Shown here: positions 1-64,000 of the stretch, piece after piece
Layout of the letters: each line of letters starts with the position of its first letter
Position numbering within the stretch: position 1 is the first letter of the stretch
Origin: Teredinibacter purpureus
GTDB lineage: Bacteria > Pseudomonadota > Gammaproteobacteria > Pseudomonadales > Cellvibrionaceae
Direction of reading: 5' to 3'
NCBI RefSeq assembly: GCF_014217335.1
Contig: NZ_CP060092.1
Location: 1,629,501 to 1,693,500 of the forward strand
DNA length: 64,000 bases
Position numbers and translations under genes: made by a program
Notes under the pieces: model-generated
Seen by the model: only the letters and a program-made list of their open reading frames with translations
What the model was told of the DNA's origin: nothing
Databases searched by the model: none

Positions 1-540
1 AGCTTCCAAATACGGCAATATCTCGTTTTTACTGGCTTGATCGAGGCTGGCGAGCGGTTCGTCCATCAATAGTAATTGCGGGCTTGTGAGAAGCGCTCGA
101 GCAATGCCAACGCGTTGTTGTTGGCCGCCCGAAAGTTGATGAGGGTAGCGCTGCGTTAACGATTCAATACCGAGCAAATGCGTTGCTTCTTCCAGAATGA
201 TTTTGCGCTCGCTTATGGGTATACGTTTGTAGCCGTACATTAAATTCTGTTGCACGGTTAAATGAGGAAATAGATTGCTCGTTTGAAACACATACCCAAT
301 AGGGCGCTTATGTGTAGGTAGCGTGATTTTTCCGTTTTGAAATTGCATTTTCTTAAATTGAATGAGGCCTGCGTCGAGAGGCTCTAAACCCGCCACACAC
401 CGTAGTAATGTGCTTTTTCCCGAGCCCGAAGGGCCAAAAATGGCGGTAATTCCCTGCGCGGGCAGTGTTAAATCTATTTCTGAGTAGAAATCGCCTTTGC
501 GCAGTTTATAACGAAGTTGCAGCGAATTATTAAGGCTCAC
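1..540 (-). CDS. modC: Molybdate ABC transporter ATP-binding protein ModC (partial, C-terminus beyond window)
   Basis: ATPase subunit that powers molybdate import through ModB. The 180 visible codons contain the Walker A motif GPSGSGKST near residue 40, a Q-loop (GYVFQTSNLFPH), the ABC signature LSGGQQQRVGIARALL and Walker B LLLMDEPLASLD. The visible part stops shortly after Walker B; the H-loop and the C-terminal molybdate-binding (TOBE) domain found in full ModC would lie left of the window. I place the start at a GTG at 540 that overlaps the modB stop in a GTGA arrangement, which implies translational coupling. It is the last visible gene of the minus-strand modABC run. Assignment to molybdate rather than another oxyanion rests on the neighbouring modA and modB. 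Confidence 0.93.
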   Translation of the reverse strand, partial: MSLNNSLQLRYKLRKGDFYSEIDLTLPAQGITAIFGPSGSGKSTLLRCVAGLEPLDAGLIQFKKMQFQNGKITLPTHKRPIGYVFQTSNLFPHLTVQQNLMYGYKRIPISERKIILEEATHLLGIESLTQRYPHQLSGGQQQRVGIARALLTSPQLLLMDEPLASLDQASKNEILPYLEA

Positions 541-1214
541 AGGTTCAGCCCTCTTTGTTTTCGTTCTAGCAGTTGTACACTAAATAATACGCTGAATGCG
601 AATATTAACATGCCCGCAGCAAGCCAATGTGCCTGCGTATACTCTTGAGATTCGACGTGATTATAAATGGCCATAGAGAGTACTTGGGTCTCGCCGGGAA
701 TATTGCCACCGATCATTAGCACAACCCCAAACTCACCCATAGTGTGCGCGAAGCTAAGCACAATTGCTGTTAATAACCCCGGGCGGGCGAGCGGTAGGGC
801 AATAGTAAAGAAGCGATCGATTGGGGAGGCGCGTAATGTGGCTGCCGTTTCCAGCGGTTGTGTGCCCATTAACCTAAAGGCATTTTCGAGAGGTTGCACG
901 GCAAAGGGCAAAGAATAAATAACTGACGCTACCACTAAACCTGAAAAGGTAAAAGGCAGTGTTCCTATTCCAAGTGCTTGAGTCATTTGCCCTACGAATC
1001 CTTCGGGGCCGAGCAATAGGAGTAAATAAAAACCCAGCACAGTAGGGGGTAAGACCAAGGGCATTGCTACGAGCGTTGCAATATAAGGCTTGGCTGGGTG
1101 AGCTGTTCTGGCTAACCACCAACTTAGAGGTAGCGCGATAAACAGCAGTACCCATGTGGTTGTAATGGCGAGTTTAAGCGTGAGCAATATAGGCGTGTAA
1201 TCGAGTGAGAGCAT
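537..1214 (-). CDS. modB: Molybdate ABC transporter permease ModB
   Basis: Inner-membrane permease of the molybdate importer, 225 aa, close to the usual length of about 225-230. Five hydrophobic segments are visible. The cytoplasmic EAA loop that contacts ModC is clear near residues 122-160 (ETAATLRASPIDRFF followed by ALPLARPGLLTAIVLSFAHTMGEFG). It starts at ATG 1214, six bases after the modA stop, and its stop overlaps the modC GTG start. Gene order modA-modB-modC is the standard one. No ModE-like regulator or molybdate-responsive element was recognised nearby. Confidence 0.95.
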   Translation of the reverse strand: MLSLDYTPILLTLKLAITTTWVLLFIALPLSWWLARTAHPAKPYIATLVAMPLVLPPTVLGFYLLLLLGPEGFVGQMTQALGIGTLPFTFSGLVVASVIYSLPFAVQPLENAFRLMGTQPLETAATLRASPIDRFFTIALPLARPGLLTAIVLSFAHTMGEFGVVLMIGGNIPGETQVLSMAIYNHVESQEYTQAHWLAAGMLIFAFSVLFSVQLLERKQRGLNL

Positions 1215-1220
1215 ATAGTA

Positions 1221-1967
1221 TTACGGTGTCGAAGGCGTTTTGTAGCCCATGCGTTGAAGTGTATTGATAGCGATAGGGGTTTTCAAAAAGGCAATAAAAG
1301 CCGCAGCCGCTGCGTTGTTTTTTCCGTGAGTTAATAATATTGCCTGCTGGGTAAGAGGCGAATGTAAATTGCTGGGTACTTTCCAGTGATAGTGGTTATG
1401 GGTGTCTAAATGTAAAAATTGCGAGAGGGCAATAAAACCGCCTTCACTGTTACCGCTGGCAATATATTGAAGGGTTTGGGTAATATTATTGCCGTAAACG
1501 AGTTGTTTTTCGTTGACGTAATTTAAGCTGTTTAAGGTTTCAACGGCGGCTACGCCGTAGGGCGCAATACTGGGATTGGCAATGGCCATTTTTCGTATCA
1601 GGCTGAAATTGGGTATTGCTTCAGACGCATGTTGTTGGGGAGCCCAATAAACCAATTGCCCTTCGGCATAATTGAAGGCTGTGTTTGCGATACCATGACC
1701 ACTGGCGAGTAATGCTTGGGGGCGCTGAGTGTCGGCAGCGAGAAAAACGTCGTAGGGCGCGCCGTATTGTATTTGTGTAAAGAGTTGCCCGGTAGACCCT
1801 GTTATAACCGTGAGCGAGTGTTGCGTTTGTTCTTCAAAAATAGGTTGTAACTTTTTAAGTGTGGGACTGAAGTTGGCCGCTACCGCAACACGACAATTTT
1901 CTGCTACAGCAATGGTGCTTAAACTGATAAACAATCCATAAACAACCAGTAAACGAAAGGCAAGCAT
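1221..1967 (-). CDS. modA: Periplasmic molybdate-binding protein ModA
   Basis: Solute-binding protein that delivers molybdate (or tungstate) to ModBC. The 248-residue product has an N-terminal signal peptide (hydrophobic residues 4-20, cleavage probably after IAVA near 22) and then the family opening AVAANFSPTLKKLQPIFEEQT, the anion-binding TGSTGQLFTQI loop and YDVFLAADTQRP. Length matches the family. The ATG at 1967 lies three bases after the stop of the MscS-like gene, so the channel gene and modABC are probably one transcript. Substrate class is known for the family; discrimination between molybdate and tungstate cannot be read here. Confidence 0.94.
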   Translation of the reverse strand: MLAFRLLVVYGLFISLSTIAVAENCRVAVAANFSPTLKKLQPIFEEQTQHSLTVITGSTGQLFTQIQYGAPYDVFLAADTQRPQALLASGHGIANTAFNYAEGQLVYWAPQQHASEAIPNFSLIRKMAIANPSIAPYGVAAVETLNSLNYVNEKQLVYGNNITQTLQYIASGNSEGGFIALSQFLHLDTHNHYHWKVPSNLHSPLTQQAILLTHGKNNAAAAAFIAFLKTPIAINTLQRMGYKTPSTP

Positions 1968-1970
1968 AGG

Positions 1971-3203
1971 TTAGAGATCCTTCGCAATTTGGATGTTATT
2001 TAATTGCGGCGTAGAAAGACTAATGCCTTCAATTTCTGCCGCAGAAAAAACGGCTTCATTAACGCTATAAATTGTGCCCATGAGATGTCGGCGAATGGTA
2101 GCGGTTATTTTGGTGTTGGGTAACCGCCCTAGATAGAACCATACCGTGTATTCAAGGGCGTAATCGCCAGCGAGTGTTAGTGCGCATTCAAACGGCGCGT
2201 CGACATTAAGGTTTAAACTAGTATTTTTACTGCATTGCTCGTTTGCCTGGCGAAAAATACGTTCTATTCGATTTCTATAATGTTGTAATTGTTCGCTTCG
2301 TTCTTCGATGGTTTTGCCGTCTATTTGGGGGTAGCCAATATTATAGCGAAGCGCTTGACGAATGCCGTCGGTTGAAGCGATACGACTAAGGTTATCAATT
2401 TTGGATTTTATAAATTGGCTATTGCGAATTAAGGTGCGATGGTTATTGCGTATGTCGTACAGCACTATGTATATCAGTGTCACTTTGCTTATGACATATT
2501 CATCAGGATAGCCATCTACAACGACGACGTCGCCGTCTTGTAGTATGCGAGTATTCAGTACAATTAAACCGCTGATGATATCGGGCGCCCAGCTAGCGCT
2601 CGTAAAGGCTAAAAAAGCAGCGACAATACCAAAAATACCTGTTGTTTCAAGCATGCTATCGGCGCCCCAAATTTTTATGAGGGCATAAATGGTAAAGATG
2701 ATAATAAAACTTAAACAGAGTAAATCGACGAGGCGAGTACTATAAGTATCGATATACACTTTTTTGTCATCGATAACTTTTTCGTTGCCAAAGCGTTTTC
2801 GCGATAAGAAGCAAAGTAAATTGTAGCCATAGAGCGCGGTGTAGACCGCCGCTAAGCTGAGGCCTAATTTGATAAATGCATTTTCGTAATCACTGCTAAC
2901 TTTGAGCAACGTTAGGTCTAATACGTGTAATACAAGAATGACAATGTTAACTGCGCGAAAAATACGTACCGGCGATGTGCGAGTTTCGTCAATTTCGATC
3001 AGAGCTAGTAGTGGCCTTGCAGCGAATAATAGACTGATATTGAGTAGGAATATCAGCCCGTGTACGATTCGTTCAGTCTGCGTGAAGTCAGGCGTTAGCC
3101 AGAGGATAGTATCCAAGGGGAAGAGTCTCCGTTTGCTGCCAGAAGCAACGGATAATACCGCCAACGCAGGCAAACATAAACGTTGACGGTCTTTAATTGG
3201 CAA
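1971..3203 (-). CDS. MscS-family mechanosensitive channel-like protein
   Basis: Predicted inner-membrane channel that would open on membrane tension. Several hydrophobic segments fill roughly the first 215 residues, followed by a segment like the pore helix and the beta-domain of MscS (TGIFGIVAAFLAFTSASWAPDIISGLIVL, then the hydrophilic LQDGDVVVVDG turn). The C-terminal 150 residues are soluble, as in MscS relatives. The start is uncertain: the longest reading uses TTG at 3203 with a poor ribosome site, and another TTG lies near 3117. It sits three bases upstream of modA on the same strand, an unusual partner for a molybdate importer. The family call is from fold-level resemblance, not from a search. 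Confidence 0.72.
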   Translation of the reverse strand: MPIKDRQRLCLPALAVLSVASGSKRRLFPLDTILWLTPDFTQTERIVHGLIFLLNISLLFAARPLLALIEIDETRTSPVRIFRAVNIVILVLHVLDLTLLKVSSDYENAFIKLGLSLAAVYTALYGYNLLCFLSRKRFGNEKVIDDKKVYIDTYSTRLVDLLCLSFIIIFTIYALIKIWGADSMLETTGIFGIVAAFLAFTSASWAPDIISGLIVLNTRILQDGDVVVVDGYPDEYVISKVTLIYIVLYDIRNNHRTLIRNSQFIKSKIDNLSRIASTDGIRQALRYNIGYPQIDGKTIEERSEQLQHYRNRIERIFRQANEQCSKNTSLNLNVDAPFECALTLAGDYALEYTVWFYLGRLPNTKITATIRRHLMGTIYSVNEAVFSAAEIEGISLSTPQLNNIQIAKDL

Positions 3204-3257
3204 TAGTCAGAAGGGCTTCTAAGCGCGCACGGCACCTTTGGTGCCAATGATGCCTGT

Positions 3258-3569
3258 TTAGCGGGTAAGAGAGGTAACGTTTGAGTCTTCAACGCTTTCC
3301 GTTGAAGCGCTATCATCACTTGCCATGGGCGCGGCTTCTAGCAATACACTGGGCTTGCCCTTACATGCTTTAACTAGGTCGTCGCTACGTTTGGCGAGTA
3401 AAAGGCCAATGGCTTCTACGTCTTCATCGCTAACTGTGGGTATATTCGCTTCAATTAGGCGCGTAATACTTTCGGCCAATTCGAGCATTTTATCGTGTGC
3501 GTCTGCTGCTTTTTTGTCATCAAACATACTGCCATCCCGGTCACATTTCCAAACTGCAATAACTGCCAT
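3258..3569 (-). CDS. yebG: YebG-like SOS-induced protein
   Basis: Small acidic protein of 103 aa resembling E. coli YebG (96 aa), a DNA-damage-inducible protein whose biochemical role is not well defined. It begins MAVIAVWKC and keeps the family pattern of a short beta opening, then a helical stretch with KKAADAHDKMLELAESI and a conserved EDVEAIGLLLAKRSDDL helix; the tail is Ser/Glu rich. I chose ATG 3569 because it restores the family start MAV and has GAGGA about 10 bases upstream; an ATG-like start five codons earlier is possible. A very good LexA operator lies 35-54 bases upstream, which independently supports the identity because yebG is a classical LexA-regulated gene. Confidence 0.86.
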   Translation of the reverse strand: MAVIAVWKCDRDGSMFDDKKAADAHDKMLELAESITRLIEANIPTVSDEDVEAIGLLLAKRSDDLVKACKGKPSVLLEAAPMASDDSASTESVEDSNVTSLTR

Positions 3570-3603
3570 TGTTGCGATCCTCAATACATGGTGAATTTAG
3601 GTG

Positions 3604-3623
3604 TACTGTATAAGGGTACAGTA
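3604..3623 (-). promoter_or_regulatory. LexA (SOS) box upstream of yebG
   Basis: The sequence TACTGTATAAGGGTACAGTA matches the gammaproteobacterial LexA operator pattern TACTGT-N8-ACAGTA with both half-sites perfect. It lies between the yebG homologue (minus) and the end of the hypothetical gene at 3723 (also minus), so it can only serve yebG. The match extends outwards: 3597-3610 and 3617-3630 form perfect 14-bp arms around a 6-bp centre, longer than LexA needs. Confidence 0.9.
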
Positions 3624-3722
3624 CACCTAAATTGTCTGTAAAGCGAATATTATGCGTTGGGGTTGCAGTACATTTCTGGGTAAACTTATTGGTGAGCTTT
3701 TAACCTATTAATGGACCTTTCC

Positions 3723-4091
3723 CTAATGGACGGCCGAGCTGCCTTTAGGGGAATGTATTTTCTGAAACTTTCTTGTAATGATGACCGTAAGTAGTACGGT
3801 GAGGCGCTGAATGATATCTGTGCGAAACGCGTCGGGATTGGGCTCGACCGAGCATTTAACCGTCGATACACGTGAACTCACAATATCTTGAATGATCTGA
3901 AAGCGATTATTGTCTGCAGGGTCTAGCGTAGGAATGGTTTGAATCAATTGCTTCATCACCGTACTGTAATCGGTACTTCCGTAGCTATTGAGGATTTTTT
4001 GAGCGTGACGCTCTAGTTCCTTGATTTTCATTTCTTTTAGGCGAGGCACTAATTCAGCCTCACCGGTTCGGAGAAATTCTTGCGTTTTCAT
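3723..4091 (-). CDS. Hypothetical cytoplasmic protein, 122 aa
   Basis: I do not recognise this protein. It is soluble, without signal peptide or membrane segment, mixed charged and helical-looking (KEMKIKELERHAQKILN near residues 19-35), with a hydrophobic stretch near residues 98-108 (RLTVLLTVIITRKF) that may be an amphipathic or buried helix. A strong ribosome site (AGAGGAG, 7-8 bases before ATG 4091) supports it as a real gene. It is divergent from the DTW gene and ends about 150 bases before the yebG start; the SOS box lies in that gap. No function is proposed. Confidence 0.7.
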   Translation of the reverse strand: MKTQEFLRTGEAELVPRLKEMKIKELERHAQKILNSYGSTDYSTVMKQLIQTIPTLDPADNNRFQIIQDIVSSRVSTVKCSVEPNPDAFRTDIIQRLTVLLTVIITRKFQKIHSPKGSSAVH

Positions 4092-4163
4092 TGTCGCTGC
4101 TCCTCTGGCGTGGCGGGTATGGTAATCGGTATTATTTGAATTGTCAGTCTTGTAGTGAGCCCT

Positions 4164-4739
4164 ATGAAATTAGAACGTCCGAGTTGTGAACTCTGTTTGC
4201 GACCTACGCGCACATGCCTGTGTGATCTTGTGCAAAAAGTAAACTCCAACATCGAAGTGATTATTTGGCAGCATCCGAGCGAAGCGGGGCACCCTAAAGG
4301 TACTGCTCAACTTTTGTACCTGTGTTTGCCGAATAGTCGTTTATATGTGGGTGAACATTATACGGCTTCGGCGCTTGGAGTAAGGTCGTCAGAATGCGCG
4401 TTGCTTTATCCCGAAGAAGAAATACAAAGCGGTTTAAAGGGCTGCGTTGAGCGGAAGTCAACGCCAACGCATCAATTACTGGTGTTAGATGGAACATGGC
4501 GTAAAAGCCGTAAACTACTGTATCTAAATACCTGGTTAGCCGATTTGCCCCGAGTGAACTTGCCGTCGGAACAGAGTGAGTACCGTATTCGGAAAGCGGA
4601 ACAACCTAATCAATTATCCACCTTTGAAGCGGTACAATTGGGTTTGAAAGTGTTAGACCCACACGCAAGAGTGGGGTGTTTAACCACTGTCTTTTCTGCA
4701 TTTGTAGAGCGCTATGAAAAATTTATACCCACTCGTTAA
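4164..4739 (+). CDS. DTW-domain tRNA-uridine aminocarboxypropyltransferase
   Basis: Predicted to transfer the 3-amino-3-carboxypropyl group from S-adenosylmethionine to uridine in tRNA (acp3U), the activity established for E. coli TapT (YfiP) of the DTW family. Visible hallmarks are the N-terminal zinc-type cysteine pattern CELCLRPTRTCLC and the DTW-type motif DGTWRKSRKLLYLN near residue 115, followed by YRIRKAEQPNQLSTFEA. The product from ATG 4164 is 191 aa; a GTG three codons upstream (4155) is an alternative and neither has a strong ribosome site. It stands alone, divergent from the hypothetical gene at 3723. Which tRNA position it modifies cannot be deduced. Confidence 0.85.
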   Translation: MKLERPSCELCLRPTRTCLCDLVQKVNSNIEVIIWQHPSEAGHPKGTAQLLYLCLPNSRLYVGEHYTASALGVRSSECALLYPEEEIQSGLKGCVERKSTPTHQLLVLDGTWRKSRKLLYLNTWLADLPRVNLPSEQSEYRIRKAEQPNQLSTFEAVQLGLKVLDPHARVGCLTTVFSAFVERYEKFIPTR

Positions 4740-4992
4740 CGTATAGGGTTAATACATGCCTTATGATGAATAAGTGGTGTAGATACGTGTAACCTTAACG
4801 TAGCCGAAGTGCTGCTTTGGTGGCACATTCGGTCACTATAACGGGATATAAAAGCGGTTTTAGATATTCGAATAACGTTGAATGTCGTGAACAGATGACA
4901 TTGTCGAGTGAATGGACAACTACCGGTAGGGTAAGCATTGTTGTTGAATGTCGTCAGCAGGTTGTAACTCTCAATAGAGGATGATGTGTATT

Positions 4993-5448
4993 ATGAAGAT
5001 TAGAACGTTAATAGGCAGTTTATTGCTGCCAGCGCTATTGGCTTGCACTACCGCGGGCGATGCCGTAACACTGCCCAAAATGGCTGATTTACTGGCACAA
5101 GAGACCGGGCAGAACGGCCGTGCGTGTGTTCGAGTGTCCGATATTGATGGGTATGGTTTTCAGCACGACATCGTAACGGTGGATGCTGGGCGCGATTACT
5201 ACTTGATGACCACTTTAACGCGTTGTCATGCGATGGCAATGGCTGTAGCGGTGGTCTTTAAGGGGCCGCAGAATGAAGTGTGTGGCGGCGGTACAAGTAG
5301 TATTACCAGTACGGATGGCCGTTGTACCATTAGTAAAATATTTGAGTTCGATGATAAGGACGCGGCCTTTAGCGCATTGAAAAAAGCTCAATCACTGATT
5401 GATGAAGCAAAAAATGCGGCCCAGATGACGATGGAACTAGTGGAATAG
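4993..5448 (+). CDS. Small secreted lipoprotein, DUF6491-like
   Basis: Predicted envelope lipoprotein of 151 aa. The N-terminus MKIRTLIGSLLLPALLACTT carries a lipobox LLAC, so Cys about residue 18 should be lipidated. The mature part has paired cysteines (RACVRVSDIDGYGF, TTLTRCHAMA, NEVCGGG, DGRCTISKIFEF) in the pattern I associate with DUF6491 proteins, which have no established function. Start ATG 4993 has AGAGGA 11 bases upstream; an ATG pair at 4981 lies too close to that site. It is monocistronic with about 600 bases to the next gene. The DUF assignment is from memory of the pattern and is moderate. Confidence 0.68.
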   Translation: MKIRTLIGSLLLPALLACTTAGDAVTLPKMADLLAQETGQNGRACVRVSDIDGYGFQHDIVTVDAGRDYYLMTTLTRCHAMAMAVAVVFKGPQNEVCGGGTSSITSTDGRCTISKIFEFDDKDAAFSALKKAQSLIDEAKNAAQMTMELVE

Positions 5449-5689
5449 CTTACTCCGTTACTCGAACGAGCCTTTTGAACTAACCGTAATTTTTACGTGT
5501 TTAGACTAAGGCTAGGTTTTATCATTGACAGGGTTAACTATTTCTTTCGGTATTAGCCCGTTCGTTATGTAGTTGCGTTTGGCGCTCGCCTTTCGCTTCA
5601 ATAGTGCTCTGCGTCTATCGGGTACGATTGGCCAGCGTCTACTTCAGTTTTGACTTCTCCAGTATTTAACGCGCTTAGCGTTTTCTCTC

Positions 5690-5719
5690 GGGCTAAGAGC
5701 GTTAGCCCATCGTTTTTTT
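5690..5719 (+). terminator. Rho-independent terminator-like hairpin
   Basis: Stem GGGCTAA/TTAGCCC with loop GAGCG, then ATCG and seven T. It is 240 bases beyond the lipoprotein stop at 5448, so it either ends that transcript late or belongs to a lost gene. Confidence 0.5.
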
Positions 5720-5950
5720 CGCTGTGATTTCATTTAGGGGCTTCAATCTACCGCCCGCGCGCAATGGCGCTGCGTGTGTTTACGGAAAAACTAGGGGGCT
5801 ATGACACGGGAACGGTCTTAGGCAGCAAAGAATTACCGTCTTTTAGAGGCAAACGTGTGACTTAACGTTAGAAAGATGGCCGAAATGTAACGGTTATGCA
5901 TTTTAGCTTAGCTATTTAATTGCGATTATAACGCTTCTTTAGCAATGAAT

Positions 5951-5980
5951 TTGACGTCAATCTAACGCGGTTTTGCTAGA
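5951..5980 (+). promoter_or_regulatory. Candidate sigma-70 promoter for the GH9 gene
   Basis: A good -35 hexamer TTGACG (5951-5956) is followed after 18 bases by a weak -10 GCTAGA (5975-5980), about 75 bases before the GH9 ATG. It is the only reasonable match seen in this gap. Confidence 0.35.
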
Positions 5981-6054
5981 CTGGTGGGAGCAATATTCAG
6001 TTAAACGGCTTTAATTATCTTATTATCTTAAGTTAACCAGTAACAGGATTCGTG

Positions 6055-8526
6055 ATGAAACGTTTTGTAAAAACTTTGATATTGGTCGCGGTAACGAGTG
6101 TATCGAATATAGGATATGCGGCCCCATTGGCATTGAATGAACAGGAATACTTCGAGAAACGAGGGCTAAACGTTTTTGTTTTTAATAATTGGTATAACGG
6201 TTTGTTTAGCGATTCAAAAATGAGTGGCTTGGAAATTGTTCATCATGGCGTGCGTACCTCCACCAATGGTGACGTTCGATTAAATTCCACACCAGAGCAG
6301 TGGGATAAAATTCCAGCGTTCATTGAACGTAAAGTTGATCTAAAAAATCAAACGGTAGAAGCTTTTTTGCATTACCCCGAATTTGATTTTAAATATTCCG
6401 TTCGAGCAGCCGCCGTTAACGGTGGTTTAAAAATTAGTGTTTCTCTGCCCAAAGCCTTACCAAAAGCATTGGAAGGGGTGGCAGGTTTTAATCTGGAATT
6501 TATCCCTTCGGTATATTTTGAAAAATCGTTTCTAATGGACGAGCATGCTGGCACGTTCCCGCTTTACCCTTCCGGGCCAAAAGAAGTCAACGGTGTACGT
6601 GCGGCGCAAGCGCTGGCCAGTGGTCAAACACTGGTATTAGCACCGGAAGATATGCAACGTCGTGTGATGATCAAGTCCAATGGGCCAACGCTTCAGCTAT
6701 ACGATGGTCGTAATAAAGCTCAGAACGGTTGGTTTGTGGTGCGCAGTTTGATTCCATCCGGCAAGAAAGGCGATGTCATCGAATGGCATTTAAGTGCGAG
6801 TACGGATAAACATTGGTTGCGTGAGCCATCGATCGGTCACTCGCAAGTGGGCTATCATCCTAACCAGAAAAAAATAGCCGTTATTGAGCTCGATAAATAC
6901 GACACTCAAAAATCTACAGCGCGTTTAATTAAGATCTTGGCCGATGGCAGTCGAAAAACTATTGTGAAAGCAAAACCGTCCGAGTGGGGCAATTATCAAC
7001 GTTATCACTACCGCACCTTCGATTTTAGTGCCGTACAAGACAGTGGCTTATATGTGCTGGAGTACGGTGCCGTTACCACCGCGCCTTTTAGAATAGGTGG
7101 CGATGTTTATTCAACGGCTTGGCACCCAACAATGGATGTCTTTATGCCGGTTCAAATGGACCACCTTCTCATTAACGAGGCCTATCGGGTATGGCACGGA
7201 GCTTCCCATTTGGACGATGCTTTGCAAGCACCGGTAAACCATAAACACTTCGATCTTTTTGCGCAGGGCCCCACAACGGACAGCCCCTACAAACCAGGCG
7301 AGCATATTCCAGGGTTGAACATTGGTGGTTGGTACGATGCCGGCGACTACGATATTCGTACCCAGAGCCAATACCGCGCCATCTCGACACTGGTTGATGT
7401 TTGGGAAACGTTTAGGCCTGAACGAGACACCACATCAGTGGATTACCCTCGTAAATTTGTCGACCTCCACGTGCCCGATGGCAAGCCTGATGTGTTACAG
7501 CAAATTGAGCATGGTGCTTTAGCGCTGATAGCCCAGTACCGTGCCGTGGGCCACGCTATTCCCGGTATTATCGTACCGACTATCGACCAGTACACGCATT
7601 TGGGCGATGGGTTGACGATGACGGATAACCTAATTTATAACGCCGGCCTTGATGAACTCGAGAGCAATGGCTACGAAAGTGGTAAGTTCGACGACCGTTG
7701 GGCGTTTACCTCCTATTCGAGCAAGTTGAATTATGGCGGCATTGCAGGCTTGGCCTCGGCTAGCCGAGCATTAAAAGGCTACAACGAGGCACTGGCGAAA
7801 GAGTGTTTGGCTACCGCTATCCGTGAATGGCAGGAAGAGCAAAGCCACGAGCCCGTGCATTTTCACCATGGTAATACCACCGGATCCGATATTGAGATTG
7901 AACACTTCAAAGCGGCGTTGGCGTTATTGAAGGCGACAGGTGAGCCACAGTATCGTCAAGCAGTGGGCGAATTACTTGCAGGGCTAGCGCCTCACTTTAA
8001 CGGTGTTGCGGATCTTGCTTTAAAAGCTATTCCCTACATGGATGCGGCCTATAAAGCGCGGGTAAGAGCGCTTACCGAAGCGTATGTTAAAGCTTTACCG
8101 GAACAGCTTAAGAAAAACCCCTATGGCGTGACCATTGGTGAAGGCGGCTGGGCAGGAAATGGTTGGGTCTTATTGCGCGGCATTAATCACTACTACATGC
8201 ATAAAGCGTTTCCAGATTTGATCGACAAAGAAATGGTGTATCAATCGCTCAACTATTTGTATGGCAACCACCCCGATTCCGATATCTCCCTTGTATCGGC
8301 AGTGGGGACGCGTTCAAAGAAAGTGGCGTATGGAATGAATCGCGCGGATTATTCGTTTATAGCCGGCGGAGTAGTGCCAGGCATTTTGATGTTAAAGCCT
8401 GATTTACCCGAAAACCGTGAAGACTGGCCCTTCCTGTGGGGTGAGAATGAATACGTTATTCCCATGGGGCCTTGGTATGTTTTCTTAGTCCAGGCAGTAG
8501 AGGATCTAGTCAAAGAGACTAAATGA
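6055..8526 (+). CDS. Glycoside hydrolase family 9 enzyme (endoglucanase/cellodextrinase type)
   Basis: Secreted enzyme predicted to cleave beta-1,4-glucans. 823 aa from ATG 6055, which has AGGA about 11 bases upstream; a signal peptide covers residues 1-23 (cleavage after GYAA). Residues about 25-250 form an N-terminal domain I do not recognise, then an Ig-like domain (SQVGYHPNQKKIAVIELDK) typical of CelD-type GH9, then the (alpha/alpha)6 catalytic domain from about residue 345. Catalytic signatures are present: GGWYDAGDYD with the catalytic Asp pair D428/D431, the YLYGNHPDSDISLVSAVG block, and WGENEYVIP with candidate acid E799. No carbohydrate-binding module or Ser/Pro linker is seen, so it may act on soluble glucans in the periplasm or on the cell surface. 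It is monocistronic, with a terminator following. Exact substrate is not determined. Confidence 0.88.
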   Translation: MKRFVKTLILVAVTSVSNIGYAAPLALNEQEYFEKRGLNVFVFNNWYNGLFSDSKMSGLEIVHHGVRTSTNGDVRLNSTPEQWDKIPAFIERKVDLKNQTVEAFLHYPEFDFKYSVRAAAVNGGLKISVSLPKALPKALEGVAGFNLEFIPSVYFEKSFLMDEHAGTFPLYPSGPKEVNGVRAAQALASGQTLVLAPEDMQRRVMIKSNGPTLQLYDGRNKAQNGWFVVRSLIPSGKKGDVIEWHLSASTDKHWLREPSIGHSQVGYHPNQKKIAVIELDKYDTQKSTARLIKILADGSRKTIVKAKPSEWGNYQRYHYRTFDFSAVQDSGLYVLEYGAVTTAPFRIGGDVYSTAWHPTMDVFMPVQMDHLLINEAYRVWHGASHLDDALQAPVNHKHFDLFAQGPTTDSPYKPGEHIPGLNIGGWYDAGDYDIRTQSQYRAISTLVDVWETFRPERDTTSVDYPRKFVDLHVPDGKPDVLQQIEHGALALIAQYRAVGHAIPGIIVPTIDQYTHLGDGLTMTDNLIYNAGLDELESNGYESGKFDDRWAFTSYSSKLNYGGIAGLASASRALKGYNEALAKECLATAIREWQEEQSHEPVHFHHGNTTGSDIEIEHFKAALALLKATGEPQYRQAVGELLAGLAPHFNGVADLALKAIPYMDAAYKARVRALTEAYVKALPEQLKKNPYGVTIGEGGWAGNGWVLLRGINHYYMHKAFPDLIDKEMVYQSLNYLYGNHPDSDISLVSAVGTRSKKVAYGMNRADYSFIAGGVVPGILMLKPDLPENREDWPFLWGENEYVIPMGPWYVFLVQAVEDLVKETK

Positions 8527-8905
8527 ATGGTGAGCAGCTAAAAAAGTGGGCGAAAAGACTGTTCGTAATCGGATAAATCAGATAGATTAGGTGACAAGCG
8601 CTTAGCGAAGGACATTGTTCTAACGATAGGCGTCTGTATACCTGCTGAAGCTTTGTCAGCAGAACTCAAGGGCGAAAGCCCTTTTTTTCGTTCTCCCCCT
8701 CCTATTGTTTCTCGCGTTTTTGTAAGCGTCCCTCATTGTATTTAGCGGCCACCCGCACCTTGTATTGGCTGTGGCGTAGGGTATCGCTAGCGTTATAGTT
8801 TTTATATATCGATAATATAACTTTGATTGATTTAATGTATTGGTGTTTGTTTATTACTATTACCTCGTCAACATCAATTGTCTAAATTAATCGGGAGATA
8901 CCACT
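8527..8905 (+). other. Intergenic region between the GH9 gene and ahpC
   Basis: Contains the terminator of the GH9 gene (8642-8688) and an AT-rich stretch 8793-8850 that should hold the ahpC promoter. No convincing open reading frame was found. Confidence 0.5.
8642..8688 (+). terminator. Rho-independent terminator after the GH9 gene
   Basis: Stem AAGGGC/GCCCTT with a GAAA tetraloop (8668-8683) is followed by a run of T (8684-8688 beyond the stem). A second hairpin CTGCTGA/TCAGCAG (8642-8662) precedes it directly. Confidence 0.82.
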
Positions 8906-9475
8906 ATGACAACGTCATTAATCAACACGACCATTAAGCCATTTACGGCAACCGCTTATCACAAGGGTGAATTTGTGCCCGTCAGCAGCGATGACCTTGC
9001 CGGTAAATGGTCCGTTGTAATGTTTTACCCAGCAGACTTTACGTTCGTCTGCCCAACGGAATTGGGTGACATGGCCGATTACTATGCGCAATTACAGGAG
9101 ATGGGTGTAGAGGTTTATTCGGTGTCTACAGACACCCATTTTACCCACAAAGCGTGGCATGACTCATCAGACACCATCAGCAAAATTGATTTCCCCATGA
9201 TTGGAGATCCAACCGGTGCTATTACCCGAAATTTCGGCGTCATGATAGAGGCCGATGGCTTGGCCCTTCGAGGCACCTTTGTGATCAACCCTGAAGGGGA
9301 GATAAAAGTCTCTGAAGTGCACGATTTGGGTATCGGTCGTTCTGCTAAAGAGCTCGTACGAAAAATTCAGGCTGCGCAATACGTTGCCGAGCACGATGGC
9401 GAAGTGTGCCCAGCCGCTTGGCAGCCGGGCGAAGAAACGCTCGCACCCTCCTTGGATTTGGTCGGCAAAATTTAA
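8906..9475 (+). CDS. ahpC: Alkyl hydroperoxide reductase peroxiredoxin AhpC
   Basis: Typical 2-Cys peroxiredoxin that reduces H2O2, organic peroxides and peroxynitrite and is recycled by AhpF. 189 aa, close to E. coli AhpC (187). The peroxidatic Cys is in [13 protein letters not shown] (C49) and the resolving Cys in GEVCPAAW (C168); the GG(L)/YF-type helix region and Arg of the active site are in the expected places. Ribosome site GGGAG about 9 bases before ATG 8906. ahpF follows 147 bases later on the same strand, the usual pair. OxyR control is likely from the family but I could not define a convincing OxyR site upstream. Confidence 0.97.
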
Positions 9476-9522
9476 CGGCCGTACTGTAAGGCCCACTTTA
9501 TCGCTAGCGGTGAGGTGGGACT

Positions 9523-9551
9523 CTTAACTGAAGCATTCCTTAACTGAAGCA
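9523..9551 (+). repeat. Short direct repeat in the ahpC-ahpF gap
   Basis: CTTAACTGAAGCA occurs twice (9523-9535 and 9539-9551), 16 bases apart start to start, just after a weak hairpin (CCCAC/GTGGG, about 9492-9519). It could be slippage, or a protein or RNA-processing site that separates ahpC and ahpF expression. Confidence 0.6.
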
Positions 9552-9622
9552 ACCCTTAGCTAACGCAGCCCTGTTTTGGTTACAACCGTATTAAATGTTC
9601 GCGATATTTTGGAGGTGTTCTT

Positions 9623-11242
9623 ATGCTAGACCCACATGTGAAAACTCAACTTAAACATTACCTCGCCAATCTTCAAACACCTGTGGAATTAGTCAAATTT
9701 GTTGATGACAGCCCAAAGGGTAAAGAGCTCAATAGTTTAGTTGAGCAGATAGCGGCGCTATCGGAAAACGTGAGCATTAGTCCGCAAAGCGCCGCTGGCG
9801 AACGCGTGCCGTCAATGTTAATACGCTCGGCAAAAACCGGTAGTGAAATTCGTTTTGCTGGCGTACCCATGGGGCACGAGTTTACGTCCTTGGTATTGGC
9901 GCTACTGCACAGTGGCAGCCATCCCATAAAACTGGATGAGGACGTTATCGAACAGGTACGTGGCCTCAAAGGCGAGTACCGCTTTGAGACGTTTATTTCA
10001 CTCTCCTGTCAAAATTGTCCGGATGTTGTGCAAGTGATTAATATGATGGCGGCGATCAACCCCAGTATTACCAGTGTGATGATCGATGGCGCGGTATACA
10101 CGGAAGAAGCCGAAACACGAAATGTTATGGCGGTTCCCACGGTATTTCTAAATGGCGAAAACTTTTCTCAAGGACGTATTACCCTCTCGACAATATTGCA
10201 GCGCCTCGATAATCAATCGGGTGACCGTGACAGGGAAAAAATTAACCGTAAAGAGCCCTTTGACGTACTCGTGGTTGGCGGTGGCCCAGCAGGTGCCTCT
10301 GCAGCCATTTATGCTGCCCGAAAGGGGGTTCGTACCGGCATAGTGGCAGACAAATTCGGCGGCCAATTATTGGATACGGTGGCCATTGAAAATTTTATTT
10401 CGGTGAAGGCAACAGATGGGCCGAAGCTAGTGGCTAGCCTCGAAGAGCATGTGCGAGAGTATGATGTGGATATTATGGCGGGCCAGCGTGTGGCGCGAAT
10501 AATTGAGGCGCGTGAAAAGTATGAATATACCGTAATTGAATTGGAAAATGGTGCACGTTTAAGTTCTCGATCCGTAATAGTGGCAACGGGTGCTCGATGG
10601 CGAGAAATGAATGTACCAGGAGAGCAAGATTACCGTGGCAAAGGCGTTGCGTACTGCCCTCATTGTGACGGTCCTTTGTTTAAAGGAAAGTCGGTAGCCG
10701 TTATTGGGGGCGGCAATTCGGGTATTGAAGCAGCGATTGATCTTGCGGGTATCGTTGAGCACGTCACAGTATTAGAGTTTGATACGGAATTGCGTGCAGA
10801 CGAGGTCTTGCAACGTAAAGCGCAATCTATGGGCAATATCACCATAATTCTTCAAGCCCAAACCCAAAAAGTAGTAGGTGACGGCGCGCGTGTTCAGGGT
10901 TTAGAGTATCTCGATAGAGCGACGGGTGAAACGCAGTCACTTAAGGTAGCCGGTATTTTCGTGCAAATTGGTTTAGTGCCCAATACTGAGTTTTTAAACG
11001 ATGTGGTTGAAATGACGTCTCGCGGTGAAGTGGTCGTTGGCGCTCGAGGAGAAAGCTCTGTGCCGGGTATATTTGCTGCGGGTGACGTAACCAACAGTCC
11101 GTTTAAGCAAATAATTATTGCGATGGGCAGTGGTGCTACCGCGTCGTTGGGCGCGTTTGACTATTTAATTCGAACGCCTCTGCCGCCGGTAACCGTTTCT
11201 GCGCTTCGGCAAGAAAAGCCATTACACGTTGAAATCGCGTAA
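9623..11242 (+). CDS. ahpF: Alkyl hydroperoxide reductase flavoprotein AhpF
   Basis: NADH-dependent disulfide reductase that regenerates AhpC. 539 aa, slightly longer than E. coli AhpF (521). Order of domains: N-terminal tandem thioredoxin-like fold with redox motif SLSCQNCPDV near residue 130, then a thioredoxin-reductase-like part with FAD-binding VVGGGPAGASAAIYAARKG near residue 215, the second redox pair YCPHCDGP near residue 345, the NAD-binding VIGGGNSGIEAAIDLAG, and the C-terminal FAD motif GIFAAGDVTNSPFKQI. Strong ribosome site GGAGGTG before ATG 9623. Its end is 23 bases from the end of the convergent response regulator. Confidence 0.97.
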   Translation: MLDPHVKTQLKHYLANLQTPVELVKFVDDSPKGKELNSLVEQIAALSENVSISPQSAAGERVPSMLIRSAKTGSEIRFAGVPMGHEFTSLVLALLHSGSHPIKLDEDVIEQVRGLKGEYRFETFISLSCQNCPDVVQVINMMAAINPSITSVMIDGAVYTEEAETRNVMAVPTVFLNGENFSQGRITLSTILQRLDNQSGDRDREKINRKEPFDVLVVGGGPAGASAAIYAARKGVRTGIVADKFGGQLLDTVAIENFISVKATDGPKLVASLEEHVREYDVDIMAGQRVARIIEAREKYEYTVIELENGARLSSRSVIVATGARWREMNVPGEQDYRGKGVAYCPHCDGPLFKGKSVAVIGGGNSGIEAAIDLAGIVEHVTVLEFDTELRADEVLQRKAQSMGNITIILQAQTQKVVGDGARVQGLEYLDRATGETQSLKVAGIFVQIGLVPNTEFLNDVVEMTSRGEVVVGARGESSVPGIFAAGDVTNSPFKQIIIAMGSGATASLGAFDYLIRTPLPPVTVSALRQEKPLHVEIA

Positions 11243-11265
11243 AAGAGGTTTTCATAAACACAGGT

Positions 11266-12654
11266 TTAAAATCCATTAAATTGAATACTTATTCGGTTGT
11301 TTTGCGCGGCAAACCTATTCCACACGTTGGCGGGCATCGTAAAATCTACCGGAGGGTATTCAATAAAAGGGCTGTCTAGCCCTGCGCTAGTGACGTTCAT
11401 ATCAATTGAGCCGTCACGTATGGGAGGCGCTTCCTGCTCGAAATTGAGATAGGCCATACTCACATAATTACTGGCTGAATATTCTAGGTTTAAATCTTGT
11501 GTAAAGGTGCAATCGCTTAACGGCGCGAACTCGTCTGCGAGTTGCCATTCCCCCGATGCGTTTGACTGCAAACAAAAGTTACCAAAGTGAACGGTGAGGT
11601 CAACGTTACCGGTAAAACCTGCACTGGCTAATTGATACATTAAACTACCAATTTTTAGCATTTGCGTTTCGTTCAACGGCATTTGGTTGTAGTGGAATTG
11701 CAGCTGACTATCAAGAGCCCAGCTGAGGGTCTCCAGCAATGCGGGGTTGTTTTCCTTTGGGATAGGCTCTGCCTTTTGGGGCCCGAAGCTTGTGGTAAAA
11801 TTGTCGAACGAGCGCAGTTGTTTTTGTTGTGTTAACAAAAGCTCATGATAGTTAGTACCCAGCACCCCAAGCGAACGCTTAGTATTAAATAGCTCATAAG
11901 CCAGTACGGCCAAACCCATGAATATGAGCAATAATAGTGAACTCGAAATAATGGACGATTTTTGGCGATCAGAATTTAATTCGTCGCTAATAACGGCTAA
12001 GGGGACATCGCCTAACTTTGCCTCATTCACCCCGTTTTTCTCGATATCATGGCTGAGCCTACGAATGATAAAGCGTGCGTTATCGGCCATTTGCTGACGA
12101 ACATCGGCGATATGTAGTTCGAATAGGCGAGCGACTTGCGTACGCATGTGTTCGAGTGAGGAGCTCTCGGGTTGAGGTTTGGCTGGGGCCGAATTGTGAG
12201 TAGTTGCATTTTTGAGGGGCGGTGCAGCCGTAGGTGGCCTCGTGTTTACCGTGGCCTGTTTTGGGCGTATTTCATTTTTCGGTTTTGGGGTGATTTTTAA
12301 GCTAGAGAGCACACGTTCCAGCCCGGCGGGTTTAATCACTTCTTTCGATAATATATCCAGTGCGCCAAGCGCGCGTGCTTGACCAACGTACACATCACCT
12401 TTTTGTGCGGTATACATAATGACGGGGATCATCGCCGTGGTAGGGTTGGCCTTTATAATCTTGAGAGCCTCAAAACCGTCCATGCCTTCCATATGATGGT
12501 CCATAAAAATAACGGCAGGGCTTCGGTAGCTTAAATAGGCCAAGGCCTCTTCGGCACTAAAACTGATGTCGACCGCTAAATCATAACGTGCGAGCATTTT
12601 CTTTAGCCGCAGTTGAGCGGTTTTTGAGTCGTCAACAATTAGCACACGTTGCAT
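11266..12654 (-). CDS. Response regulator with membrane anchor and unknown C-terminal domain
   Basis: 462 aa. The N-terminal CheY-like receiver is intact: acidic pair D8/D9 in VLIVDDSKTAQ, phosphoacceptor D52 in VIFMDHHMEG, and the switch Thr (IMYTAQ) and Lys (ILSKEV). A Pro/Thr/Ala-rich linker (about residues 128-165) and a helical stretch lead to one transmembrane helix near residues 238-255 (SSSLLLLIFMGLAVLAYELF). The remaining 200 residues have no DNA-binding or enzymatic motif I recognise and contain two Cys that may pair. With the receiver in the cytoplasm, the C-terminal domain should be periplasmic, an uncommon layout for a response regulator. It is divergent from the regB-like gene, 197 bases away. 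Confidence 0.75.
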   Translation of the reverse strand: MQRVLIVDDSKTAQLRLKKMLARYDLAVDISFSAEEALAYLSYRSPAVIFMDHHMEGMDGFEALKIIKANPTTAMIPVIMYTAQKGDVYVGQARALGALDILSKEVIKPAGLERVLSSLKITPKPKNEIRPKQATVNTRPPTAAPPLKNATTHNSAPAKPQPESSSLEHMRTQVARLFELHIADVRQQMADNARFIIRRLSHDIEKNGVNEAKLGDVPLAVISDELNSDRQKSSIISSSLLLLIFMGLAVLAYELFNTKRSLGVLGTNYHELLLTQQKQLRSFDNFTTSFGPQKAEPIPKENNPALLETLSWALDSQLQFHYNQMPLNETQMLKIGSLMYQLASAGFTGNVDLTVHFGNFCLQSNASGEWQLADEFAPLSDCTFTQDLNLEYSASNYVSMAYLNFEQEAPPIRDGSIDMNVTSAGLDSPFIEYPPVDFTMPANVWNRFAAQNNRISIQFNGF

Positions 12655-12851
12655 TATTAGCCTCTTTTATTATTAGTGTGTTGTGCGTAATTTAAACAAT
12701 CATAGTACCTGTTGGCTAGCCCCATGATTATAAAATCACACGATAATGCGGGGTTTGTAGCACTTTTGGGTGGTTTTCTCTCATCTGATAGCGTTTATAC
12801 TCTAGCCCTCGTAAGTATAGTGTTCCTTAAACATTCAGCAGGTAAACCTTC

Positions 12852-14150
12852 ATGATTCAGTGGGCCCAAGGCCAAACCAGTAACCGGCAATCGATATTGC
12901 TACGTATTCTCGGCTTGCGCGCAATTGCGTTAGCGGTCGCTTTTCTCGTGTTAGGTATTTTCCAGTTTGGTTTGGAGAGGCCGCTTAATTACACGCTGCT
13001 ATACACCATTGCACTGGCAGCGGTTGTCTATACCTTAGTAACGTTGTTGCGGTTGCGTAGCAAGGTCCCGGTGACAGACGCAGAATTATTTGCCCATTTA
13101 CTGATGGATGCATTGATATTACTCGTTATCGTGTTTTTTTCCGGGCGCGCTACTAATCCGTTTATTTATTATTTGTTAGTCTTGGTTGCGATTAGCGCTA
13201 CGATATTTAGCCGAAAGGTTAGTTGGGTATTTGCAGGTTTTGCCATAATCGCTTACACCGGATTGCTGTACCTAGATCTTGAAGAGCATATACACCATCT
13301 ATTTAGCGATTTTCAGCTACACCTTATTGGCATGTGGGTGAACTTCGTTGGAAGTACCTTGTTAATGCATTTTTTCGTGTCAGTACTCGCCATGGCTTTA
13401 CGAGATAGAGAAGGTCTTTTGGCTCAAGCGCGAGAAGAAACGTTAAAGAACGAACAATTGGTGGCCATAGGAACGTTAGCCGCTTCTACGGTTCATGCGT
13501 TGGGCACGCCCTTATCCACCATGGCAGTTATGTTAGGTGAGATGAAAAGCGATGCTCAAAACGATGCAGAAGATTTTGACGTATTAATGTCGCAAATCGA
13601 TCGCTGCAAGCAAACTATGAGTAAGCTATCGGTTATAGCATCGAGCAAAGAGTCTGCGTCGGCACCGGCGCCCGTGAGCGATGTCATTCATCATTTAGAT
13701 GAGCACTATTTGTTACTCAACCCGAAAACAATGCCGGTTTACCATGTGGAAGAAAACGTATCGCAGCGGCTTGTCAGTGATAGCTTATTGTTTGTGTATG
13801 CCATTATTAATCTAATTGACAATGCTATTCGGGCGTCCAAAGAGAGCGTTGATGTATCGGTAGCCGAAGTGGACCAATACCTACAATTTAAAATAGAAGA
13901 CGATGGTGAAGGGTTACCCCCTGATATGGTTGAAAACTTTGGCAAACCGAATCTCGCGCGCAAAAACGGTGGGCTAGGTATTGGTATCTTTTTAGCCAAT
14001 ACAACGATTGAAAAAATGAACGGGAAAATAGTGTTATACAACCCCACAGATTCACGCTCGCAACGAACCACGTTAATTGTAGAGATACCTATAGTTGTTG
14101 CGGGCGTTAGCGATAATGCCCGCGACGTAGATGGCGGTGATTATGAATGA
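12852..14150 (+). CDS. RegB/PrrB/ActS-like sensor histidine kinase
   Basis: Inner-membrane sensor kinase of the redox-responsive RegB family, 432 aa. Five or six hydrophobic segments occupy residues about 20-190. The H-box is GTLAASTVHALGTPLSTM, with phosphoacceptor H215 and the GTPL stretch that marks RegB-type kinases. The ATPase part keeps the N-box (YAIINLIDNAIRAS) and G-boxes (EDDGEGLPPDM, NGGLGIGIFLANTTIEKMNG). Its end overlaps the start of the downstream response regulator by 8 bases from the preferred start, so the two are co-translated. Known relatives sense quinone or redox state; whether this one does cannot be read. Confidence 0.88.
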   Translation: MIQWAQGQTSNRQSILLRILGLRAIALAVAFLVLGIFQFGLERPLNYTLLYTIALAAVVYTLVTLLRLRSKVPVTDAELFAHLLMDALILLVIVFFSGRATNPFIYYLLVLVAISATIFSRKVSWVFAGFAIIAYTGLLYLDLEEHIHHLFSDFQLHLIGMWVNFVGSTLLMHFFVSVLAMALRDREGLLAQAREETLKNEQLVAIGTLAASTVHALGTPLSTMAVMLGEMKSDAQNDAEDFDVLMSQIDRCKQTMSKLSVIASSKESASAPAPVSDVIHHLDEHYLLLNPKTMPVYHVEENVSQRLVSDSLLFVYAIINLIDNAIRASKESVDVSVAEVDQYLQFKIEDDGEGLPPDMVENFGKPNLARKNGGLGIGIFLANTTIEKMNGKIVLYNPTDSRSQRTTLIVEIPIVVAGVSDNARDVDGGDYE

Positions 14151-14721
14151 TATAAATGGCGGCGGGCCTTCTTTTAAAGAAACAACCATAAATCGGTTTT
14201 TCTATATTGAAGATGACGAAGTGCTCGCACGTGTGACCATACGCGCTCTAACGAAGCGTGGTTTTATTGTTGAGCATTTCGACAGTATTACAGCAGCGGC
14301 AAGTTGTCACCATTTGGGCGAATTTAGTCAAGCATTGTTAGATTTAAAGTTGGGTGATGGAACGTCGCTTCCTTTAATAGAAAAACTGTTAAATGCCAAT
14401 CCCCATATTAAAATTTTATTACTAACCGGTTATGCCAGTATTGCAACGGCTGTTCAAGCCGTAAAAATGGGCGCAACCAATTATCTCGCTAAGCCGGCAA
14501 CCGTTGACGAAATACTGCGGGCGTTTGAAGGGGATGATGTAGATAACTCGCCAGAAGAAACACAAGGGAATGATGAAATGTCTCTGAGGCGTCGCGAGTG
14601 GGAGACCATTCAAACGGCGCTCGTTGCGAACAATGGTAATATTTCGGCTACTGCCCGCCAGCTTAAAATGCATCGTCGCACGCTACAGCGAAAATTACAG
14701 AAGCGACCTGTGAGTGAGTAA
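14143..14721 (+). CDS. RegA/PrrA/ActR-like response regulator
   Basis: 192 aa from ATG 14143 (a further ATG at 14131 is in frame). Receiver domain with acidic residues in FFYIEDDEVLARV, phosphoacceptor D67 in ALLDLKLGDG, Thr in LLLTGYASIATAV and Lys in YLAKPA. The C-terminal 45 residues are a Fis-type helix-turn-helix (NNGNISATARQLKMHRRTLQRKLQKRP), the arrangement specific to RegA-like regulators. Partner of the overlapping kinase gene. In relatives this pair controls respiration and energy metabolism according to redox state. Confidence 0.9.
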   Translation: MNDINGGGPSFKETTINRFFYIEDDEVLARVTIRALTKRGFIVEHFDSITAAASCHHLGEFSQALLDLKLGDGTSLPLIEKLLNANPHIKILLLTGYASIATAVQAVKMGATNYLAKPATVDEILRAFEGDDVDNSPEETQGNDEMSLRRREWETIQTALVANNGNISATARQLKMHRRTLQRKLQKRPVSE

Positions 14722-14796
14722 CGTTACATTGCGCATAATGCTCTCACCTTTCAGCGTGTAGACTAGCCTCCCTTTTTACAATCACATGGGTGTCCT

Positions 14797-16119
14797 ATGA
14801 AAGCCAAATTTACCGAAGGCTCAATCTTTCGGCATGTGAGCGTGATGACCTTTGCGTCGAGTATCGGCCTTATGTCACTTTTCCTAGTGGACTTGGTCGA
14901 TATGTATTGGTTGAGTTTGTTAGGCGTTATTGAGCTGGCTGCGGCTATCGGTTATGCCGGCTCTATTCTCTTTTTTACACTGTCATTATCGATAGGCCTA
15001 TCGATTGGTTGTGGCGCACTTGTGTCTCAGTCTGCTGGGCGCGGCGATAAAATCGCTACGAGCCAATTGGTGGGTAATATTTTCGCCCTTATTTTTGCGG
15101 TTACACTTCCAGTGTGTTTGCTGGTACTGGTATTGGTGCCAACGTTACTACGCTGGTTGGGTGCCGAAGGCCCCGCGTTTGAATTTGCGCGCGCCTATCT
15201 ATTAATAATATTGCCGAGCTTGCCGTTAATGGGGGTGGCCATGGCGGCCGGGGGTGTTATGCGAGCGTTAGGGCATGCAAAGGAGGCAATGGTTTTAACC
15301 TTAATGGGTGGTTTGGTCAACGCCGTGCTCGATCCCTTGTTTATTTTTGGCTTTGGTTGGGGGATTGAAGGCGCTGCTGCTGCAACGGTAGTGGCGAGAA
15401 TTGCGATGGTCGTTTACGGTTTGTATCGTGTCGCCTTTGCCTACGATCTTATTCGTTGGCCTAGTGTGGTGTCCTTTGTGGCGGATGCGCGTAGCTTTTT
15501 GGCGACCGCAATACCGGCGGTTCTTACAAACTTGGCAACACCTATAGCCGTAGCCTATGTCACCGCAATCATGGCCTTATTTGGTGATAGCGCGGTGGCG
15601 GGCAATGCGATTATTAGTAAGTTACAGCCGTTAGCGTTTGCAGGGTTGTTTGCATTGTCGGGCTCAATAGGGCCAATAGCGGGGCAGAATTTTGGCGCGA
15701 ACAACAAGGCCCGAGTAATGGAAACTTTACGCGCGAGTATTCTCTTCACGTTGGCCTATAGCATTGTTGCTTGCGGTTTATTGTTTATGTTTACCGATAC
15801 CTTAATCGCTATATTTAAAGCGAAAGAGGATGCCGCTCAACTCATTAAATGGTTTTGTTATGGTTTAAGTAGTATGTTCTTTTTTAGTGGTATTACCTTT
15901 GTGACCAACGCACTATTTAACAATTTACGCTTGGCCCATTGGGCAACTATTTTTAATTTTGCGAAAGCAACGGTGTTTACAATACCGTTTGTTTTGGTGG
16001 GCGCAGATCTTGGGGGCCCCGTGGGCATTTTGGTCGGCTTATATTGTGGTGCGGTGTTAGTTGCCGTGGCAGGATGGGGTATGGCGTGGCACAAAATTAG
16101 AAGGTTACCGATAGCTTAA
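14797..16119 (+). CDS. MATE-family multidrug/sodium exporter
   Basis: 440-aa integral membrane protein with about 12 hydrophobic helices in two related halves, the size and pattern of MATE exporters, which expel cationic drugs or metabolites using Na+ or H+ gradients. Family-like segments are the opening SIFRHVSVMTFASSIGLMSLFLVDLVDMYWLS, GCGALVSQSAGRGDK after TM2, and GPIAGQNFGANNKARVMETLRAS in the second half. It follows the regA-like gene by 75 bases on the same strand but with its own spacing, and is convergent with the arsenic operon. Substrate unknown. Confidence 0.9.
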   Translation: MKAKFTEGSIFRHVSVMTFASSIGLMSLFLVDLVDMYWLSLLGVIELAAAIGYAGSILFFTLSLSIGLSIGCGALVSQSAGRGDKIATSQLVGNIFALIFAVTLPVCLLVLVLVPTLLRWLGAEGPAFEFARAYLLIILPSLPLMGVAMAAGGVMRALGHAKEAMVLTLMGGLVNAVLDPLFIFGFGWGIEGAAAATVVARIAMVVYGLYRVAFAYDLIRWPSVVSFVADARSFLATAIPAVLTNLATPIAVAYVTAIMALFGDSAVAGNAIISKLQPLAFAGLFALSGSIGPIAGQNFGANNKARVMETLRASILFTLAYSIVACGLLFMFTDTLIAIFKAKEDAAQLIKWFCYGLSSMFFFSGITFVTNALFNNLRLAHWATIFNFAKATVFTIPFVLVGADLGGPVGILVGLYCGAVLVAVAGWGMAWHKIRRLPIA

Positions 16120-16126
16120 TATCGTG

Positions 16127-16170
16127 CGCGCCGGTTATAGAGGTCAATATACCGCACTATAACTGGCGCG
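16127..16170. terminator. Hairpin between convergent MATE and acr3 genes
   Basis: Arms 16127-16140 (CGCGCCGGTTATAG) and 16157-16170 (CTATAACTGGCGCG) pair over 14 bases with one G-T type mismatch around a 16-base loop. It lies in the only gap between two convergent genes and probably ends transcription from both sides, though it lacks a clear T run. Confidence 0.6.
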
Positions 16171-16212
16171 AAAGTAGCTTAATTACAACGTAGCCTTAAC
16201 GGTAATGTCGTT

Positions 16213-17235
16213 TTAATGGTTCGGAAACCAATGGCGCGTGCGATTCGCAAACGCGACCAGCGACAACATAACCGGTACTTCTACGAGTACGCCAACAACC
16301 GTTGCTAGGGCTGCTCCCGATTGTAAACCAAACACCGAAATGGCTACCGCTACCGCTAATTCAAAAAAGTTTGACGTTCCTATCATGCATGCGGGTGCAG
16401 CAATATTATGTGGTAATTTTAAGACTTTCGCGCCCGCATACGCTAGCGCAAATATTCCATAGGTTTGAATAAGCAAGGGAATAGCGATTAAGCCTATGGC
16501 GAGTGGCTTTTGTAAAATCACCTCGGCCTGAAAACCAAACAGTAGTACCACTGTCGCGAGCAAACCAATAATCGACCACGGTTTAAGCGCGCCTACAAAA
16601 GCGTCAACTTCGCGGTGGTCAGATGATTTATCCAATAGTTTTCGGGTGAAATATCCAGCAACTAAAGGGAGCAATACGTACAACCCAACGGAAAACAGTA
16701 GCGTTTGCCACGGCACCTGAATATCGGAGAGCCCTAAAAGAAACGCGGTGATGGGTGCAAACGCGAAAATCATAATAATATCGTTTACGGATACTTGTAC
16801 AAGCGTGTAGTTGGCATCACCTTTTGTGAGTTGGCTCCACACAAATACCATTGCGGTGCAGGGCGCTACGCCCAATAAAATCATCCCGGCAATATATTCG
16901 TTAGCGGTTTGAGGGTCGACCAAACCTGCAAAAAATACCCGGAAAAACAACCAGCCCAAGGCCGCCATCGTAAAGGGCTTAATCAGCCAATTTATTACTA
17001 AAGTTAGGGCAAGACCTTTCGGTTTTTTACCGATATCTTTAATGGACGAGAAATCGACTTGCACCATCATGGGGTAAATCATTACCCATATAAAAACCGC
17101 GACGGGTAAGTTGACGTGCGCGACTTCCAAACGCGCAAAGAACTGAAAGACTTCAGGGAAGAGGTTGCCGGTTGCAACGCCGGCAATTATGCATAGCCCG
17201 ACCCAGACACTCAAATAACGCTCAAAAATGCCCAT
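16213..17235 (-). CDS. acr3: Arsenite efflux permease Acr3
   Basis: Inner-membrane arsenite exporter of the ACR3/bile-acid-transporter superfamily, 340 aa with about ten hydrophobic helices. The conserved transport cysteine is in the segment [19 protein letters not shown], and the family motifs [17 protein letters not shown] and [20 protein letters not shown] are present. It is the last gene of arsR-arsC-acr3, starting three bases after the arsC stop. Its job is to remove the arsenite formed by ArsC. Confidence 0.94.
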
Positions 17236-17238
17236 GGC

Positions 17239-17709
17239 TTAGTGCTCTCCAATGGCAATAAGTGCGTGTTCGAGTTGCGCCTTGTTCAGGTTCGCTAAAT
17301 CCAACTGCAATACTTTTTCTAACCGCGTTTCCAATGTTGCCATCACCCGATAAAAAGCGTCTCGAATATCGGCTTCACTGCCGTCAAGTTTGGAGGGATC
17401 GGGTAGCCCCCAGTGTATGACAATACCGTTGCCGAACCACACCGGGCACGTTTCTTTCGCTGCGCTATCGCACACGGTAAAGATAACATCGGGCGCAAAG
17501 CTCTCGTGTTCGTCCCACGATTGGCTTTTAAGATTGTGAGTCGCTAGTTTTTTTTCTGCCAAGTAGCGTAAGGAAAGTGGGTGCACTTCGCCTGCAGGTG
17601 CACTACCGGCGCTACGAGCTTCGAGTATGCCCTTTCCTAAATGGTTGGTGATAGCCTCACCCAGAATGCTGCGGCAGCGGTTGTGAGTACATACAAATAG
17701 AATTTTCAT
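17239..17709 (-). CDS. arsC: Arsenate reductase ArsC (low-molecular-weight phosphatase type)
   Basis: Cytoplasmic enzyme reducing arsenate to arsenite before export. 156 aa with the CX5R phosphatase-like loop at the N-terminus (FVCTHNRCRS, C7 nucleophile), the downstream redox cysteine in VCDSAAKETCPVW and the conserved HWGLPDPSKLDG loop carrying the general acid Asp. This is the thioredoxin/LMW-PTP class, not the glutaredoxin-dependent E. coli plasmid class. A C-terminal helical extension follows the core. It lies between arsR and acr3 in one operon. Confidence 0.93.
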   Translation of the reverse strand: MKILFVCTHNRCRSILGEAITNHLGKGILEARSAGSAPAGEVHPLSLRYLAEKKLATHNLKSQSWDEHESFAPDVIFTVCDSAAKETCPVWFGNGIVIHWGLPDPSKLDGSEADIRDAFYRVMATLETRLEKVLQLDLANLNKAQLEHALIAIGEH

Positions 17710-17745
17710 AAGCGTCCTTTTTAACGAGGTGTAGGCGAGTAGCGA

Positions 17746-18084
17746 TTATGGCTCGCAGCGTTGCGGTCTACCCTTCATTGCCGAAAGGCTTTGGGTGTAG
17801 GGGGTTAACGTGTCTAATTCGGTGTTATGGGTTTGTTGGATGATATTCACGGCCCAGCTTGGGAGGGTGGGGTTGAGCCTGTAATAGACCCACTGGCCTT
17901 GCTTGCGATCGATAAGTAGGCCCTCTCTGCGCAGCTGTGCCAAATGACGAGAAATTTTAGGTTGGCTAAGCCCCAGTGCCTCTACGAGCTCACATACACA
18001 CAATTCTTGTTCCTGAAAAACAAGCAAAGAGCAGATTAGACGGGTTTCATCGCCTAAGCACTTGAATAGCGTTTGTGGAGTCAT
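17746..18084 (-). CDS. arsR: Arsenic-responsive repressor ArsR
   Basis: Winged-helix repressor of 112 aa that should release DNA on binding As(III) or Sb(III). The metal site ELCVCELVEALGL (CVC in helix alpha-3) and the recognition helix SQPKISRHLAQLRREGLL are visible. I use ATG 18084; a GTG three codons upstream (18093) is also open. An inverted repeat that could be its operator lies 34 bases upstream. First gene of the operon arsR-arsC-acr3. Confidence 0.94.
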   Translation of the reverse strand: MTPQTLFKCLGDETRLICSLLVFQEQELCVCELVEALGLSQPKISRHLAQLRREGLLIDRKQGQWVYYRLNPTLPSWAVNIIQQTHNTELDTLTPYTQSLSAMKGRPQRCEP

Positions 18085-18117
18085 GGGGTTCACCGTGCCG
18101 GATAACGGGTAGAGATT

Positions 18118-18137
18118 ATATATGATTTTCCATATAT
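18118..18137 (-). promoter_or_regulatory. Candidate ArsR operator
   Basis: Perfect inverted repeat ATATATG-N6-CATATAT just upstream of arsR. AT-rich dyads at this position are typical of ArsR autoregulation; binding itself is inferred. Confidence 0.6.
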
Positions 18138-18172
18138 TCGTTAGAGAGCCCCTAAAAAACTATTGCGGGGCT

Positions 18173-18814
18173 CTAAAGGGGAGGGTGCTCGTTGCGGGGG
18201 CGTATTCCGTCTATCCACAGTGAGAGCAGTTGGTTGCAGTGCTGTTCGATAGATGTGGCGTCTGCAAATATTTCTGGGTGAGTATGAATGAGGCCGTTGG
18301 TATAAGCCCAGAGGCTATCGGCCATGACGGAAAGGGGTACGTCTTGTCGGATGGCCTTGTGCTGCTGAAGGTGAGACAGGGCACTTCTCATGCTGGCGTG
18401 AAGATGTTTTTTTCGCTCGTCAAAAAAGCGCTGTAGCTCGGAGGCTTGAAGCGTAAATTCCTGGCTGCTGATAATAATACGCATGGCTTGATGAAGGTTT
18501 GGGTCGGTGAAAAAGCTGCGAATAGTGGTTTGCAGTATGTGCGTAAATTCAAGTAATAGTTCAGTTGTGCCAAGCGCCTGTAACGATGTGATAAAAGCAC
18601 TGTAAGGGCCGCTAGTACTGCGCTCCCAAAGGCTTTTGATGACATCGTCTTTGTTTTTAAAGTGCCAGTACACGGCGCCTCGAGTCATGTCAGCCGCGCA
18701 GGCGATATGATGGAGGGTGGTGTTTGCGACACCTTGCTCGCTGAAGATGCGCGTGGCGGCGTCCAGCAGAGCGTGACGAGTTTTTTCGGTATCTTCTTTA
18801 GTTTTACGTGCCAT
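18173..18814 (-). CDS. TetR-family repressor (AcrR/TtgR type) of the adjacent RND pump
   Basis: 213 aa. The N-terminal HTH is clear: RHALLDAATRIFSEQGVANTTLHHIACAADMTRGAVYWHFKNKDDVIKSLWER, with TRGAVYWHFKNK marking the AcrR/MexR2/TtgR subgroup that regulates efflux. The C-terminal ligand domain is divergent, as expected. It is divergently transcribed from the membrane-fusion/RND genes, and the 14-bp palindrome at 18864-18877 lies between the two starts. Predicted to repress both itself and the pump until an effector binds. Confidence 0.9.
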   Translation of the reverse strand: MARKTKEDTEKTRHALLDAATRIFSEQGVANTTLHHIACAADMTRGAVYWHFKNKDDVIKSLWERSTSGPYSAFITSLQALGTTELLLEFTHILQTTIRSFFTDPNLHQAMRIIISSQEFTLQASELQRFFDERKKHLHASMRSALSHLQQHKAIRQDVPLSVMADSLWAYTNGLIHTHPEIFADATSIEQHCNQLLSLWIDGIRPRNEHPPL

Positions 18815-18863
18815 GGGCGCAATTTCGCATTAAGTGGTAGCAGAATCAAGCTTGCCAATTATT

Positions 18864-18877
18864 ATACATGCATGTAT
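18864..18877. promoter_or_regulatory. Palindromic operator between the TetR gene and the RND operon
   Basis: ATACATGCATGTAT is a perfect 14-bp palindrome in the divergent promoter region. Its TACAT/ATGTA half-sites resemble the operators of AcrR-type repressors. Confidence 0.65.
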
Positions 18878-18967
18878 GTTTGTAAATAGGCTGTGTGAAT
18901 CCCTGTAGCGGTAGCTATACCTCTATGGGAGCTGTGGTGGATAGTGTGCAATGAATGAGTGCGTAAT

Positions 18968-20044
18968 ATGTTGAATCGAAGAGTAATGGGTATAACAGCA
19001 GTAGTGTTGTTACTAGGGTGTTCTGAGCGAGACGTTACGGCCATAGAGCCGGTTGTACGGCCAGCGAAAATCGTGACCGTGCGGGCGAGTGGTGAGCGTT
19101 TAGTTCGTAGTTTTCCCGGCACGATAGAACCGTCAACCAAGTCGGATCTGGCGTTTCGAGTGGGTGGGCAGCTTATACACTTACGGGCTGTTCCCGGTGA
19201 ACAGTTTGATGAAGGCGAGGTGCTCGCGCAATTGGATGATGCAGAGTTTCAGAATGCTTTGAAAGATAGAGAGGCACACCACGCGTTGGCTAAGTCTCAA
19301 TACGACAAAGTGGTGCGTTTACGGGACAGTAATCATGCCAGCCCGTCAGATTTCGACCATGTAGACGCGACCTTAAAGGCGGCCCAAGCGGCTTTGGCCG
19401 TTGCGCAAGACAATCTAAAATATACGCGTTTAGTTGCGCCGTTTAAGGGCGTGGTCACGCAACTTTCGATTGAGAATTATCAAGCGGTAAACGCTAATGA
19501 AGCCGTTATGCAGCTTCGAGGGGATGATTTCTTAGATGTTCGTTTTGATATGCCGGAGAGCCTTCTGGGTAAGCTTAAAAAAGTAAAAGACCCAAGTCTG
19601 TATTGTGCTGATGTTCGTTTTACTACCTATTCGAAAAAAACCTATTCGGCGTGCTTTAAAGAATATGAATCCTCTGCGGACGCCCATACGCGCAGTTACA
19701 GCGTAGTGCTCACTATGCCGCAAGTTGATGAGTTTTCCGCGTTACCGGGAATGGCTGTTACGGTCTCGCTCGATTTGTCTTCATTGATTTCTGACGATGC
19801 CTATGCGCGAGGAATGCTGGTGCCGCTTAGCGCCGTGTTTGAGGAGGCGGAAAAAACGTGGGTGTGGAAACTGAATGCCGCGATGCAGGTGGAGAAGACT
19901 GTTGTGATCGTGAACCGTATTGAGAATGATCAAGTATTGGTGGAAGAGGGGGTAAGTGAGGGCGATTTAATTGTTGCCGTCGGCGTTAATTTTTTACAAG
20001 AAGGCCAGGCAGTAAAACCTTTATTAAAAGAACGCGGACTGTAG
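18968..20044 (+). CDS. RND efflux periplasmic adaptor (membrane fusion) lipoprotein
   Basis: 358 aa from ATG 18968 (GTG 18959 is possible). Lipoprotein signal MGITAVVLLLGC anchors it in the inner membrane. It shows the adaptor layout: beta-barrel/lipoyl half-motif (TIEPSTKSDLAFRVGGQLIHL, GEQFDEGEVLAQLDDAEF), a helical hairpin of about 70 residues (residues 85-145), the second lipoyl half (YTRLVAPFKGVVTQL), then the barrel and membrane-proximal domains. The RND permease follows 13 bases later. No outer-membrane channel gene is present here, so a TolC-like partner must be encoded elsewhere. Confidence 0.92.
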   Translation: MLNRRVMGITAVVLLLGCSERDVTAIEPVVRPAKIVTVRASGERLVRSFPGTIEPSTKSDLAFRVGGQLIHLRAVPGEQFDEGEVLAQLDDAEFQNALKDREAHHALAKSQYDKVVRLRDSNHASPSDFDHVDATLKAAQAALAVAQDNLKYTRLVAPFKGVVTQLSIENYQAVNANEAVMQLRGDDFLDVRFDMPESLLGKLKKVKDPSLYCADVRFTTYSKKTYSACFKEYESSADAHTRSYSVVLTMPQVDEFSALPGMAVTVSLDLSSLISDDAYARGMLVPLSAVFEEAEKTWVWKLNAAMQVEKTVVIVNRIENDQVLVEEGVSEGDLIVAVGVNFLQEGQAVKPLLKERGL

Positions 20045-20057
20045 GTGTGATATCCGC

Positions 20058-23000
20058 ATGATGAAATTAACTGAATACACCATGACGAAAACCACTATTT
20101 CATGGTTGGTGGTCGTGTTATTAATAGGGGGTGGTTTCTTATCGTTTATGGCGTTAGGCCGACTGGAAGACCCCGCTTTCACCCTTAAACAAGCGGTTGT
20201 TGTTACGCGTTATCCTGGCGCGTCCTCCCAGGAAGTGGAGGAAGAAGTCACGTTACCCATTGAAAATGCGATTCAGCAATTACCGTATGTGTATCGTGTT
20301 GTTTCGAATTCAACAGCGGGTTTATCGCAAGTCGAAGTTGAAATGAAAAGCATTTATCGTAAGGATGACCTCGCGCAAATATGGGATGAGATGCGTCGAA
20401 AAATTAATGACCTTGAATCGAGTTTACCACCAGGGGCGGTAAAGCCCATTATTAATGACGATTTCGGCGATGTATACGGTATTTTCTATGCGATTACAGG
20501 CGCGGGGTTTAGCTATAGAGAGTTGGCCGATTACGCAGATTATGTACGTCGTGAACTGGTGCTGGTCAAGGGGGTCGGTAAAGTATCGGTGGGTGGTAAC
20601 GTGCCCGAGCGTATTTATATTGAGGTGGACCGCGCAAAATTATCAGCGTCGGGTTTTTCGATTAATGCCATTGCACAATTGATACAAGACCAAAGTTTGG
20701 TGACCGATGCAGGGCATATTGAGGTTGCCAGTGAGTATTTGCGTGTAGCGTCAACAATGTTTGGCGGTGAAGGTGTCGACGCATTAGGTTCGCTCTTGTT
20801 GGGCAGCTATGACGGCAATTTGGTGTACCTCGCCGACGTGGCAACGCTGTCTGTTGGCTATCAAGATCCAGCAACACATCTTTACCGGTTTAATGGTGCG
20901 CAAGCGCTAACGTTGGGTGTATCGTTTTCCACTGGCGTGAATGTGGTTGAGGTGGGGGCAGCACTTGAAAAACGTTTGGCCGAACTCGAGTATCAGAGAC
21001 CAATCGGTATTGAATTGAACGCTGTCTACAACCAGTCTGCGCAAGTGGATGAATCGGTAAATGATTTTTTATCCGGTTTAGTGCTAGCGGTAGTTATTGT
21101 CATTGTGGTGTTGATGCTCACAATGGGGTGGCGCCCCGGTTTAATCATGAGCGCGATACTACTGCTCACGATCGCCGGCACGTTTATAGCCATGCGCCTA
21201 TACCATATTGAATTGCACCGAATTTCGTTAGGTGCGCTAATTATTGCGCTGGGGATGCTGGTGGATAATGCCATCGTGATTACCGAAGGCATTATGGTAG
21301 GAATACAGCGTGGCATGTCCAAAACCGAGGCGGCCATTAAAATTGTATCGCATACGCGGTGGCCGCTATTGGGTGCTACGGTTATTGCTATTACCGCCTT
21401 CGCGCCGATCGGATTATCACCGGATGCTACTGGTGAATTTACCGGCAGTCTATTTTGGGTATTGTTATTTTCATTAATGTTGAGTTGGCTCTTGGCTATT
21501 ACGTTAACGCCGTTTTTCTGTTTTCTATTGTTTAATGAATCTCAACGCAAGGCTCTTGATCCGGAAAAACCCGCAGAAGAGCAGACCAGCGTTGATCCTT
21601 ACGCTGGTGCAGCGTACCGACTGTATAAAAAGCTATTGCACCTAACGCTGCATTACCGATGGGCCACTATGGGTCTGATGCTGGCGTTATTGTTGAGTGC
21701 AGGCTACGGTTTTACTTATGTAAAACAGGCGTTTTTTCCCGATAGTTCGTTGCCTGTCTTTATGGTGGATTATTGGTTGCCGGAGGGAACCAGTATTGCA
21801 GCGACAGAAGCAGACGTTAAAAAACTTGAGCGTAGAGTGCTGGCATTAGAGGGTGTAAAAAAAGTAACCGCGACTATTGGGCGTGGCGCGGAGCGGTTTA
21901 TGCTCACGTACTTTCCCGAAAAATCGTATTCGAGTTATGCGCAATTAATTGTTGAAGCCGAGCGGTATGAGCAGGTCGCCAGTATTATGGCGCAAGTCGA
22001 TACGCTACTTGCAGCCGAAATGCCACAAGCGTTTACACGGTTTAGGCGGCCAGCAGTAGGGCCGGCAACGACAGCGAAAATAGAAGCGCGTATTATTGGG
22101 CCAGACGCAGCCGTACTAAGATCATTGGGGCAAGAAATTGAAACGCTTTTTAACGCGGAACCCACGGCAATTAATATTCGGCAAGACTGGCGTGGCCGCA
22201 CAAAAGTACTGCAGCCTGTGTTCGATTCAGCTGCCGCCAAGCGTTTTGGTATAACCAAAGCGGATTTGGATAACGCATTAAAAACAACGCTTAATGGCAC
22301 CGTGGTGGGCGCGTTTAGAAAGGGCAGTGATATTGTGCCTATCGTACTTCGGCCGCCTGAAAATGAACGTAGTGGGGTAGAGCAGCTAGAGCAATTACAA
22401 GTGTTTAGCCCTGTTACAGGGCAGTACGTTAATGTTAGCCAGTTCGTATTGGGCGTGGATTTGGTGTGGGAAGACCCCATTATTAAACGTCGTGATCGTA
22501 AGCGAACGCTGTCCGTTTTGGCCGACCCTAATGAACGTTCCAACCCGTTTAAATTGCTGTCTGTATTGCGTCCTGCGGCCGAAACCATACCATTGCCTGC
22601 GGGCTATCAATTAGAGTGGGGTGGAGAATACGAAGCTCAGCAAAAAGCGAATGAGGCGGTGTTTGCGTTTCTCCCACTTGGGCTTTTGGTGATGGTGGTG
22701 ATTACCATTTTTATGTTCAATTCTATTAAGCAAACGCTAGTGGTTTGGATTACCGTACCTTTGGCCTTTATTGGGGTATCGTTTGGCTTACTGGTTACAG
22801 GAGCGCCTTTTAGCTTTACGGCAATGCTAGCCGTTCTTAGTTTAATTGGCATGCAAATAAAAAATGGCATTGTCTTGGTTGAAGAGATTAAACGGTTAAG
22901 AGAAGAGTTGAGCTACAGTTGGCATCGAGCGATTAGTGATGCGTCGGTAAGCCGGTTGCGGCCGGTAAGCATGGCGGCGATCACGACTATATTGGGGATG

Positions 23001-23132
23001 TTACCGTTGGTGTCCGATGTGTTTTTTATGCCTATGGCGGTCACGATTATGTTTGGCTTAGGGTTCGCTACGGTGTTGACGCTATTTGTGGTGCCTGCAC
23101 TTTTTGCACTTTTTTATGGTGTAAGTGAATAG
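20058..23132 (+). CDS. RND-family efflux permease
   Basis: 1024-aa inner-membrane proton/substrate antiporter, the pump of the tripartite system. It has TM1, a large periplasmic loop, TM2-6, an intracellular break near residue 505, TM7, a second periplasmic loop and TM8-12. The TM4 proton-relay position reads GMLVDNAIVITEGIMVG (D403-N404), where AcrB has Asp-Asp; Asp-Asn occurs in a broad subset of RND pumps, so this is a subclass trait rather than damage. TM10 has MQIKNGIVLVEEIKRL with the conserved Lys. Substrate class is not predictable, though AcrR-type control suggests toxic organics. Confidence 0.93.
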   Translation: MMKLTEYTMTKTTISWLVVVLLIGGGFLSFMALGRLEDPAFTLKQAVVVTRYPGASSQEVEEEVTLPIENAIQQLPYVYRVVSNSTAGLSQVEVEMKSIYRKDDLAQIWDEMRRKINDLESSLPPGAVKPIINDDFGDVYGIFYAITGAGFSYRELADYADYVRRELVLVKGVGKVSVGGNVPERIYIEVDRAKLSASGFSINAIAQLIQDQSLVTDAGHIEVASEYLRVASTMFGGEGVDALGSLLLGSYDGNLVYLADVATLSVGYQDPATHLYRFNGAQALTLGVSFSTGVNVVEVGAALEKRLAELEYQRPIGIELNAVYNQSAQVDESVNDFLSGLVLAVVIVIVVLMLTMGWRPGLIMSAILLLTIAGTFIAMRLYHIELHRISLGALIIALGMLVDNAIVITEGIMVGIQRGMSKTEAAIKIVSHTRWPLLGATVIAITAFAPIGLSPDATGEFTGSLFWVLLFSLMLSWLLAITLTPFFCFLLFNESQRKALDPEKPAEEQTSVDPYAGAAYRLYKKLLHLTLHYRWATMGLMLALLLSAGYGFTYVKQAFFPDSSLPVFMVDYWLPEGTSIAATEADVKKLERRVLALEGVKKVTATIGRGAERFMLTYFPEKSYSSYAQLIVEAERYEQVASIMAQVDTLLAAEMPQAFTRFRRPAVGPATTAKIEARIIGPDAAVLRSLGQEIETLFNAEPTAINIRQDWRGRTKVLQPVFDSAAAKRFGITKADLDNALKTTLNGTVVGAFRKGSDIVPIVLRPPENERSGVEQLEQLQVFSPVTGQYVNVSQFVLGVDLVWEDPIIKRRDRKRTLSVLADPNERSNPFKLLSVLRPAAETIPLPAGYQLEWGGEYEAQQKANEAVFAFLPLGLLVMVVITIFMFNSIKQTLVVWITVPLAFIGVSFGLLVTGAPFSFTAMLAVLSLIGMQIKNGIVLVEEIKRLREELSYSWHRAISDASVSRLRPVSMAAITTILGMLPLVSDVFFMPMAVTIMFGLGFATVLTLFVVPALFALFYGVSE

Positions 23133-23177
23133 CGAGAAGGTATGGCGCTAGCCACTTAATATGGCTGCTTGAATAAG

Positions 23178-23209
23178 GCGTACACCTTCGATAAATCGAA
23201 GGTGTACGC
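23178..23209. terminator. Perfect 15-bp hairpin between convergent RND and GH10 genes
   Basis: Arms GCGTACACCTTCGAT (23178-23192) and ATCGAAGGTGTACGC (23195-23209) are exact reverse complements with two bases between. It lies between two convergent genes, so a bidirectional terminator is the simplest role; it has no T run on either side. Confidence 0.65.
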
Positions 23210-23260
23210 AGCACCATTAGCGTGTGTTCGTTGCGTGGTAGGCAGGGTACTTATAAAGGG

Positions 23261-25207
23261 TCAATCATTCGTTTCAAAAGACAATACAAATTCATGGTTT
23301 CCACCAGGCAACAATTCAAACGTAAAGACTTTTTGTTGGTCTCCAATAATAACGGTTGCCTCGTATTGCCCATAGAAGCCGCGTTCAGAAAATTGGCCCG
23401 CGATATCGGTTGTGCCGTTAAAGTTATTCCACCATTCAGAATAGATTTGATTTTTCCACGCGATGGCGTTGGGTTTTTCTCGCCAATCAGTGTCGTAAAG
23501 AGCCGCTTTAGGTGACCAGTGGGCATTTGCCCAGAAGCCCCATAATTGAACGCCAACCGTTGCAGGGTGGCTAAAAAAGATAGTGAGAAAATCACGTGTA
23601 TAATCGGCTTGAAGTTCTTCGTCGTCTGAATTTATATCAAATTCCGTTGAGCGAATATTTAGATGGGGGAACGCCGTATTAAAACGCTCTAATAATGCGT
23701 ACACCTGCTCGATAGACGTTGGGCTATCACTGAAATGACTTTGCATGCCCATACCGGTGATAGGCGCATTGTTATCCACTAAAAACTGGAGGGTATCTTC
23801 GAAGTGCTGTTGATGAGCGAAATTGCGGCCACCGGCCGATAGAATGCTGTAGTCGTTAAGATAAAGGCCTTGCGTGGGTAAGTTCTGACGAGCGCGATTA
23901 AACCACTCTACCATCACAGAATTTCCGAAGGCGTCCATTAAATAATGGTTGTCGTAGGGTTCGTTCACAACATCCCATTCATCAATATGATTAATGGTTG
24001 CAGAAGCGATGTCGTCGATATGATCAAGTACTACGTTGAGCGCCTCGGGGTCGGCATTTTCAGGGTCTCCTTCAGGAAGGTATTGCTGAATTAACTCTGG
24101 CAAATTGCGTTTCGAAGGCCAAACCATCACGTGTCCTCGTGTTGCTAGGCCGTTGTCGCGTAGCCATTGCAAACCGGCCAATGTGGTTTCTTGGCTAAAA
24201 TAGTCGCCCCATTCTCCCGCCCAGGGCGCCCATTTTAAATCGTTTTCTGGGCCGCTTTGATTAAACAGTTCGAGCACTTTTGAGCGATATATATCGTTGT
24301 CGGTACCTTGGCCCATTAATAGATTGCCGACTGTAACCGAACCAAAATGATAGGCGTGTTGGGTGAAATTAACCGCGATAGCGGCGTTCGCCGCATAGGT
24401 GCCATTGTCATCGAGTACTTGTAATTGAAAGTCGCCTTTACGTATTTGTTCAATACGGTCGGCGGCAGCGATACGCCAGCTTGCATCCGTTGCTCGGCCC
24501 TCATAGCTCGGGCGTGTAATGGGTAGCAGGCTAATGTCGACGTCGTCAAAATGAAGAAGCTCTACCCCTGCAATCTCGAACGTTTGCGCGCGATCTCCGG
24601 CACCAAATCCAAACTTTAAGGCCAGATTGCCGATGGCTTGGTCATCCAAAATCTCGGCGGGCAGGTAGTACTCCACCCACTCGGCAGCAGCGGTTATCTC
24701 GCGGGTTAAATACTTGTTGTAGCTTGTATTATCTTCGAGAAACACGGTCGTAAAGGCATTGCCTGTCTCATAGGTATTGGCAATAGAGCGCATGTACACA
24801 TGCACAAGCACGGTATCGCCTTGCTCAATGACCGTAGTGGTCGGAAATTGCAGCTGACCGTTCCAGAATTCCCCATCAGGCGCGTCCACCGTAATGCGCA
24901 GCGCTTGAGAAAAGCGGCTGTCCTCGACCTCAACAACGGCATATTGCCCAACGTTTTCACCGTTATTGTCCCCGCCCCAAAAGGCAACGCTTGCGTTGTC
25001 TATGGCTGATTGGCCGCTACCCAAAATATCTGTGGGCGCAGGAGTGGGGGTGGGTGCTGGTGTGGCAGTGGGAATAGGTGTGGCGGTGGGTGGGTCAGTG
25101 GGTGAGGGAGCGGCCGTAGGTGTGCTCCCCGAAGACGTACCGCTACCAGAGCAGGCACTGAGAATAAGCGCTAGACAGAGCAATAAGGAAGTTAGTATGC
25201 CATTCAT
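23261..25207 (-). CDS. GH10 endo-beta-1,4-xylanase lipoprotein with N-terminal carbohydrate-binding-like domain
   Basis: Surface-anchored xylanase of 648 aa from ATG 25207. Lipobox LILSAC (Cys about residue 19) is followed by a Ser/Gly patch and a Pro/Thr/Ala linker to about residue 50. Residues about 55-215 look like a jelly-roll CBM of the CBM4/9 type (EDSRFSQALRITVDAPDGEFWNGQLQF). The GH10 barrel covers about 250-600: EWDVVNEPYDNH gives acid/base E416 and IRSTEFDI gives nucleophile E522; GVQLWGFWANAHWSPKAALYD is the family C-terminal block. A final short beta domain follows. It is alone on the minus strand, next to the TonB receptor/c-di-GMP cassette transcribed the other way. Confidence 0.93.
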   Translation of the reverse strand: MNGILTSLLLCLALILSACSGSGTSSGSTPTAAPSPTDPPTATPIPTATPAPTPTPAPTDILGSGQSAIDNASVAFWGGDNNGENVGQYAVVEVEDSRFSQALRITVDAPDGEFWNGQLQFPTTTVIEQGDTVLVHVYMRSIANTYETGNAFTTVFLEDNTSYNKYLTREITAAAEWVEYYLPAEILDDQAIGNLALKFGFGAGDRAQTFEIAGVELLHFDDVDISLLPITRPSYEGRATDASWRIAAADRIEQIRKGDFQLQVLDDNGTYAANAAIAVNFTQHAYHFGSVTVGNLLMGQGTDNDIYRSKVLELFNQSGPENDLKWAPWAGEWGDYFSQETTLAGLQWLRDNGLATRGHVMVWPSKRNLPELIQQYLPEGDPENADPEALNVVLDHIDDIASATINHIDEWDVVNEPYDNHYLMDAFGNSVMVEWFNRARQNLPTQGLYLNDYSILSAGGRNFAHQQHFEDTLQFLVDNNAPITGMGMQSHFSDSPTSIEQVYALLERFNTAFPHLNIRSTEFDINSDDEELQADYTRDFLTIFFSHPATVGVQLWGFWANAHWSPKAALYDTDWREKPNAIAWKNQIYSEWWNNFNGTTDIAGQFSERGFYGQYEATVIIGDQQKVFTFELLPGGNHEFVLSFETND

Positions 25208-25422
25208 GCGGTTAGTCTCTTTATTGTAGGTATGTGGCGCCAATTTACCGTGTTAGGGAACAATTAACTACAGGGAAGATGTCTTTTGCTACGCAGTGTG
25301 GGTAAAAGGGCATTGTGTGAGTGAAACAACTGCTTTTTTATCTGCTGCTAGACTTAACGGGTGGAGGTTACGTTAACGCCTTCTAGAATTTAAACCATTA
25401 TTGGAATGTGGAAGTTTTACCC

Positions 25423-27450
25423 ATGAACGCATATTGGCCTCGCGCATTGGTTCTGTCATTTATGGTGGGGTTTGCTGGTTCTGTCGTCGGACAAACTGAC
25501 GATGTAACGGCAGCCGATTTAATTGAGCTAGATTTTGAAGATTTGGTCAACATGGATGTTGAGATCGAGAGTGCCGGTAAAAATACGGCGCGAGCAATGG
25601 ATTTACCCTACGCTGCGTCGGTGATTACGGCCGCCGATATTCGTCACAGTGGAGCCCAAAATATTCCAGAAGCGTTGCGCTTAGCCCCAGGGCTCTCCGT
25701 AAAACAAATATCGGCGGGTGAATGGGCCGTTGGAATACGGGGTGGAGGGGGGCGGTTTTCTCGCTATGTACTGATTGTGGTTGACGGACGTATTGCCTAC
25801 AACAGTGTGTACAGTGGTGTTAACTGGGATGAACTTAACTTAACGCTCTCACAAATAGCGCGAATAGAAGTTATTCGTGGCCCCAATGCGGCGTCGTGGG
25901 GGGCTAATGCGGTGAATGGCATTATTAATATTATTTCGGATAGACCCAGCGCCGAGCAAACGAAAAGGGTTGATGTGTGGGGCGGAAGTGGTGATCGAGC
26001 GGGCGTTGCCGCGAATGTAGCGCAACCTTTATCAAACGGTTGGGTGCTTGGCCTTTCAGGTAATGCATCCCAACGGCAGGGCCTTATTACACAAATGACC
26101 GAGGTGAGAGAGCCCAATCACGATGGTTGGCGTATTTCGTCGGTGCTATCGCGCATGAGTGGCCGAGAAGAAAGCATATTTATGGCCGATATGTTTGGCA
26201 CTAAGCAAGCGCCGAGTTGGGGGTGGTTGAGCCAAGATCTTTCGGAACAAGAAGCGATAAATGTAGAAGAAAAATCGGGCTGGTCGGTACAAGCCAGCCA
26301 TAAAGGTGGGCTAGGTGATAACGGCCATTGGAAAGTGCGAGCCTCTGCTGAGCGAACGGAAAGAGATACAACCCTATTTGAATGGAATGCCACCAATTAT
26401 CAATTGGATATCGAAGTTGCTAATACGTGGCGTTCACATAATGTTGCCGTGGGCTTTAACAGCCGACAAAACGATACACGGCTGCTGTTAGATCCTTCCA
26501 TGGAGTTTGTGTTTAGGCCTGCTGATCGAGAAATTAATAATTACGGCCTTTACGTGAGTGATGTGATCGACCTCACCACTAATCTACAACTTACGATGTC
26601 TGCACGTTTAGATGAAAATGAACTGAGCCAAAGTGAGGTGCAACCATCGTTGCGGTTGATATGGAGCCCCACTGAAGATGACCGTATTTGGGTTGCGGGA
26701 TCTAAGGCGACCACAACACCGGCTAGAGCTTTGGTGGATATCGAGGATGTAATGTATACGGTGGTGCCGCCCGAATTATCGGGTGCTCCTTTGCCTACCG
26801 GCATACTGTTAAATGGTTATCAAAGTATCGAAGACGACCCAAGCTTACAAGCCCTAGAATTGGGGTATAGGCACACGTTCGACCGGTTCCATATTGATGT
26901 AGCACTGTTTGATTTTGACTACCGTAACGATGTTGCCGTCGAGTTGATAGGCGACCCTGTGCTGATTTTTAGCCAAGATTATGAGCCAACTCACCTTGTG
27001 CAGCGTGGCGTATTTACCAATAGCCGTATGCTTGCCAGCAGAGGAGGGGAGCTCAGTATGCGCGGAAAATTTGTTGATTGGTGGTCGGCACAGTTTACCT
27101 ATTCACGCGTCGAACGCGTTGATCAAAAGGTGGGGTGGAGCTCAAATACCTCATTTATGAATAGCGTAGATCTAGCCAATAATTGGCAATGGAATTTATG
27201 GATAAGACATAGCCATGGTAATGCCGGTGCGGCTGCGCAATTTTCTGAAGTGAGTACGGCGGCTGATGGTATAGATGATTACCTTACGCTAGACACGAAC
27301 GTGCAATGGCAGGCGAACGACCGTTGGCGAATAGAGTTAATAGCCAATAACCTTGGCGAAGAGCATGTCGAGACGCAGCGTGAGCAATTTGCCACAGAGC
27401 GTATGTTAGTTGAGGCTTATGCCATGCTTAAAGTGGGTTTCACCTTTTAA
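25423..27450 (+). CDS. TonB-dependent outer-membrane receptor (sensor-cassette type)
   Basis: 675 aa from ATG 25423; signal peptide residues 1-22 (cleavage near VVGQ). After it comes DLIELDFEDLVNMDVEIESAGKN, a motif typical of a receptor subgroup often found next to signalling genes, then the plug (PYAASVITAADIRHSGAQNIPEALRLAPGLSVKQI, IEVIRGPNAASWGANAVNGIINII) and a 22-strand-type barrel ending in an aromatic residue (KVGFTF). It is shorter than glycan-uptake receptors. The YfiR-like gene begins two bases after its stop and the GGDEF-EAL gene overlaps that one, so the three form an operon. Ligand unknown. Confidence 0.9.
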   Translation: MNAYWPRALVLSFMVGFAGSVVGQTDDVTAADLIELDFEDLVNMDVEIESAGKNTARAMDLPYAASVITAADIRHSGAQNIPEALRLAPGLSVKQISAGEWAVGIRGGGGRFSRYVLIVVDGRIAYNSVYSGVNWDELNLTLSQIARIEVIRGPNAASWGANAVNGIINIISDRPSAEQTKRVDVWGGSGDRAGVAANVAQPLSNGWVLGLSGNASQRQGLITQMTEVREPNHDGWRISSVLSRMSGREESIFMADMFGTKQAPSWGWLSQDLSEQEAINVEEKSGWSVQASHKGGLGDNGHWKVRASAERTERDTTLFEWNATNYQLDIEVANTWRSHNVAVGFNSRQNDTRLLLDPSMEFVFRPADREINNYGLYVSDVIDLTTNLQLTMSARLDENELSQSEVQPSLRLIWSPTEDDRIWVAGSKATTTPARALVDIEDVMYTVVPPELSGAPLPTGILLNGYQSIEDDPSLQALELGYRHTFDRFHIDVALFDFDYRNDVAVELIGDPVLIFSQDYEPTHLVQRGVFTNSRMLASRGGELSMRGKFVDWWSAQFTYSRVERVDQKVGWSSNTSFMNSVDLANNWQWNLWIRHSHGNAGAAAQFSEVSTAADGIDDYLTLDTNVQWQANDRWRIELIANNLGEEHVETQREQFATERMLVEAYAMLKVGFTF

Positions 27451-27451
27451 T

Positions 27452-28015
27452 ATGCCTAGCCGTTTCTTGTTGAAAACTTCCGTGCTGCATAGAATAGCGA
27501 TTGTCTGGCTATTCTCGCTGGCAGGCTTGTTTTTTTCGGGAATCGTTAATGCTCAGCAACAAAGTGTTCATGCCTTGCGTAGCGCCTACCTTTACTATTT
27601 TTCTCATTTTATTACATGGCCTGATTCGACTCAATTTGAACGCGGTGAGCTGCACTTGTGTGTATTAACCGAAAACGAAAAAGATAGTTTTCAGCTATCC
27701 ACTATCGACAACAAATTAATAGGGAAAAACAGGCTTAAAATACAGTTTTTAGACAAACATAATGATCGCGTAGACCACTGCCATATGCTGTATGTAACCG
27801 CGCCCTATCGGTTGTGGTTGTTGGCGAACGCCGGAAACCTAAATCGCGATACGCTTCTGGTAACCGAAGGTAATCTACTGAATAAAGGCGATATACATCT
27901 TTATTTGTTGGAGAACAAACTTAAATTTGAAATTGATAATAGTGGGTTAACAGTAAAGGATTTTAAGGCAAGCTCAAAACTGCTTCGTTTATCGAAAAAA
28001 AGAGGGAGCCAGTGA
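27452..28015 (+). CDS. YfiR-like periplasmic protein (DUF4154)
   Basis: 187 aa with a signal peptide (hydrophobic residues 14-30, cleavage near VNAQ). The mature part opens with VHALRSAYLYYFSHFITWPDS, the conserved start of YfiR/DUF4154 proteins, and carries two cysteines at family-like positions (HLCVLTE, DHCHMLYV). In Pseudomonas aeruginosa YfiR is a periplasmic inhibitor of the diguanylate cyclase YfiN. Here the next gene, overlapping by one base in TGATG, is a membrane GGDEF-EAL protein with a periplasmic domain, which fits the same pairing. I chose ATG 27452, directly after the receptor stop; a longer reading into the receptor gene is not needed. Confidence 0.87.
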   Translation: MPSRFLLKTSVLHRIAIVWLFSLAGLFFSGIVNAQQQSVHALRSAYLYYFSHFITWPDSTQFERGELHLCVLTENEKDSFQLSTIDNKLIGKNRLKIQFLDKHNDRVDHCHMLYVTAPYRLWLLANAGNLNRDTLLVTEGNLLNKGDIHLYLLENKLKFEIDNSGLTVKDFKASSKLLRLSKKRGSQ

Positions 28016-30057
28016 TGCTTCAGAGGCTGCGTATAGATTTTAAATCTAGAATAGTCTTTCTTGTGTTAACCTCGGTGTTGCTGGCGGGTTTTGTTAATGG
28101 TGCCGCAGTGCTATGGAATTACGATCGTGTTAGCCGCGAAGTACTCCAAACCAGAGTCGAGATAGAATCTGATATTATTAGTCAGAATATAGCCGCGTCA
28201 ATTTTATTCGATGATCAGCAAATAGCGAATGAAACATTGGCTACTTATAGCGCAGATAAGTCCATATTGCTCGCCACCTTAATGCTGCCAGAGGGAATCG
28301 AATTTGCTCGCTATGTTAATGAGACATACCGTGCAGATGATAACAATATTTTTTTGGTGTCGAAAACTATTGTTTTTGATGGCGATATTATTGGGTCGCT
28401 AAATATTGTTGTTTCCAAAGCTGAAATCTATCATCAAAATATTGCGAACGGTATATTTTTGTTTGTACTGTTAGGTGCTGTGTTTGTGTTTGTCTATAGC
28501 ATTACGCGCCCTGTTTTAAAAACCATTTTAGTGCCGCTCCTCAGCTTACATTCATTGTCTGAACGTATTGCGTTGACGAGAAACTATGCGTTACGCGTCA
28601 AAATTCAGTCCGACGATGAAGTCGGAAGGCTGAGTAAAATGTTTAACCAGATGGTTGAACAAATTGAGCACCGAGACGTGATGCTCGAAAAGCAGGTCGG
28701 GCAGCGTACAAATGAGCTGGAAAAATTGGCGGAAGAATTTAGGTTTCGTGCCTTTCATGACAGTTTGACGGGCTTGCCGAATCGCGCACTACTGAATGAG
28801 CGTTTTGGGCACAATATAGAACATGCTAAGCGAATGAAAAATCGGTTTGCTTGTCTGTTGCTAGATCTTGATGATTTTAAAACCATTAACGATACGAAAG
28901 GGCATGAGTTCGGCGACGAATTGCTTATAGAAGTCGCTGGCCGATTAAAGGCTTCTGTGCGGGCGGAAGATTTAGTCTGCCGTCTAGGTGGAGATGAATT
29001 TGTATTATTGCTGAGCGACTTAAACGATATACATGAGGTAGAGGTAATCTCCCGTAAAATACTCGCCCAGATTAACCGTGAATTTAATATTAAATCGGAC
29101 CGCATTCGTACAGCGGTGAGCATTGGCGGCGCGGTGTATCCGGATCATGGTGACGATTTGAGTTCCATTAAACGCCATGCCGATGTCGCAATGTATCGGG
29201 CGAAAGACGAGGGTAAAAATCGATTTTGCTTGTTTGAAGGAGGAATGGAAAAAGACGTTAAATATCGTTTAATGATTCAAAGCGATTTACGGCCAGCAAT
29301 AGAAGAAAAACAATTAGAGATTTATGTTCAGCCAAAAGTAGATCCGCAACACAATAAAGTGCTGGGGTGTGAGGCATTGGTTCGCTGGAACCATCCAAAA
29401 GAAGGCTTTCTAACACCAGATAAATTTATTCCTTATGCTGAAGATGTTGGGATGATTGCCGAAATTGATTATTTCGTCATTCGAGAATGCTGTGAGCTAA
29501 TTGTAAAATGGACGGAGATTTTTACGCAGCCAATTCCCATTGCGTTTAACCTTTCGGGGCGACATTTTCACGATTACCGTATTGTTGATGTGCTGGAAAA
29601 ATCCATTGAGCATTACCATATTGATCCGTCGCTATTGGAGGCCGAGATTACCGAAGCGGTATTAATACAAGACCCCGAAAGAGCCCAGAAAATTGTCCAT
29701 TCCATAAAATCATTGGGTTTGGGTATTAGTTTAGATGATTTTGGTACGGGTTATTCGTCATTGAATTACCTGCGTACATTGCCCATTGACACGGTAAAAC
29801 TTGATCGATCTTTTGTGGCGAATATCGATAGTAATGCGCAAGATCGGCGATTAACTAGAGGGATTGTATCGCTTACACAGGGCTTAGATTTAAAACTAGT
29901 GGCAGAAGGTGTAGAGAACGAAAAGCAATTGCGGGCATTATTAGACGTGGGTTGTACCAATATGCAAGGGTACTATTTCTTACGGCCATCCTCTCATAGT
30001 GATTTTTTACACTGGTATCTCAAGGCGTTTTCGCTTCAACGCGCGTTGAGCCGTTAG
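28015..30057 (+). CDS. Membrane c-di-GMP enzyme: periplasmic sensor-HAMP-GGDEF-EAL
   Basis: 680-aa bifunctional candidate for c-di-GMP synthesis and breakdown. TM1 (about residues 12-34), a periplasmic CHASE8-like domain (ISQNIAASILFDDQQIANETLATYSADKSI), TM2 (about 148-165), HAMP and coiled coil, then GGDEF and EAL. The cyclase site RLGGDEFVLLL is intact (GGDEF 325-329), with an I-site RAED five residues before it. The EAL part is also intact: CEALVRWNHP (EAL 453-455), EITEAVL, LDDFGTGYSSLNYL, VKLDRSFV and VAEGVEN. Both activities are therefore plausible. Its sensor domain matches YfiN-type proteins and the upstream gene is YfiR-like. Confidence 0.93.
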   Translation: MLQRLRIDFKSRIVFLVLTSVLLAGFVNGAAVLWNYDRVSREVLQTRVEIESDIISQNIAASILFDDQQIANETLATYSADKSILLATLMLPEGIEFARYVNETYRADDNNIFLVSKTIVFDGDIIGSLNIVVSKAEIYHQNIANGIFLFVLLGAVFVFVYSITRPVLKTILVPLLSLHSLSERIALTRNYALRVKIQSDDEVGRLSKMFNQMVEQIEHRDVMLEKQVGQRTNELEKLAEEFRFRAFHDSLTGLPNRALLNERFGHNIEHAKRMKNRFACLLLDLDDFKTINDTKGHEFGDELLIEVAGRLKASVRAEDLVCRLGGDEFVLLLSDLNDIHEVEVISRKILAQINREFNIKSDRIRTAVSIGGAVYPDHGDDLSSIKRHADVAMYRAKDEGKNRFCLFEGGMEKDVKYRLMIQSDLRPAIEEKQLEIYVQPKVDPQHNKVLGCEALVRWNHPKEGFLTPDKFIPYAEDVGMIAEIDYFVIRECCELIVKWTEIFTQPIPIAFNLSGRHFHDYRIVDVLEKSIEHYHIDPSLLEAEITEAVLIQDPERAQKIVHSIKSLGLGISLDDFGTGYSSLNYLRTLPIDTVKLDRSFVANIDSNAQDRRLTRGIVSLTQGLDLKLVAEGVENEKQLRALLDVGCTNMQGYYFLRPSSHSDFLHWYLKAFSLQRALSR

Positions 30058-30141
30058 TTTTTTATCGTTAAGCTGTGCGTTTAACTATTGTGTTAATACG
30101 TTATTCTCACTGTCATTTTGTAGAGACATGCATAAGAAAGC

Positions 30142-30167
30142 AAAAAAACGCTTCGTTGTGCGAAGCG
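30142..30167 (-). terminator. Rho-independent terminator of the large TonB receptor gene (distal)
   Basis: On the minus strand the stem CGCTTCG/CGAAGCG with a five-base loop is followed by seven T. It is the second of two terminators in tandem. Confidence 0.85.
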
Positions 30168-30169
30168 CG

Positions 30170-30203
30170 AAAAAACGCCCCGAGCGGTTAGCTGAAGGGC
30201 GTT
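30170..30203 (-). terminator. Rho-independent terminator of the large TonB receptor gene (proximal)
   Basis: On the minus strand AACGCCC pairs with GGGCGTT across a 16-base loop and is followed by a T run. It comes 35 bases after the receptor stop. Confidence 0.72.
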
Positions 30204-30237
30204 GTAGGGGGTACATTCTATTAAAGGTTACTAATGG

Positions 30238-33200
30238 TTAAAAATTACCTTTTACAACCAGCGCAACGCGACGGTCAGATACAAACCAAGAACGACCTGT
30301 TGCCAACATTTCATCATTCAAAATCATAAGTGTTTCTGATTGAGAATTGGTCAAGTTAGTGCCTTGTAGGCCCACTTGGAAAGTGTCATTAACAGTGTAA
30401 AAAACAGACCCATCTAACTGACCGTGATCATCGTAAAATAAAGGCGCTTTACTGATAACATCACGCGTGGTTAGTAGGTATTTGGAACGCCAGTTATAAG
30501 CGAGACGAGCATTCCACGCGTCATTTTCAAACATACCCACTAGGTTAATAGTTTCGTCTGACTGGCCTTGTAATGGCATGTTCTCGAGCTGTACTCGAAT
30601 ACCGGTATCGTTGGAGTCGTTACCGGTCCAACTGGCATTGTCATAAGACTCTTCGTCGTTAGGAACGCCGCTCGCATCGATATAGGTATAAGTTGCTTGC
30701 ACGCCGAAGTGTTCTAATGCTCCCGAGAAGAACTGCTGATAGGACAATTCAAAACCGTCCATTTTAGCGTTGCCGCCATTTACTGTACTGGTGATGTCAG
30801 CCGTCTGGGTAATGCTGGTTGTTGGGTTGTTTATGCTTTGGTAAGCACTGCCTTGAATAAAATAGTTGCTCAGGTTTTTATGGAAAAGCGTACCACTTAA
30901 CTGACCTACGTCAGAAAAATACCATTCCACGGCCATGTCGTATTGAACGGAACCCATAGGCTTAAGGTACGGGTTGCCGCCGCTACCATCCCATCCACTA
31001 ACATACGCTTGTTGGATCAAAAGGTCGTTTGCGGTTACGTCATCGGGATTATCTTCGTTACGTGGGTTGCGAAGCGTTTCTACTGAACGTGCACCAACGG
31101 TTACACGGTTCCGAACATCTTCCATATCCGGTAATGCAACGGCTTTTGCAATCCCGAAGCGCGCAACTATATCGTCTGTAAGCTCTAGCTTTAAGTTAAA
31201 GCTTGGCAAAAACATATCGAAATTGGCTTTTGCCGTTTGCGGTAATTCTACGTCGTTACCAAAATTTCGAATGTCATTGGCTAAGTAGTTGCGATCGTGT
31301 CCGATCCACTCATTCCCTTCTGTATCCAAAATTACCTGCATTTCATCAGCCGTTGGGTTGTTGTAATAAGACAGCACTTGCTCGGCGGTGAGGGGTAAGG
31401 TGATATCGTCGGGAACGGCAAAGTCAGGGTTTAAATCTGGATAGCTAACAGACCCCACGGCATCGCGATCTAATTTCACGTAGCGAATACCAATGTTACC
31501 GCTATAACGTAAATCTTCGTCGCCACCAAAATCCAAGCGGGCGTAGAAGGATTGGTTCGTTTCAGTAGTATCAAAGATTTCACCTGGCGAGAAGATTCCG
31601 TATTGGTCATCTACGCCATCACGCTGAGGGTAAGGCTCCCAGTTTCCACCTGGCGTTACGTCTAGTTCGCGTGCGGGGTTGGCGCCCATCAATGACAGTA
31701 CAAAATCTTTTGAGGCGTGAATGGTTTTATCGCCAGGAATTGTCAGTACATCACCACCGTGGAAATCCGACCAGTCAGCATATTCCCAGTCGCTCGATTG
31801 GTTAGGGTGCTCTTCGAGCCATCCGGCACGACCACTCCACTCGGGTCCAATGGAGCCCCACTGCCAACTGGTTACTCGTACGGTTTGTTCGCGCTTTGCG
31901 TAACGAACACCGGTTTTTATCGATTTTAAGACGTTACTGTCTTCAAAGTGATAGGTAGCATCTAAACGCATAGCGCCCGATTCACCTTCAGAGCGCTCGT
32001 AGTGGTCCATCGCCGAACGCCAAAAATAAGAGTTGGTGTCTTGGAAATAATTACTATCGCCGGCAGGATCGTTAGTGAAACCTGGGTATCCATCTGGGTA
32101 GGTTTCTGCGTCGGGGTGCGTGGCGAATAATTCTGGGTTCGCATCGCGGTAACCGTGCCATGGTTCGATTAACGTTAGGGTAGGAGTATCGCCAGTGGTG
32201 TCATATTGCTGAGAGGCAAATGTACCGGTGTGAACCACTAGATCGTCAACATTCGTTTCGGCTTGAATGTATTGAAGATCTGCTTCTAGTTCTAAATTAC
32301 TCGTTGCTTGCCACACGAGGTTCGCAGAAAAATCTTCTACGAGAGTTTCGGTTTCTTGAACGCGGCTATCGAGCTGAGTTTTGTGACCGAACTGGCTGCG
32401 AACATTAGGGCCCCACGTACGAGATACGTGATCTAAGTTGTTGCCTGATACACGCCAGCCGTTGTGGGTTGGGCCGCCCCAAACAAGTGTGCCGGCTTCA
32501 AATAATCCGTTATCGCTGAACGACAATAGATCTGTTTCTGGGTTGCCAGTATCCAACGCGGTTGATTCACGGCGATCGATATCTTGGTAGCCACCTTGAT
32601 ATTTAATAGCCTGTTCGTGCCACGATAAGATCGCATCGGAACGAATGTATTCTACCGTTGCTGTAATAGATTCGTCAGGGCTTGCCCACTGAGCCGAGGT
32701 CGCTAAACCTTTTCGCTTGCGATCATCAGTCTTCATCAAGGCGTTTGCAGCATTAGGCAACCAAACAGTTTCGTTACCCTCTAGCCCGACAAAACGTTCT
32801 GCACCGGGTAAATTTGCGGCCCAATACTGAACATAGGCATCACTTTGAATACCATGAGATTCGCCAATCAATGAAGAGTCTGCAATGTTAATTAAGAAGC
32901 CAAAGTCACCCGCAGAAGTGGACCAGCGGTCGCTATACAAACCGGAAATGGTCGGCGTACCTTCTTGTGCAATGTCGCCGTAGGAGTAATCAGCGGTAAA
33001 GGCGAGTTGGCGACCTTTTGCATCGAAGGGTTTGCGGGTGTGCAGGCTAATAGTGCCGCCAATGCCGCCTTCAATCATATCGGCGGTTTGGTTTTTAAAG
33101 ACTTCCACTTTGCCCATCAATTCTGGGGGCACATCTTGGAAATTAAGGCCTCGACCAGAATTTGCGGTGAAACTATCGCGACCATTAAATTCTGAACGTG

Positions 33201-33564
33201 TTTGGGTCATACCACGAATGATGGCGCCGGAACCTTCAACACTAAAGTGATCGGGATCGTCAGGGCCGGAAAACCGCTCAACGGAAACACCGGGAATACG
33301 CTGAATGGCTTCAAGTACGCTACGGTCTGGCAGAGAACCGATATCTTCCGCTGAAATAGCGTCGACAAATGTATCGGCTTCACGTTTTATATCCTGAGCA
33401 TTCTGTAGGTTAGAGCGTGTTCCGCTCACGATAACTTCTTCGACCGCGGCGTCGTCAGCCTGCCCTATCGCAGAATGAGAGGCTAAGGTGCTCATTAAAA
33501 CGACAAGCGAAGAGGCTAAACCTGCGCTGGCTTTATTACTTAAACTACGCAACATTACATTCAT
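30238..33564 (-). CDS. Large TonB-dependent receptor (carbohydrate-uptake type)
   Basis: 1108 aa; signal peptide to about residue 35 (cleavage near SAIGQA). The opening EEVIVSGTRSNLQNAQDIKREADTFVDAISAEDIGSLPDRSVLEAIQRIPGVSVERF is the hallmark of the large Xanthomonas/Caulobacter-type receptors that import complex glycans. The plug ends ELMGKVEVFKNQTADMIEGGIGGTISLHTRKPFD, and the barrel closes with RRVALVVKGNF, ending in Phe. It is divergent from a DUF4380 lipoprotein gene, 394 bases away, and followed by two terminators, so it is monocistronic. Substrate cannot be read; plant polysaccharide fragments are a reasonable guess from the surrounding enzymes. Confidence 0.93.
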   Translation of the reverse strand: MNVMLRSLSNKASAGLASSLVVLMSTLASHSAIGQADDAAVEEVIVSGTRSNLQNAQDIKREADTFVDAISAEDIGSLPDRSVLEAIQRIPGVSVERFSGPDDPDHFSVEGSGAIIRGMTQTRSEFNGRDSFTANSGRGLNFQDVPPELMGKVEVFKNQTADMIEGGIGGTISLHTRKPFDAKGRQLAFTADYSYGDIAQEGTPTISGLYSDRWSTSAGDFGFLINIADSSLIGESHGIQSDAYVQYWAANLPGAERFVGLEGNETVWLPNAANALMKTDDRKRKGLATSAQWASPDESITATVEYIRSDAILSWHEQAIKYQGGYQDIDRRESTALDTGNPETDLLSFSDNGLFEAGTLVWGGPTHNGWRVSGNNLDHVSRTWGPNVRSQFGHKTQLDSRVQETETLVEDFSANLVWQATSNLELEADLQYIQAETNVDDLVVHTGTFASQQYDTTGDTPTLTLIEPWHGYRDANPELFATHPDAETYPDGYPGFTNDPAGDSNYFQDTNSYFWRSAMDHYERSEGESGAMRLDATYHFEDSNVLKSIKTGVRYAKREQTVRVTSWQWGSIGPEWSGRAGWLEEHPNQSSDWEYADWSDFHGGDVLTIPGDKTIHASKDFVLSLMGANPARELDVTPGGNWEPYPQRDGVDDQYGIFSPGEIFDTTETNQSFYARLDFGGDEDLRYSGNIGIRYVKLDRDAVGSVSYPDLNPDFAVPDDITLPLTAEQVLSYYNNPTADEMQVILDTEGNEWIGHDRNYLANDIRNFGNDVELPQTAKANFDMFLPSFNLKLELTDDIVARFGIAKAVALPDMEDVRNRVTVGARSVETLRNPRNEDNPDDVTANDLLIQQAYVSGWDGSGGNPYLKPMGSVQYDMAVEWYFSDVGQLSGTLFHKNLSNYFIQGSAYQSINNPTTSITQTADITSTVNGGNAKMDGFELSYQQFFSGALEHFGVQATYTYIDASGVPNDEESYDNASWTGNDSNDTGIRVQLENMPLQGQSDETINLVGMFENDAWNARLAYNWRSKYLLTTRDVISKAPLFYDDHGQLDGSVFYTVNDTFQVGLQGTNLTNSQSETLMILNDEMLATGRSWFVSDRRVALVVKGNF

Positions 33565-33958
33565 TATTGATTACTCTCTCTTTGGGTATTCGACTAGCGG
33601 CTAGCCTCGAAAAAAGGGCAAATTGTTTGTTACTGTGGGTTACCGCAATAACCGTCATGCGCTCAAGACCGGCCGTTAGGAGATGCGTGAATCGGGTTTG
33701 ATTTTTTTTAGGCAATAGCATCCCGTTCCCACGACAAAAACGGGGAAATAAAGATGATTTTTGGTTGATTCACGCGCCGAGACTATGTGTGGGTGCCATC
33801 TAAATGTCAATATGACTATATGATGGTTTAGACTAAAATCTAAGGCTATTGGCGTATTAAATGTTTGTTTTTAACCTACTTAACTGATAATAAGGTTTGT
33901 ATAACAATAGTATTAACGTATAAATACGATTGTTGTCAGGCCGAATGAAGGATCTTGA
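33565..33958. other. Divergent promoter region, TonB receptor / DUF4380 gene
   Basis: AT-rich 394-base gap that must hold promoters for both genes. I saw no clear operator; no open reading frame of interest. Confidence 0.4.
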
Positions 33959-35053
33959 ATGTTAAAACTATCGCATTATTGTGAACCTTGTTTTGTTTTC
34001 ATTGCGTCTCTGGGGGTTGCTTTTTTTATGCAGGGCTGCGAAAGCGAAACGCAACGCAACGCCGCGGCTAATTCCTTGCCTTCCCTCGAGAGCTTGCACC
34101 TAAAAAACAACCACGTACAGGTGGTGTTAACCCCCCAAGCAGGGGGGCGAGTGATTGCGCTTTCGGTACCGGGTTTTGAGAATATTTTATCGCCTGGCAC
34201 CGATGTTGTTATCCAGCCAGAAACGGTCATAACGCCTTCATCGAACCGGCTTGATTACCGTGGCCATATTATTTGGCTAGGCCCACAAAGCGAATGGTGG
34301 GTGCACCAACAGGTGAATGCCACGCGTGCGCAGGCGAAATCGGTTTGGCCGCCAGACCCATACGTCACAATGGCGCGCAATAAGGTTGTTGAGCACAGTG
34401 AGCAGCGCATTGAATTAAAAGGGGTGGAGAGCCCGGTTTCAGGCATGCGTGTAAACAAAACGTTCGCATTGCCCGATCAAAACGTGCCAGATGAGGAAAC
34501 ACAGGGTACGTTGGTGATAACCGCAACCGCTGAAAATATAACGCGCGACCAGACTACACGTTGGGATCTATGGATGAACACTCGTGTTACCACCGATACG
34601 CGCGTGTACGTGCCGGTTGCGGGTGCCGAAAACGTACGGCTCAGTCCTTTTTCGCCGCCGGCATCGGGGGAGATTCAATTTTTAATGGAAGACGGTATTC
34701 TCGCGCTTAACTGGGAAAAACGGCATACAGGCGCTGTAGTGGAAGGTAAATTGTTTATTCAACCTTCGGCAGGTTGGATGGCGGCCTTCACCCAAGAGCA
34801 ACTGTTTATTATTGGGTTCGATCTGCTACCCGAAAGCCTGATTCATCCAGAACAAGGGCAAGTAGAGCTTTATTTACAAACAGGGTTGGGGGCAGAGGCC
34901 GGCGGCGTTATTGAGATAGAGCAGCATGCCGCATATAAAACATTGGTACCGGGCCAAAGTATGTCTGCGCAGCAGCGTTGGAGAGTCATGCCGTATACCG
35001 GTGGTAGCACCCCTAACGATCATCGTAACGCTCTTCGGGCATTAGGGCTCTAG
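33959..35053 (+). CDS. DUF4380 lipoprotein (sugar-mutarotase-like fold)
   Basis: 364 aa with a lipoprotein signal (FIASLGVAFFMQGC, Cys about residue 27). The mature protein is beta-rich with LTPQAGGRVIALSVPGFENILSP near the start and RLDYRGHIIWLGPQSEWW, the pattern of DUF4380 proteins, which resemble galactose-mutarotase-like beta-sandwiches. Function is not established; a role in glycan handling fits the divergent large TonB receptor. Ribosome site AAGGAT about 6 bases before ATG 33959. Confidence 0.78.
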   Translation: MLKLSHYCEPCFVFIASLGVAFFMQGCESETQRNAAANSLPSLESLHLKNNHVQVVLTPQAGGRVIALSVPGFENILSPGTDVVIQPETVITPSSNRLDYRGHIIWLGPQSEWWVHQQVNATRAQAKSVWPPDPYVTMARNKVVEHSEQRIELKGVESPVSGMRVNKTFALPDQNVPDEETQGTLVITATAENITRDQTTRWDLWMNTRVTTDTRVYVPVAGAENVRLSPFSPPASGEIQFLMEDGILALNWEKRHTGAVVEGKLFIQPSAGWMAAFTQEQLFIIGFDLLPESLIHPEQGQVELYLQTGLGAEAGGVIEIEQHAAYKTLVPGQSMSAQQRWRVMPYTGGSTPNDHRNALRALGL

Positions 35054-35154
35054 CGGTGCACCAATAAAGAAGAGGGCTGTTCATTCATTCTCATCCAGTC
35101 AGTGGTTTTATCCGTAAAATCACTGTCTCATTTATAGCTGAATTGGAGCCCTTC

Positions 35155-35550
35155 ATGCACACCCTCACGTTATTTTACGACGGCTGCTGTCCGCTTTGTG
35201 TCGCGGAGATGCGAGCGTTAAGCACGCGAGATACCCAACAGGCACTTGTGCTTGAGGATATCCAGCAGGAGGACTTTGTGTTGCGATACCCTCATATTAA
35301 TCTAAAGCGCGCGACTGAGAGGCTACACGCCGAGAGCGGCAATGGCGATGTGTTGTTGGGGCTGGATGCCACACGCGCGGCATGGGCGGCTGTAGCGCCT
35401 AGATCTTTTACGACCTTATTCGTAACTTTTTTACGCTGGCCTCTCGTGCGGTGTTTCTCCGATGCTGCGTACGGGATCTTTGCACGCCACAGATATGGAT
35501 TTTCGCGTTTATTAACGGGGCGGTCGCGTTGTGATCGTTGTAAAATATAA
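35155..35550 (+). CDS. DCC-family (DUF393) thiol-disulfide oxidoreductase-like protein
   Basis: 131 aa from ATG 35155. It starts LTLFYDGCCPLCVAEMRAL, the DxxCCPxC motif of the DCC family, predicted to have a thioredoxin-like fold. The C-terminal RYGFSRLLTGRSRCDRCKI adds a second CxxC, which is typical only of some members. No enzyme activity has been firmly shown for the family. It precedes the ergothioneine genes by 216 bases on the same strand; a functional tie with thiol chemistry is possible but not shown. Confidence 0.85.
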   Translation: MHTLTLFYDGCCPLCVAEMRALSTRDTQQALVLEDIQQEDFVLRYPHINLKRATERLHAESGNGDVLLGLDATRAAWAAVAPRSFTTLFVTFLRWPLVRCFSDAAYGIFARHRYGFSRLLTGRSRCDRCKI

Positions 35551-35766
35551 CCACCAAGGCTTAAAGGTCTGCACGTTTTCGCAAAATTTAGCATTATCAA
35601 CGCCAATTCTTTCTAACCCCCTTTCTATCATCTATGGTTAAGAGCAAATTGCTCGCCCTGTCGTTGGCTGGCGCGTGACATTTGCGCTAAATTTTAGCGA
35701 AAAATAATGCGGCCACGGCGTTAAAAAAGTAAGCGGAACGTACAATAAAAATCGAAGCGAGAGTGT

Positions 35767-37035
35767 ATGACAAACACACTGGTTGATACGTATTTAAGTA
35801 TAAGACGTCAAACATTGCGCCTCGTTGAAGGGCTGTCGGCCGAAGACTTGGTGCTGCAGTCCATGCCAGACGCGAGCCCCGCAAAGTGGCATCTTGCGCA
35901 TACTACATGGTTTTTTGAAGCGTTTTTTTTGCAGAAAAAGTGTAAACATTACACGCCCTTTAATCCACAATTTCAGGTGTTGTTTAATTCTTATTACAAC
36001 ACCGTGGGGGAACAGCACCCGCGTCCACAGCGTGGCATGTTGGCGAGACCATCCTTGGATGAAGTGCTGGCGTATCGTCATCATGTTGATAAACACATGG
36101 TGTCGTTATTAACCGAATGCGAAGAAATTTCGTGCAGTGCCGTTACCGTTGGATTGCATCACGAAATGCAACACCAAGAATTATTACTAACCGATTTGTT
36201 GCATTTGTTTTTCCTGAACCCGCTAAAACCACCGGTCATGGCGGGTGATACAACACTGTTGGATACGCCGGTATCAAACGATTGTCAGCCCTATTTCAAA
36301 GTGTATTCCGAAAGTCTCACCACAATAGGCTGTAACGGCCCACAAAAAGATACCCGTAAGCGAAGTAGTGTACCGTTTAGTTACGATTGCGAACGCCCCG
36401 CCCATTCTGTTTTTATGCCAGCGTTTCGCATGTCGAATCGACTGGTAACAAACCGGGAGTGGTTAGCCTTTATGGATGATGGTGGTTACAAACAGAGCTT
36501 GTTGTGGCTATCCGATGGTTGGTTATGCAAAGAGCGTAATAATTGGTGTGCACCCCTGTACTGGATTCAATGTAAACAAGGATGGCAGGAATTTGGATTA
36601 GATGGCCTGCAGCCGGTCAACCTTTCATCACCGGTTTGTCATGTTAGTTATTACGAGGCCGACGCTTATGCGCGTTGGGCGGGAAAACGCTTGCCCTATG
36701 AATACGAGCTAGAAAAAATTGCACTGCAACGCCCTATTGAAGGTCAATTTCTGGAGCAACTGCAATGGCGACCGCAACCGGCTGAAAGTACGGAAGGCAT
36801 GCATCAAATATATGGCGATGTATGGGAATGGACGCAAAGCGCCTACAGCGCATATCTCGGGTTCATACCGGAGCGCGGCGCGTTAGGCGAATATAACGGA
36901 AAATTTATGGCGAACCAATTCGTGCTGAAGGGCGGCTCTTGTGTTACCCCTAAAGCCCTCGTTCGAGCGAGTTATCGTAATTTTTTTCATCCGCAACAAC
37001 GCTGGCAATTTAGCGGTTTGCGATTGGCTGAATAA
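35767..37035 (+). CDS. egtB: Ergothioneine biosynthesis sulfoxide synthase EgtB
   Basis: Non-haem iron enzyme joining hercynine (Na-trimethylhistidine) to a cysteine-type thiol with O2. 422 aa, the usual length. The DinB-like N-terminal domain has the iron-binding histidines in KWHLAHTTWFFE and VGLHHEMQHQELLLTD (H-x3-H-x-E); the C-terminal FGE/sulfatase-modifying-like domain has LVTNREWLAFMDDGGY, VSYYEADAYARWAGKRLPYEYELE, MHQIYGDVWEWTQSAY and the closing RASYRNFFHPQQRWQFSGLRLAE. Whether it uses cysteine or gamma-glutamylcysteine is not clear. egtD starts 13 bases after its stop. Confidence 0.95.
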   Translation: MTNTLVDTYLSIRRQTLRLVEGLSAEDLVLQSMPDASPAKWHLAHTTWFFEAFFLQKKCKHYTPFNPQFQVLFNSYYNTVGEQHPRPQRGMLARPSLDEVLAYRHHVDKHMVSLLTECEEISCSAVTVGLHHEMQHQELLLTDLLHLFFLNPLKPPVMAGDTTLLDTPVSNDCQPYFKVYSESLTTIGCNGPQKDTRKRSSVPFSYDCERPAHSVFMPAFRMSNRLVTNREWLAFMDDGGYKQSLLWLSDGWLCKERNNWCAPLYWIQCKQGWQEFGLDGLQPVNLSSPVCHVSYYEADAYARWAGKRLPYEYELEKIALQRPIEGQFLEQLQWRPQPAESTEGMHQIYGDVWEWTQSAYSAYLGFIPERGALGEYNGKFMANQFVLKGGSCVTPKALVRASYRNFFHPQQRWQFSGLRLAE

Positions 37036-37048
37036 AAAAGGAATGTTT

Positions 37049-38014
37049 ATGCAACTTCAGAACGCCGCTAGGCAAGAAGAGAGTGGTTATGCTTCGTCTG
37101 TGGTGAAAGAGTTTTTGGCGCATGTGCGCGATGGCCTTAGAAAACCGCAAAAACAGCTGTCTCCAAAATATTTTTATGACGAAAAAGGGTCGGGGTATTT
37201 CGATAAAATATGTCAGCTAGAGGAGTATTATCCTTATAAGTCTGAACTCAAGTTAATGCCGATAGTCGCAAGAGATATCAGTAGAATACTTACCGATCGC
37301 TATAGCGTAGTAGAATTTGGTGCGGGGTCGTTAACAAAAGTGAGGCCACTATTGGACTGGCTGAGAAAGATCGATCAATTTGTACCTATCGATATATCGG
37401 GGGAACATCTTCGGTCTGCCTGTGAAGAATTGTCCGGTGATTATCCTGGCGTTAATATTACGCCGATTGAAGCCGACTTTTCACATGAAGTCGATTTGAG
37501 CGGAGTAAACGCGAAGCGCCTTGGTTTTTTCCCCGGTTCTACCATTGGTAATTTTACGCCCGCTCAAGCGAAGTCGTTTCTAGGTTCTGCGGGTAAAACG
37601 CTAGGCCCAGACAGCTATTTTATTATCGGGGTGGATACAAAAAAATCACCGACATTTTTGCATCACGCCTATAACGATGCGCAAGGCATTACGGCAAAAT
37701 TTAACCTTAATATGCTGCACAGGATAAACAACGATCTAAGATGCGATATTCCTGTTCACTATTTCGAACATTACGCACACTACAACGCACTCAAAGGCTG
37801 CGTTGAAATGCATCTTGTCAGCACGAAAAACTTTGAATGTAATATTGCGGGAGAAAGCATTCATTTTTCAGCCGGTGAAAGTATTCATACCGAAAACTCT
37901 TATAAATATCATCCAGAAGAATTTACAGCGCTAGCCGAAAAAGCAGGGTGGTCGACGCAAAAGATATGGATGGCCGAGCGGGATATGTTCAGTATATTTT
38001 TGCTCAAATATTAA
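37049..38014 (+). CDS. egtD: L-histidine Na-methyltransferase EgtD
   Basis: S-adenosylmethionine-dependent enzyme that trimethylates histidine to hercynine, the first step of ergothioneine synthesis. From ATG 37049 the product is 321 aa, the typical length. Family stretches include LSPKYFYDEKGSGYFDKICQLEEYYPYKSE, the SAM-binding VVEFGAGSLTKVRPLLDWL, FFPGSTIGNFTPAQAKSFL and the C-terminal HTENSYKYHPEEF. I prefer 37049 over the ATG at 37043, which is too close to the AAAGGA ribosome site. Operon egtB-egtD-PhzF-like gene. Confidence 0.95.
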   Translation: MQLQNAARQEESGYASSVVKEFLAHVRDGLRKPQKQLSPKYFYDEKGSGYFDKICQLEEYYPYKSELKLMPIVARDISRILTDRYSVVEFGAGSLTKVRPLLDWLRKIDQFVPIDISGEHLRSACEELSGDYPGVNITPIEADFSHEVDLSGVNAKRLGFFPGSTIGNFTPAQAKSFLGSAGKTLGPDSYFIIGVDTKKSPTFLHHAYNDAQGITAKFNLNMLHRINNDLRCDIPVHYFEHYAHYNALKGCVEMHLVSTKNFECNIAGESIHFSAGESIHTENSYKYHPEEFTALAEKAGWSTQKIWMAERDMFSIFLLKY

Positions 38015-38015
38015 A

Positions 38016-38894
38016 ATGCAGGAATGGGAGTGTCCTATTCACTGTGTTCGTACGTTTATTGGCGGCGAGGGGCGGCAACAATTACAGGGGGGTAATAGGC
38101 ACCTGATTTTTAGGCTAGGCAAAGAACATCTTGTGGCCGAAAAAAACATTACTGAATGGATTAGGCAGTACTCGGCTCATAATACCCGCGATATTTGTAT
38201 TGCGTTATGGATAAAAGAGGCAGGCGCGACCTATTATCTCCGAGCTATTTTTTGTCAGTACGGTCGTTACATTTTACGGTGTGGGTCAGGCAATATTGCT
38301 ATTGCGGCTGCAGTATATCGTGTGGCTCCTCAGGTATTCCGCTCTAGTATTGTCGGTCTAGAAACCCCCGTGGAGTCGTTGGTGCTGGTGAAAAAAAGCG
38401 CAACCGAATTTGGTTATCGCGCGTATCCGTGCCCGCTAAGGCCTTTTTCTTGCTCGCGTCTTTGGCAGCGAATAACGGGTATTCCGCTCGTGGGAGGCGC
38501 TTTCTCGGGCGGCCCACGGGACTACGTTATTGTTGAAACGCAACACCACGCCTTTGTGCGTGATATGGTCCCGCTATTAAGACGTTTGTGTACCTATAGC
38601 GCACGGGCCCTCATTGTGACGGCGCCGTTTGTCGATACGCCGCTTTTTACTTCCACGCGGCACAGTATGCAATATGTCATGCGCTATTTTGCACCGCAGT
38701 ACGGTGTGAACGAAGATGCTGCAACCGGTTCAGCGAATATACAATTGATGCATTATTGGCATAAAAGGGGCGGCTACGGAGGCGGTAGTTCAGTCATGCT
38801 GGCACACCAATTATCAAAAGAGGGGGCGGTAATGGAGGGAGTATGTTCACGGTCACTCATTACCTTGTTTGGCCGAGTGAATTTTGAACAGTAA
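38016..38894 (+). CDS. Divergent PhzF/DapF-fold protein encoded in the ergothioneine operon
   Basis: 292 aa, beginning one base after the egtD stop, so tightly coupled. The C-terminal half carries MRYFAPQYGVNEDAATGSANIQLMHYW, the best-kept signature of PhzF-like isomerases. The N-terminal half is unlike normal PhzF: the usual GHPTLG-type motif is replaced by LRCGSGNIAIAAAVYR (residues about 88-103), whose CGSGN recalls the catalytic Cys loop of DapF and related epimerases. Canonical PhzF opening residues (GNPLAV) are not seen. No signal peptide. No EgtE-type C-S lyase is present here, so this gene could supply a pathway step or act on a related metabolite. Fold call good, function unknown. 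Confidence 0.7.
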   Translation: MQEWECPIHCVRTFIGGEGRQQLQGGNRHLIFRLGKEHLVAEKNITEWIRQYSAHNTRDICIALWIKEAGATYYLRAIFCQYGRYILRCGSGNIAIAAAVYRVAPQVFRSSIVGLETPVESLVLVKKSATEFGYRAYPCPLRPFSCSRLWQRITGIPLVGGAFSGGPRDYVIVETQHHAFVRDMVPLLRRLCTYSARALIVTAPFVDTPLFTSTRHSMQYVMRYFAPQYGVNEDAATGSANIQLMHYWHKRGGYGGGSSVMLAHQLSKEGAVMEGVCSRSLITLFGRVNFEQ

Positions 38895-39100
38895 GCGAGG
38901 GTCAGCTAGGGTTAAAGAGAGCGCTTAGCAAAAGATAGTTTTGTTACGTTTTAGCAAGAGCAGTTGCGGTGATTAAATTCTAATTCCGTTACAATGATCC
39001 CCTTAAGAACGTTGCGTAAGCTAGTGAGGCGCGGGGTAATATTGCGCCGCCTCTTGGCGAACGATTTGTTGAATTTTGAGTTAACGTAGATCCTGTCGAT

Positions 39101-40525
39101 ATGTTCAGAGTTATTGTTTTAGTCTCCCTAGTATTTGTTTCTAATAGTGTATTCGCGTCGCTTGCCGATTATTTTAAAGATGAACTTGGCCGTACCAAGT
39201 GGCAGCATGTGGCTAATTTTTCGGGCGCCGTGCTTATTACGCTTCTTACCATTACGCTTATTACCTTAGTGTTCAGTTATCGCAATAGCCGTAAAGCTAA
39301 TCGCGAGCTAACCGATATTCGAAAAGATTTAGAAGATCGTGTGCAAGATCGTACCGCTACCTTAGCTCATGCGAACGAAGCGCTTGAAGGTGAGATAACT
39401 GAACACCGCGAGACCATGGAACGTCTGCAAGATTCACAGGGCTATATTCGCAGTATTGTAGATTCAATGCCGTTAATGTTGATTGGCCTGAATAACGAAA
39501 AGCACATCACTCAGTGGAATACCGCGTCTGAGAAAGTAACGGGTGCAAAACGTGAGCAAGTTTTAGGTAAGCCATTATGGGATGCCTACCCCACTATCGC
39601 GCTGTCGCCAGAACAGGTTCAAGAGGTACTCGAAACCAAAAAAACGACTACCATTAAGCACAGCCAGCGCGGCCAGTATTATTTTGATATGACGTTGTAT
39701 GCGTTACAAAGCAGTAATGATGTGGGTATTGTGATTTTGCTGGAGGATGTTACGCATCGCGTGAAAGCCGAAAACCGCTTAATCGAACTCGATAAAATGG
39801 CGTCTATGGGTGAGCTAGCCGCAACCATGGCGATTGATGTGGGCACGCCATTGGCAACCATTATGAAAAATCTGCGCTGCATTCAAAACTCAGAATGTTC
39901 AACGGCTAAGGCGCCGCCTGCAAGCAATAATGAGATGCTAAACGAATGTTTATCTGCTGCGATAGATGATGGTCAGCAAGCGAATGCAATTGTTAAAAAC
40001 CTGATTGATTTTTCCCAGAATCAGGGAGGAAAGCTACAGCTCGCCAATATTCCCGATATTATTGATCACACTGTAGAACTTGCCTGTGAAGTGTTAACTA
40101 ACCCTTCAGGCTTGCGCTTTAGAGACATTGAATTGAAAGTTGATTACCCCGAAACACTCAGTCGTGTGCCTTGCCAAATAGCAGAGTTGCAGCAAGTGTT
40201 TTTGGGCGTATTTAGGCACGCTTGCCATGCCCTTGGCGAGTGTCAACGCGGAGACTTTTCGCCCTTAATCACGATAGAAGTTAATGAGTTTTACGATGCT
40301 ATTTGGATTAAGGTTAATCATAACGGCAAGGGTTTAAATGCTGAAGAGCAACAGAATATTTTTGAACCCTTCTTCCTTAATGATACAACCCAACCGCTTT
40401 CCTCTGGCGCCCAGCGCCTGTCTTTCGCACACTTCGTGGTAACGGAGCATCATCACGGTCACATGGCGGTAACGTCAGATGTAGAGGTTGGCACTACGTT
40501 TCATGTTCAGTTCCAGGTGCGCTAA
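39101..40525 (+). CDS. PAS-domain histidine-kinase-like protein with lost catalytic residues (pseudokinase)
   Basis: 474 aa: TM or signal segment (1-19), TM (about 43-63), coiled coil (EDRVQDRTATLAHANEALEGEITEH), one PAS domain (about 122-225), then DHp and ATPase-like regions. The H-box reads ASMGELAATMAIDVGTPLATI: the phosphoacceptor His is replaced by I245. In the N-box the Asn is H373 (VFRHACHALGE), and the G1 Asp is H407 (VNHNGKGLN). All three were read directly in the DNA. The frame is intact and the rest of the fold is kept, which argues for a maintained non-phosphorylating role. Convergent with the lipoprotein operon. Confidence 0.85.
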   Translation: MFRVIVLVSLVFVSNSVFASLADYFKDELGRTKWQHVANFSGAVLITLLTITLITLVFSYRNSRKANRELTDIRKDLEDRVQDRTATLAHANEALEGEITEHRETMERLQDSQGYIRSIVDSMPLMLIGLNNEKHITQWNTASEKVTGAKREQVLGKPLWDAYPTIALSPEQVQEVLETKKTTTIKHSQRGQYYFDMTLYALQSSNDVGIVILLEDVTHRVKAENRLIELDKMASMGELAATMAIDVGTPLATIMKNLRCIQNSECSTAKAPPASNNEMLNECLSAAIDDGQQANAIVKNLIDFSQNQGGKLQLANIPDIIDHTVELACEVLTNPSGLRFRDIELKVDYPETLSRVPCQIAELQQVFLGVFRHACHALGECQRGDFSPLITIEVNEFYDAIWIKVNHNGKGLNAEEQQNIFEPFFLNDTTQPLSSGAQRLSFAHFVVTEHHHGHMAVTSDVEVGTTFHVQFQVR

Positions 40526-40539
40526 GGCACCTGGAACTG
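40508..40539. terminator. 13-bp perfect hairpin over the pseudokinase stop codon
   Basis: Arms CAGTTCCAGGTGC (40508-40520) and GCACCTGGAACTG (40527-40539) are exact complements around GCTAAG, which contains the TAA stop. It lies between convergent genes 22 bases apart and probably terminates both. Confidence 0.7.
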
Positions 40540-40546
40540 TCTTAAA

Positions 40547-41224
40547 TTAGGGCAGTGGTGGGGCGGCAGTTTTGGATGGGTGGTAAGGGCCGGCAGGAAT
40601 ACGGCTGCCACCTTGAAGAAAAGCCGCTTCACTGGCTTTTATCGCCAGAGGGCGGTAGTCGGGAAACGCGCGAGTAAGAGCTGCCGACAAAGCCTCGCCA
40701 ATAAGGTCCCCAAGTAAACTGCCGCTATTGGAATCGTTTTGCGATGATACGCTTACGGTTTCTCTATCCCGCCAAATTTCTTCGCCACCACTGTTTAACA
40801 TCCGAAACGCTAACGTTACGGACGTAGTGGAATTAAGTACCACGTACTGCGTATCCCAATACTCGACATTAATATATAGAATGGCGCTGGCACCAAACAT
40901 GAGTGCAAGACTTTCGGGGGGTAACTGCTGAACTTCTGCTGCGTCGTACAACCCTTCGTTTTCCAGTACAACTTTCACGGTATTAACAGGAAAAACGTAA
41001 TAGCCGCGTTCGCCGAGCAAGCGTGGCAGTACACTCAACATCGTACCGGGTGCGTGAATGTTAACGCTGCCATTAGTGACGGGCAGTACTAATATTGAGC
41101 GAACGCCTGATTGATCAAATGTTTGCTGATAGGGATTTATCTGGGCGGTGGAGGTGGTTTCACAGGCGCTAAGCAGGGCAACCATGGCGGTAAGCCCTAG
41201 CGCGCGGAAGACATTACAGTGCAT
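40547..41224 (-). CDS. GNA1162-family (DUF799) lipoprotein
   Basis: 225 aa, lipobox VALLSAC (Cys about residue 21). The mature protein contains ILVLPVTNGSVNIHAPGTMLSVLPRLLGERGYYVFPV and LMFGASAILYINVEYWDTQY, matching the Neisseria GNA1162/DUF799 family, a TolB-N-like fold of unknown function. It ends with a Pro-rich tail. Its start overlaps the DUF4810 gene by 11 bases; last of four overlapping lipoprotein genes. Confidence 0.85.
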   Translation of the reverse strand: MHCNVFRALGLTAMVALLSACETTSTAQINPYQQTFDQSGVRSILVLPVTNGSVNIHAPGTMLSVLPRLLGERGYYVFPVNTVKVVLENEGLYDAAEVQQLPPESLALMFGASAILYINVEYWDTQYVVLNSTTSVTLAFRMLNSGGEEIWRDRETVSVSSQNDSNSGSLLGDLIGEALSAALTRAFPDYRPLAIKASEAAFLQGGSRIPAGPYHPSKTAAPPLP

Positions 41225-41561
41225 TCTGTCGTCCCTCTAAATTAAAAATCATGGATGACATTAGTTTGCGACTTTCTGGCCATGTCTCATGCTCTTTTTC
41301 ATAATACGTAATTGCGGTTGCGGAATCTCCGGCCTGTAAAAAATAGGTGCCCACTTCGGCATATAGCCCTGGGGGCACAATTTTTCCATTGGCCTCTAGT
41401 TGTTCAATATGAGCGACTAATTTCTGGCGAATTTTTTGGTGTTCGGCGGGATACTGGTAGTAACGGTAAAGACCGTCGGAATAGCTGCCCCAGTCGTATT
41501 GCGATTGGCTAGCGCAGCTACTTATAAGCCCTACGGCAAATAATACGTAAAGTCTCTTCAT
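41214..41561 (-). CDS. DUF4810 lipoprotein
   Basis: 115 aa, lipobox LISSC region (Cys about residue 16). The sequence YDWGSYSDGLYRYYQYPAEHQKIRQKLVAHIEQLEANGKIVPPGLYAEVGTYFLQAGDSATAITYYEKEHETWPES has the repeat-like helical pattern of DUF4810, usually found between a CsgG-like and a GNA1162 gene. Overlaps both neighbours (4 and 11 bases), showing translational coupling. Function unknown. Confidence 0.85.
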   Translation of the reverse strand: MKRLYVLFAVGLISSCASQSQYDWGSYSDGLYRYYQYPAEHQKIRQKLVAHIEQLEANGKIVPPGLYAEVGTYFLQAGDSATAITYYEKEHETWPESRKLMSSMIFNLEGRQNAL

Positions 41562-41890
41562 TGTGGCAAAGGTATCGATTTGATAGCGCTTTCGCCGAGG
41601 TAAAACGTTTCGCTGAAGACGATAGTATTACCACGTGTAAGCGCGATTTTATGGGCGCCGGTCAATAGTTTAAGTGCTGCCTTTCCCGTCAAGTATTGGT
41701 CTGCAGTACCCATCGCTAGGTTATCGACCCATATTGTGAAGTCGGCGGTATTCTGAGTTTTGTTGGCAGGCGTAAACGAAATTGCCGGCCGTAAATCAAC
41801 GGCTACTTCGCTGGTAGTCGGCTGCTGTACACAGCCGCTTAGTGTCACTAGCGTGAGTGCGAATGAGAAAAGTAAGATAAATGCTTTCAT
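41558..41890 (-). CDS. Small lipoprotein inserted in the CsgG-DUF4810-GNA1162 operon
   Basis: 110 aa with lipoprotein signal (LTLVTLSGC, Cys about residue 20). The mature 90 residues look like one beta-sandwich (FTIWVDNLAMGTADQYLTGKAALKLLTGAHKIALTRGNTIVFSETFYLG), reminiscent of PEGA-type domains that recur in envelope proteins. I do not recognise the exact family. It overlaps the upstream CsgG-like gene and the downstream DUF4810 gene by 4 bases each, so it is a true operon member and an addition to the usual three-gene set. Confidence 0.78.
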   Translation of the reverse strand: MKAFILLFSFALTLVTLSGCVQQPTTSEVAVDLRPAISFTPANKTQNTADFTIWVDNLAMGTADQYLTGKAALKLLTGAHKIALTRGNTIVFSETFYLGESAIKSIPLPQ

Positions 41891-42876
41891 GGGGTAACCT
41901 CCTGAACGACTAACTGTGACGGCTGAAGTCCTTCTATACTGCCGCTCACGAGAGAGACAATAGCCCCTTCATTGGTCTCGTTCTGGCCAAAAAGGGATAT
42001 AACTTTTACGCGAGCAACTTTCTTGCCGGGCAATTGAATATTAAAACCCGTTTGGCCCGATACTACCGTTTTGCCCTCTGTTAAGATATCGAACTCCATT
42101 CCCACTTGAACCCCTTGTCGCTGGCCTCCGCCCATGTAAATACCATCGGCTTCAACTGCGATCACGTTAGACTGCCAGGGTTGATCGCCAAGTAGCTGCG
42201 TTAACGAGTTAACAACTTCGGCTACCGCGATGGCGATAGCGCGGTCATTAATGGCAGCATCGTAATCGGCTCGAGAACCAAAACCCGCTACATTAACGTT
42301 TTCGATAGAGGCTTCACCTGCGCCGCTAAAGGCATTGGTTACATGTGCGGTACGCGCATCGACCAATCGTAAATCGACCTTTGCATAAGCGGTTTGTTTT
42401 TTGCTCGACGAAAGAAAGCCTGACTCGCCGGTAGTGCGACGACCAAATTCGGTAAGGGAGCCAATAAGCAGCGCATCTACGCCAACGAGATTGAGCGTTT
42501 GTCCGGTTAGAGTGGCCTCATCTTGCAGGCGGCTTATGTCTGGGCGTTCAAACACCAAAAAGTTACCCGATTCGGTTAGCGCCTTGGATAATAAATCGGT
42601 TACCTGCTTGCCTAATACATCATCGTGAATATCACGCAGCAGGCTTTTGCCGTGCAATGTTTCATTGGTGATACGCCCTAACGCCACTTTTCGTTTAAGC
42701 GTAAGCTGAGCCGGTTGGCTGGCAAGCATATCGGCTTGTGCTTGGCGTTGTTGCTCAAGAGAATAATCGTTCTCACGTTTATCAACCTGCGGGGTTTGGC
42801 TTGCGCACCCACTGAGAACCGCTAAGCCGAGGCAGAGGGTGAGCGTAAAATGAAGGAGAGAGTGCGAGCGCTGCAT
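41887..42876 (-). CDS. CsgG/HfaB-like lipoprotein
   Basis: 329 aa, lipobox LAVLSGC (Cys about residue 24). The CsgG-type domain is visible in KVALGRITNETLHGKSLLRDIHDDVLGKQVTDLLSKALTESGNFLVFERPD and VGVDALLIGSLTEFGRRT, followed by SKKQTAYAKVDLRLVDARTAHVTNAFSGAGEA. A C-terminal extension (about residues 235-329) is beta-rich. CsgG itself forms an outer-membrane secretion pore for curli; in this operon type no curli genes are present and the role is unknown. First gene of the four-lipoprotein operon. Confidence 0.87.
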   Translation of the reverse strand: MQRSHSLLHFTLTLCLGLAVLSGCASQTPQVDKRENDYSLEQQRQAQADMLASQPAQLTLKRKVALGRITNETLHGKSLLRDIHDDVLGKQVTDLLSKALTESGNFLVFERPDISRLQDEATLTGQTLNLVGVDALLIGSLTEFGRRTTGESGFLSSSKKQTAYAKVDLRLVDARTAHVTNAFSGAGEASIENVNVAGFGSRADYDAAINDRAIAIAVAEVVNSLTQLLGDQPWQSNVIAVEADGIYMGGGQRQGVQVGMEFDILTEGKTVVSGQTGFNIQLPGKKVARVKVISLFGQNETNEGAIVSLVSGSIEGLQPSQLVVQEVTP

Positions 42877-43109
42877 AGTGTGTTCCTTTTATGCCTTTAG
42901 GCCAAAATAAAGGTTTTGGCCGTGAACTAACGGATGGTAATAAAGCGGTTACGAGCGTAAAAAATCATTGCGATTATCGAGCACCATTACTGAATAGAAG
43001 CTGAATAACGTGATGTTGAAGGCGCGTGAATAAGCTGGATGCCGCTACGGAGCACCGCATGAAGCAAAGCGGCCTCCGTTCGCATACTATTTGTGTTGCC
43101 AGGTAACGC

Positions 43110-45158
43110 TTACGTTGTAAATTCTACAACCCTATAGTCTTCGCTGAGCGATTGTTGCACAGGTTTAGGTGCGGGGTCGTAGTGACTGAACGTAATCGTA
43201 AACGAACCTTCGCCACCCGTCATTGATTTTATTCTGGATGGGTAGTTGAACAGTTCAGCAAGGGGAATTTTGGCGCTAATGTGTGCCTGTTGTCTATGTG
43301 TAGGTGTTACGTTTGTGACGATGCCTCGGTGTGATGCGATATCACCGGTAATGTCGCCCGTACAATCTGTGGGGGCGGTAATGCTAACAATTACGATGGG
43401 TTCTAATATTAACGCGGCCGCTTTAGTCGCGGCATCTAAAAAGGCTTTGCGGCCAGCGGCGACAAAAGCAATTTCTTTGGAGTCGACGGCGTGATGTTTT
43501 CCATCTAGCAAGGTTACACGAATGTCCTGCATAGGAAACCCCGCAATTACGCCTTCTTGCAGCATTTGTTTAATGCCTTTTTCAACCGCAGGAATAAACG
43601 AACCGGGAATAGCGCCGCCGACAACTTTGTTTAAAAATTCAAAGCCTGCGCCTCTATTGAGTGGTTCAACGCTCAGCGAGACTTCACCAAACTGTCCAGC
43701 GCCACCGGTTTGTTTCTTGTGACGATAATGTCCCATTGCGGAACGCCCAATGGTTTCGCGGTAATCAATGCTTGGGGGTTGAGTCTCGACGTGTAGATTA
43801 AAAACACGCGCCATTTTTTCGAGTGCAATACGCAAGTGAAATTCGCCAACGCCGTGCAGAACAGTCTCGTTTACGTTAATACGATGCTCAAGCCTTAAGC
43901 TCGGGTCTTCTGTGATGAGTTTTTTCAGTGTCTCGGATAACTTTTGCTCATCGCCAAGGCGTTGGGGGCGTATCGAGAGCCCATACATAGGGGAGGGGAA
44001 ATGTAATGATTTTAGATGCAGTGCGTCGTAGTCGTGTGAGGCGTGCAACACGGAATCAAAATGTAACTCGTCAACTTTGGCTATGGCACATATATCGCCG
44101 GGTTGTACAGATTTCACCTCCTTAAGTGCGTTACCTTGTACACGGTAAAGGTGCGTTATCTTGATAGCCTTGCGGCTATCGCCTACATAAAGCTGGCTAT
44201 CGGGCACAATAGTGCCTTGGTGCACCCGCAGTACTGCAAGCTTTCCCTTGAAGGGATCCACGCTAACTTTAAATACATGAGCAACAATAGAATCTTCTGG
44301 CTGTCGAGAGAGTGTAATGGGCGCATTTTCATTTAAGAAAAGAGGTGGATTACCTTCGCTTGGGGTGGGCATTAGGGTTGTGAGAATACGCAGTAGTTCT
44401 GAGGTGCCCACACCCGTGCGTGCAGACACAAAACAAATGGGTATTAAGTGATGGCATCGAAGCGCGGTTTCGAAAGCGTCATGTAATTGCGCGGGTACTA
44501 ACGCTTGGCCTTGCTCAATGTACAAGTCCATTAGCGCATCATCTAGTTCCACAACTTGGTCTACAAGTGCATCGTGAGCGTGGCTTACCGAGCAGAATTC
44601 AGTGTTTGTTTTTTGCGGATCAAAATAACAGTCCACCACAGCGCCATGGCCGGGTACGGGTAAGTTTAGCGGCAAACATTCACGCCCAAAGCGTTGTTGT
44701 ATTGTTTCTACCAGCTCGCTCACATCAAAATCGAGTGCATCAATTTTATTGATGATAATTATCCTGCATTTCTCTCTCTGCTTTGCGGCCTCAAGCATAC
44801 GCTCGGTCATAATTTCGATGCCGGTACTCGCGTCAATGACTACGGCAACACTTTCAACCGCAGGAAAAACACTGATGCTGCGGCCAATAAAGTCAGGATA
44901 ACCCGGAGTATCCAGCATATTGAGATGCACGTGATTATGTTTCAGGTGGCATAGCGAAGACTCTACCGAGTGCTGAAGTAATGTGGACTGTGAATCGAAA
45001 TCACATACCGTTGTGCCACGAGAAACCTCTCCAAGGGCTTCAATACTTTGAGTGTCAAACAGTAAGCGTTCAATGAGGGACGTTTTACCTGCACCCGAAT
45101 GACCGGTGAAGGCAATGTTGCGAATAGCGTCAATAGTTGTGCGATTAGATTTGTGCAT
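43110..45158 (-). CDS. EF-G-like translation GTPase (EF-G2 type paralogue)
   Basis: 682 aa from ATG 45158, which has GGGAG about 11 bases upstream. It has the five-domain EF-G layout. GTPase motifs: P-loop GHSGAGKTS, switch I Thr in SRGTTVCDFDSQ, DTPGYPDF, and NKID. Switch I differs from true EF-G (no RGITI), matching the EF-G2-like group whose function is not established and which lacks clear translocase activity in studied members. Domain IV has GHYRHKKQTGGAGQFGEV. It stands alone among envelope genes, so no ribosomal context supports a housekeeping role. Confidence 0.88.
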   Translation of the reverse strand: MHKSNRTTIDAIRNIAFTGHSGAGKTSLIERLLFDTQSIEALGEVSRGTTVCDFDSQSTLLQHSVESSLCHLKHNHVHLNMLDTPGYPDFIGRSISVFPAVESVAVVIDASTGIEIMTERMLEAAKQREKCRIIIINKIDALDFDVSELVETIQQRFGRECLPLNLPVPGHGAVVDCYFDPQKTNTEFCSVSHAHDALVDQVVELDDALMDLYIEQGQALVPAQLHDAFETALRCHHLIPICFVSARTGVGTSELLRILTTLMPTPSEGNPPLFLNENAPITLSRQPEDSIVAHVFKVSVDPFKGKLAVLRVHQGTIVPDSQLYVGDSRKAIKITHLYRVQGNALKEVKSVQPGDICAIAKVDELHFDSVLHASHDYDALHLKSLHFPSPMYGLSIRPQRLGDEQKLSETLKKLITEDPSLRLEHRINVNETVLHGVGEFHLRIALEKMARVFNLHVETQPPSIDYRETIGRSAMGHYRHKKQTGGAGQFGEVSLSVEPLNRGAGFEFLNKVVGGAIPGSFIPAVEKGIKQMLQEGVIAGFPMQDIRVTLLDGKHHAVDSKEIAFVAAGRKAFLDAATKAAALILEPIVIVSITAPTDCTGDITGDIASHRGIVTNVTPTHRQQAHISAKIPLAELFNYPSRIKSMTGGEGSFTITFSHYDPAPKPVQQSLSEDYRVVEFTT

Positions 45159-45690
45159 CGTGTGCTCCCGTGCGTTAAGTGGCAGTCTCGAGTACAAACA
45201 GCGAATAACGTTCAGAAAAGCAACCGCTTGCACTAAAGGCCGCGCCGCGAAACTGGGCAGGTAATAACACGTCCCGGATCAGCTGGCCTCCCGAGAAATA
45301 GTGGTAGGTTTTAGTGTGACGGAAAGTGCAAGGCTCGCGTTGACGGAGGTCAATGTTCAAGCCTCCAAGAGTAAGGCGAATCGCGCCATACCGAGACATA
45401 AGAAGTATTGCGCGACAGCGCGATGTTTAGTCGCATAGTGATGGTCAATTTCATTATTTGCTGGTCAAAACTACCACTTCTCACATCAACAAAATAAAAA
45501 TAGAGTAGCGGCCGTTCGAGCAACGATAAAAAAACCTTTAATAACAATGTGTTAACAAAAAAATAAATGTTGGCACAGTTTCTGATATAGCAATAGCGTT
45601 AAATCAATTCGTTGCTTAAGCTGAGCGTAAGTGATCATCACGCATCGCACAGCCGCAATACATCGTTAATGTGTTTTTTGGGAGAATGTA
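45159..45690. other. Divergent intergenic region, EF-G-like / small secreted protein
   Basis: About 530 bases. The left part reads through an upstream open extension of the EF-G frame that I consider non-coding; the right part (45480-45600) is AT-rich and likely carries promoters. No RNA gene or repeat recognised. Confidence 0.4.
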
Positions 45691-46047
45691 ATGAAAGTAT
45701 TAAGGAATAGTTGTTTACGAGCGTGTTGTGTTGCCGTTGTATTACTCGTTGCCAGCGTATCGGCAATCGCCGAATCAGAGCACGCGCCAAATCGATTTCA
45801 GGCTCAGCTGCAGCATGCCGATTATGGCATGCCTCATTGCGCTTCACTATTGCCGGTCGTTCAGAAGAAATTGCAAGAGCAAGAAGCCACCATTAATCAT
45901 GTGATGATTCAAAAGCCGGTACTGATGACAGAAGCAGCGAGCGCTGAGCGCGAGGCCAACACACCTGTTTTATTGCCTCGTTTTGAAAAAATTGTGGTTC
46001 ATCGCTTAGATGAAAACAATTACATCACAAGTTTAGCCGTGAATTAA
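45691..46047 (+). CDS. Small secreted hypothetical protein, 118 aa
   Basis: Signal peptide residues 1-27 (LRACCVAVVLLVASVSAIAES), ribosome site GGGAGAA about 7 bases before ATG 45691. The mature 90 residues are unremarkable, with one Cys and a helical middle. I do not recognise it. It precedes the transglutaminase-like gene by 454 bases on the same strand, probably a separate transcript. Confidence 0.7.
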   Translation: MKVLRNSCLRACCVAVVLLVASVSAIAESEHAPNRFQAQLQHADYGMPHCASLLPVVQKKLQEQEATINHVMIQKPVLMTEAASAEREANTPVLLPRFEKIVVHRLDENNYITSLAVN

Positions 46048-46501
46048 AATCGCTTAGGGATAGGCTGTTAGTGACGCTGATAACGATACGCCTTGCCGAT
46101 TTCGAGTAGGGCTATTGGCTGACATTACTCAATAATATGAGTTTAAACGTGGTGTAGGTGCTCGCAATTAAGCACTAAAAAATTCAATTCTGGTAGCGAG
46201 ATGAGTGCAAGTTACAGGTGTTGGCTGGATGAAGGTCAAGCACTAACGTAAGGTTACGTTTGGCAGCGCACGCTAAACGAATGGTGTTCTACCGACCATA
46301 CACATGAATTTACGCCACGCTACTTTTAAAGGCTTCAAGCATTGAACGTTATTGACCGTGGATACCGTATTTAGACTTAATTTTTTAAGGTTCATCTACG
46401 TAAAGCCTGAATGTTCAATTGCCATACTTCTCCGTGATTTAGGGATGCTTCGTCTGTTAATATTACGGCTTTGAAAAGCACTATTTTTCTGGGAGAAGGA
46501 A
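46048..46501. other. Intergenic region before the transglutaminase-like gene
   Basis: 454 bases with no open frame of gene-like quality, no clear hairpin and no recognised RNA. A ribosome site GGGAGAAGGA is visible at its right end, just before ATG 46502. Confidence 0.4.
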
Positions 46502-48034
46502 ATGCTGTTTTGGCTTAGATGGCTATGTCTAGGTATAGGTGTAGGTCTCACAAGTGTCTACGCCTGGGGCGAAGGTGCACGCTCGGTGCTGCCTGAGCAA
46601 TGGCAGTCGATTAGTTTGGCGGGTGAAAAAGTTGGCTCTCGAACTATCCGTCGCTCAATTAAAAACGAACGTATAGAAACAACGGAGGTGCTTACATTAC
46701 ACACGCGAGTACCAGGCCAGCCAGCGCAACAATCGACCATTACGCTGCGGTATGTTGAATATTTAGACGGCCAGCCTATAGCGGTTTATAAAACGATTAA
46801 TTCTGCGCATGCAACCCATACGATGGCGGCGGTGGTAAGCGAACGTTTTTTGGTTGTTAGTCACGGTGGCGAACGAGCACAAGCGAAGAAATATTCAATC
46901 CCGCCACATTTCTATTTTCCGGAAGCATTAAGGCAGCGCTTACTCCACAGTGATAATCAGTCGTCGATTGAATTCAATCAGTGGAGTTTTTCGGCCTTGG
47001 CATTTGAAATTGTACGGCTAGATATTCAAAAGTTTCGTCCTTCTGATCTCGCACTAGAAAATGTTGAGATCAAGAACTTTGAGGCGAACAATAGCGGCGC
47101 GGTAAATAAATACCCGCCACAGTGGCGTTTAACTCAGACGGTGTTAGGTGAAGAGAATACAGCTTCTGTACAGGGCCGTAAAAAAATCCTATTAGCCGAT
47201 AAATATTTTTACGTGCAAAGCGAATGGTCTCAGTCGTCCGGTGATGCCTTGCTTGTCGAGACCTGTGACGAAGTGTGTGCGACAGCAGATGTTACGCCCT
47301 TACAAAATGTGTATAGACAACTTATTCGTTCCCCCTTTCGTATTCCTGATGCAGCTTTAAAAAGAACGATTCGCTACCATTTAAACAGTGATTCTTTAGG
47401 GCAGGTTCCCAATACTCACGAGCAAAAGGTTAAGCAACTGGATGATGGTGTACACGTGACGGTTTGCGCACACTGTGATATTGGCGCCGAGCCGAGGGCG
47501 GGAGAATTACGCGAGGCAATGCTGTCCAATTATTGGATTGATAGTGATGCCGAGAGTATTCAATTAAAAGTGCGAACGCTATTGAATGATGAGCGATCAA
47601 CGCTTAATAACGACGAAAAAATGAAACATCTAAGTCGTTTTGTTACGCGTCATATGAAAACGGGAAAGGTCGTGTATTCGGGCTACGCTCGTGCATCACA
47701 AGCATTGGAAACCGGTAGTGGCGATTGCACCGAACACGCCCTTTTATTGGCCGCATTGGCACGTGCCGCAGGTATCCCAACGCGTATTATTGTTGGCCTT
47801 GCCTACAGTAATGATCGATTCTATGGAAAAACCCATATGTTTATACCGCATGCGTGGGTGCAGTCATGGGTAAATGGGGTGTGGAAAAGTTTTGATAGTG
47901 GTATGGAAGGCTTTACTGCGGGGCACATAGCACTGGGAATAAGTAATGGTGAGCAGTCAGATTTTATGCGGATAAATCACCAGTTGCGTGGTTTAACGAT
48001 TGTATCCGCAGCGCAGGTGTCTTCCGCTCCATAA
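46502..48034 (+). CDS. Secreted transglutaminase-like (papain-fold) domain protein
   Basis: 510 aa with a signal peptide (residues 1-23). Residues about 30-330 are a beta-rich region of unknown family. The C-terminal 150 residues form a transglutaminase-core domain with the full triad: C409 in ETGSGDCTEHALLLAALARAAGIPTR, H450 in IPHAWVQSWVNG and D465 in VWKSFDSGM. Bacterial relatives are usually proteases or peptidases of the periplasm. Strong ribosome site. No partner gene is evident. Confidence 0.85.
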   Translation: MLFWLRWLCLGIGVGLTSVYAWGEGARSVLPEQWQSISLAGEKVGSRTIRRSIKNERIETTEVLTLHTRVPGQPAQQSTITLRYVEYLDGQPIAVYKTINSAHATHTMAAVVSERFLVVSHGGERAQAKKYSIPPHFYFPEALRQRLLHSDNQSSIEFNQWSFSALAFEIVRLDIQKFRPSDLALENVEIKNFEANNSGAVNKYPPQWRLTQTVLGEENTASVQGRKKILLADKYFYVQSEWSQSSGDALLVETCDEVCATADVTPLQNVYRQLIRSPFRIPDAALKRTIRYHLNSDSLGQVPNTHEQKVKQLDDGVHVTVCAHCDIGAEPRAGELREAMLSNYWIDSDAESIQLKVRTLLNDERSTLNNDEKMKHLSRFVTRHMKTGKVVYSGYARASQALETGSGDCTEHALLLAALARAAGIPTRIIVGLAYSNDRFYGKTHMFIPHAWVQSWVNGVWKSFDSGMEGFTAGHIALGISNGEQSDFMRINHQLRGLTIVSAAQVSSAP

Positions 48035-48136
48035 GCCATTTCAATAAATTGCGGTAGACGATAACGCCGTAGGAGTAGACGGTGGTTGTTTTAGGGCGCG
48101 CACGAGTGCGCTACAGCACACAGGGAAATAGGGAAC

Positions 48137-48168
48137 AAAAAAATAGCGACATAGAAGAATATCGCTAT
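48137..48168 (-). terminator. Rho-independent terminator of the 66-aa gene
   Basis: On the minus strand ATAGCGA pairs with TCGCTAT (12-base loop), followed by seven T. It lies just beyond the stop at 48187 and supports that small gene being transcribed. Confidence 0.75.
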
Positions 48169-48186
48169 TGGATAGTGGCGGCTAAT

Positions 48187-48387
48187 CTACTCGGTAATTA
48201 CCGGCAATTCTTCTAATACGGTTTCTTGCGTTGTGCCTTCGGCTTCAAAGGCGACGGCATCATCATTTTTTACCGCACCCATAACGGTCATTTCTTCTAA
48301 CTGTATCGCTAGGTCGTCGGCGTAGGCGGTACTAGCGAATACGACAAGGGTAAGACCAATTATTTTCACAGCGGATAATACATTCAT
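48187..48387 (-). CDS. Small secreted acidic peptide, 66 aa
   Basis: Signal peptide MNVLSAVKIIGLTLVVFASTAYA, then an acidic 43-residue mature peptide (DDLAIQLEEMTVMGAVKNDDAVAFEAEGTTQETVLEELPVITE by parts). Good ribosome site (GAGGAG) before ATG 48387 and a terminator right after the stop, so a monocistronic gene. No family recognised. Confidence 0.75.
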   Translation of the reverse strand: MNVLSAVKIIGLTLVVFASTAYADDLAIQLEEMTVMGAVKNDDAVAFEAEGTTQETVLEELPVITE

Positions 48388-48615
48388 TATAGGCTCCTCA
48401 CGCGTTAAAGCGTTGAGTGTAGCGAGCGGGTTAACCCGTGCGCAGTAAATGGGAGGTGGTAGTTGCTAGTAGTAGTTACTAGTGTTGGCTGCAAATACCG
48501 ATGCCGCGATTATGGGTTAGAAGTGTGTCAGTTGAATGACATTAATATTGCAGTTGCGTGGAAATGCGGAAAAAGTGAGAAAAGTGAGTATCGCCCACTA
48601 AACGCTGGCGAACGC

Positions 48616-50133
48616 CTAAACGGAATAGCAGCTTGGCTGACGAGGGCACATGGCTCCGCGTGAACAGATTAGCCGCGCTTCACTTTCGATACCTCTGGCT
48701 ACCCAGCCAATATTTAAAATACGGGCAACACTGGTTAAATCGGCCTTTATTGCACGGGGGATTTTAGCGGAACCCCCATTTTTAACGCAGGTGAGCTTTA
48801 GGCTAGCAGCTATTTCTTGTGCAGCTTTACCTTGTGCTGCAATAGCGGGATTGAGGTCGATACCAGCACACAATACATGGGCGTGTCCTGCTAAATCCTT
48901 AACATAGATAGATTCGCACGCATAAATACGTGGTTCGTTATTCACATCCATAATGGATATCTGCGAAGCGGTACCGGTAACTGGGTGGTCAATCATTCGA
49001 AAGACCGACCAATGCTGACATGGATCGCCGATCACACGCATATTCCCCCACGGCAAAGGAATACCGTTACCGCGATACACCGCTTTTAACTTGCCCGGCG
49101 CGTAAGCATCGAAATAGTGCCAGTGGGGGTAGGGTGAGACCGCCGTCATTCGGCGCATGGCAACCGATTCCGAAACCTCTACGAGTGAACTTACACTGAC
49201 TTCGTAACCTTGACGGTCGAGCATTTGGCGGAAGGCAACCTTAGGGCAAAGCAGCGCACCGGCAAAAAAACTGCATTCGAAATCTCGCCATGCATGCAAA
49301 ATATCTTGGGCACCCACAATGGATGACTGGCTGCCAGGTATCGCTTCTTCTAATAAAGTGGTGCTTTGCCCATGTCCGGCGACCAGCACATTTCGGAAAG
49401 CTTCTTTATCGTGCAACACGCAGTGGCCAATTTGCACGGCCAAATCGTATTTAAAACGCTTAGGGCGAGCCTTAAGCGCCGTGTTTACATAAATGGTTTT
49501 GAGCGGTTCGTAGAAGGAGGTAACGATACAATCATCACCTATCGCGATGTCGTTTTGAACCTCCGAGGGTGTTTCGTCGAACCATCTTATACGCAGGCCT
49601 AGTGATTTCACTAGGCCAAGAATATCGCCTTTACTCAGTGGCAATCGCTTTTGACCTATGTCTTCAGCAGCTCGCTCTAAATCGGGGAAATGGTTTTGAT
49701 GGTGTTCTTGATGGGCCCTTATCAGCAAATGCGCAAACTGTCGCCCTGTGGTACCGGTTTGTGACAGTAACTCTGGAATAGCAATTTGTAATATTTCGTT
49801 AGAAAACAAAAAGTTAGGTTCTAGAGCCATACCACTAATACCGCCCCTGCTGCCCTTAACTGGGGTAATATCCTGCTCCTCGGGGATATCATCTAAAAAC
49901 CATTCAAGCTCTTTTTGAAAGACCGTTGCAATGATCTCTAGCATGTTTTCACTGGGCACTCGCTTACCTCTTTCTATCATGGAAAGGTAGGAAACCGAGG
50001 GCGCATATTCCGCCTCAACCTTTACGCAGCGCGCAGACAAATCCTCCATTGTGAGGTGGTTACGCTTACGCAAATTACGTATTTTAGTGCCAAGGAAATG
50101 AGCCTTACGCATAAGGCTCTTAGTGTCTTTCAT
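48616..50133 (-). CDS. RamB/ScfR-type regulator of the glyoxylate bypass (XRE HTH + IrrE-like + DUF2083)
   Basis: 505 aa. The N-terminal XRE HTH is KIRNLRKRNHLTMEDLSARC...PSVSYLSMIERGKRVPSENMLEIIATVF; an ImmA/IrrE-like region follows (YVNTALKARPKRFKYDLAVQIGHCVLH, where the zinc HExxH is degenerate as in this family), then the long DUF2083 region with ECSFFAGALLCPKVAFRQML and Cys residues. This is the RamB/PrpR/ScfR family, acyl-CoA-responsive regulators of aceA/aceB or propionate genes. It is divergent from malate synthase and isocitrate lyase, which supports control of them. Start at ATG 50133 has no Shine-Dalgarno; M8 (50112) is an alternative. Phased repeats abut the start. Confidence 0.87.
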   Translation of the reverse strand: MKDTKSLMRKAHFLGTKIRNLRKRNHLTMEDLSARCVKVEAEYAPSVSYLSMIERGKRVPSENMLEIIATVFQKELEWFLDDIPEEQDITPVKGSRGGISGMALEPNFLFSNEILQIAIPELLSQTGTTGRQFAHLLIRAHQEHHQNHFPDLERAAEDIGQKRLPLSKGDILGLVKSLGLRIRWFDETPSEVQNDIAIGDDCIVTSFYEPLKTIYVNTALKARPKRFKYDLAVQIGHCVLHDKEAFRNVLVAGHGQSTTLLEEAIPGSQSSIVGAQDILHAWRDFECSFFAGALLCPKVAFRQMLDRQGYEVSVSSLVEVSESVAMRRMTAVSPYPHWHYFDAYAPGKLKAVYRGNGIPLPWGNMRVIGDPCQHWSVFRMIDHPVTGTASQISIMDVNNEPRIYACESIYVKDLAGHAHVLCAGIDLNPAIAAQGKAAQEIAASLKLTCVKNGGSAKIPRAIKADLTSVARILNIGWVARGIESEARLICSRGAMCPRQPSCYSV

Positions 50134-50135
50134 TT

Positions 50136-50173
50136 TGTAAAATTTACACTGTGAAATTTCTATTGTGAAATTC
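50136..50173. repeat. Three TGTRAAATTY repeats in 14-bp phase before the regulator gene
   Basis: TGTAAAATTT (50136), TGTGAAATTT (50150) and TGTGAAATTC (50164) recur at exactly 14-bp spacing, starting 3 bases upstream of the regulator ATG. The first is also the palindrome TGTAAA-A-TTTACA. Position suggests an autoregulatory operator. Confidence 0.7.
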
Positions 50174-50177
50174 TAGC

Positions 50178-50208
50178 GTTTGCTCACCTAAACTGTAGTT
50201 AAGCAAAC
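50178..50208. promoter_or_regulatory. GTTTGCT/AGCAAAC inverted repeat in the glyoxylate regulatory region
   Basis: Perfect 7-bp arms with 17 bases between, in the gap between the regulator and malate synthase genes. TTTGC-type half-sites are described for RamB/PrpR relatives, so this is a second candidate operator. Confidence 0.5.
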
Positions 50209-50343
50209 CGCTAACGTAGAACATAGATGTTAGACGCATAAAAGCGAGTTAATAGACTGCTTTAAGTGTAGCTCGGCTATTAGTCCCGATGGCTTGAATG
50301 TGAGTTTAAATTGATTAAAACAGTGAAGAAACGGGTATTTACC

Positions 50344-52524
50344 ATGAACATTCCGCAAGAAAATAGCAGTCTTATCAACGATAAATTTTTTACCTTTATC
50401 AGCGATGAAGTATTGCCGCTTACCAGCCTACATTCGGTTACATTTTGGGAAGATCTCAACCAGTTAGTTGAAGACCTTATGCCGGTGAATAGGGCGCTTC
50501 TTCATACTCGCAACCAGATGCAGGAAAAAATTGATGCATGGCATCAATCGAATCGAGATAGACCGTTCGATGCGAATGCGTATAAATTATTGCTACACAC
50601 CATTGGTTACTGGGTTGACGAGGGTGAGGATTTTACCCTTTCAACCGATAACGTAGATGCCGAAATTGCCACAATCGCCGGCCCCCAGTTAGTGGTGCCA
50701 CTTAAAAATGCACGGTTCGCATTGAACGCTGCAAATGCCCGCTGGGGAAGTTTATACGATGCGCTATACGGCACCGATGTTATCCCCCATAAAGATGGTT
50801 TGAAACCGTGCAAGCGCCATAACCCTGCGAGGGGCAACCATGTTATTGCGTATGCCAAAAACTGTCTTGACGAAATTTTTCCGTTGGCACATGGCTCACA
50901 TAAGAATGTTACGAACTACATGGTGTACTACCAGCACCTATTGGCGTTTTTTCCCGATGGTACGGATAGCGGTTTAAAAAACCCGCATCAGTTTGTGGCC
51001 TTATGTGGTCACAAAGATAATCCCGAATCAATCTTACTTAAAAATAACGGCTTACATATCGAAATTGTCTTCGATAGAAACGGGGTGAATGGCAAACATG
51101 ACCTCGCGAAAATAGAAGACATAATTGTCGAGGCCGCCATAACCACAATTATGGATTGCGAAGACTCTGTTGCCGCCGTAGACGCCGAAGACAAACTAGC
51201 CGTCTATCGAAATTGGTTGGGTTTAATGCAGGGTGATCTCACTGCAAATTTTGATAAGGGCGGCGTCACCTACACTCGTCGGCTAAACCGCGATAAATGT
51301 TTTACTTGTGCTAATGGAGACGATTATCGGTTACCGGGGCGAGCCTTATTGCTTAATCGTAATGTCGGTCATCTTATGGAAAGCGATTTAATGACAGACC
51401 GTAATGGAGGCTGTGTTGGTGAGGGGATTCTCGACGCCGTGGTAACCGCGTTAATTGGCTCTGTCGATTTAAACCGGGAACCCAAAGAGATAAAAAATAG
51501 CCGTGCGGGCAGTATCTATATTGTTAAGCCGAAAATGCATGGCCCAGAAGAGGTGGCCTTTACGTGCACGTTATTCGACCGTGTAGAAGCGATGCTGGGA
51601 TTAGAAAAAAATACGTTAAAACTGGGCATAATGGACGAAGAACGCCGAACAACCCTTAATCTAAAAGCGTGTATTCGAGCAGCAAAAGCGCGAGTTTTTT
51701 TTATTAATACGGGCTTTCTGGATCGCACTGGCGACGAAATTCATACCAGTATGCACGCAGGCCCTTTCTTACCCAAAGCGCGTATTAAGGAGCAGCCTTG
51801 GATTAACGCTTATGAGCATCGAAATGTGGATATTGGTATTGCGTGCGGTTTTCCGGGGCGCGCCCAAATTGGTAAAGGTATGTGGCCAATGCCCGATGAA
51901 ATGCACAAAATGATGACGCAAAAAATGGAGCATCCTCTAGCGGGTGCAAATACGGCATGGGTGCCGTCGCCTACTGCAGCGGTGCTACACGCATTGCACT
52001 ATCACAGTATCAATGTGCGAGAGGTTCAAGCGCAACTCGCGAATCGAACGCGCGCGAGCATTGACGATATTGTGTCAATACCCCTTATGTCGGCGCATAT
52101 GAGCGCGAGTGCCGAGGACATTGAGCGTGAATTAGAAAACAATATTCAAGGTATTTTGGGGTATGTCGTACGATGGGTTGAGCAGGGTGTTGGCTGTTCA
52201 AAAGTACCAGACATCAATCATGTGGGATTAATGGAGGATAGAGCAACGTTACGTATATCCAGCCAACATATTGCAAATTGGTTATTACACAACGTGTGTA
52301 CGGCTCAGCAGGTCAACGACAGTTTGCTTCGAATGGCGGCTGTGGTAGACAGCCAAAATAAAGGTTCAATAGGCTACGAGCCTATGGCGCCAGAGACAGA
52401 ATCGAGCCTTGCGTTCAACGCAGCGAGAGATTTGATTTTTAAAGGGGTGGATCAGCCTAATGGCTATACCGAACCACTGTTACATCACTACCGTTTACGC
52501 GCTAAGCAAAAGGCGAACGGCTGA
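50344..52524 (+). CDS. glcB: Malate synthase G
   Basis: Condenses glyoxylate and acetyl-CoA to malate, second step of the glyoxylate bypass. 726 aa from ATG 50344, matching the long G-type enzyme (723 aa in E. coli) and not the shorter AceB type. Characteristic parts: ITTIMDCEDSVAAVDAEDK, the SIYIVKPKMHGPEEVAFTCTLF stretch, LKLGIMDEERRTTLNLKACI (catalytic region with Glu), GFLDRTGDEIHTSMHAG and IACGFPGRAQIGKGMWPMPD. An in-frame TTG (50311) extends it but lacks support. isocitrate lyase follows 66 bases later, so both are probably co-transcribed under the divergent regulator. Confidence 0.96.
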   Translation: MNIPQENSSLINDKFFTFISDEVLPLTSLHSVTFWEDLNQLVEDLMPVNRALLHTRNQMQEKIDAWHQSNRDRPFDANAYKLLLHTIGYWVDEGEDFTLSTDNVDAEIATIAGPQLVVPLKNARFALNAANARWGSLYDALYGTDVIPHKDGLKPCKRHNPARGNHVIAYAKNCLDEIFPLAHGSHKNVTNYMVYYQHLLAFFPDGTDSGLKNPHQFVALCGHKDNPESILLKNNGLHIEIVFDRNGVNGKHDLAKIEDIIVEAAITTIMDCEDSVAAVDAEDKLAVYRNWLGLMQGDLTANFDKGGVTYTRRLNRDKCFTCANGDDYRLPGRALLLNRNVGHLMESDLMTDRNGGCVGEGILDAVVTALIGSVDLNREPKEIKNSRAGSIYIVKPKMHGPEEVAFTCTLFDRVEAMLGLEKNTLKLGIMDEERRTTLNLKACIRAAKARVFFINTGFLDRTGDEIHTSMHAGPFLPKARIKEQPWINAYEHRNVDIGIACGFPGRAQIGKGMWPMPDEMHKMMTQKMEHPLAGANTAWVPSPTAAVLHALHYHSINVREVQAQLANRTRASIDDIVSIPLMSAHMSASAEDIERELENNIQGILGYVVRWVEQGVGCSKVPDINHVGLMEDRATLRISSQHIANWLLHNVCTAQQVNDSLLRMAAVVDSQNKGSIGYEPMAPETESSLAFNAARDLIFKGVDQPNGYTEPLLHHYRLRAKQKANG

Positions 52525-52590
52525 AGGCGTCAACATTGTGTAACGTGAAAAATTCGCGCAAAGACCAAGACGATATTAATTGAGGTTATT

Positions 52591-54189
52591 ATGAATAAGT
52601 ACGCAACAGAATCGAATCATGCATCGGCAACCATTAATTCTCAGGGGCATCGTTGGGATTCTATCAACCCCGAATCTGTGGCGCGAATGCGCTTACAAAA
52701 CCGGTTTGAAACCGGCTTGGATATTGCCCGCTATACGGCGGCTATTATGCGCGCCGATATGGCCGACTACGATGACAATGCAGAACACTATACCCAGTCG
52801 TTGGGGTGCTGGCATGGGTTTATCGGCCAACAAAAAATAATCTCCATTAAAAAACATTTTGGTACTACTCAAGGCCGGTATTTGTATTTGTCGGGGTGGA
52901 TGGTGGCGGCTATGCGTTCAGAATTTGGGCCGCTACCCGATCAGTCTATGCATGAGAAAACGGCGGTTCCAGAATTAATTACCGAATTGTATACTTTTTT
53001 AAAACAAGCCGATGCCCGCGAACTAGGCCACATGTTCAAAGCGCTAGATGCTGCACGCGCACAAGGCGACGATATTAAAACGCAAACTATTCAAAATGCC
53101 ATCGATAGTTTTGAAACCCACGTGGTACCCATTATTGCGGATATTGATGCAGGCTTTGGTAATGAAGAGGCAACCTATCTACTGGCGAAAAAAATGATAG
53201 AAGCCGGTGCATGTTGTATTCAAATTGAAAACCAGGTATCGGACGCTAAACAATGTGGCCATCAAGACGGTAAGGTAACCGTGCCCCATGAAGATTTTCT
53301 CGCAAAAATAAATGCGGTGCGGTACGCCTTTATGGAGTTGGGGGTTGATGATGGCATTATTGTCGCGCGCACAGACTCCCTCGGAGCAGGGTTAACGCAA
53401 AAAATTCCGGTATCGAAAAGTACAGGCGATTTAGCGGAACAGTACAACAATTTTATTGATGGTAAAGCCATCGATAGCATCGAAGATATCGAATCTGGCG
53501 ACCTTGTTATTTCACAGCAGGGCCGAAAAATAAAGGTAAACAGGTTGTCGAATGGATTGGTACGCTTTAAGCCTAACACCGGAGAAGCGCGAGTTGTACT
53601 GGATTGTATTACGTCACTACAGCACGGCGCAGATCTATTATGGATCGAGACAGAAAAACCTCACATCGGGCAGATAGCCGGCATGGTGAAACGTATTCGT
53701 GAAGCGGTTCCTAATGCAAAGCTGGTTTACAATAATAGCCCCTCTTTTAACTGGACACTTAATTTCCGTCAGCAAGTGTTTGATGCATGGCAGCAAGAAG
53801 GGCGTGACGTAGGCGCGTATGTTCGTGATAACTTAATGCGAGGCGATTACGATAATACCGCGTTAGCGAGTGAAGCCGATGAAAGAATTCGAGCCTTCCA
53901 AAAAGAGGCCGCCACGCAAGCGGGTATTTTTCATCACCTAATTACGCTGCCAACGTATCATACGGCAGCGCAGTCTACCGATAGTTTGGCGCGAGACTAT
54001 TTTGGTGAGCAAGGTATGTTGGCGTATGTGAAAAATGTGCAGCGCAAAGAAATACGCGAAGCATTGGCCTGCGTAAAGCACCAAGACATGTCGGGTTCAA
54101 ATATAGGGGATGACCACAAAGAGTATTTTTCGGGTGGGCAGGCGCTGAAGGCATCGGGAGAGGGGAATACAATGAATCAATTTTCCTAA
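52591..54189 (+). CDS. aceA: Isocitrate lyase (long Pseudomonas-type)
   Basis: Splits isocitrate to glyoxylate and succinate. 532 aa, the length of the Pseudomonas aeruginosa-type enzyme (531) rather than E. coli AceA (434). The active-site signature is DAKQCGHQDGKVTVPHEDF with catalytic C222, where E. coli has KKCGH; ADIDAGFGN, the SLGAGLTQKIP loop, LLWIETEKPHIGQ and YNNSPSFNWTLNFRQQ follow. Ribosome site TGAGG before ATG 52591. A strong bidirectional terminator comes right after. Confidence 0.96.
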   Translation: MNKYATESNHASATINSQGHRWDSINPESVARMRLQNRFETGLDIARYTAAIMRADMADYDDNAEHYTQSLGCWHGFIGQQKIISIKKHFGTTQGRYLYLSGWMVAAMRSEFGPLPDQSMHEKTAVPELITELYTFLKQADARELGHMFKALDAARAQGDDIKTQTIQNAIDSFETHVVPIIADIDAGFGNEEATYLLAKKMIEAGACCIQIENQVSDAKQCGHQDGKVTVPHEDFLAKINAVRYAFMELGVDDGIIVARTDSLGAGLTQKIPVSKSTGDLAEQYNNFIDGKAIDSIEDIESGDLVISQQGRKIKVNRLSNGLVRFKPNTGEARVVLDCITSLQHGADLLWIETEKPHIGQIAGMVKRIREAVPNAKLVYNNSPSFNWTLNFRQQVFDAWQQEGRDVGAYVRDNLMRGDYDNTALASEADERIRAFQKEAATQAGIFHHLITLPTYHTAAQSTDSLARDYFGEQGMLAYVKNVQRKEIREALACVKHQDMSGSNIGDDHKEYFSGGQALKASGEGNTMNQFS

Positions 54190-54202
54190 GGTTACAGGCC
54201 CT

Positions 54203-54244
54203 AAAAAAAAGCCGCTCACCCGTTAAGGTGAGCGGCTTTTTTTG
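54203..54244. terminator. Bidirectional Rho-independent terminator
   Basis: Stem GCCGCTCACC/GGTGAGCGGC (54211-54220, 54227-54236) with A tract on the left and T tract on the right serves both aceA (plus) and the lipoprotein gene (minus). Confidence 0.95.
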
Positions 54245-54273
54245 TGACGCTTAAAATAAGCGTGCGAGACCGA

Positions 54274-55230
54274 TTACCAGCTTAAGCAGTGTGTCTGCTT
54301 AACGGAGAAGGCATTCGCTCTTTTCAGTATGCCTTCACCACATTCGCCGCGCTCATAAATATGTTCTTCAGCGAGCATGGAGGTAACGTTGCCATTAGAA
54401 TCAGCATTACCAATTACGATAAGCAATGTGCCTACCGTTGAATAATCGTAAATGCGTACTTGAAGGATGTCTTGAGTGAAATGGTACGATTCAATAAGAC
54501 GACCGCTTTCGTCATCATAAACGTATTCCGCTTCTTCAAGATTAGCCAGACGATCGCCAGCCCAGCTGATGGACGTTTCTACGCCATTCGCGCCCCATGT
54601 GTATTCCTGCAGTTCGTCAATACTGCCATCAGAACCGAAGTCAACGGTATTGAAGTCGACTTTTCCGTTGCTAAAGAAAGTGCGGGAATGATCATGGAAA
54701 TTCTCAGACGTAACGCCGCCGTCGCTATCAAAATTTTGAGCATGTTCCGACGCCCCCACAAGATTACCGTTAGACCATTCGTCTTCCCAAGCGAGTTGGG
54801 TCATCATTTCGCCCGTTCCTGCATCGCTCCATGCGTCGAAGGAGGTTAACGTAACGACATCGGTTTCGGTGGTATTGGCGGCATCGTAGGTAAAGTCAAT
54901 GCGCATAGCTTCACGGCCAAGAGGGTATACGTCCGAGATACTGTCTATGATTTGAGCGTGCTGCTCGTTATTGGCGTTGTAGGTATAAGACTGCTGTGCA
55001 TGCAAAATAAGATCGACGAGCTCTTCGTTTTCGATTACGCCATTGTATTCCCGTACCTCATGCAAACGGTAGGATACTGGCGTTGCCGTTGGGGCGGTAG
55101 TCGGTACTGCAGTAGGCACTGCAGTAGGGGTAGTTCCCGAACCAGTACTGCTGCTGCCACCGCCGCCGCAGGCGACGAGTAATGTTGAAAGAGCCAGAAG
55201 GGCTAGGGTGTTATGTAGCGTTTTTATCAT
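54274..55230 (-). CDS. Lipoprotein with Thr/Pro linker, unknown function
   Basis: 318 aa. Lipobox LLVACGGGGSSS (Cys about residue 21), then a TPTAVPTAVPTTAPTATP linker like that of the GH10 xylanase in this window, which suggests surface display of the mature domain. The domain (about residues 55-318) is beta-rich with many Tyr/Asp turns (YTYNANNEQ, FTYDAANTTET, YVYDDESGRLIESYHF), a pattern of RHS/YD-like beta repeats, and ends with a Cys pair (RGECGEGIL, KQTHCLSW). I see no catalytic motif. Convergent with aceA. Confidence 0.78.
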   Translation of the reverse strand: MIKTLHNTLALLALSTLLVACGGGGSSSTGSGTTPTAVPTAVPTTAPTATPVSYRLHEVREYNGVIENEELVDLILHAQQSYTYNANNEQHAQIIDSISDVYPLGREAMRIDFTYDAANTTETDVVTLTSFDAWSDAGTGEMMTQLAWEDEWSNGNLVGASEHAQNFDSDGGVTSENFHDHSRTFFSNGKVDFNTVDFGSDGSIDELQEYTWGANGVETSISWAGDRLANLEEAEYVYDDESGRLIESYHFTQDILQVRIYDYSTVGTLLIVIGNADSNGNVTSMLAEEHIYERGECGEGILKRANAFSVKQTHCLSW

Positions 55231-55712
55231 TTCAGTTCCTTTTAGATAAGCAAAAGCTGCGTCAATATAAAGTGGTTGATTGTCGAATACAATTTAGAAT
55301 TAACGTATAAAATGACAATCAAACTTAGGTGCCCCTCCTTTTTCAAACAAACCCATTCTTTGGTTGGTGAAAAATTACTGTCGATTTGGTTTTCAAACAC
55401 TTTCCCTGTAAACGCCCAATTGTTCGATGAGCCGTTTCCCCGCAAGCGCCTAACGGTCTGGTGTTAGCGGCGTGCGGCCGCACCTTGCCTCGTACCTGAT
55501 TAGCGCCTTTAAGCTGTACTCCTACATCGATTGCGGGTTTTCGTCAAGATGTAATTTGGCTCAGTGGTGAATACCACTTCATATCGACATACTGTCCGCG
55601 TCAATCCTACAAGAGCAATTTTCGTGAGTAGGGATGGCTAATAGGCGCTATCGGCAGTGAGCCGATGGTGAATGAATATTCCATACTCAGACAAATGCCA
55701 AACTGGATCGAT
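55231..55712. other. Intergenic region before the NRPS gene
   Basis: About 480 bases. Contains a 12-bp GC palindrome GTGCGGCCGCAC (55472-55483) and a small inverted repeat AGTGGT-GAAT-ACCACT (55563-55578) that could be an operator or hairpin in the NRPS leader. Short open frames on both strands here look spurious. No clear promoter. Confidence 0.45.
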
Positions 55713-58700
55713 ATGAAACTCTACGAATTTCTACAGGATTGCCACCAAAAAAATATCCGTTTTAAATTGTCTGGTGATGCTATAAAAATTAGCGCACCGC
55801 CGAACACACTCAACGACGAAACGGTGGCCCTCGTACGTACGCTTAAGCCCGAAATTATCGATTGGCTAAAAGAAGCGAGTAAAGCGGTCGTCGACGAGCA
55901 GGCGAGTGATACTCAATCGTCATTAAATATCCCTGTGTCTAAACGCCTTACTGCGCTCCCTGCGTCGTATAACCAAGAGCAGATGTGGTTATCCGAAGCC
56001 GTGGATGATGTGGGGCAGGGCTATCATTTTTGTCGAGTACTACACCTTAGTGGGGTGTTGAATAACGGTGCGCTCGAGCGAGCCTTTGACACGATCGTGC
56101 AACGGCATGAAACACTGCGCACCAATTTTTACGATGATTCTGGCGTTGTGTGTCAGCGTGTACACGACGCTACGTTTGGCGAAATACCCGTATTGGATTT
56201 GAGCGAAAAAGATATTCATATTGCCGAGAGTGAAGCCGAAAGTGCCGCGATAGCCTTTGAAACGCTGCCCTTCGACCTTGCCGGTGATTTAATGATGCGC
56301 TGCACATTAATAAAATTGGCCGACGACTACCATCAGTTAGTGGTGGTGCTTCATCATATTGCCTCGGACGGTTGGTCGTTAGGCGTTTTGGTGAATGAAC
56401 TTAGCGAAAGTTATACCGAGCTTACCGAAGGTACTGCTGCGGTGTTAGATACCTTACCTCGGCAGTATGTCGATTTTGCCGATTGGCAGCGTCAACAAGT
56501 AAGTACGGGAGCGTTTAATGATTCCATTCAATACTGGAAACAATCACTTGGCGGAGCCCCAGACGTTCACAGTTTACCAACGGATTTCCCACGCCCGAAG
56601 CGTCGTAAATTTCACGGCGAGACCCTAACGCAGCGCATCGATTTCGCTAGCCTCGGGGAGCTAAAGTCCATTGCGCAAACCTCTGGCAGTACCTTGTTTA
56701 TGGTGTTGCACACGTTGTTTGGTGTAATTTTGTCGAAATACAGCCAATCGAATGATCTAGTGATTGGTACACCAGCCGCGAATCGCTCACACGAATCCTT
56801 GAGTGGCTTAATAGGCTATTTTGTGAATATGCTGCCGTTGCGTAACACCTACGACAGCGCGGCAACGTTTAAGCAAACGCTTGCCAGTGTCACAAAAAAT
56901 AGTCAAGAAGCCTTTGAACACCAGCACGTACCCTTTGATCAAATTGTTCAAACGTGCGCGGCGCACCGTAGCGCCAGTTACAACCCACTGATACAAATAG
57001 CCTTTGCCTTTCAGAATAATGATATTCCAGAATTTGAATTGCCAGGGCTGCAGTGTTCAATTAGCGCATTAAAAAAGAACACCACGTTATTCGACCTTCA
57101 ACTGGATATCTCGGAAGATGCCCACGGCTTGGCGTTAACGTGGGAATATTCTACTGAATTGTTCAAACCGAATTTTATACAAGCCTTAGCCAAACATTTT
57201 TTACAGCTAACGCGTGCGGCCATTGTGTCGCCGAACACGCCTATCAATGAACTCGACTACTTAAACGAAGAAGAAAAAAATAACCTGCTGTATACCTGGA
57301 ATGAACAAAAGGCCGATTACCCACACGATAAGAGTTTGGGCAAACTATTTAATGAGCAGGTAGCAAAAACACCGCATAACGTCGCAACGGTATTCGATGA
57401 TGCGACGCTCACCTATACGCAGCTTAATGAAAAATCGAATCAATTAGCTGAGTATTTACGTGTTCATCGTGGCGTAGAACGCGGCGCAATGGTAGGCGTG
57501 TGTATGGATCGTTCTAGCGATATGGTGGTAGCCATTCTCGCTATTGTTAAAGCGGGTGCAGCTTATGTACCGCTTGATCGCGAGTATCCCGAAGCGCGTT
57601 TGCGCTACATGATGGAAGATGCAAAGCTCAATACCGTTATCACGCATCGCGCGATATTTGGGCAGTCACCCATTCCTGCGGCCGCAGCCTTGTGTTTAGA
57701 CGACGATACCGTTAGTGCAGGCATGGAAAAATGTAGTACCCATGTAAAAGCAGAAGCCACCGCGCAAGATCACGCCTATATTATTTACACCTCAGGTTCC
57801 ACAGGTAACCCCAAGGGCGTACAAGTCGATCATCGCGCAGTGGTAAGGCTCGTTAAAAACACAAATTATATTTCTCTGACCAGCGACAGCGTCGTTGCAC
57901 AGGCATCTAACATGTCATTTGATGCTATGACATTCGAATTTTGGGGCGCGCTCTTGAACGGTGGCCAGCTGGTTTACGTAGCCAAAAACACCCTTATTAA
58001 TCCAAAGCAATTGGGCAATGCCTTACGCGAAAAAAATATTGATACACTCTTTATTACTACGGCGCTGTTTAACGCGATTGCCAACGAAAGCCCAACGGCA
58101 CTCGCCAATTTAAACGCATTATTGTTTGGCGGTGAAGATTGTTCCCCCACCGCCATTGAAACCATTGTACGTGAAGGAAAACCCGAACATCTTTTACATG
58201 TATATGGCCCCACTGAAAATACCACGTTTAGTTTATGGAAGGAGCTTACTGCCGAATATGTGGCGAGTACCCATAAAATTGCGCTGGGTAATGTTATCAG
58301 TAATACCGCAGGCTATGTCTTGGATGCACATCGCCAGCTATGCCCCGTGGGCGTAGTAGGCGAACTCTATCTAGCCGGCGCTGGTACTGCGCGTGGTTAT
58401 TTAAATCGAGAAGCGTTATCGGCAGAGGTCTTTCTTAATAACCCGTTTCATAAAACGGGCTCACAGTGTTCTGGCCCCGTAATGTACAAAACGGGTGATC
58501 TTGTTCGACGCTTGCAAAACGGCGACCTCGAATTTATTGGCCGAGTGGATCATCAGGTAAAAATTCGTGGGTTCCGAATAGAGCTTGGAGAAATAGAGCA
58601 CGCCCTTACATCAATGCCGAGTATTCGCGAAGCCTTTGTTATGGCGCACACCACAGCACGCGGCGACAAACAATTACTGGCGTATATTGCACCGAACCGC

Positions 58701-61700
58701 GATGACGATACGCTAATAAAGCAAATTCTTGAGAAAACATCGGCGGCTCTGCAATGGTCCGGCGAGATAGAGGCGGTCTTAGCGAATATGTTGCCGGACT
58801 ACATGGTGCCTTCTGCGTTTATTGTACTACCTCATTTGCCCATTACGCCCAACGGTAAAGTGGATCGAAAAGCGCTGCCGGAACCCACTGCACAGCTACT
58901 GGTTAGTGAGTATGTTGCGCCGGCTAATGAAACCGAACAGACACTATGTGAAGCCTGTGAAGCCCTACTGAATGTTGAAAAGATTGGTCGGCACGATAAC
59001 TTTTTTCAACTTGGCGGCCACTCATTGATGGTTATGCGTTTAGTCGCGACTATAAAAGAGCAAGGCTACATTCTCGACGCGCGGGACGTTTTTTCTGCTC
59101 GAACCTTTGCCGATCTTGCGCACTGCATGGCTGCCGTAGAAGCTCACGACGCAAGTGAAAACGTGGCGCTAAATTATGCTATACCGGAAGGTGTTAATCG
59201 TCTAACCGCAGACGTATTGCCTCTTATTAATTTGAGTGAAACTGAAATGTCGCTATTGGAAGAGACCCACCCAGGCGGCATTGAAAACCTACACAGCGTA
59301 TACCCGCTATCGCCACTACAGGATGGTATTTTGTTTCATCATATGATGAATCAAACCTGCGACCCCTATATTTTAACCGCACAATTTGTCATGCCCAGTG
59401 CCGAGTCTGCACACACTTTTATTGACGGGTTACAAAACGTCATCAATCGCCATGAAGCGCTGCGTACCAATATTCGCTGGCAGGGTTTGTCGCGTCCGTT
59501 TCAGACCGTTAGCCGTGCGGTCGCGTTACCCGTAACCTGGTTAACATTTGATAATGAATGTCCGTTAAACACCAATATGCGAGTAATTGGCGAGCAACAC
59601 AGCAAGCACATGGATTTGGAACTGAAGCCCCTCATAGAAGTGGTGGTAGGGCAAAGCGAAGGCCAAAGGTCGTGCGGCCTACTATTAACATTCCATCATA
59701 TTATTTTGGACCATGTGGGCCTCGACATTATTAAACGCGAAATAGCCGCGCATAGCGAAGGCCATAGCGCATCGCTCGAACCGGCTGCGCAGTATGGGCA
59801 TTTCATTGCCGCGAGCCTACAAGACGATGCGACCTCACGCGCAACCACCTACTTCAGTGAAACACTGGGCGATGTAGATGAAGTGACCGCACCTTTCGGA
59901 TTAACCGAAGTACAGGGTAACGGCGCGAATATTATTGAATCGAATACAACACTTAGTGCGGATCTTAGTGAGCGAACACGCGCAATCGCAAAAATTGAAA
60001 ACGTTAGCCCCGGTATTCTTTTTCACGCCGCATGGGCGATGGTTGTTGGCGCGTGTAGTGGCCGAGACGATATTGTATTTGGCTCCGTATTATCGGGCCG
60101 CATGCAAGGCGTGAACAATATAGGCAATATGTTAGGTGTCTTTATCAATACACTGCCTTTTCGTATTAATCTCGAAAATGTCAATGCCGAAAGTTTTGTA
60201 CAGGCAATACAGCATCGCCTGAGAGAACTCATGGCCGTCGAACAAGCGCCATTGGCTCTAGCGCAAAACTGTTCTGGTATTGAAACGGCCCAGCCGCTGT
60301 TCAGTGCAATCTTAAACTATCGTCATACCGAAAATACCGCGTCACTCGAAGATAAGTTGGGTTTCACTTTAGTCGAAACGGTCGAGCGCTCTAACTACCC
60401 GTTTAATTTGTGTGTTGACGATCTGGGCGATAATTTTCTTCTAACCGCGCAGGTAGACGCGGTGCTGTCTCCCGAACGTATTGTGGCATTGGTAGAAACC
60501 GCATTGGAGCAGTTGGTAACATTGTTAGAAACCAAGAGTGACCAAAAAATTAACGCGATTTCGGTATTGTCGGCGCAAGAACGCAGCACGTTGTTGCATG
60601 AGTGGAGCGAAGGGCCGAAGAAACAGACGATGCCTTTTGACCTTATTCACCAAACGTTTGAACACCACGCTACCTCAGCGCCAAGCTCCGTTGCGATAAT
60701 CTTGGGTGAGCAGCAATTAAGTTACGGTGAATTGAACGAGCAGGCGAATAAGCTTGCACATTACCTACGTCGTGAAGCAACCATAACTCCCGATACGTTA
60801 ATAGGTGTTTGCTTGGAGCGCTCCTTCAATATGGTAATCACCATGCTGGCAATTGTAAAAGCTGGTGGTGCTTACTTGCCTATCGATCCGAATTATCCTC
60901 GTGCACGTCTACAGTTTATTGTTGAAGATTCTGGCCTTAGTACTATTGTAACCACGCAATCGCTCGCCACGCTATTTGAGCAAGCAAGCATTATTGCGTT
61001 GGACGATACCACCGTGAGCGATGCGATTACGGCAGAGTGCGCCAATAATATTACCGCGTCTAGCGCGGCGTTAATGCCGCAACATCTGGCTTATGCCATT
61101 TACACTTCGGGTTCTACGGGAAAACCAAAGGCATCACTGTTAACGCACAGTGGCTTATGCAACCTAGCCGATACCCAACGTCAATCACTAACGGTAGAGG
61201 AAAATTATAGTCGCGTTCTACAGTTCGCCTCTGTTGCGTTTGATGCTGCAACCTGGGAATGGGTAATGGCGTTGGCAAATGGCGCAACGTTAGTGCTTAT
61301 GACGAGTGAACAACAAAAAACACCCGAAGCATTGGATGAACTCGTACAACTCAACAACGTAACACATGCAACATTACCTCCCGTATTGTTGCCGCTGCTG
61401 AATAGAGAAAAATGGCGCAGTGTCAGTACCCTTGTAGTTGCGGGTGAAGCCTGTCCGGAAAAAGTGGCTGCGCAATGGTGTGAAGGGCGTACATTTATCA
61501 ATGCTTATGGCCCGTCGGAAACCACAGTGTGCGCCACCATGGGCCACTACAGCGCGCACAGCACGGCGCTGCACATGGGTAAGCCTATTCAAAATATGTC
61601 GGCTTACGTACTGAATACCCATCAAGAGCTTGCGCCCATTGGGGTGCCGGGCGAACTCTATATTGGCGGGCAAGGTGTAGGTCGAGAATATTTAAATCGA

Positions 61701-64000
61701 GACGCATTAACGCGCGAAAAATTCATACCTAATCCTTTTTCAAATACTCGGTCTAGATCATCAGATACGCTCTATAGAACGGGTGATCTAGTACGTTGGT
61801 TAGAGGATGGCAATCTAGAATTTTTAGGCCGCATCGATCACCAGGTTAAAATTAGAGGCTTGCGCATTGAGCTGGGTGAAATCGAAAATACCTTGTTGGC
61901 GCAAGCTACGGTCGATAATGCCATTGTGGTCGCACAAGACAATGCGCGTGGCGATAAAAGCCTGGTCGCGTACGTTGCGAGCAATAATGAAGCGGTTGTA
62001 AAAGAACTGCATACTGCGCAAGGCCGTCAACCAGAAAATGCCGCCTGCAAAACCGAAGAGGCACAATTACGGCTAGCGCTACACGCGGCCTTACCCGATT
62101 ATATGGTGCCAACAGGGTTGGTGTTATTACCAACTTTGCCGGTTACTGTTAACGGAAAAATTGACCGTAAAGCACTGCCGGCGTTTGAGCCTTCTGATGC
62201 GCAAGCTGAATTTGTAGCGCCGATTAGCGAGACACAAAAACGTGTTGCAGCGATATGGCAGGACGTCTTACAGCGCGATAACGTTGGCCTACACGATAAC
62301 TTTTTTCAGCACGGCGGCCATTCATTGTTAGCGGCACGTGCGATTGGTCGAATGAATGCAGAATTTTCGTTAGCCTTACCGCTTACTGCATTATTTGATC
62401 AGAAAACGATTATCGCTATTAGTACATTAATCGATTCGCAAAGTGACAGATCGGTTGATAACGTAATAGGTGAATACTCGCGAGACAACGAATTGCTTGC
62501 GTCTTTCTCCCAGCAACGTCTCTGGGTACTCGATAAAATTGATGGCGGCAGTGCTCATTACAATATGCCGAGCGTATTGGCCTTAACGGGGTCATTAGAT
62601 TACAAAGCCGTAGAACAGGCGTTTAATAGAATTGTTCAACGCCACGAAAGTGTACGTACCCAGTTTTATACGAATGAAAATGGCGATGTGTGTCAGCGTA
62701 TAAGGCCGTTTGTGACCCAGCCCGTAGGTTTTCATGATGTATCGACAGCGGGCGATGAACAGGCCATAACGACGGCATGGCAAACGTTAGCCAAAACAGA
62801 GGCTGCATTGGCCTTCGATCTGGACCATGATTATTGTATTCGTGCGTCGATTATTAAACTAAATGACACCGAACATCGATTATTGGTAACGGCCCATCAT
62901 ATTGCTTTCGATGGGTGGTCATCCGCTATCTTGATGCGTGAGTTCACCGAATATTACACGGCGAGTACGCAGCAACGATCAGCACAGCTTATGCCTCTCA
63001 GTATTCAGTACGCCGATTACGCCCAATGGCAGAGAGAGAAACTTCAAGGTGATGCGCTGGAAACGGAGCTTGATCATTGGCAAGGCAATTTAGATCACTT
63101 GCCCGTTGTGCATAGTTTGCCACTCGATAAACCTCGCCCTGCGGTGCAAACTTACAATGGCTGCACCTACACATCAGTATTGTCAGAAGATAATGTGGGC
63201 GCGCTAAAGGCGCTGTGTCAGCGAACCGATGCAACGCTCTTTATGGGCTTGCATGCAGCGCTTAGCGTTTTACTTTCTCGCTACAGTAATGAAACCGATA
63301 TTGTTATTGGTTGCCCTACGGCTAACCGTGAACAGCAGGGTATAGCCGAGTTGATTGGGTTTTTCGTCAACAATCTTGTACTGCGCAGTGAATTATCCGA
63401 ATCGGATTGTTTTAATGACGTTTTGCAAAAAAGTAAGTGTTGCCTAAAGCAGGCGTATGATCACCAACAAGTACCGTTCGAAAAAATTGTCGAGCGGCTA
63501 CAACCTCAACGCAGTTTAAGTCATAGTCCGTTATTTCAAATAATGTTGGTATTACAAAATAATGAAGAGGCCGATCTATCGTTACCCGGTTTGCAATTGC
63601 AGCATATTGCAGAAGGCAATACGGTATCAAAATACGATCTCACTTTACACGTGACTGAAAACGAAGGGCACCTCAATCTAGGGTGGGAATTTAATACCGA
63701 TCTATTTTTACCTGCAACCATTGCGCGTATGGCAAATCATTTTGACCGTGTTCTCAGCGCTGCTTTGGCCGCGCCAACCGACAATATTTATGCGCTAGAG
63801 ATGCTCGATAATGACGAATGTGTTAAGCAGTTGCACGATTGGAATAAGGTCACGCCAAACGCACTCGAGCACTCAGCCATACATCGCTACTTCGAGCGAA
63901 AGGTTGATGAACAGCCAAAGGCAATCGCTGTTGTATTTGAAGATGAAACCTTAACCTATGAGCAATTAAATGGTCGTGCCAATCAGTTAGCTCATTTTAT
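55713..64000 (+). CDS. Multi-modular non-ribosomal peptide synthetase (partial, continues past window)
   Basis: One open frame of 2762 codons running off the window. Order: TubC-type N-terminal docking domain (residues 1-55, MKLYEFLQDCHQKNIRFKLSG); C1 with HHIASDG at H214; A1 with YTSGSTGNPKG at 692; T1 with LGGHSL, phosphopantetheine Ser 1104; second C domain opening YPLSPLQDGILFHHMM and HHIILDH at 1328, the dual condensation/epimerization pattern; A2; T2 with HGGHSLL, Ser 2204; C3 (LCL-like, HHIAFDG at 2395); start of A3. By hand alignment to GrsA the specificity residues read DAFFLGVTFK for A1 (Ile/Val-like) and DAWTVAAVCK for A2 (Phe-like). ATG 55713 is preferred by the docking-domain start; ATG 55695 is in frame. 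Upstream partner not seen. Confidence 0.93.
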   Translation, partial: MKLYEFLQDCHQKNIRFKLSGDAIKISAPPNTLNDETVALVRTLKPEIIDWLKEASKAVVDEQASDTQSSLNIPVSKRLTALPASYNQEQMWLSEAVDDVGQGYHFCRVLHLSGVLNNGALERAFDTIVQRHETLRTNFYDDSGVVCQRVHDATFGEIPVLDLSEKDIHIAESEAESAAIAFETLPFDLAGDLMMRCTLIKLADDYHQLVVVLHHIASDGWSLGVLVNELSESYTELTEGTAAVLDTLPRQYVDFADWQRQQVSTGAFNDSIQYWKQSLGGAPDVHSLPTDFPRPKRRKFHGETLTQRIDFASLGELKSIAQTSGSTLFMVLHTLFGVILSKYSQSNDLVIGTPAANRSHESLSGLIGYFVNMLPLRNTYDSAATFKQTLASVTKNSQEAFEHQHVPFDQIVQTCAAHRSASYNPLIQIAFAFQNNDIPEFELPGLQCSISALKKNTTLFDLQLDISEDAHGLALTWEYSTELFKPNFIQALAKHFLQLTRAAIVSPNTPINELDYLNEEEKNNLLYTWNEQKADYPHDKSLGKLFNEQVAKTPHNVATVFDDATLTYTQLNEKSNQLAEYLRVHRGVERGAMVGVCMDRSSDMVVAILAIVKAGAAYVPLDREYPEARLRYMMEDAKLNTVITHRAIFGQSPIPAAAALCLDDDTVSAGMEKCSTHVKAEATAQDHAYIIYTSGSTGNPKGVQVDHRAVVRLVKNTNYISLTSDSVVAQASNMSFDAMTFEFWGALLNGGQLVYVAKNTLINPKQLGNALREKNIDTLFITTALFNAIANESPTALANLNALLFGGEDCSPTAIETIVREGKPEHLLHVYGPTENTTFSLWKELTAEYVASTHKIALGNVISNTAGYVLDAHRQLCPVGVVGELYLAGAGTARGYLNREALSAEVFLNNPFHKTGSQCSGPVMYKTGDLVRRLQNGDLEFIGRVDHQVKIRGFRIELGEIEHALTSMPSIREAFVMAHTTARGDKQLLAYIAPNRDDDTLIKQILEKTSAALQWSGEIEAVLANMLPDYMVPSAFIVLPHLPITPNGKVDRKALPEPTAQLLVSEYVAPANETEQTLCEACEALLNVEKIGRHDNFFQLGGHSLMVMRLVATIKEQGYILDARDVFSARTFADLAHCMAAVEAHDASENVALNYAIPEGVNRLTADVLPLINLSETEMSLLEETHPGGIENLHSVYPLSPLQDGILFHHMMNQTCDPYILTAQFVMPSAESAHTFIDGLQNVINRHEALRTNIRWQGLSRPFQTVSRAVALPVTWLTFDNECPLNTNMRVIGEQHSKHMDLELKPLIEVVVGQSEGQRSCGLLLTFHHIILDHVGLDIIKREIAAHSEGHSASLEPAAQYGHFIAASLQDDATSRATTYFSETLGDVDEVTAPFGLTEVQGNGANIIESNTTLSADLSERTRAIAKIENVSPGILFHAAWAMVVGACSGRDDIVFGSVLSGRMQGVNNIGNMLGVFINTLPFRINLENVNAESFVQAIQHRLRELMAVEQAPLALAQNCSGIETAQPLFSAILNYRHTENTASLEDKLGFTLVETVERSNYPFNLCVDDLGDNFLLTAQVDAVLSPERIVALVETALEQLVTLLETKSDQKINAISVLSAQERSTLLHEWSEGPKKQTMPFDLIHQTFEHHATSAPSSVAIILGEQQLSYGELNEQANKLAHYLRREATITPDTLIGVCLERSFNMVITMLAIVKAGGAYLPIDPNYPRARLQFIVEDSGLSTIVTTQSLATLFEQASIIALDDTTVSDAITAECANNITASSAALMPQHLAYAIYTSGSTGKPKASLLTHSGLCNLADTQRQSLTVEENYSRVLQFASVAFDAATWEWVMALANGATLVLMTSEQQKTPEALDELVQLNNVTHATLPPVLLPLLNREKWRSVSTLVVAGEACPEKVAAQWCEGRTFINAYGPSETTVCATMGHYSAHSTALHMGKPIQNMSAYVLNTHQELAPIGVPGELYIGGQGVGREYLNRDALTREKFIPNPFSNTRSRSSDTLYRTGDLVRWLEDGNLEFLGRIDHQVKIRGLRIELGEIENTLLAQATVDNAIVVAQDNARGDKSLVAYVASNNEAVVKELHTAQGRQPENAACKTEEAQLRLALHAALPDYMVPTGLVLLPTLPVTVNGKIDRKALPAFEPSDAQAEFVAPISETQKRVAAIWQDVLQRDNVGLHDNFFQHGGHSLLAARAIGRMNAEFSLALPLTALFDQKTIIAISTLIDSQSDRSVDNVIGEYSRDNELLASFSQQRLWVLDKIDGGSAHYNMPSVLALTGSLDYKAVEQAFNRIVQRHESVRTQFYTNENGDVCQRIRPFVTQPVGFHDVSTAGDEQAITTAWQTLAKTEAALAFDLDHDYCIRASIIKLNDTEHRLLVTAHHIAFDGWSSAILMREFTEYYTASTQQRSAQLMPLSIQYADYAQWQREKLQGDALETELDHWQGNLDHLPVVHSLPLDKPRPAVQTYNGCTYTSVLSEDNVGALKALCQRTDATLFMGLHAALSVLLSRYSNETDIVIGCPTANREQQGIAELIGFFVNNLVLRSELSESDCFNDVLQKSKCCLKQAYDHQQVPFEKIVERLQPQRSLSHSPLFQIMLVLQNNEEADLSLPGLQLQHIAEGNTVSKYDLTLHVTENEGHLNLGWEFNTDLFLPATIARMANHFDRVLSAALAAPTDNIYALEMLDNDECVKQLHDWNKVTPNALEHSAIHRYFERKVDEQPKAIAVVFEDETLTYEQLNGRANQLAHF

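Follow-up and report, generated by a model that had tools for sequence, protein, structure and literature searches.

In the usual ergothioneine pathway, the last step is carried out by EgtE (TIGR04343), a PLP-dependent C-S lyase. The other described enzymes that come closest to the case considered here are PhzF, a trans-2,3-dihydro-3-hydroxyanthranilate isomerase (PF02567, TIGR00654; structures 1u1v, 4dun and 1s7j), DapF, the human trans-3-hydroxyproline dehydratase (7qpo) and the DMSP lyase Alma1. The dehydratase performs an elimination with one Cys and one Thr according to the accessible text of PMC4113996, which also describes a dehydratase with a Ser/Thr pair and an epimerase with a Ser/Cys pair. 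DapF and glutamate racemase are able to catalyse eliminations (excerpts of PMC8142540) and the racemase superfamily includes Alma1, a C-S lyase (sections of PMC10349084).

A window of 64,000 nt from Teredinibacter purpureus (NZ_CP060092.1, GCF_014217335.1, positions 1,629,501 to 1,693,500, forward strand), whose own numbering is used below, carries egtB, egtD and a diverged PhzF-fold gene that form a tight operon (Table 1). The egtB and egtD genes, described as canonical in the original prediction, both score over the cut-offs of their respective models, TIGR03440 and TIGR03438. The start of egtD was chosen from an AAAGGA located six bases upstream, within an ORF that is open from 36941 and has an alternative ATG at 37043. 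A single base separates the TAA stop codon of egtD (38012-38014) from the ATG of the PhzF-like gene (38016); these coordinates and the match to PF02567 confirm that a divergent PhzF-fold gene starts one base past egtD, as had been claimed. A SenA (selenoneine) identity of EgtB was rejected, the SenA model giving 315 bits where 420 are required. Promoter and terminator scans gave chance-level matches only.

Table 1. Features of the egtBD operon of T. purpureus (window numbering)
Feature	Coordinates	Strand	Evidence
egtB, hercynine oxygenase / sulfoxide synthase, 422 aa	35767..37035	+	TIGR03440, 526 bits (cut-off 360)
egtD, histidine N-alpha-methyltransferase	37049..38014	+	TIGR03438, 352 bits (cut-off 291)
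PhzF-like gene, 292 aa, proposed PLP-independent C-S lyase in EgtE's stead	38016..38894	+	PF02567, linkage, clade, model
CGSG loop, residues 89-92	38280..38291	+	hhalign against DapF and PhzF of the same genome; linked-sequence alignment; model
EDAATGSA, residues 233-240	38712..38735	+	alignments, model

The PhzF-like protein matches PF02567 (PhzC-PhzF) with 45.8 bits (cut-off 27) over residues 169-260 only, and its score against the NCBIfam PhzF model TIGR00654 (20.6 bits) is well under the cut-off of 76.2. Among the Pfam and NCBIfam models, it matches PhzF models only; PF01678, TIGR04343 and all PLP-enzyme models are unmatched. Its AlphaFold2 model (mean pLDDT 91, pTM 0.90) has a PhzF fold, and a Foldseek search with this model places the PhzF structures 1s7j (TM 0.71/0.79), 4dun and 1xub at the top, followed by proline racemase, DapF (8qzy, TM 0.57/0.60) and the human trans-3-hydroxyproline dehydratase (TM 0.60/0.53). 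The profile of the egtBD-linked family matches, along its own length, structures of the PhzF family (1.9e-31 for 4dun).

A survey of egtBD neighbourhoods, the check that accompanied the original prediction, revealed a conserved linkage: the 41 confirmed loci of the genome collection that carry the family motif all adjoin egtB and/or egtD. The count is based on an alignment search of this collection, which returned 53 matching stretches, 41 of them confirmed; a query with the single protein confirmed no relative there, but the alignment query did find them. A search of plasmids gave PhzF matches, none of which spans 80% of the query. Among the 39 loci where an ORF was called, the gene is located downstream of egtD in 19 and upstream of egtB in 20, on the same strand in all. 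Three loci from the host's bacterial family (L122, L126 and L127) carry a PhzF-like gene that is convergent with egtD; the linkage therefore outlasts rearrangement. At least 35 of the 99 egtD-bearing genomes of this family carry the gene, two genomes with weak egtD matches of at most 27 bits (G101 and G009) being excluded from the 99. The matches listed for these genomes go down to about 83 bits; a strongly diverged type located upstream (L102-L104, 40-60 bits) is known from the inspected loci and may be missed elsewhere; named loci and genomes overlap (e.g. L142/G007), so that counts are not additive.

In a tree calculated without E_L167, E_L125 and U_L023, the linked proteins that lack the catalytic Glu45 of PhzF form one clade, cleanly split from Glu45-type PhzF. 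The split test groups L264 and L298 with ordinary PhzF; at these two loci, a Glu45-bearing PhzF gene adjoins egtB or egtD on the opposite strand. Distances between PhzF-like proteins correlate with those between EgtD proteins (Mantel 0.52; 51 of 61 loci, all three genes present, duplicates removed), which indicates co-inheritance, a pattern to be expected of gene pairs that share a genome in general. The linkage with egtB/egtD is far beyond chance and a role of the PhzF-like protein together with EgtB and EgtD is nearly certain. As a conserved companion of egtBD, this diverged gene with a PhzF fold is likely to encode a protein dedicated to a step of the ergothioneine pathway.

The two motifs named in the original prediction, LRCGSGNIAIAAAV and DAATGSA, are both present in the window protein. 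In hhalign comparisons with the DapF of the same genome, a weak match, the two catalytic Cys of DapF are paired with Cys89 and Thr237, in this order; in the comparison with the PhzF of this genome, Ser91 occupies the position of His74. In the structural model, Cys89 and Thr237 are found immediately N-terminal of helices 90-103 and 238-251, respectively. It had been proposed that an epimerase-like Cys loop replaces the His motif of PhzF. The CGSG and its Cys are indeed present, and this Cys is kept in all 63 readable linked sequences, but it is common to ordinary PhzF paralogs (12 of 12 usable unlinked ones, as CGHA or CGHG), so that Cys89 cannot be regarded as a new acquisition. The replacement of the His holds for the window's branch, which has Ser, but roughly half of the linked proteins keep the His (counts in the 63 readable sequences: S 30, H 29, A 3, I 1). 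Both the Cys and the Thr are found in ordinary PhzF paralogs too, and the pair is not diagnostic of the reaction.

A Glu occupies the Glu45 position in 11 of 12 usable unlinked proteins but in only 2 of 64 linked ones, which the tree places with ordinary PhzF; the window protein has another residue there. Asp234, Gly238 and Ser239 correspond to PhzF Asp208, Gly212 and Ser213, and the equivalents of Gly73, Asp208, Thr211, Gly212 and Ser213 are retained in the linked family (part of PMC4586147 deals with the roles of the PhzF residues equivalent to the 233-240 motif). The linked clade has thus lost the catalytic Glu45 of PhzF and retained the residues by which PhzF binds amino and carboxylate groups; the changes in the window's branch are the His to Ser replacement and the loss of the Glu45 region. 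The loss of Glu45, on which the original prediction is silent, is the larger catalytic change. Duplicates were removed from the residue alignment, U_L023 (a wrong-frame artefact) was not counted, L167 (contig end) was omitted and L126, left out, was read separately (CGHG and EDSATGSA).

No egtE was found by Aminotran_5 and TIGR04343 searches, either at the locus, in agreement with the original prediction, or elsewhere in the T. purpureus genome. None of the seven Aminotran_5 matches lies in the window or could be read as EgtE, and the best TIGR04343 score among the matches listed is 84.8 bits, at the place of SufS (cut-off 400). No protein over this cut-off was found in the 144 genomes of the host's bacterial family, and an EgtE-like match of 119 bits or more was obtained in 4 of 133 class-level egtD genomes by a scan that can miss some. 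With EgtE-like matches this rare class-wide, and no third gene found in 58 of the 99 egtD genomes of the family (see below), a lack of EgtE is not special to carriers of the PhzF-like gene. The PLP survey of the T. purpureus genome covered Aminotran_5 and Cys/Met-type enzymes; one Cys/Met-type enzyme, read as MetZ-like, exceeds the Pfam cut-off. In six other loci, five of them from the host's family, a racemase-like gene follows egtD, and in L117, the single such case in this family, an EgtE-like PLP enzyme does. A mutual exclusion of PhzF-like, racemase-like and PLP genes would be based on a small number of loci (within the family, 5 and 1 for the latter two). In 58 of the 99 egtD genomes, none of the three types was found as a third gene among the matches listed.

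The original prediction did not choose a reaction. These data lead us to propose, tentatively and with a confidence just short of even, that the PhzF-like protein is a dedicated PLP-independent C-S lyase that replaces EgtE; the substrate, the reaction and the residue roles are those that we infer. EgtD would make hercynine and EgtB would couple it to cysteine, as a sulfoxide; cysteine, not gamma-glutamylcysteine, is assumed because the operon is devoid of EgtC. The conserved PhzF pocket would hold the cysteinyl amino acid, its carboxylate by Gly90, Gly238 and Ser239 and its ammonium by Asp234. Cys89, at the place of the first DapF Cys, would then abstract the alpha-proton and a beta-elimination would expel the sulfenate, yielding ergothioneine sulfenic acid and aminoacrylate. 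The former would be reduced by thiols and the latter would give pyruvate and ammonia, PLP not being needed.

The protein resembles PhzF in profile, fold and pocket residues and differs from it by the lack of Glu45 in its family, the Ser in place of His74 in its branch and its egtBD context. It shares with DapF the position of Cys89 (weak profile match) and a lower Foldseek match, but has Thr237 for the second Cys and does not match PF01678. With the trans-3-hydroxyproline dehydratase, it has in common one Cys plus Thr, a distant fold match and, by analogy, possibly the same chemistry, i.e. alpha-proton abstraction and beta-elimination without PLP; however, it belongs to another sequence family and its proposed leaving group is a sulfenate instead of hydroxide. 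It would have the same substrate and products as EgtE but belongs to another protein family. Alma1, which cleaves a C-S bond and belongs to the cofactor-free Asp/Glu racemase superfamily, is a precedent chiefly for the racemase-like gene of the sister operons; it is not a PhzF-family protein, has two active-site Cys and has a sulfonium as its leaving group.

The Cys/Thr pair does not decide which reaction takes place, as can be seen from the Ser/Thr dehydratase and the Ser/Cys epimerase mentioned in the consulted passages of PMC4113996, and the C-S lyase proposal was given slightly less weight for this reason. It also counts against a lyase that, as stated in the portion of PMC8142540 available, racemase eliminations involve unnatural substrates, with the exception of a few enzymes. 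No publication linking ergothioneine to PhzF or aspartate racemase was found in the open-licence literature, nor, among the matches listed from it, any PLP-independent C-S lyase for ergothioneine. The protein might instead isomerise or epimerise hercynine, the sulfoxide or ergothioneine, so that a modified thiohistidine would be produced. This is unlikely, as the Thr at the second DapF Cys and the lost PhzF Glu leave neither known isomerase set complete, even if its relatives by sequence or fold include PhzF, DapF, hydroxyproline epimerases and O-ureidoserine racemase, a racemase-like gene occupies the same slot in other operons, EcL-DER works one way with Thr/Cys (same portion of PMC8142540) and a Ser/Cys epimerase is known (PMC4113996, passages cited above).

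It is rather doubtful, too, that a generic PLP enzyme or abiotic cleavage releases the thiol, the PhzF-like protein being an accessory one involved in sulfenic acid or aminoacrylate handling or in salvage. The conservation of the linkage across rearrangements, the retained amino-acid binding pocket and the single Cys/Met-type PLP enzyme over cut-off in the T. purpureus genome argue against it; the 58 family genomes where no third gene was found among the matches listed and the scarcity of EgtE-like matches (4/133) argue for it. Furthermore, recombinant yeast with a methyltransferase/sulfoxide synthase alone, without a lyase gene, produced some ergothioneine, via host activity or abiotically (available extract of PMC11993508), and release by host or abiotic cleavage may occur. 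Finally, an ordinary PhzF-family gene that neighbours egtBD by chance is a very improbable explanation: L264 and L298 are real examples, for which it is accepted, but the linkage of all 41 loci and the separate Glu45-less clade lead to its rejection for the clade.

Many marine bacteria thus carry a diverged PhzF relative together with egtB and egtD. Since 129 of the 133 class-level egtD genomes gave no EgtE-like match of 119 bits or more (in a scan that can miss some), these genomes raise the question of which enzyme catalyses the final step, and conserved operon position names two candidate families, PhzF-like and racemase-like. To our knowledge, a cysteine-sulfoxide C-S lyase activity would be new for both folds. 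If the C-S lyase proposal is true, these proteins would be cofactor-free C-S lyases acting on a cysteine sulfoxide, useful for ergothioneine production; if it is false, these operons may make a new thiohistidine.

The window carries egtB and egtD genes that are canonical, as originally predicted, their products both scoring above the NCBIfam equivalog cut-offs, and the predicted PhzF-fold ORF does begin one base past egtD on the same strand (see table). The Pfam PhzC-PhzF match of its product is confined to the C-terminal half and the protein is below the NCBIfam PhzF cut-off; the profile of the PhzF-like family gives a nearly full-length match to PhzF structures (4dun, 1.9e-31; 1s7j, 2.2e-30). 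In the AlphaFold2 model of the window protein, built with 40 relatives (mean pLDDT 91, pTM 0.90), the top Foldseek matches among the best 50 of 93 (E up to 0.001) are PhzF-family structures (1s7j, TM 0.71/0.79; 4dun, 0.70/0.77), lower ranks being occupied by hydroxyproline epimerases, proline racemase, O-ureidoserine racemase, DapF and trans-3-hydroxyproline dehydratases (7qpo, 4k7g, 6r76). A DCC1-like thiol-disulfide oxidoreductase gene lies upstream of egtB, and a gene resembling it, as read, is found 5' of egtB in genome G007.

Coordinates of features in the window and in fetched egt loci (L numbers)
Feature	Coordinates	Strand	Evidence
egtB	window 35767-37035	+	NCBIfam equivalog, 526 bits vs cut-off 360
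egtD	window, end at 38014	+	NCBIfam equivalog, 352 bits vs cut-off 291
PhzF-fold ORF, 292 aa	window 38016-38894	+	Pfam PhzC-PhzF, 45.8 bits vs cut-off 27
DCC1-like gene	window 35143-35550		
DCC1-like gene, G007	L139:4339-4785		as read
Asp/Glu-racemase-family gene next after egtD	L107:2403-3161, L111:7721-8476, L114:6026-6694, L115:5856-6617		Pfam
Asp/Glu-racemase-family gene next after egtD	L112:7710-8462, L352:3110-3793		similarity
Very divergent PhzF-like gene	L102:4513-5283, L103:8905-9678, L104:9039-9830		

No egtE was found in the window's genome by searches that covered Aminotran_5, the EgtE model and Cys/Met-type PLP enzymes. The seven Aminotran_5 matches, two of them below the cut-off, we take from sequence and neighbours to be SufS, IscS-like, serine-glyoxylate-aminotransferase-like, MetZ, HisC, GcvP and AlaA-like; a single Cys/Met-type enzyme, MetZ-like, exceeds its Pfam cut-off. 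Among the matches listed for this genome, the highest EgtE score (84.8 bits) belongs to the place of SufS, and the cut-off of 400 is passed by none of the 144 genomes of Cellvibrionaceae. The clearest candidate in the family (134 bits, genome G038) is the PLP gene directly 3' of egtD in locus L117; the next (G121, 109 bits) is probably SufS by position and length. At class level, at most five candidates were scored per genome, and some EgtE may therefore be missed. In yeast lacking any lyase gene, some ergothioneine is described as still formed, abiotically or by host activity (PMC11993508).

A survey around egtB and egtD confirmed that the linkage is conserved. Protein searches of 97 genomes gave matches in 60, the top-scoring ones adjoining egtB or egtD. 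A motif derived from the linked proteins (those encoded beside these genes) was scanned against a collection of 84,980 species without conditioning on egt genes, and egtB and/or egtD lie beside the match in all 41 confirmed loci. The gene is 3' of egtD in Gilvimarinus, Marinimicrobium, Agaribacterium, Pseudomaricurvus, other Cellvibrionaceae and Idiomarina, and 5' of egtB in Haliea, Halioglobus and other gammaproteobacterial genomes; where an ORF was called (39 loci), it is downstream in 19, upstream in 20 and always on the same strand. PhzF distances correlate with those of EgtD (Mantel 0.52; EgtB-EgtD 0.78; 0/999 permutations each), which shows co-inheritance and is not proof of a joint reaction. 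Linkage to egt genes is thus total for the PhzF clade in the motif scan, yet most sampled egtBD operons are without the gene.

According to match coordinates and fetched loci, 99 of the 144 Cellvibrionaceae genomes have egtD, with a PhzF-like neighbour in 35 (24 strong, 8 weaker, 3 very divergent), a racemase-like one in five, a PLP gene in one and no third gene found in 58. Most of the latter (48) belong to one genus, g4, in which no EgtE-like match was found either; four of these 48 and nine of the other ten were inspected directly, the remainder being judged by search coordinates. In the four inspected g4 loci (L120, L121, L140, L141), the gene next after egtD encodes a protein containing a C(F/L)CC motif. 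The three very divergent genes, all from the window's own genus, precede egtB and lie near genes read as TetR-like, ArsR/methyltransferase-like and metK; the two scanned lack a Pfam PhzF match. Among a further 135 class-level and 3 phylum-level loci (138 in all), four have a PhzF neighbour (two of the linked clade, two ordinary), one a racemase-like neighbour and three a PLP gene within the stretch. In 16 loci (L302, L307, L308 and 13 others), a glutamine-amidotransferase-like gene, read as EgtC-like, is found close to egtD and on the other strand; a divergent egtB is annotated in 14 of these. The arrangement resembles the mycobacterial pathway. A LysR-type regulator gene, as read, adjoins egtB/egtD in six loci (L108, L109, L110, L136, L137, L284).

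What separates the linked clade from ordinary PhzF was sought among 64 linked proteins and 12 usable unlinked paralogs. Glu occupies the PhzF Glu45 column, in a loosely aligned stretch with gaps in five linked rows, in 2/64 linked and 11/12 unlinked proteins; the linked pair (L264, L298), encoded on the opposite strand, is ordinary PhzF by tree. In this FastTree phylogeny of 74 sequences, the other linked proteins and Glu45-type PhzF are separated without misplacement (support 0.85, or 0.99 if the paralog U_L002 is counted on the linked side). The Cys loop put forward as a mark of the divergent protein does not hold as such: Cys89 is present in 63/63 readable linked and 12/12 unlinked proteins and is thus not diagnostic. 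The proposed loss of the PhzF His motif applies to part of the clade, the His74 column holding Ser in 30 linked proteins, His in 29, Ala in 3 and Ile in 1. Asp234 (61/63) and Thr237 (62/63) are conserved, Thr being also common at this position among unlinked proteins. In PhzF, Glu45 is described as the general acid/base, Asp208 as binding the substrate ammonium and Gly73, His74, Gly212 and Ser213 as binding the carboxylate (PMC4586147). As binding residues are conserved and Glu45 is gone, the PhzF-like family would retain an amino-acid pocket without the PhzF base.

An hhalign alignment with the DapF of the same genome pairs the first and second DapF Cys with Cys89 and Thr237, respectively (weak match, E 2.3e-4, probability 45); in the model, helices 90-103 and 238-251 begin right after these residues, and the catalytic Cys of DapF are said to be on helices (PMC8142540). 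The same Cys/Thr pair is reported at corresponding places in trans-3-hydroxyproline dehydratases, in which a base removes the alpha-proton and the beta-substituent departs (PMC4113996, PMC9309405). As a Ser/Thr dehydratase and a Ser/Cys epimerase are both reported (PMC4113996), the pair alone cannot identify the reaction. Eliminations are catalysed by DapF and by glutamate racemase, the latter acting on 3-chloroalanine to form pyruvate, and an epimerase is described as becoming a dehydratase when a Cys is changed to Thr; a few enzymes excepted, such eliminations use unnatural substrates (PMC8142540). EgtE itself converts the sulfoxide to sulfenic acid, pyruvate and ammonia (PMC4493562). Combining dehydratase, racemase and EgtE chemistry, we infer that the PhzF-like protein might perform the EgtE reaction without PLP, a proposal whose chances we place just short of even.

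The Asp/Glu-racemase-family protein encoded next after egtD (Pfam 34.7-40.3 bits vs cut-off 31 in the four scanned) is another candidate EgtE replacement. Ahead of a conserved His, linked proteins have PN(I/V)TLH and 15/15 unlinked paralogs CTNTMH; the second Cys (ACTELS) is retained in the linked ones. These paralogs seem to resemble EcL-DER, their first catalytic position being occupied by Thr according to our own mapping, so that having one Cys does not set the linked proteins apart; EcL-DER is described as converting L-Asp one way with Thr/Cys (PMC8142540; residue numbers in PMC12838360), and the superfamily includes the C-S lyase Alma1 (PMC10349084). In the 41 motif loci (flanks up to 6 kb), no ORF resembling either the PLP enzyme of L117 or the racemase-like protein of L111 was found; the numbers of racemase-like and PLP loci being small, mutual exclusion of the three gene types is no more than tentative. 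This slot is occupied by either of two cofactor-free folds with no relation to each other or, in one case, by a PLP enzyme, which in these few loci points to one shared step; the C-S lyase step is the one in the ergothioneine pathway that has no gene.
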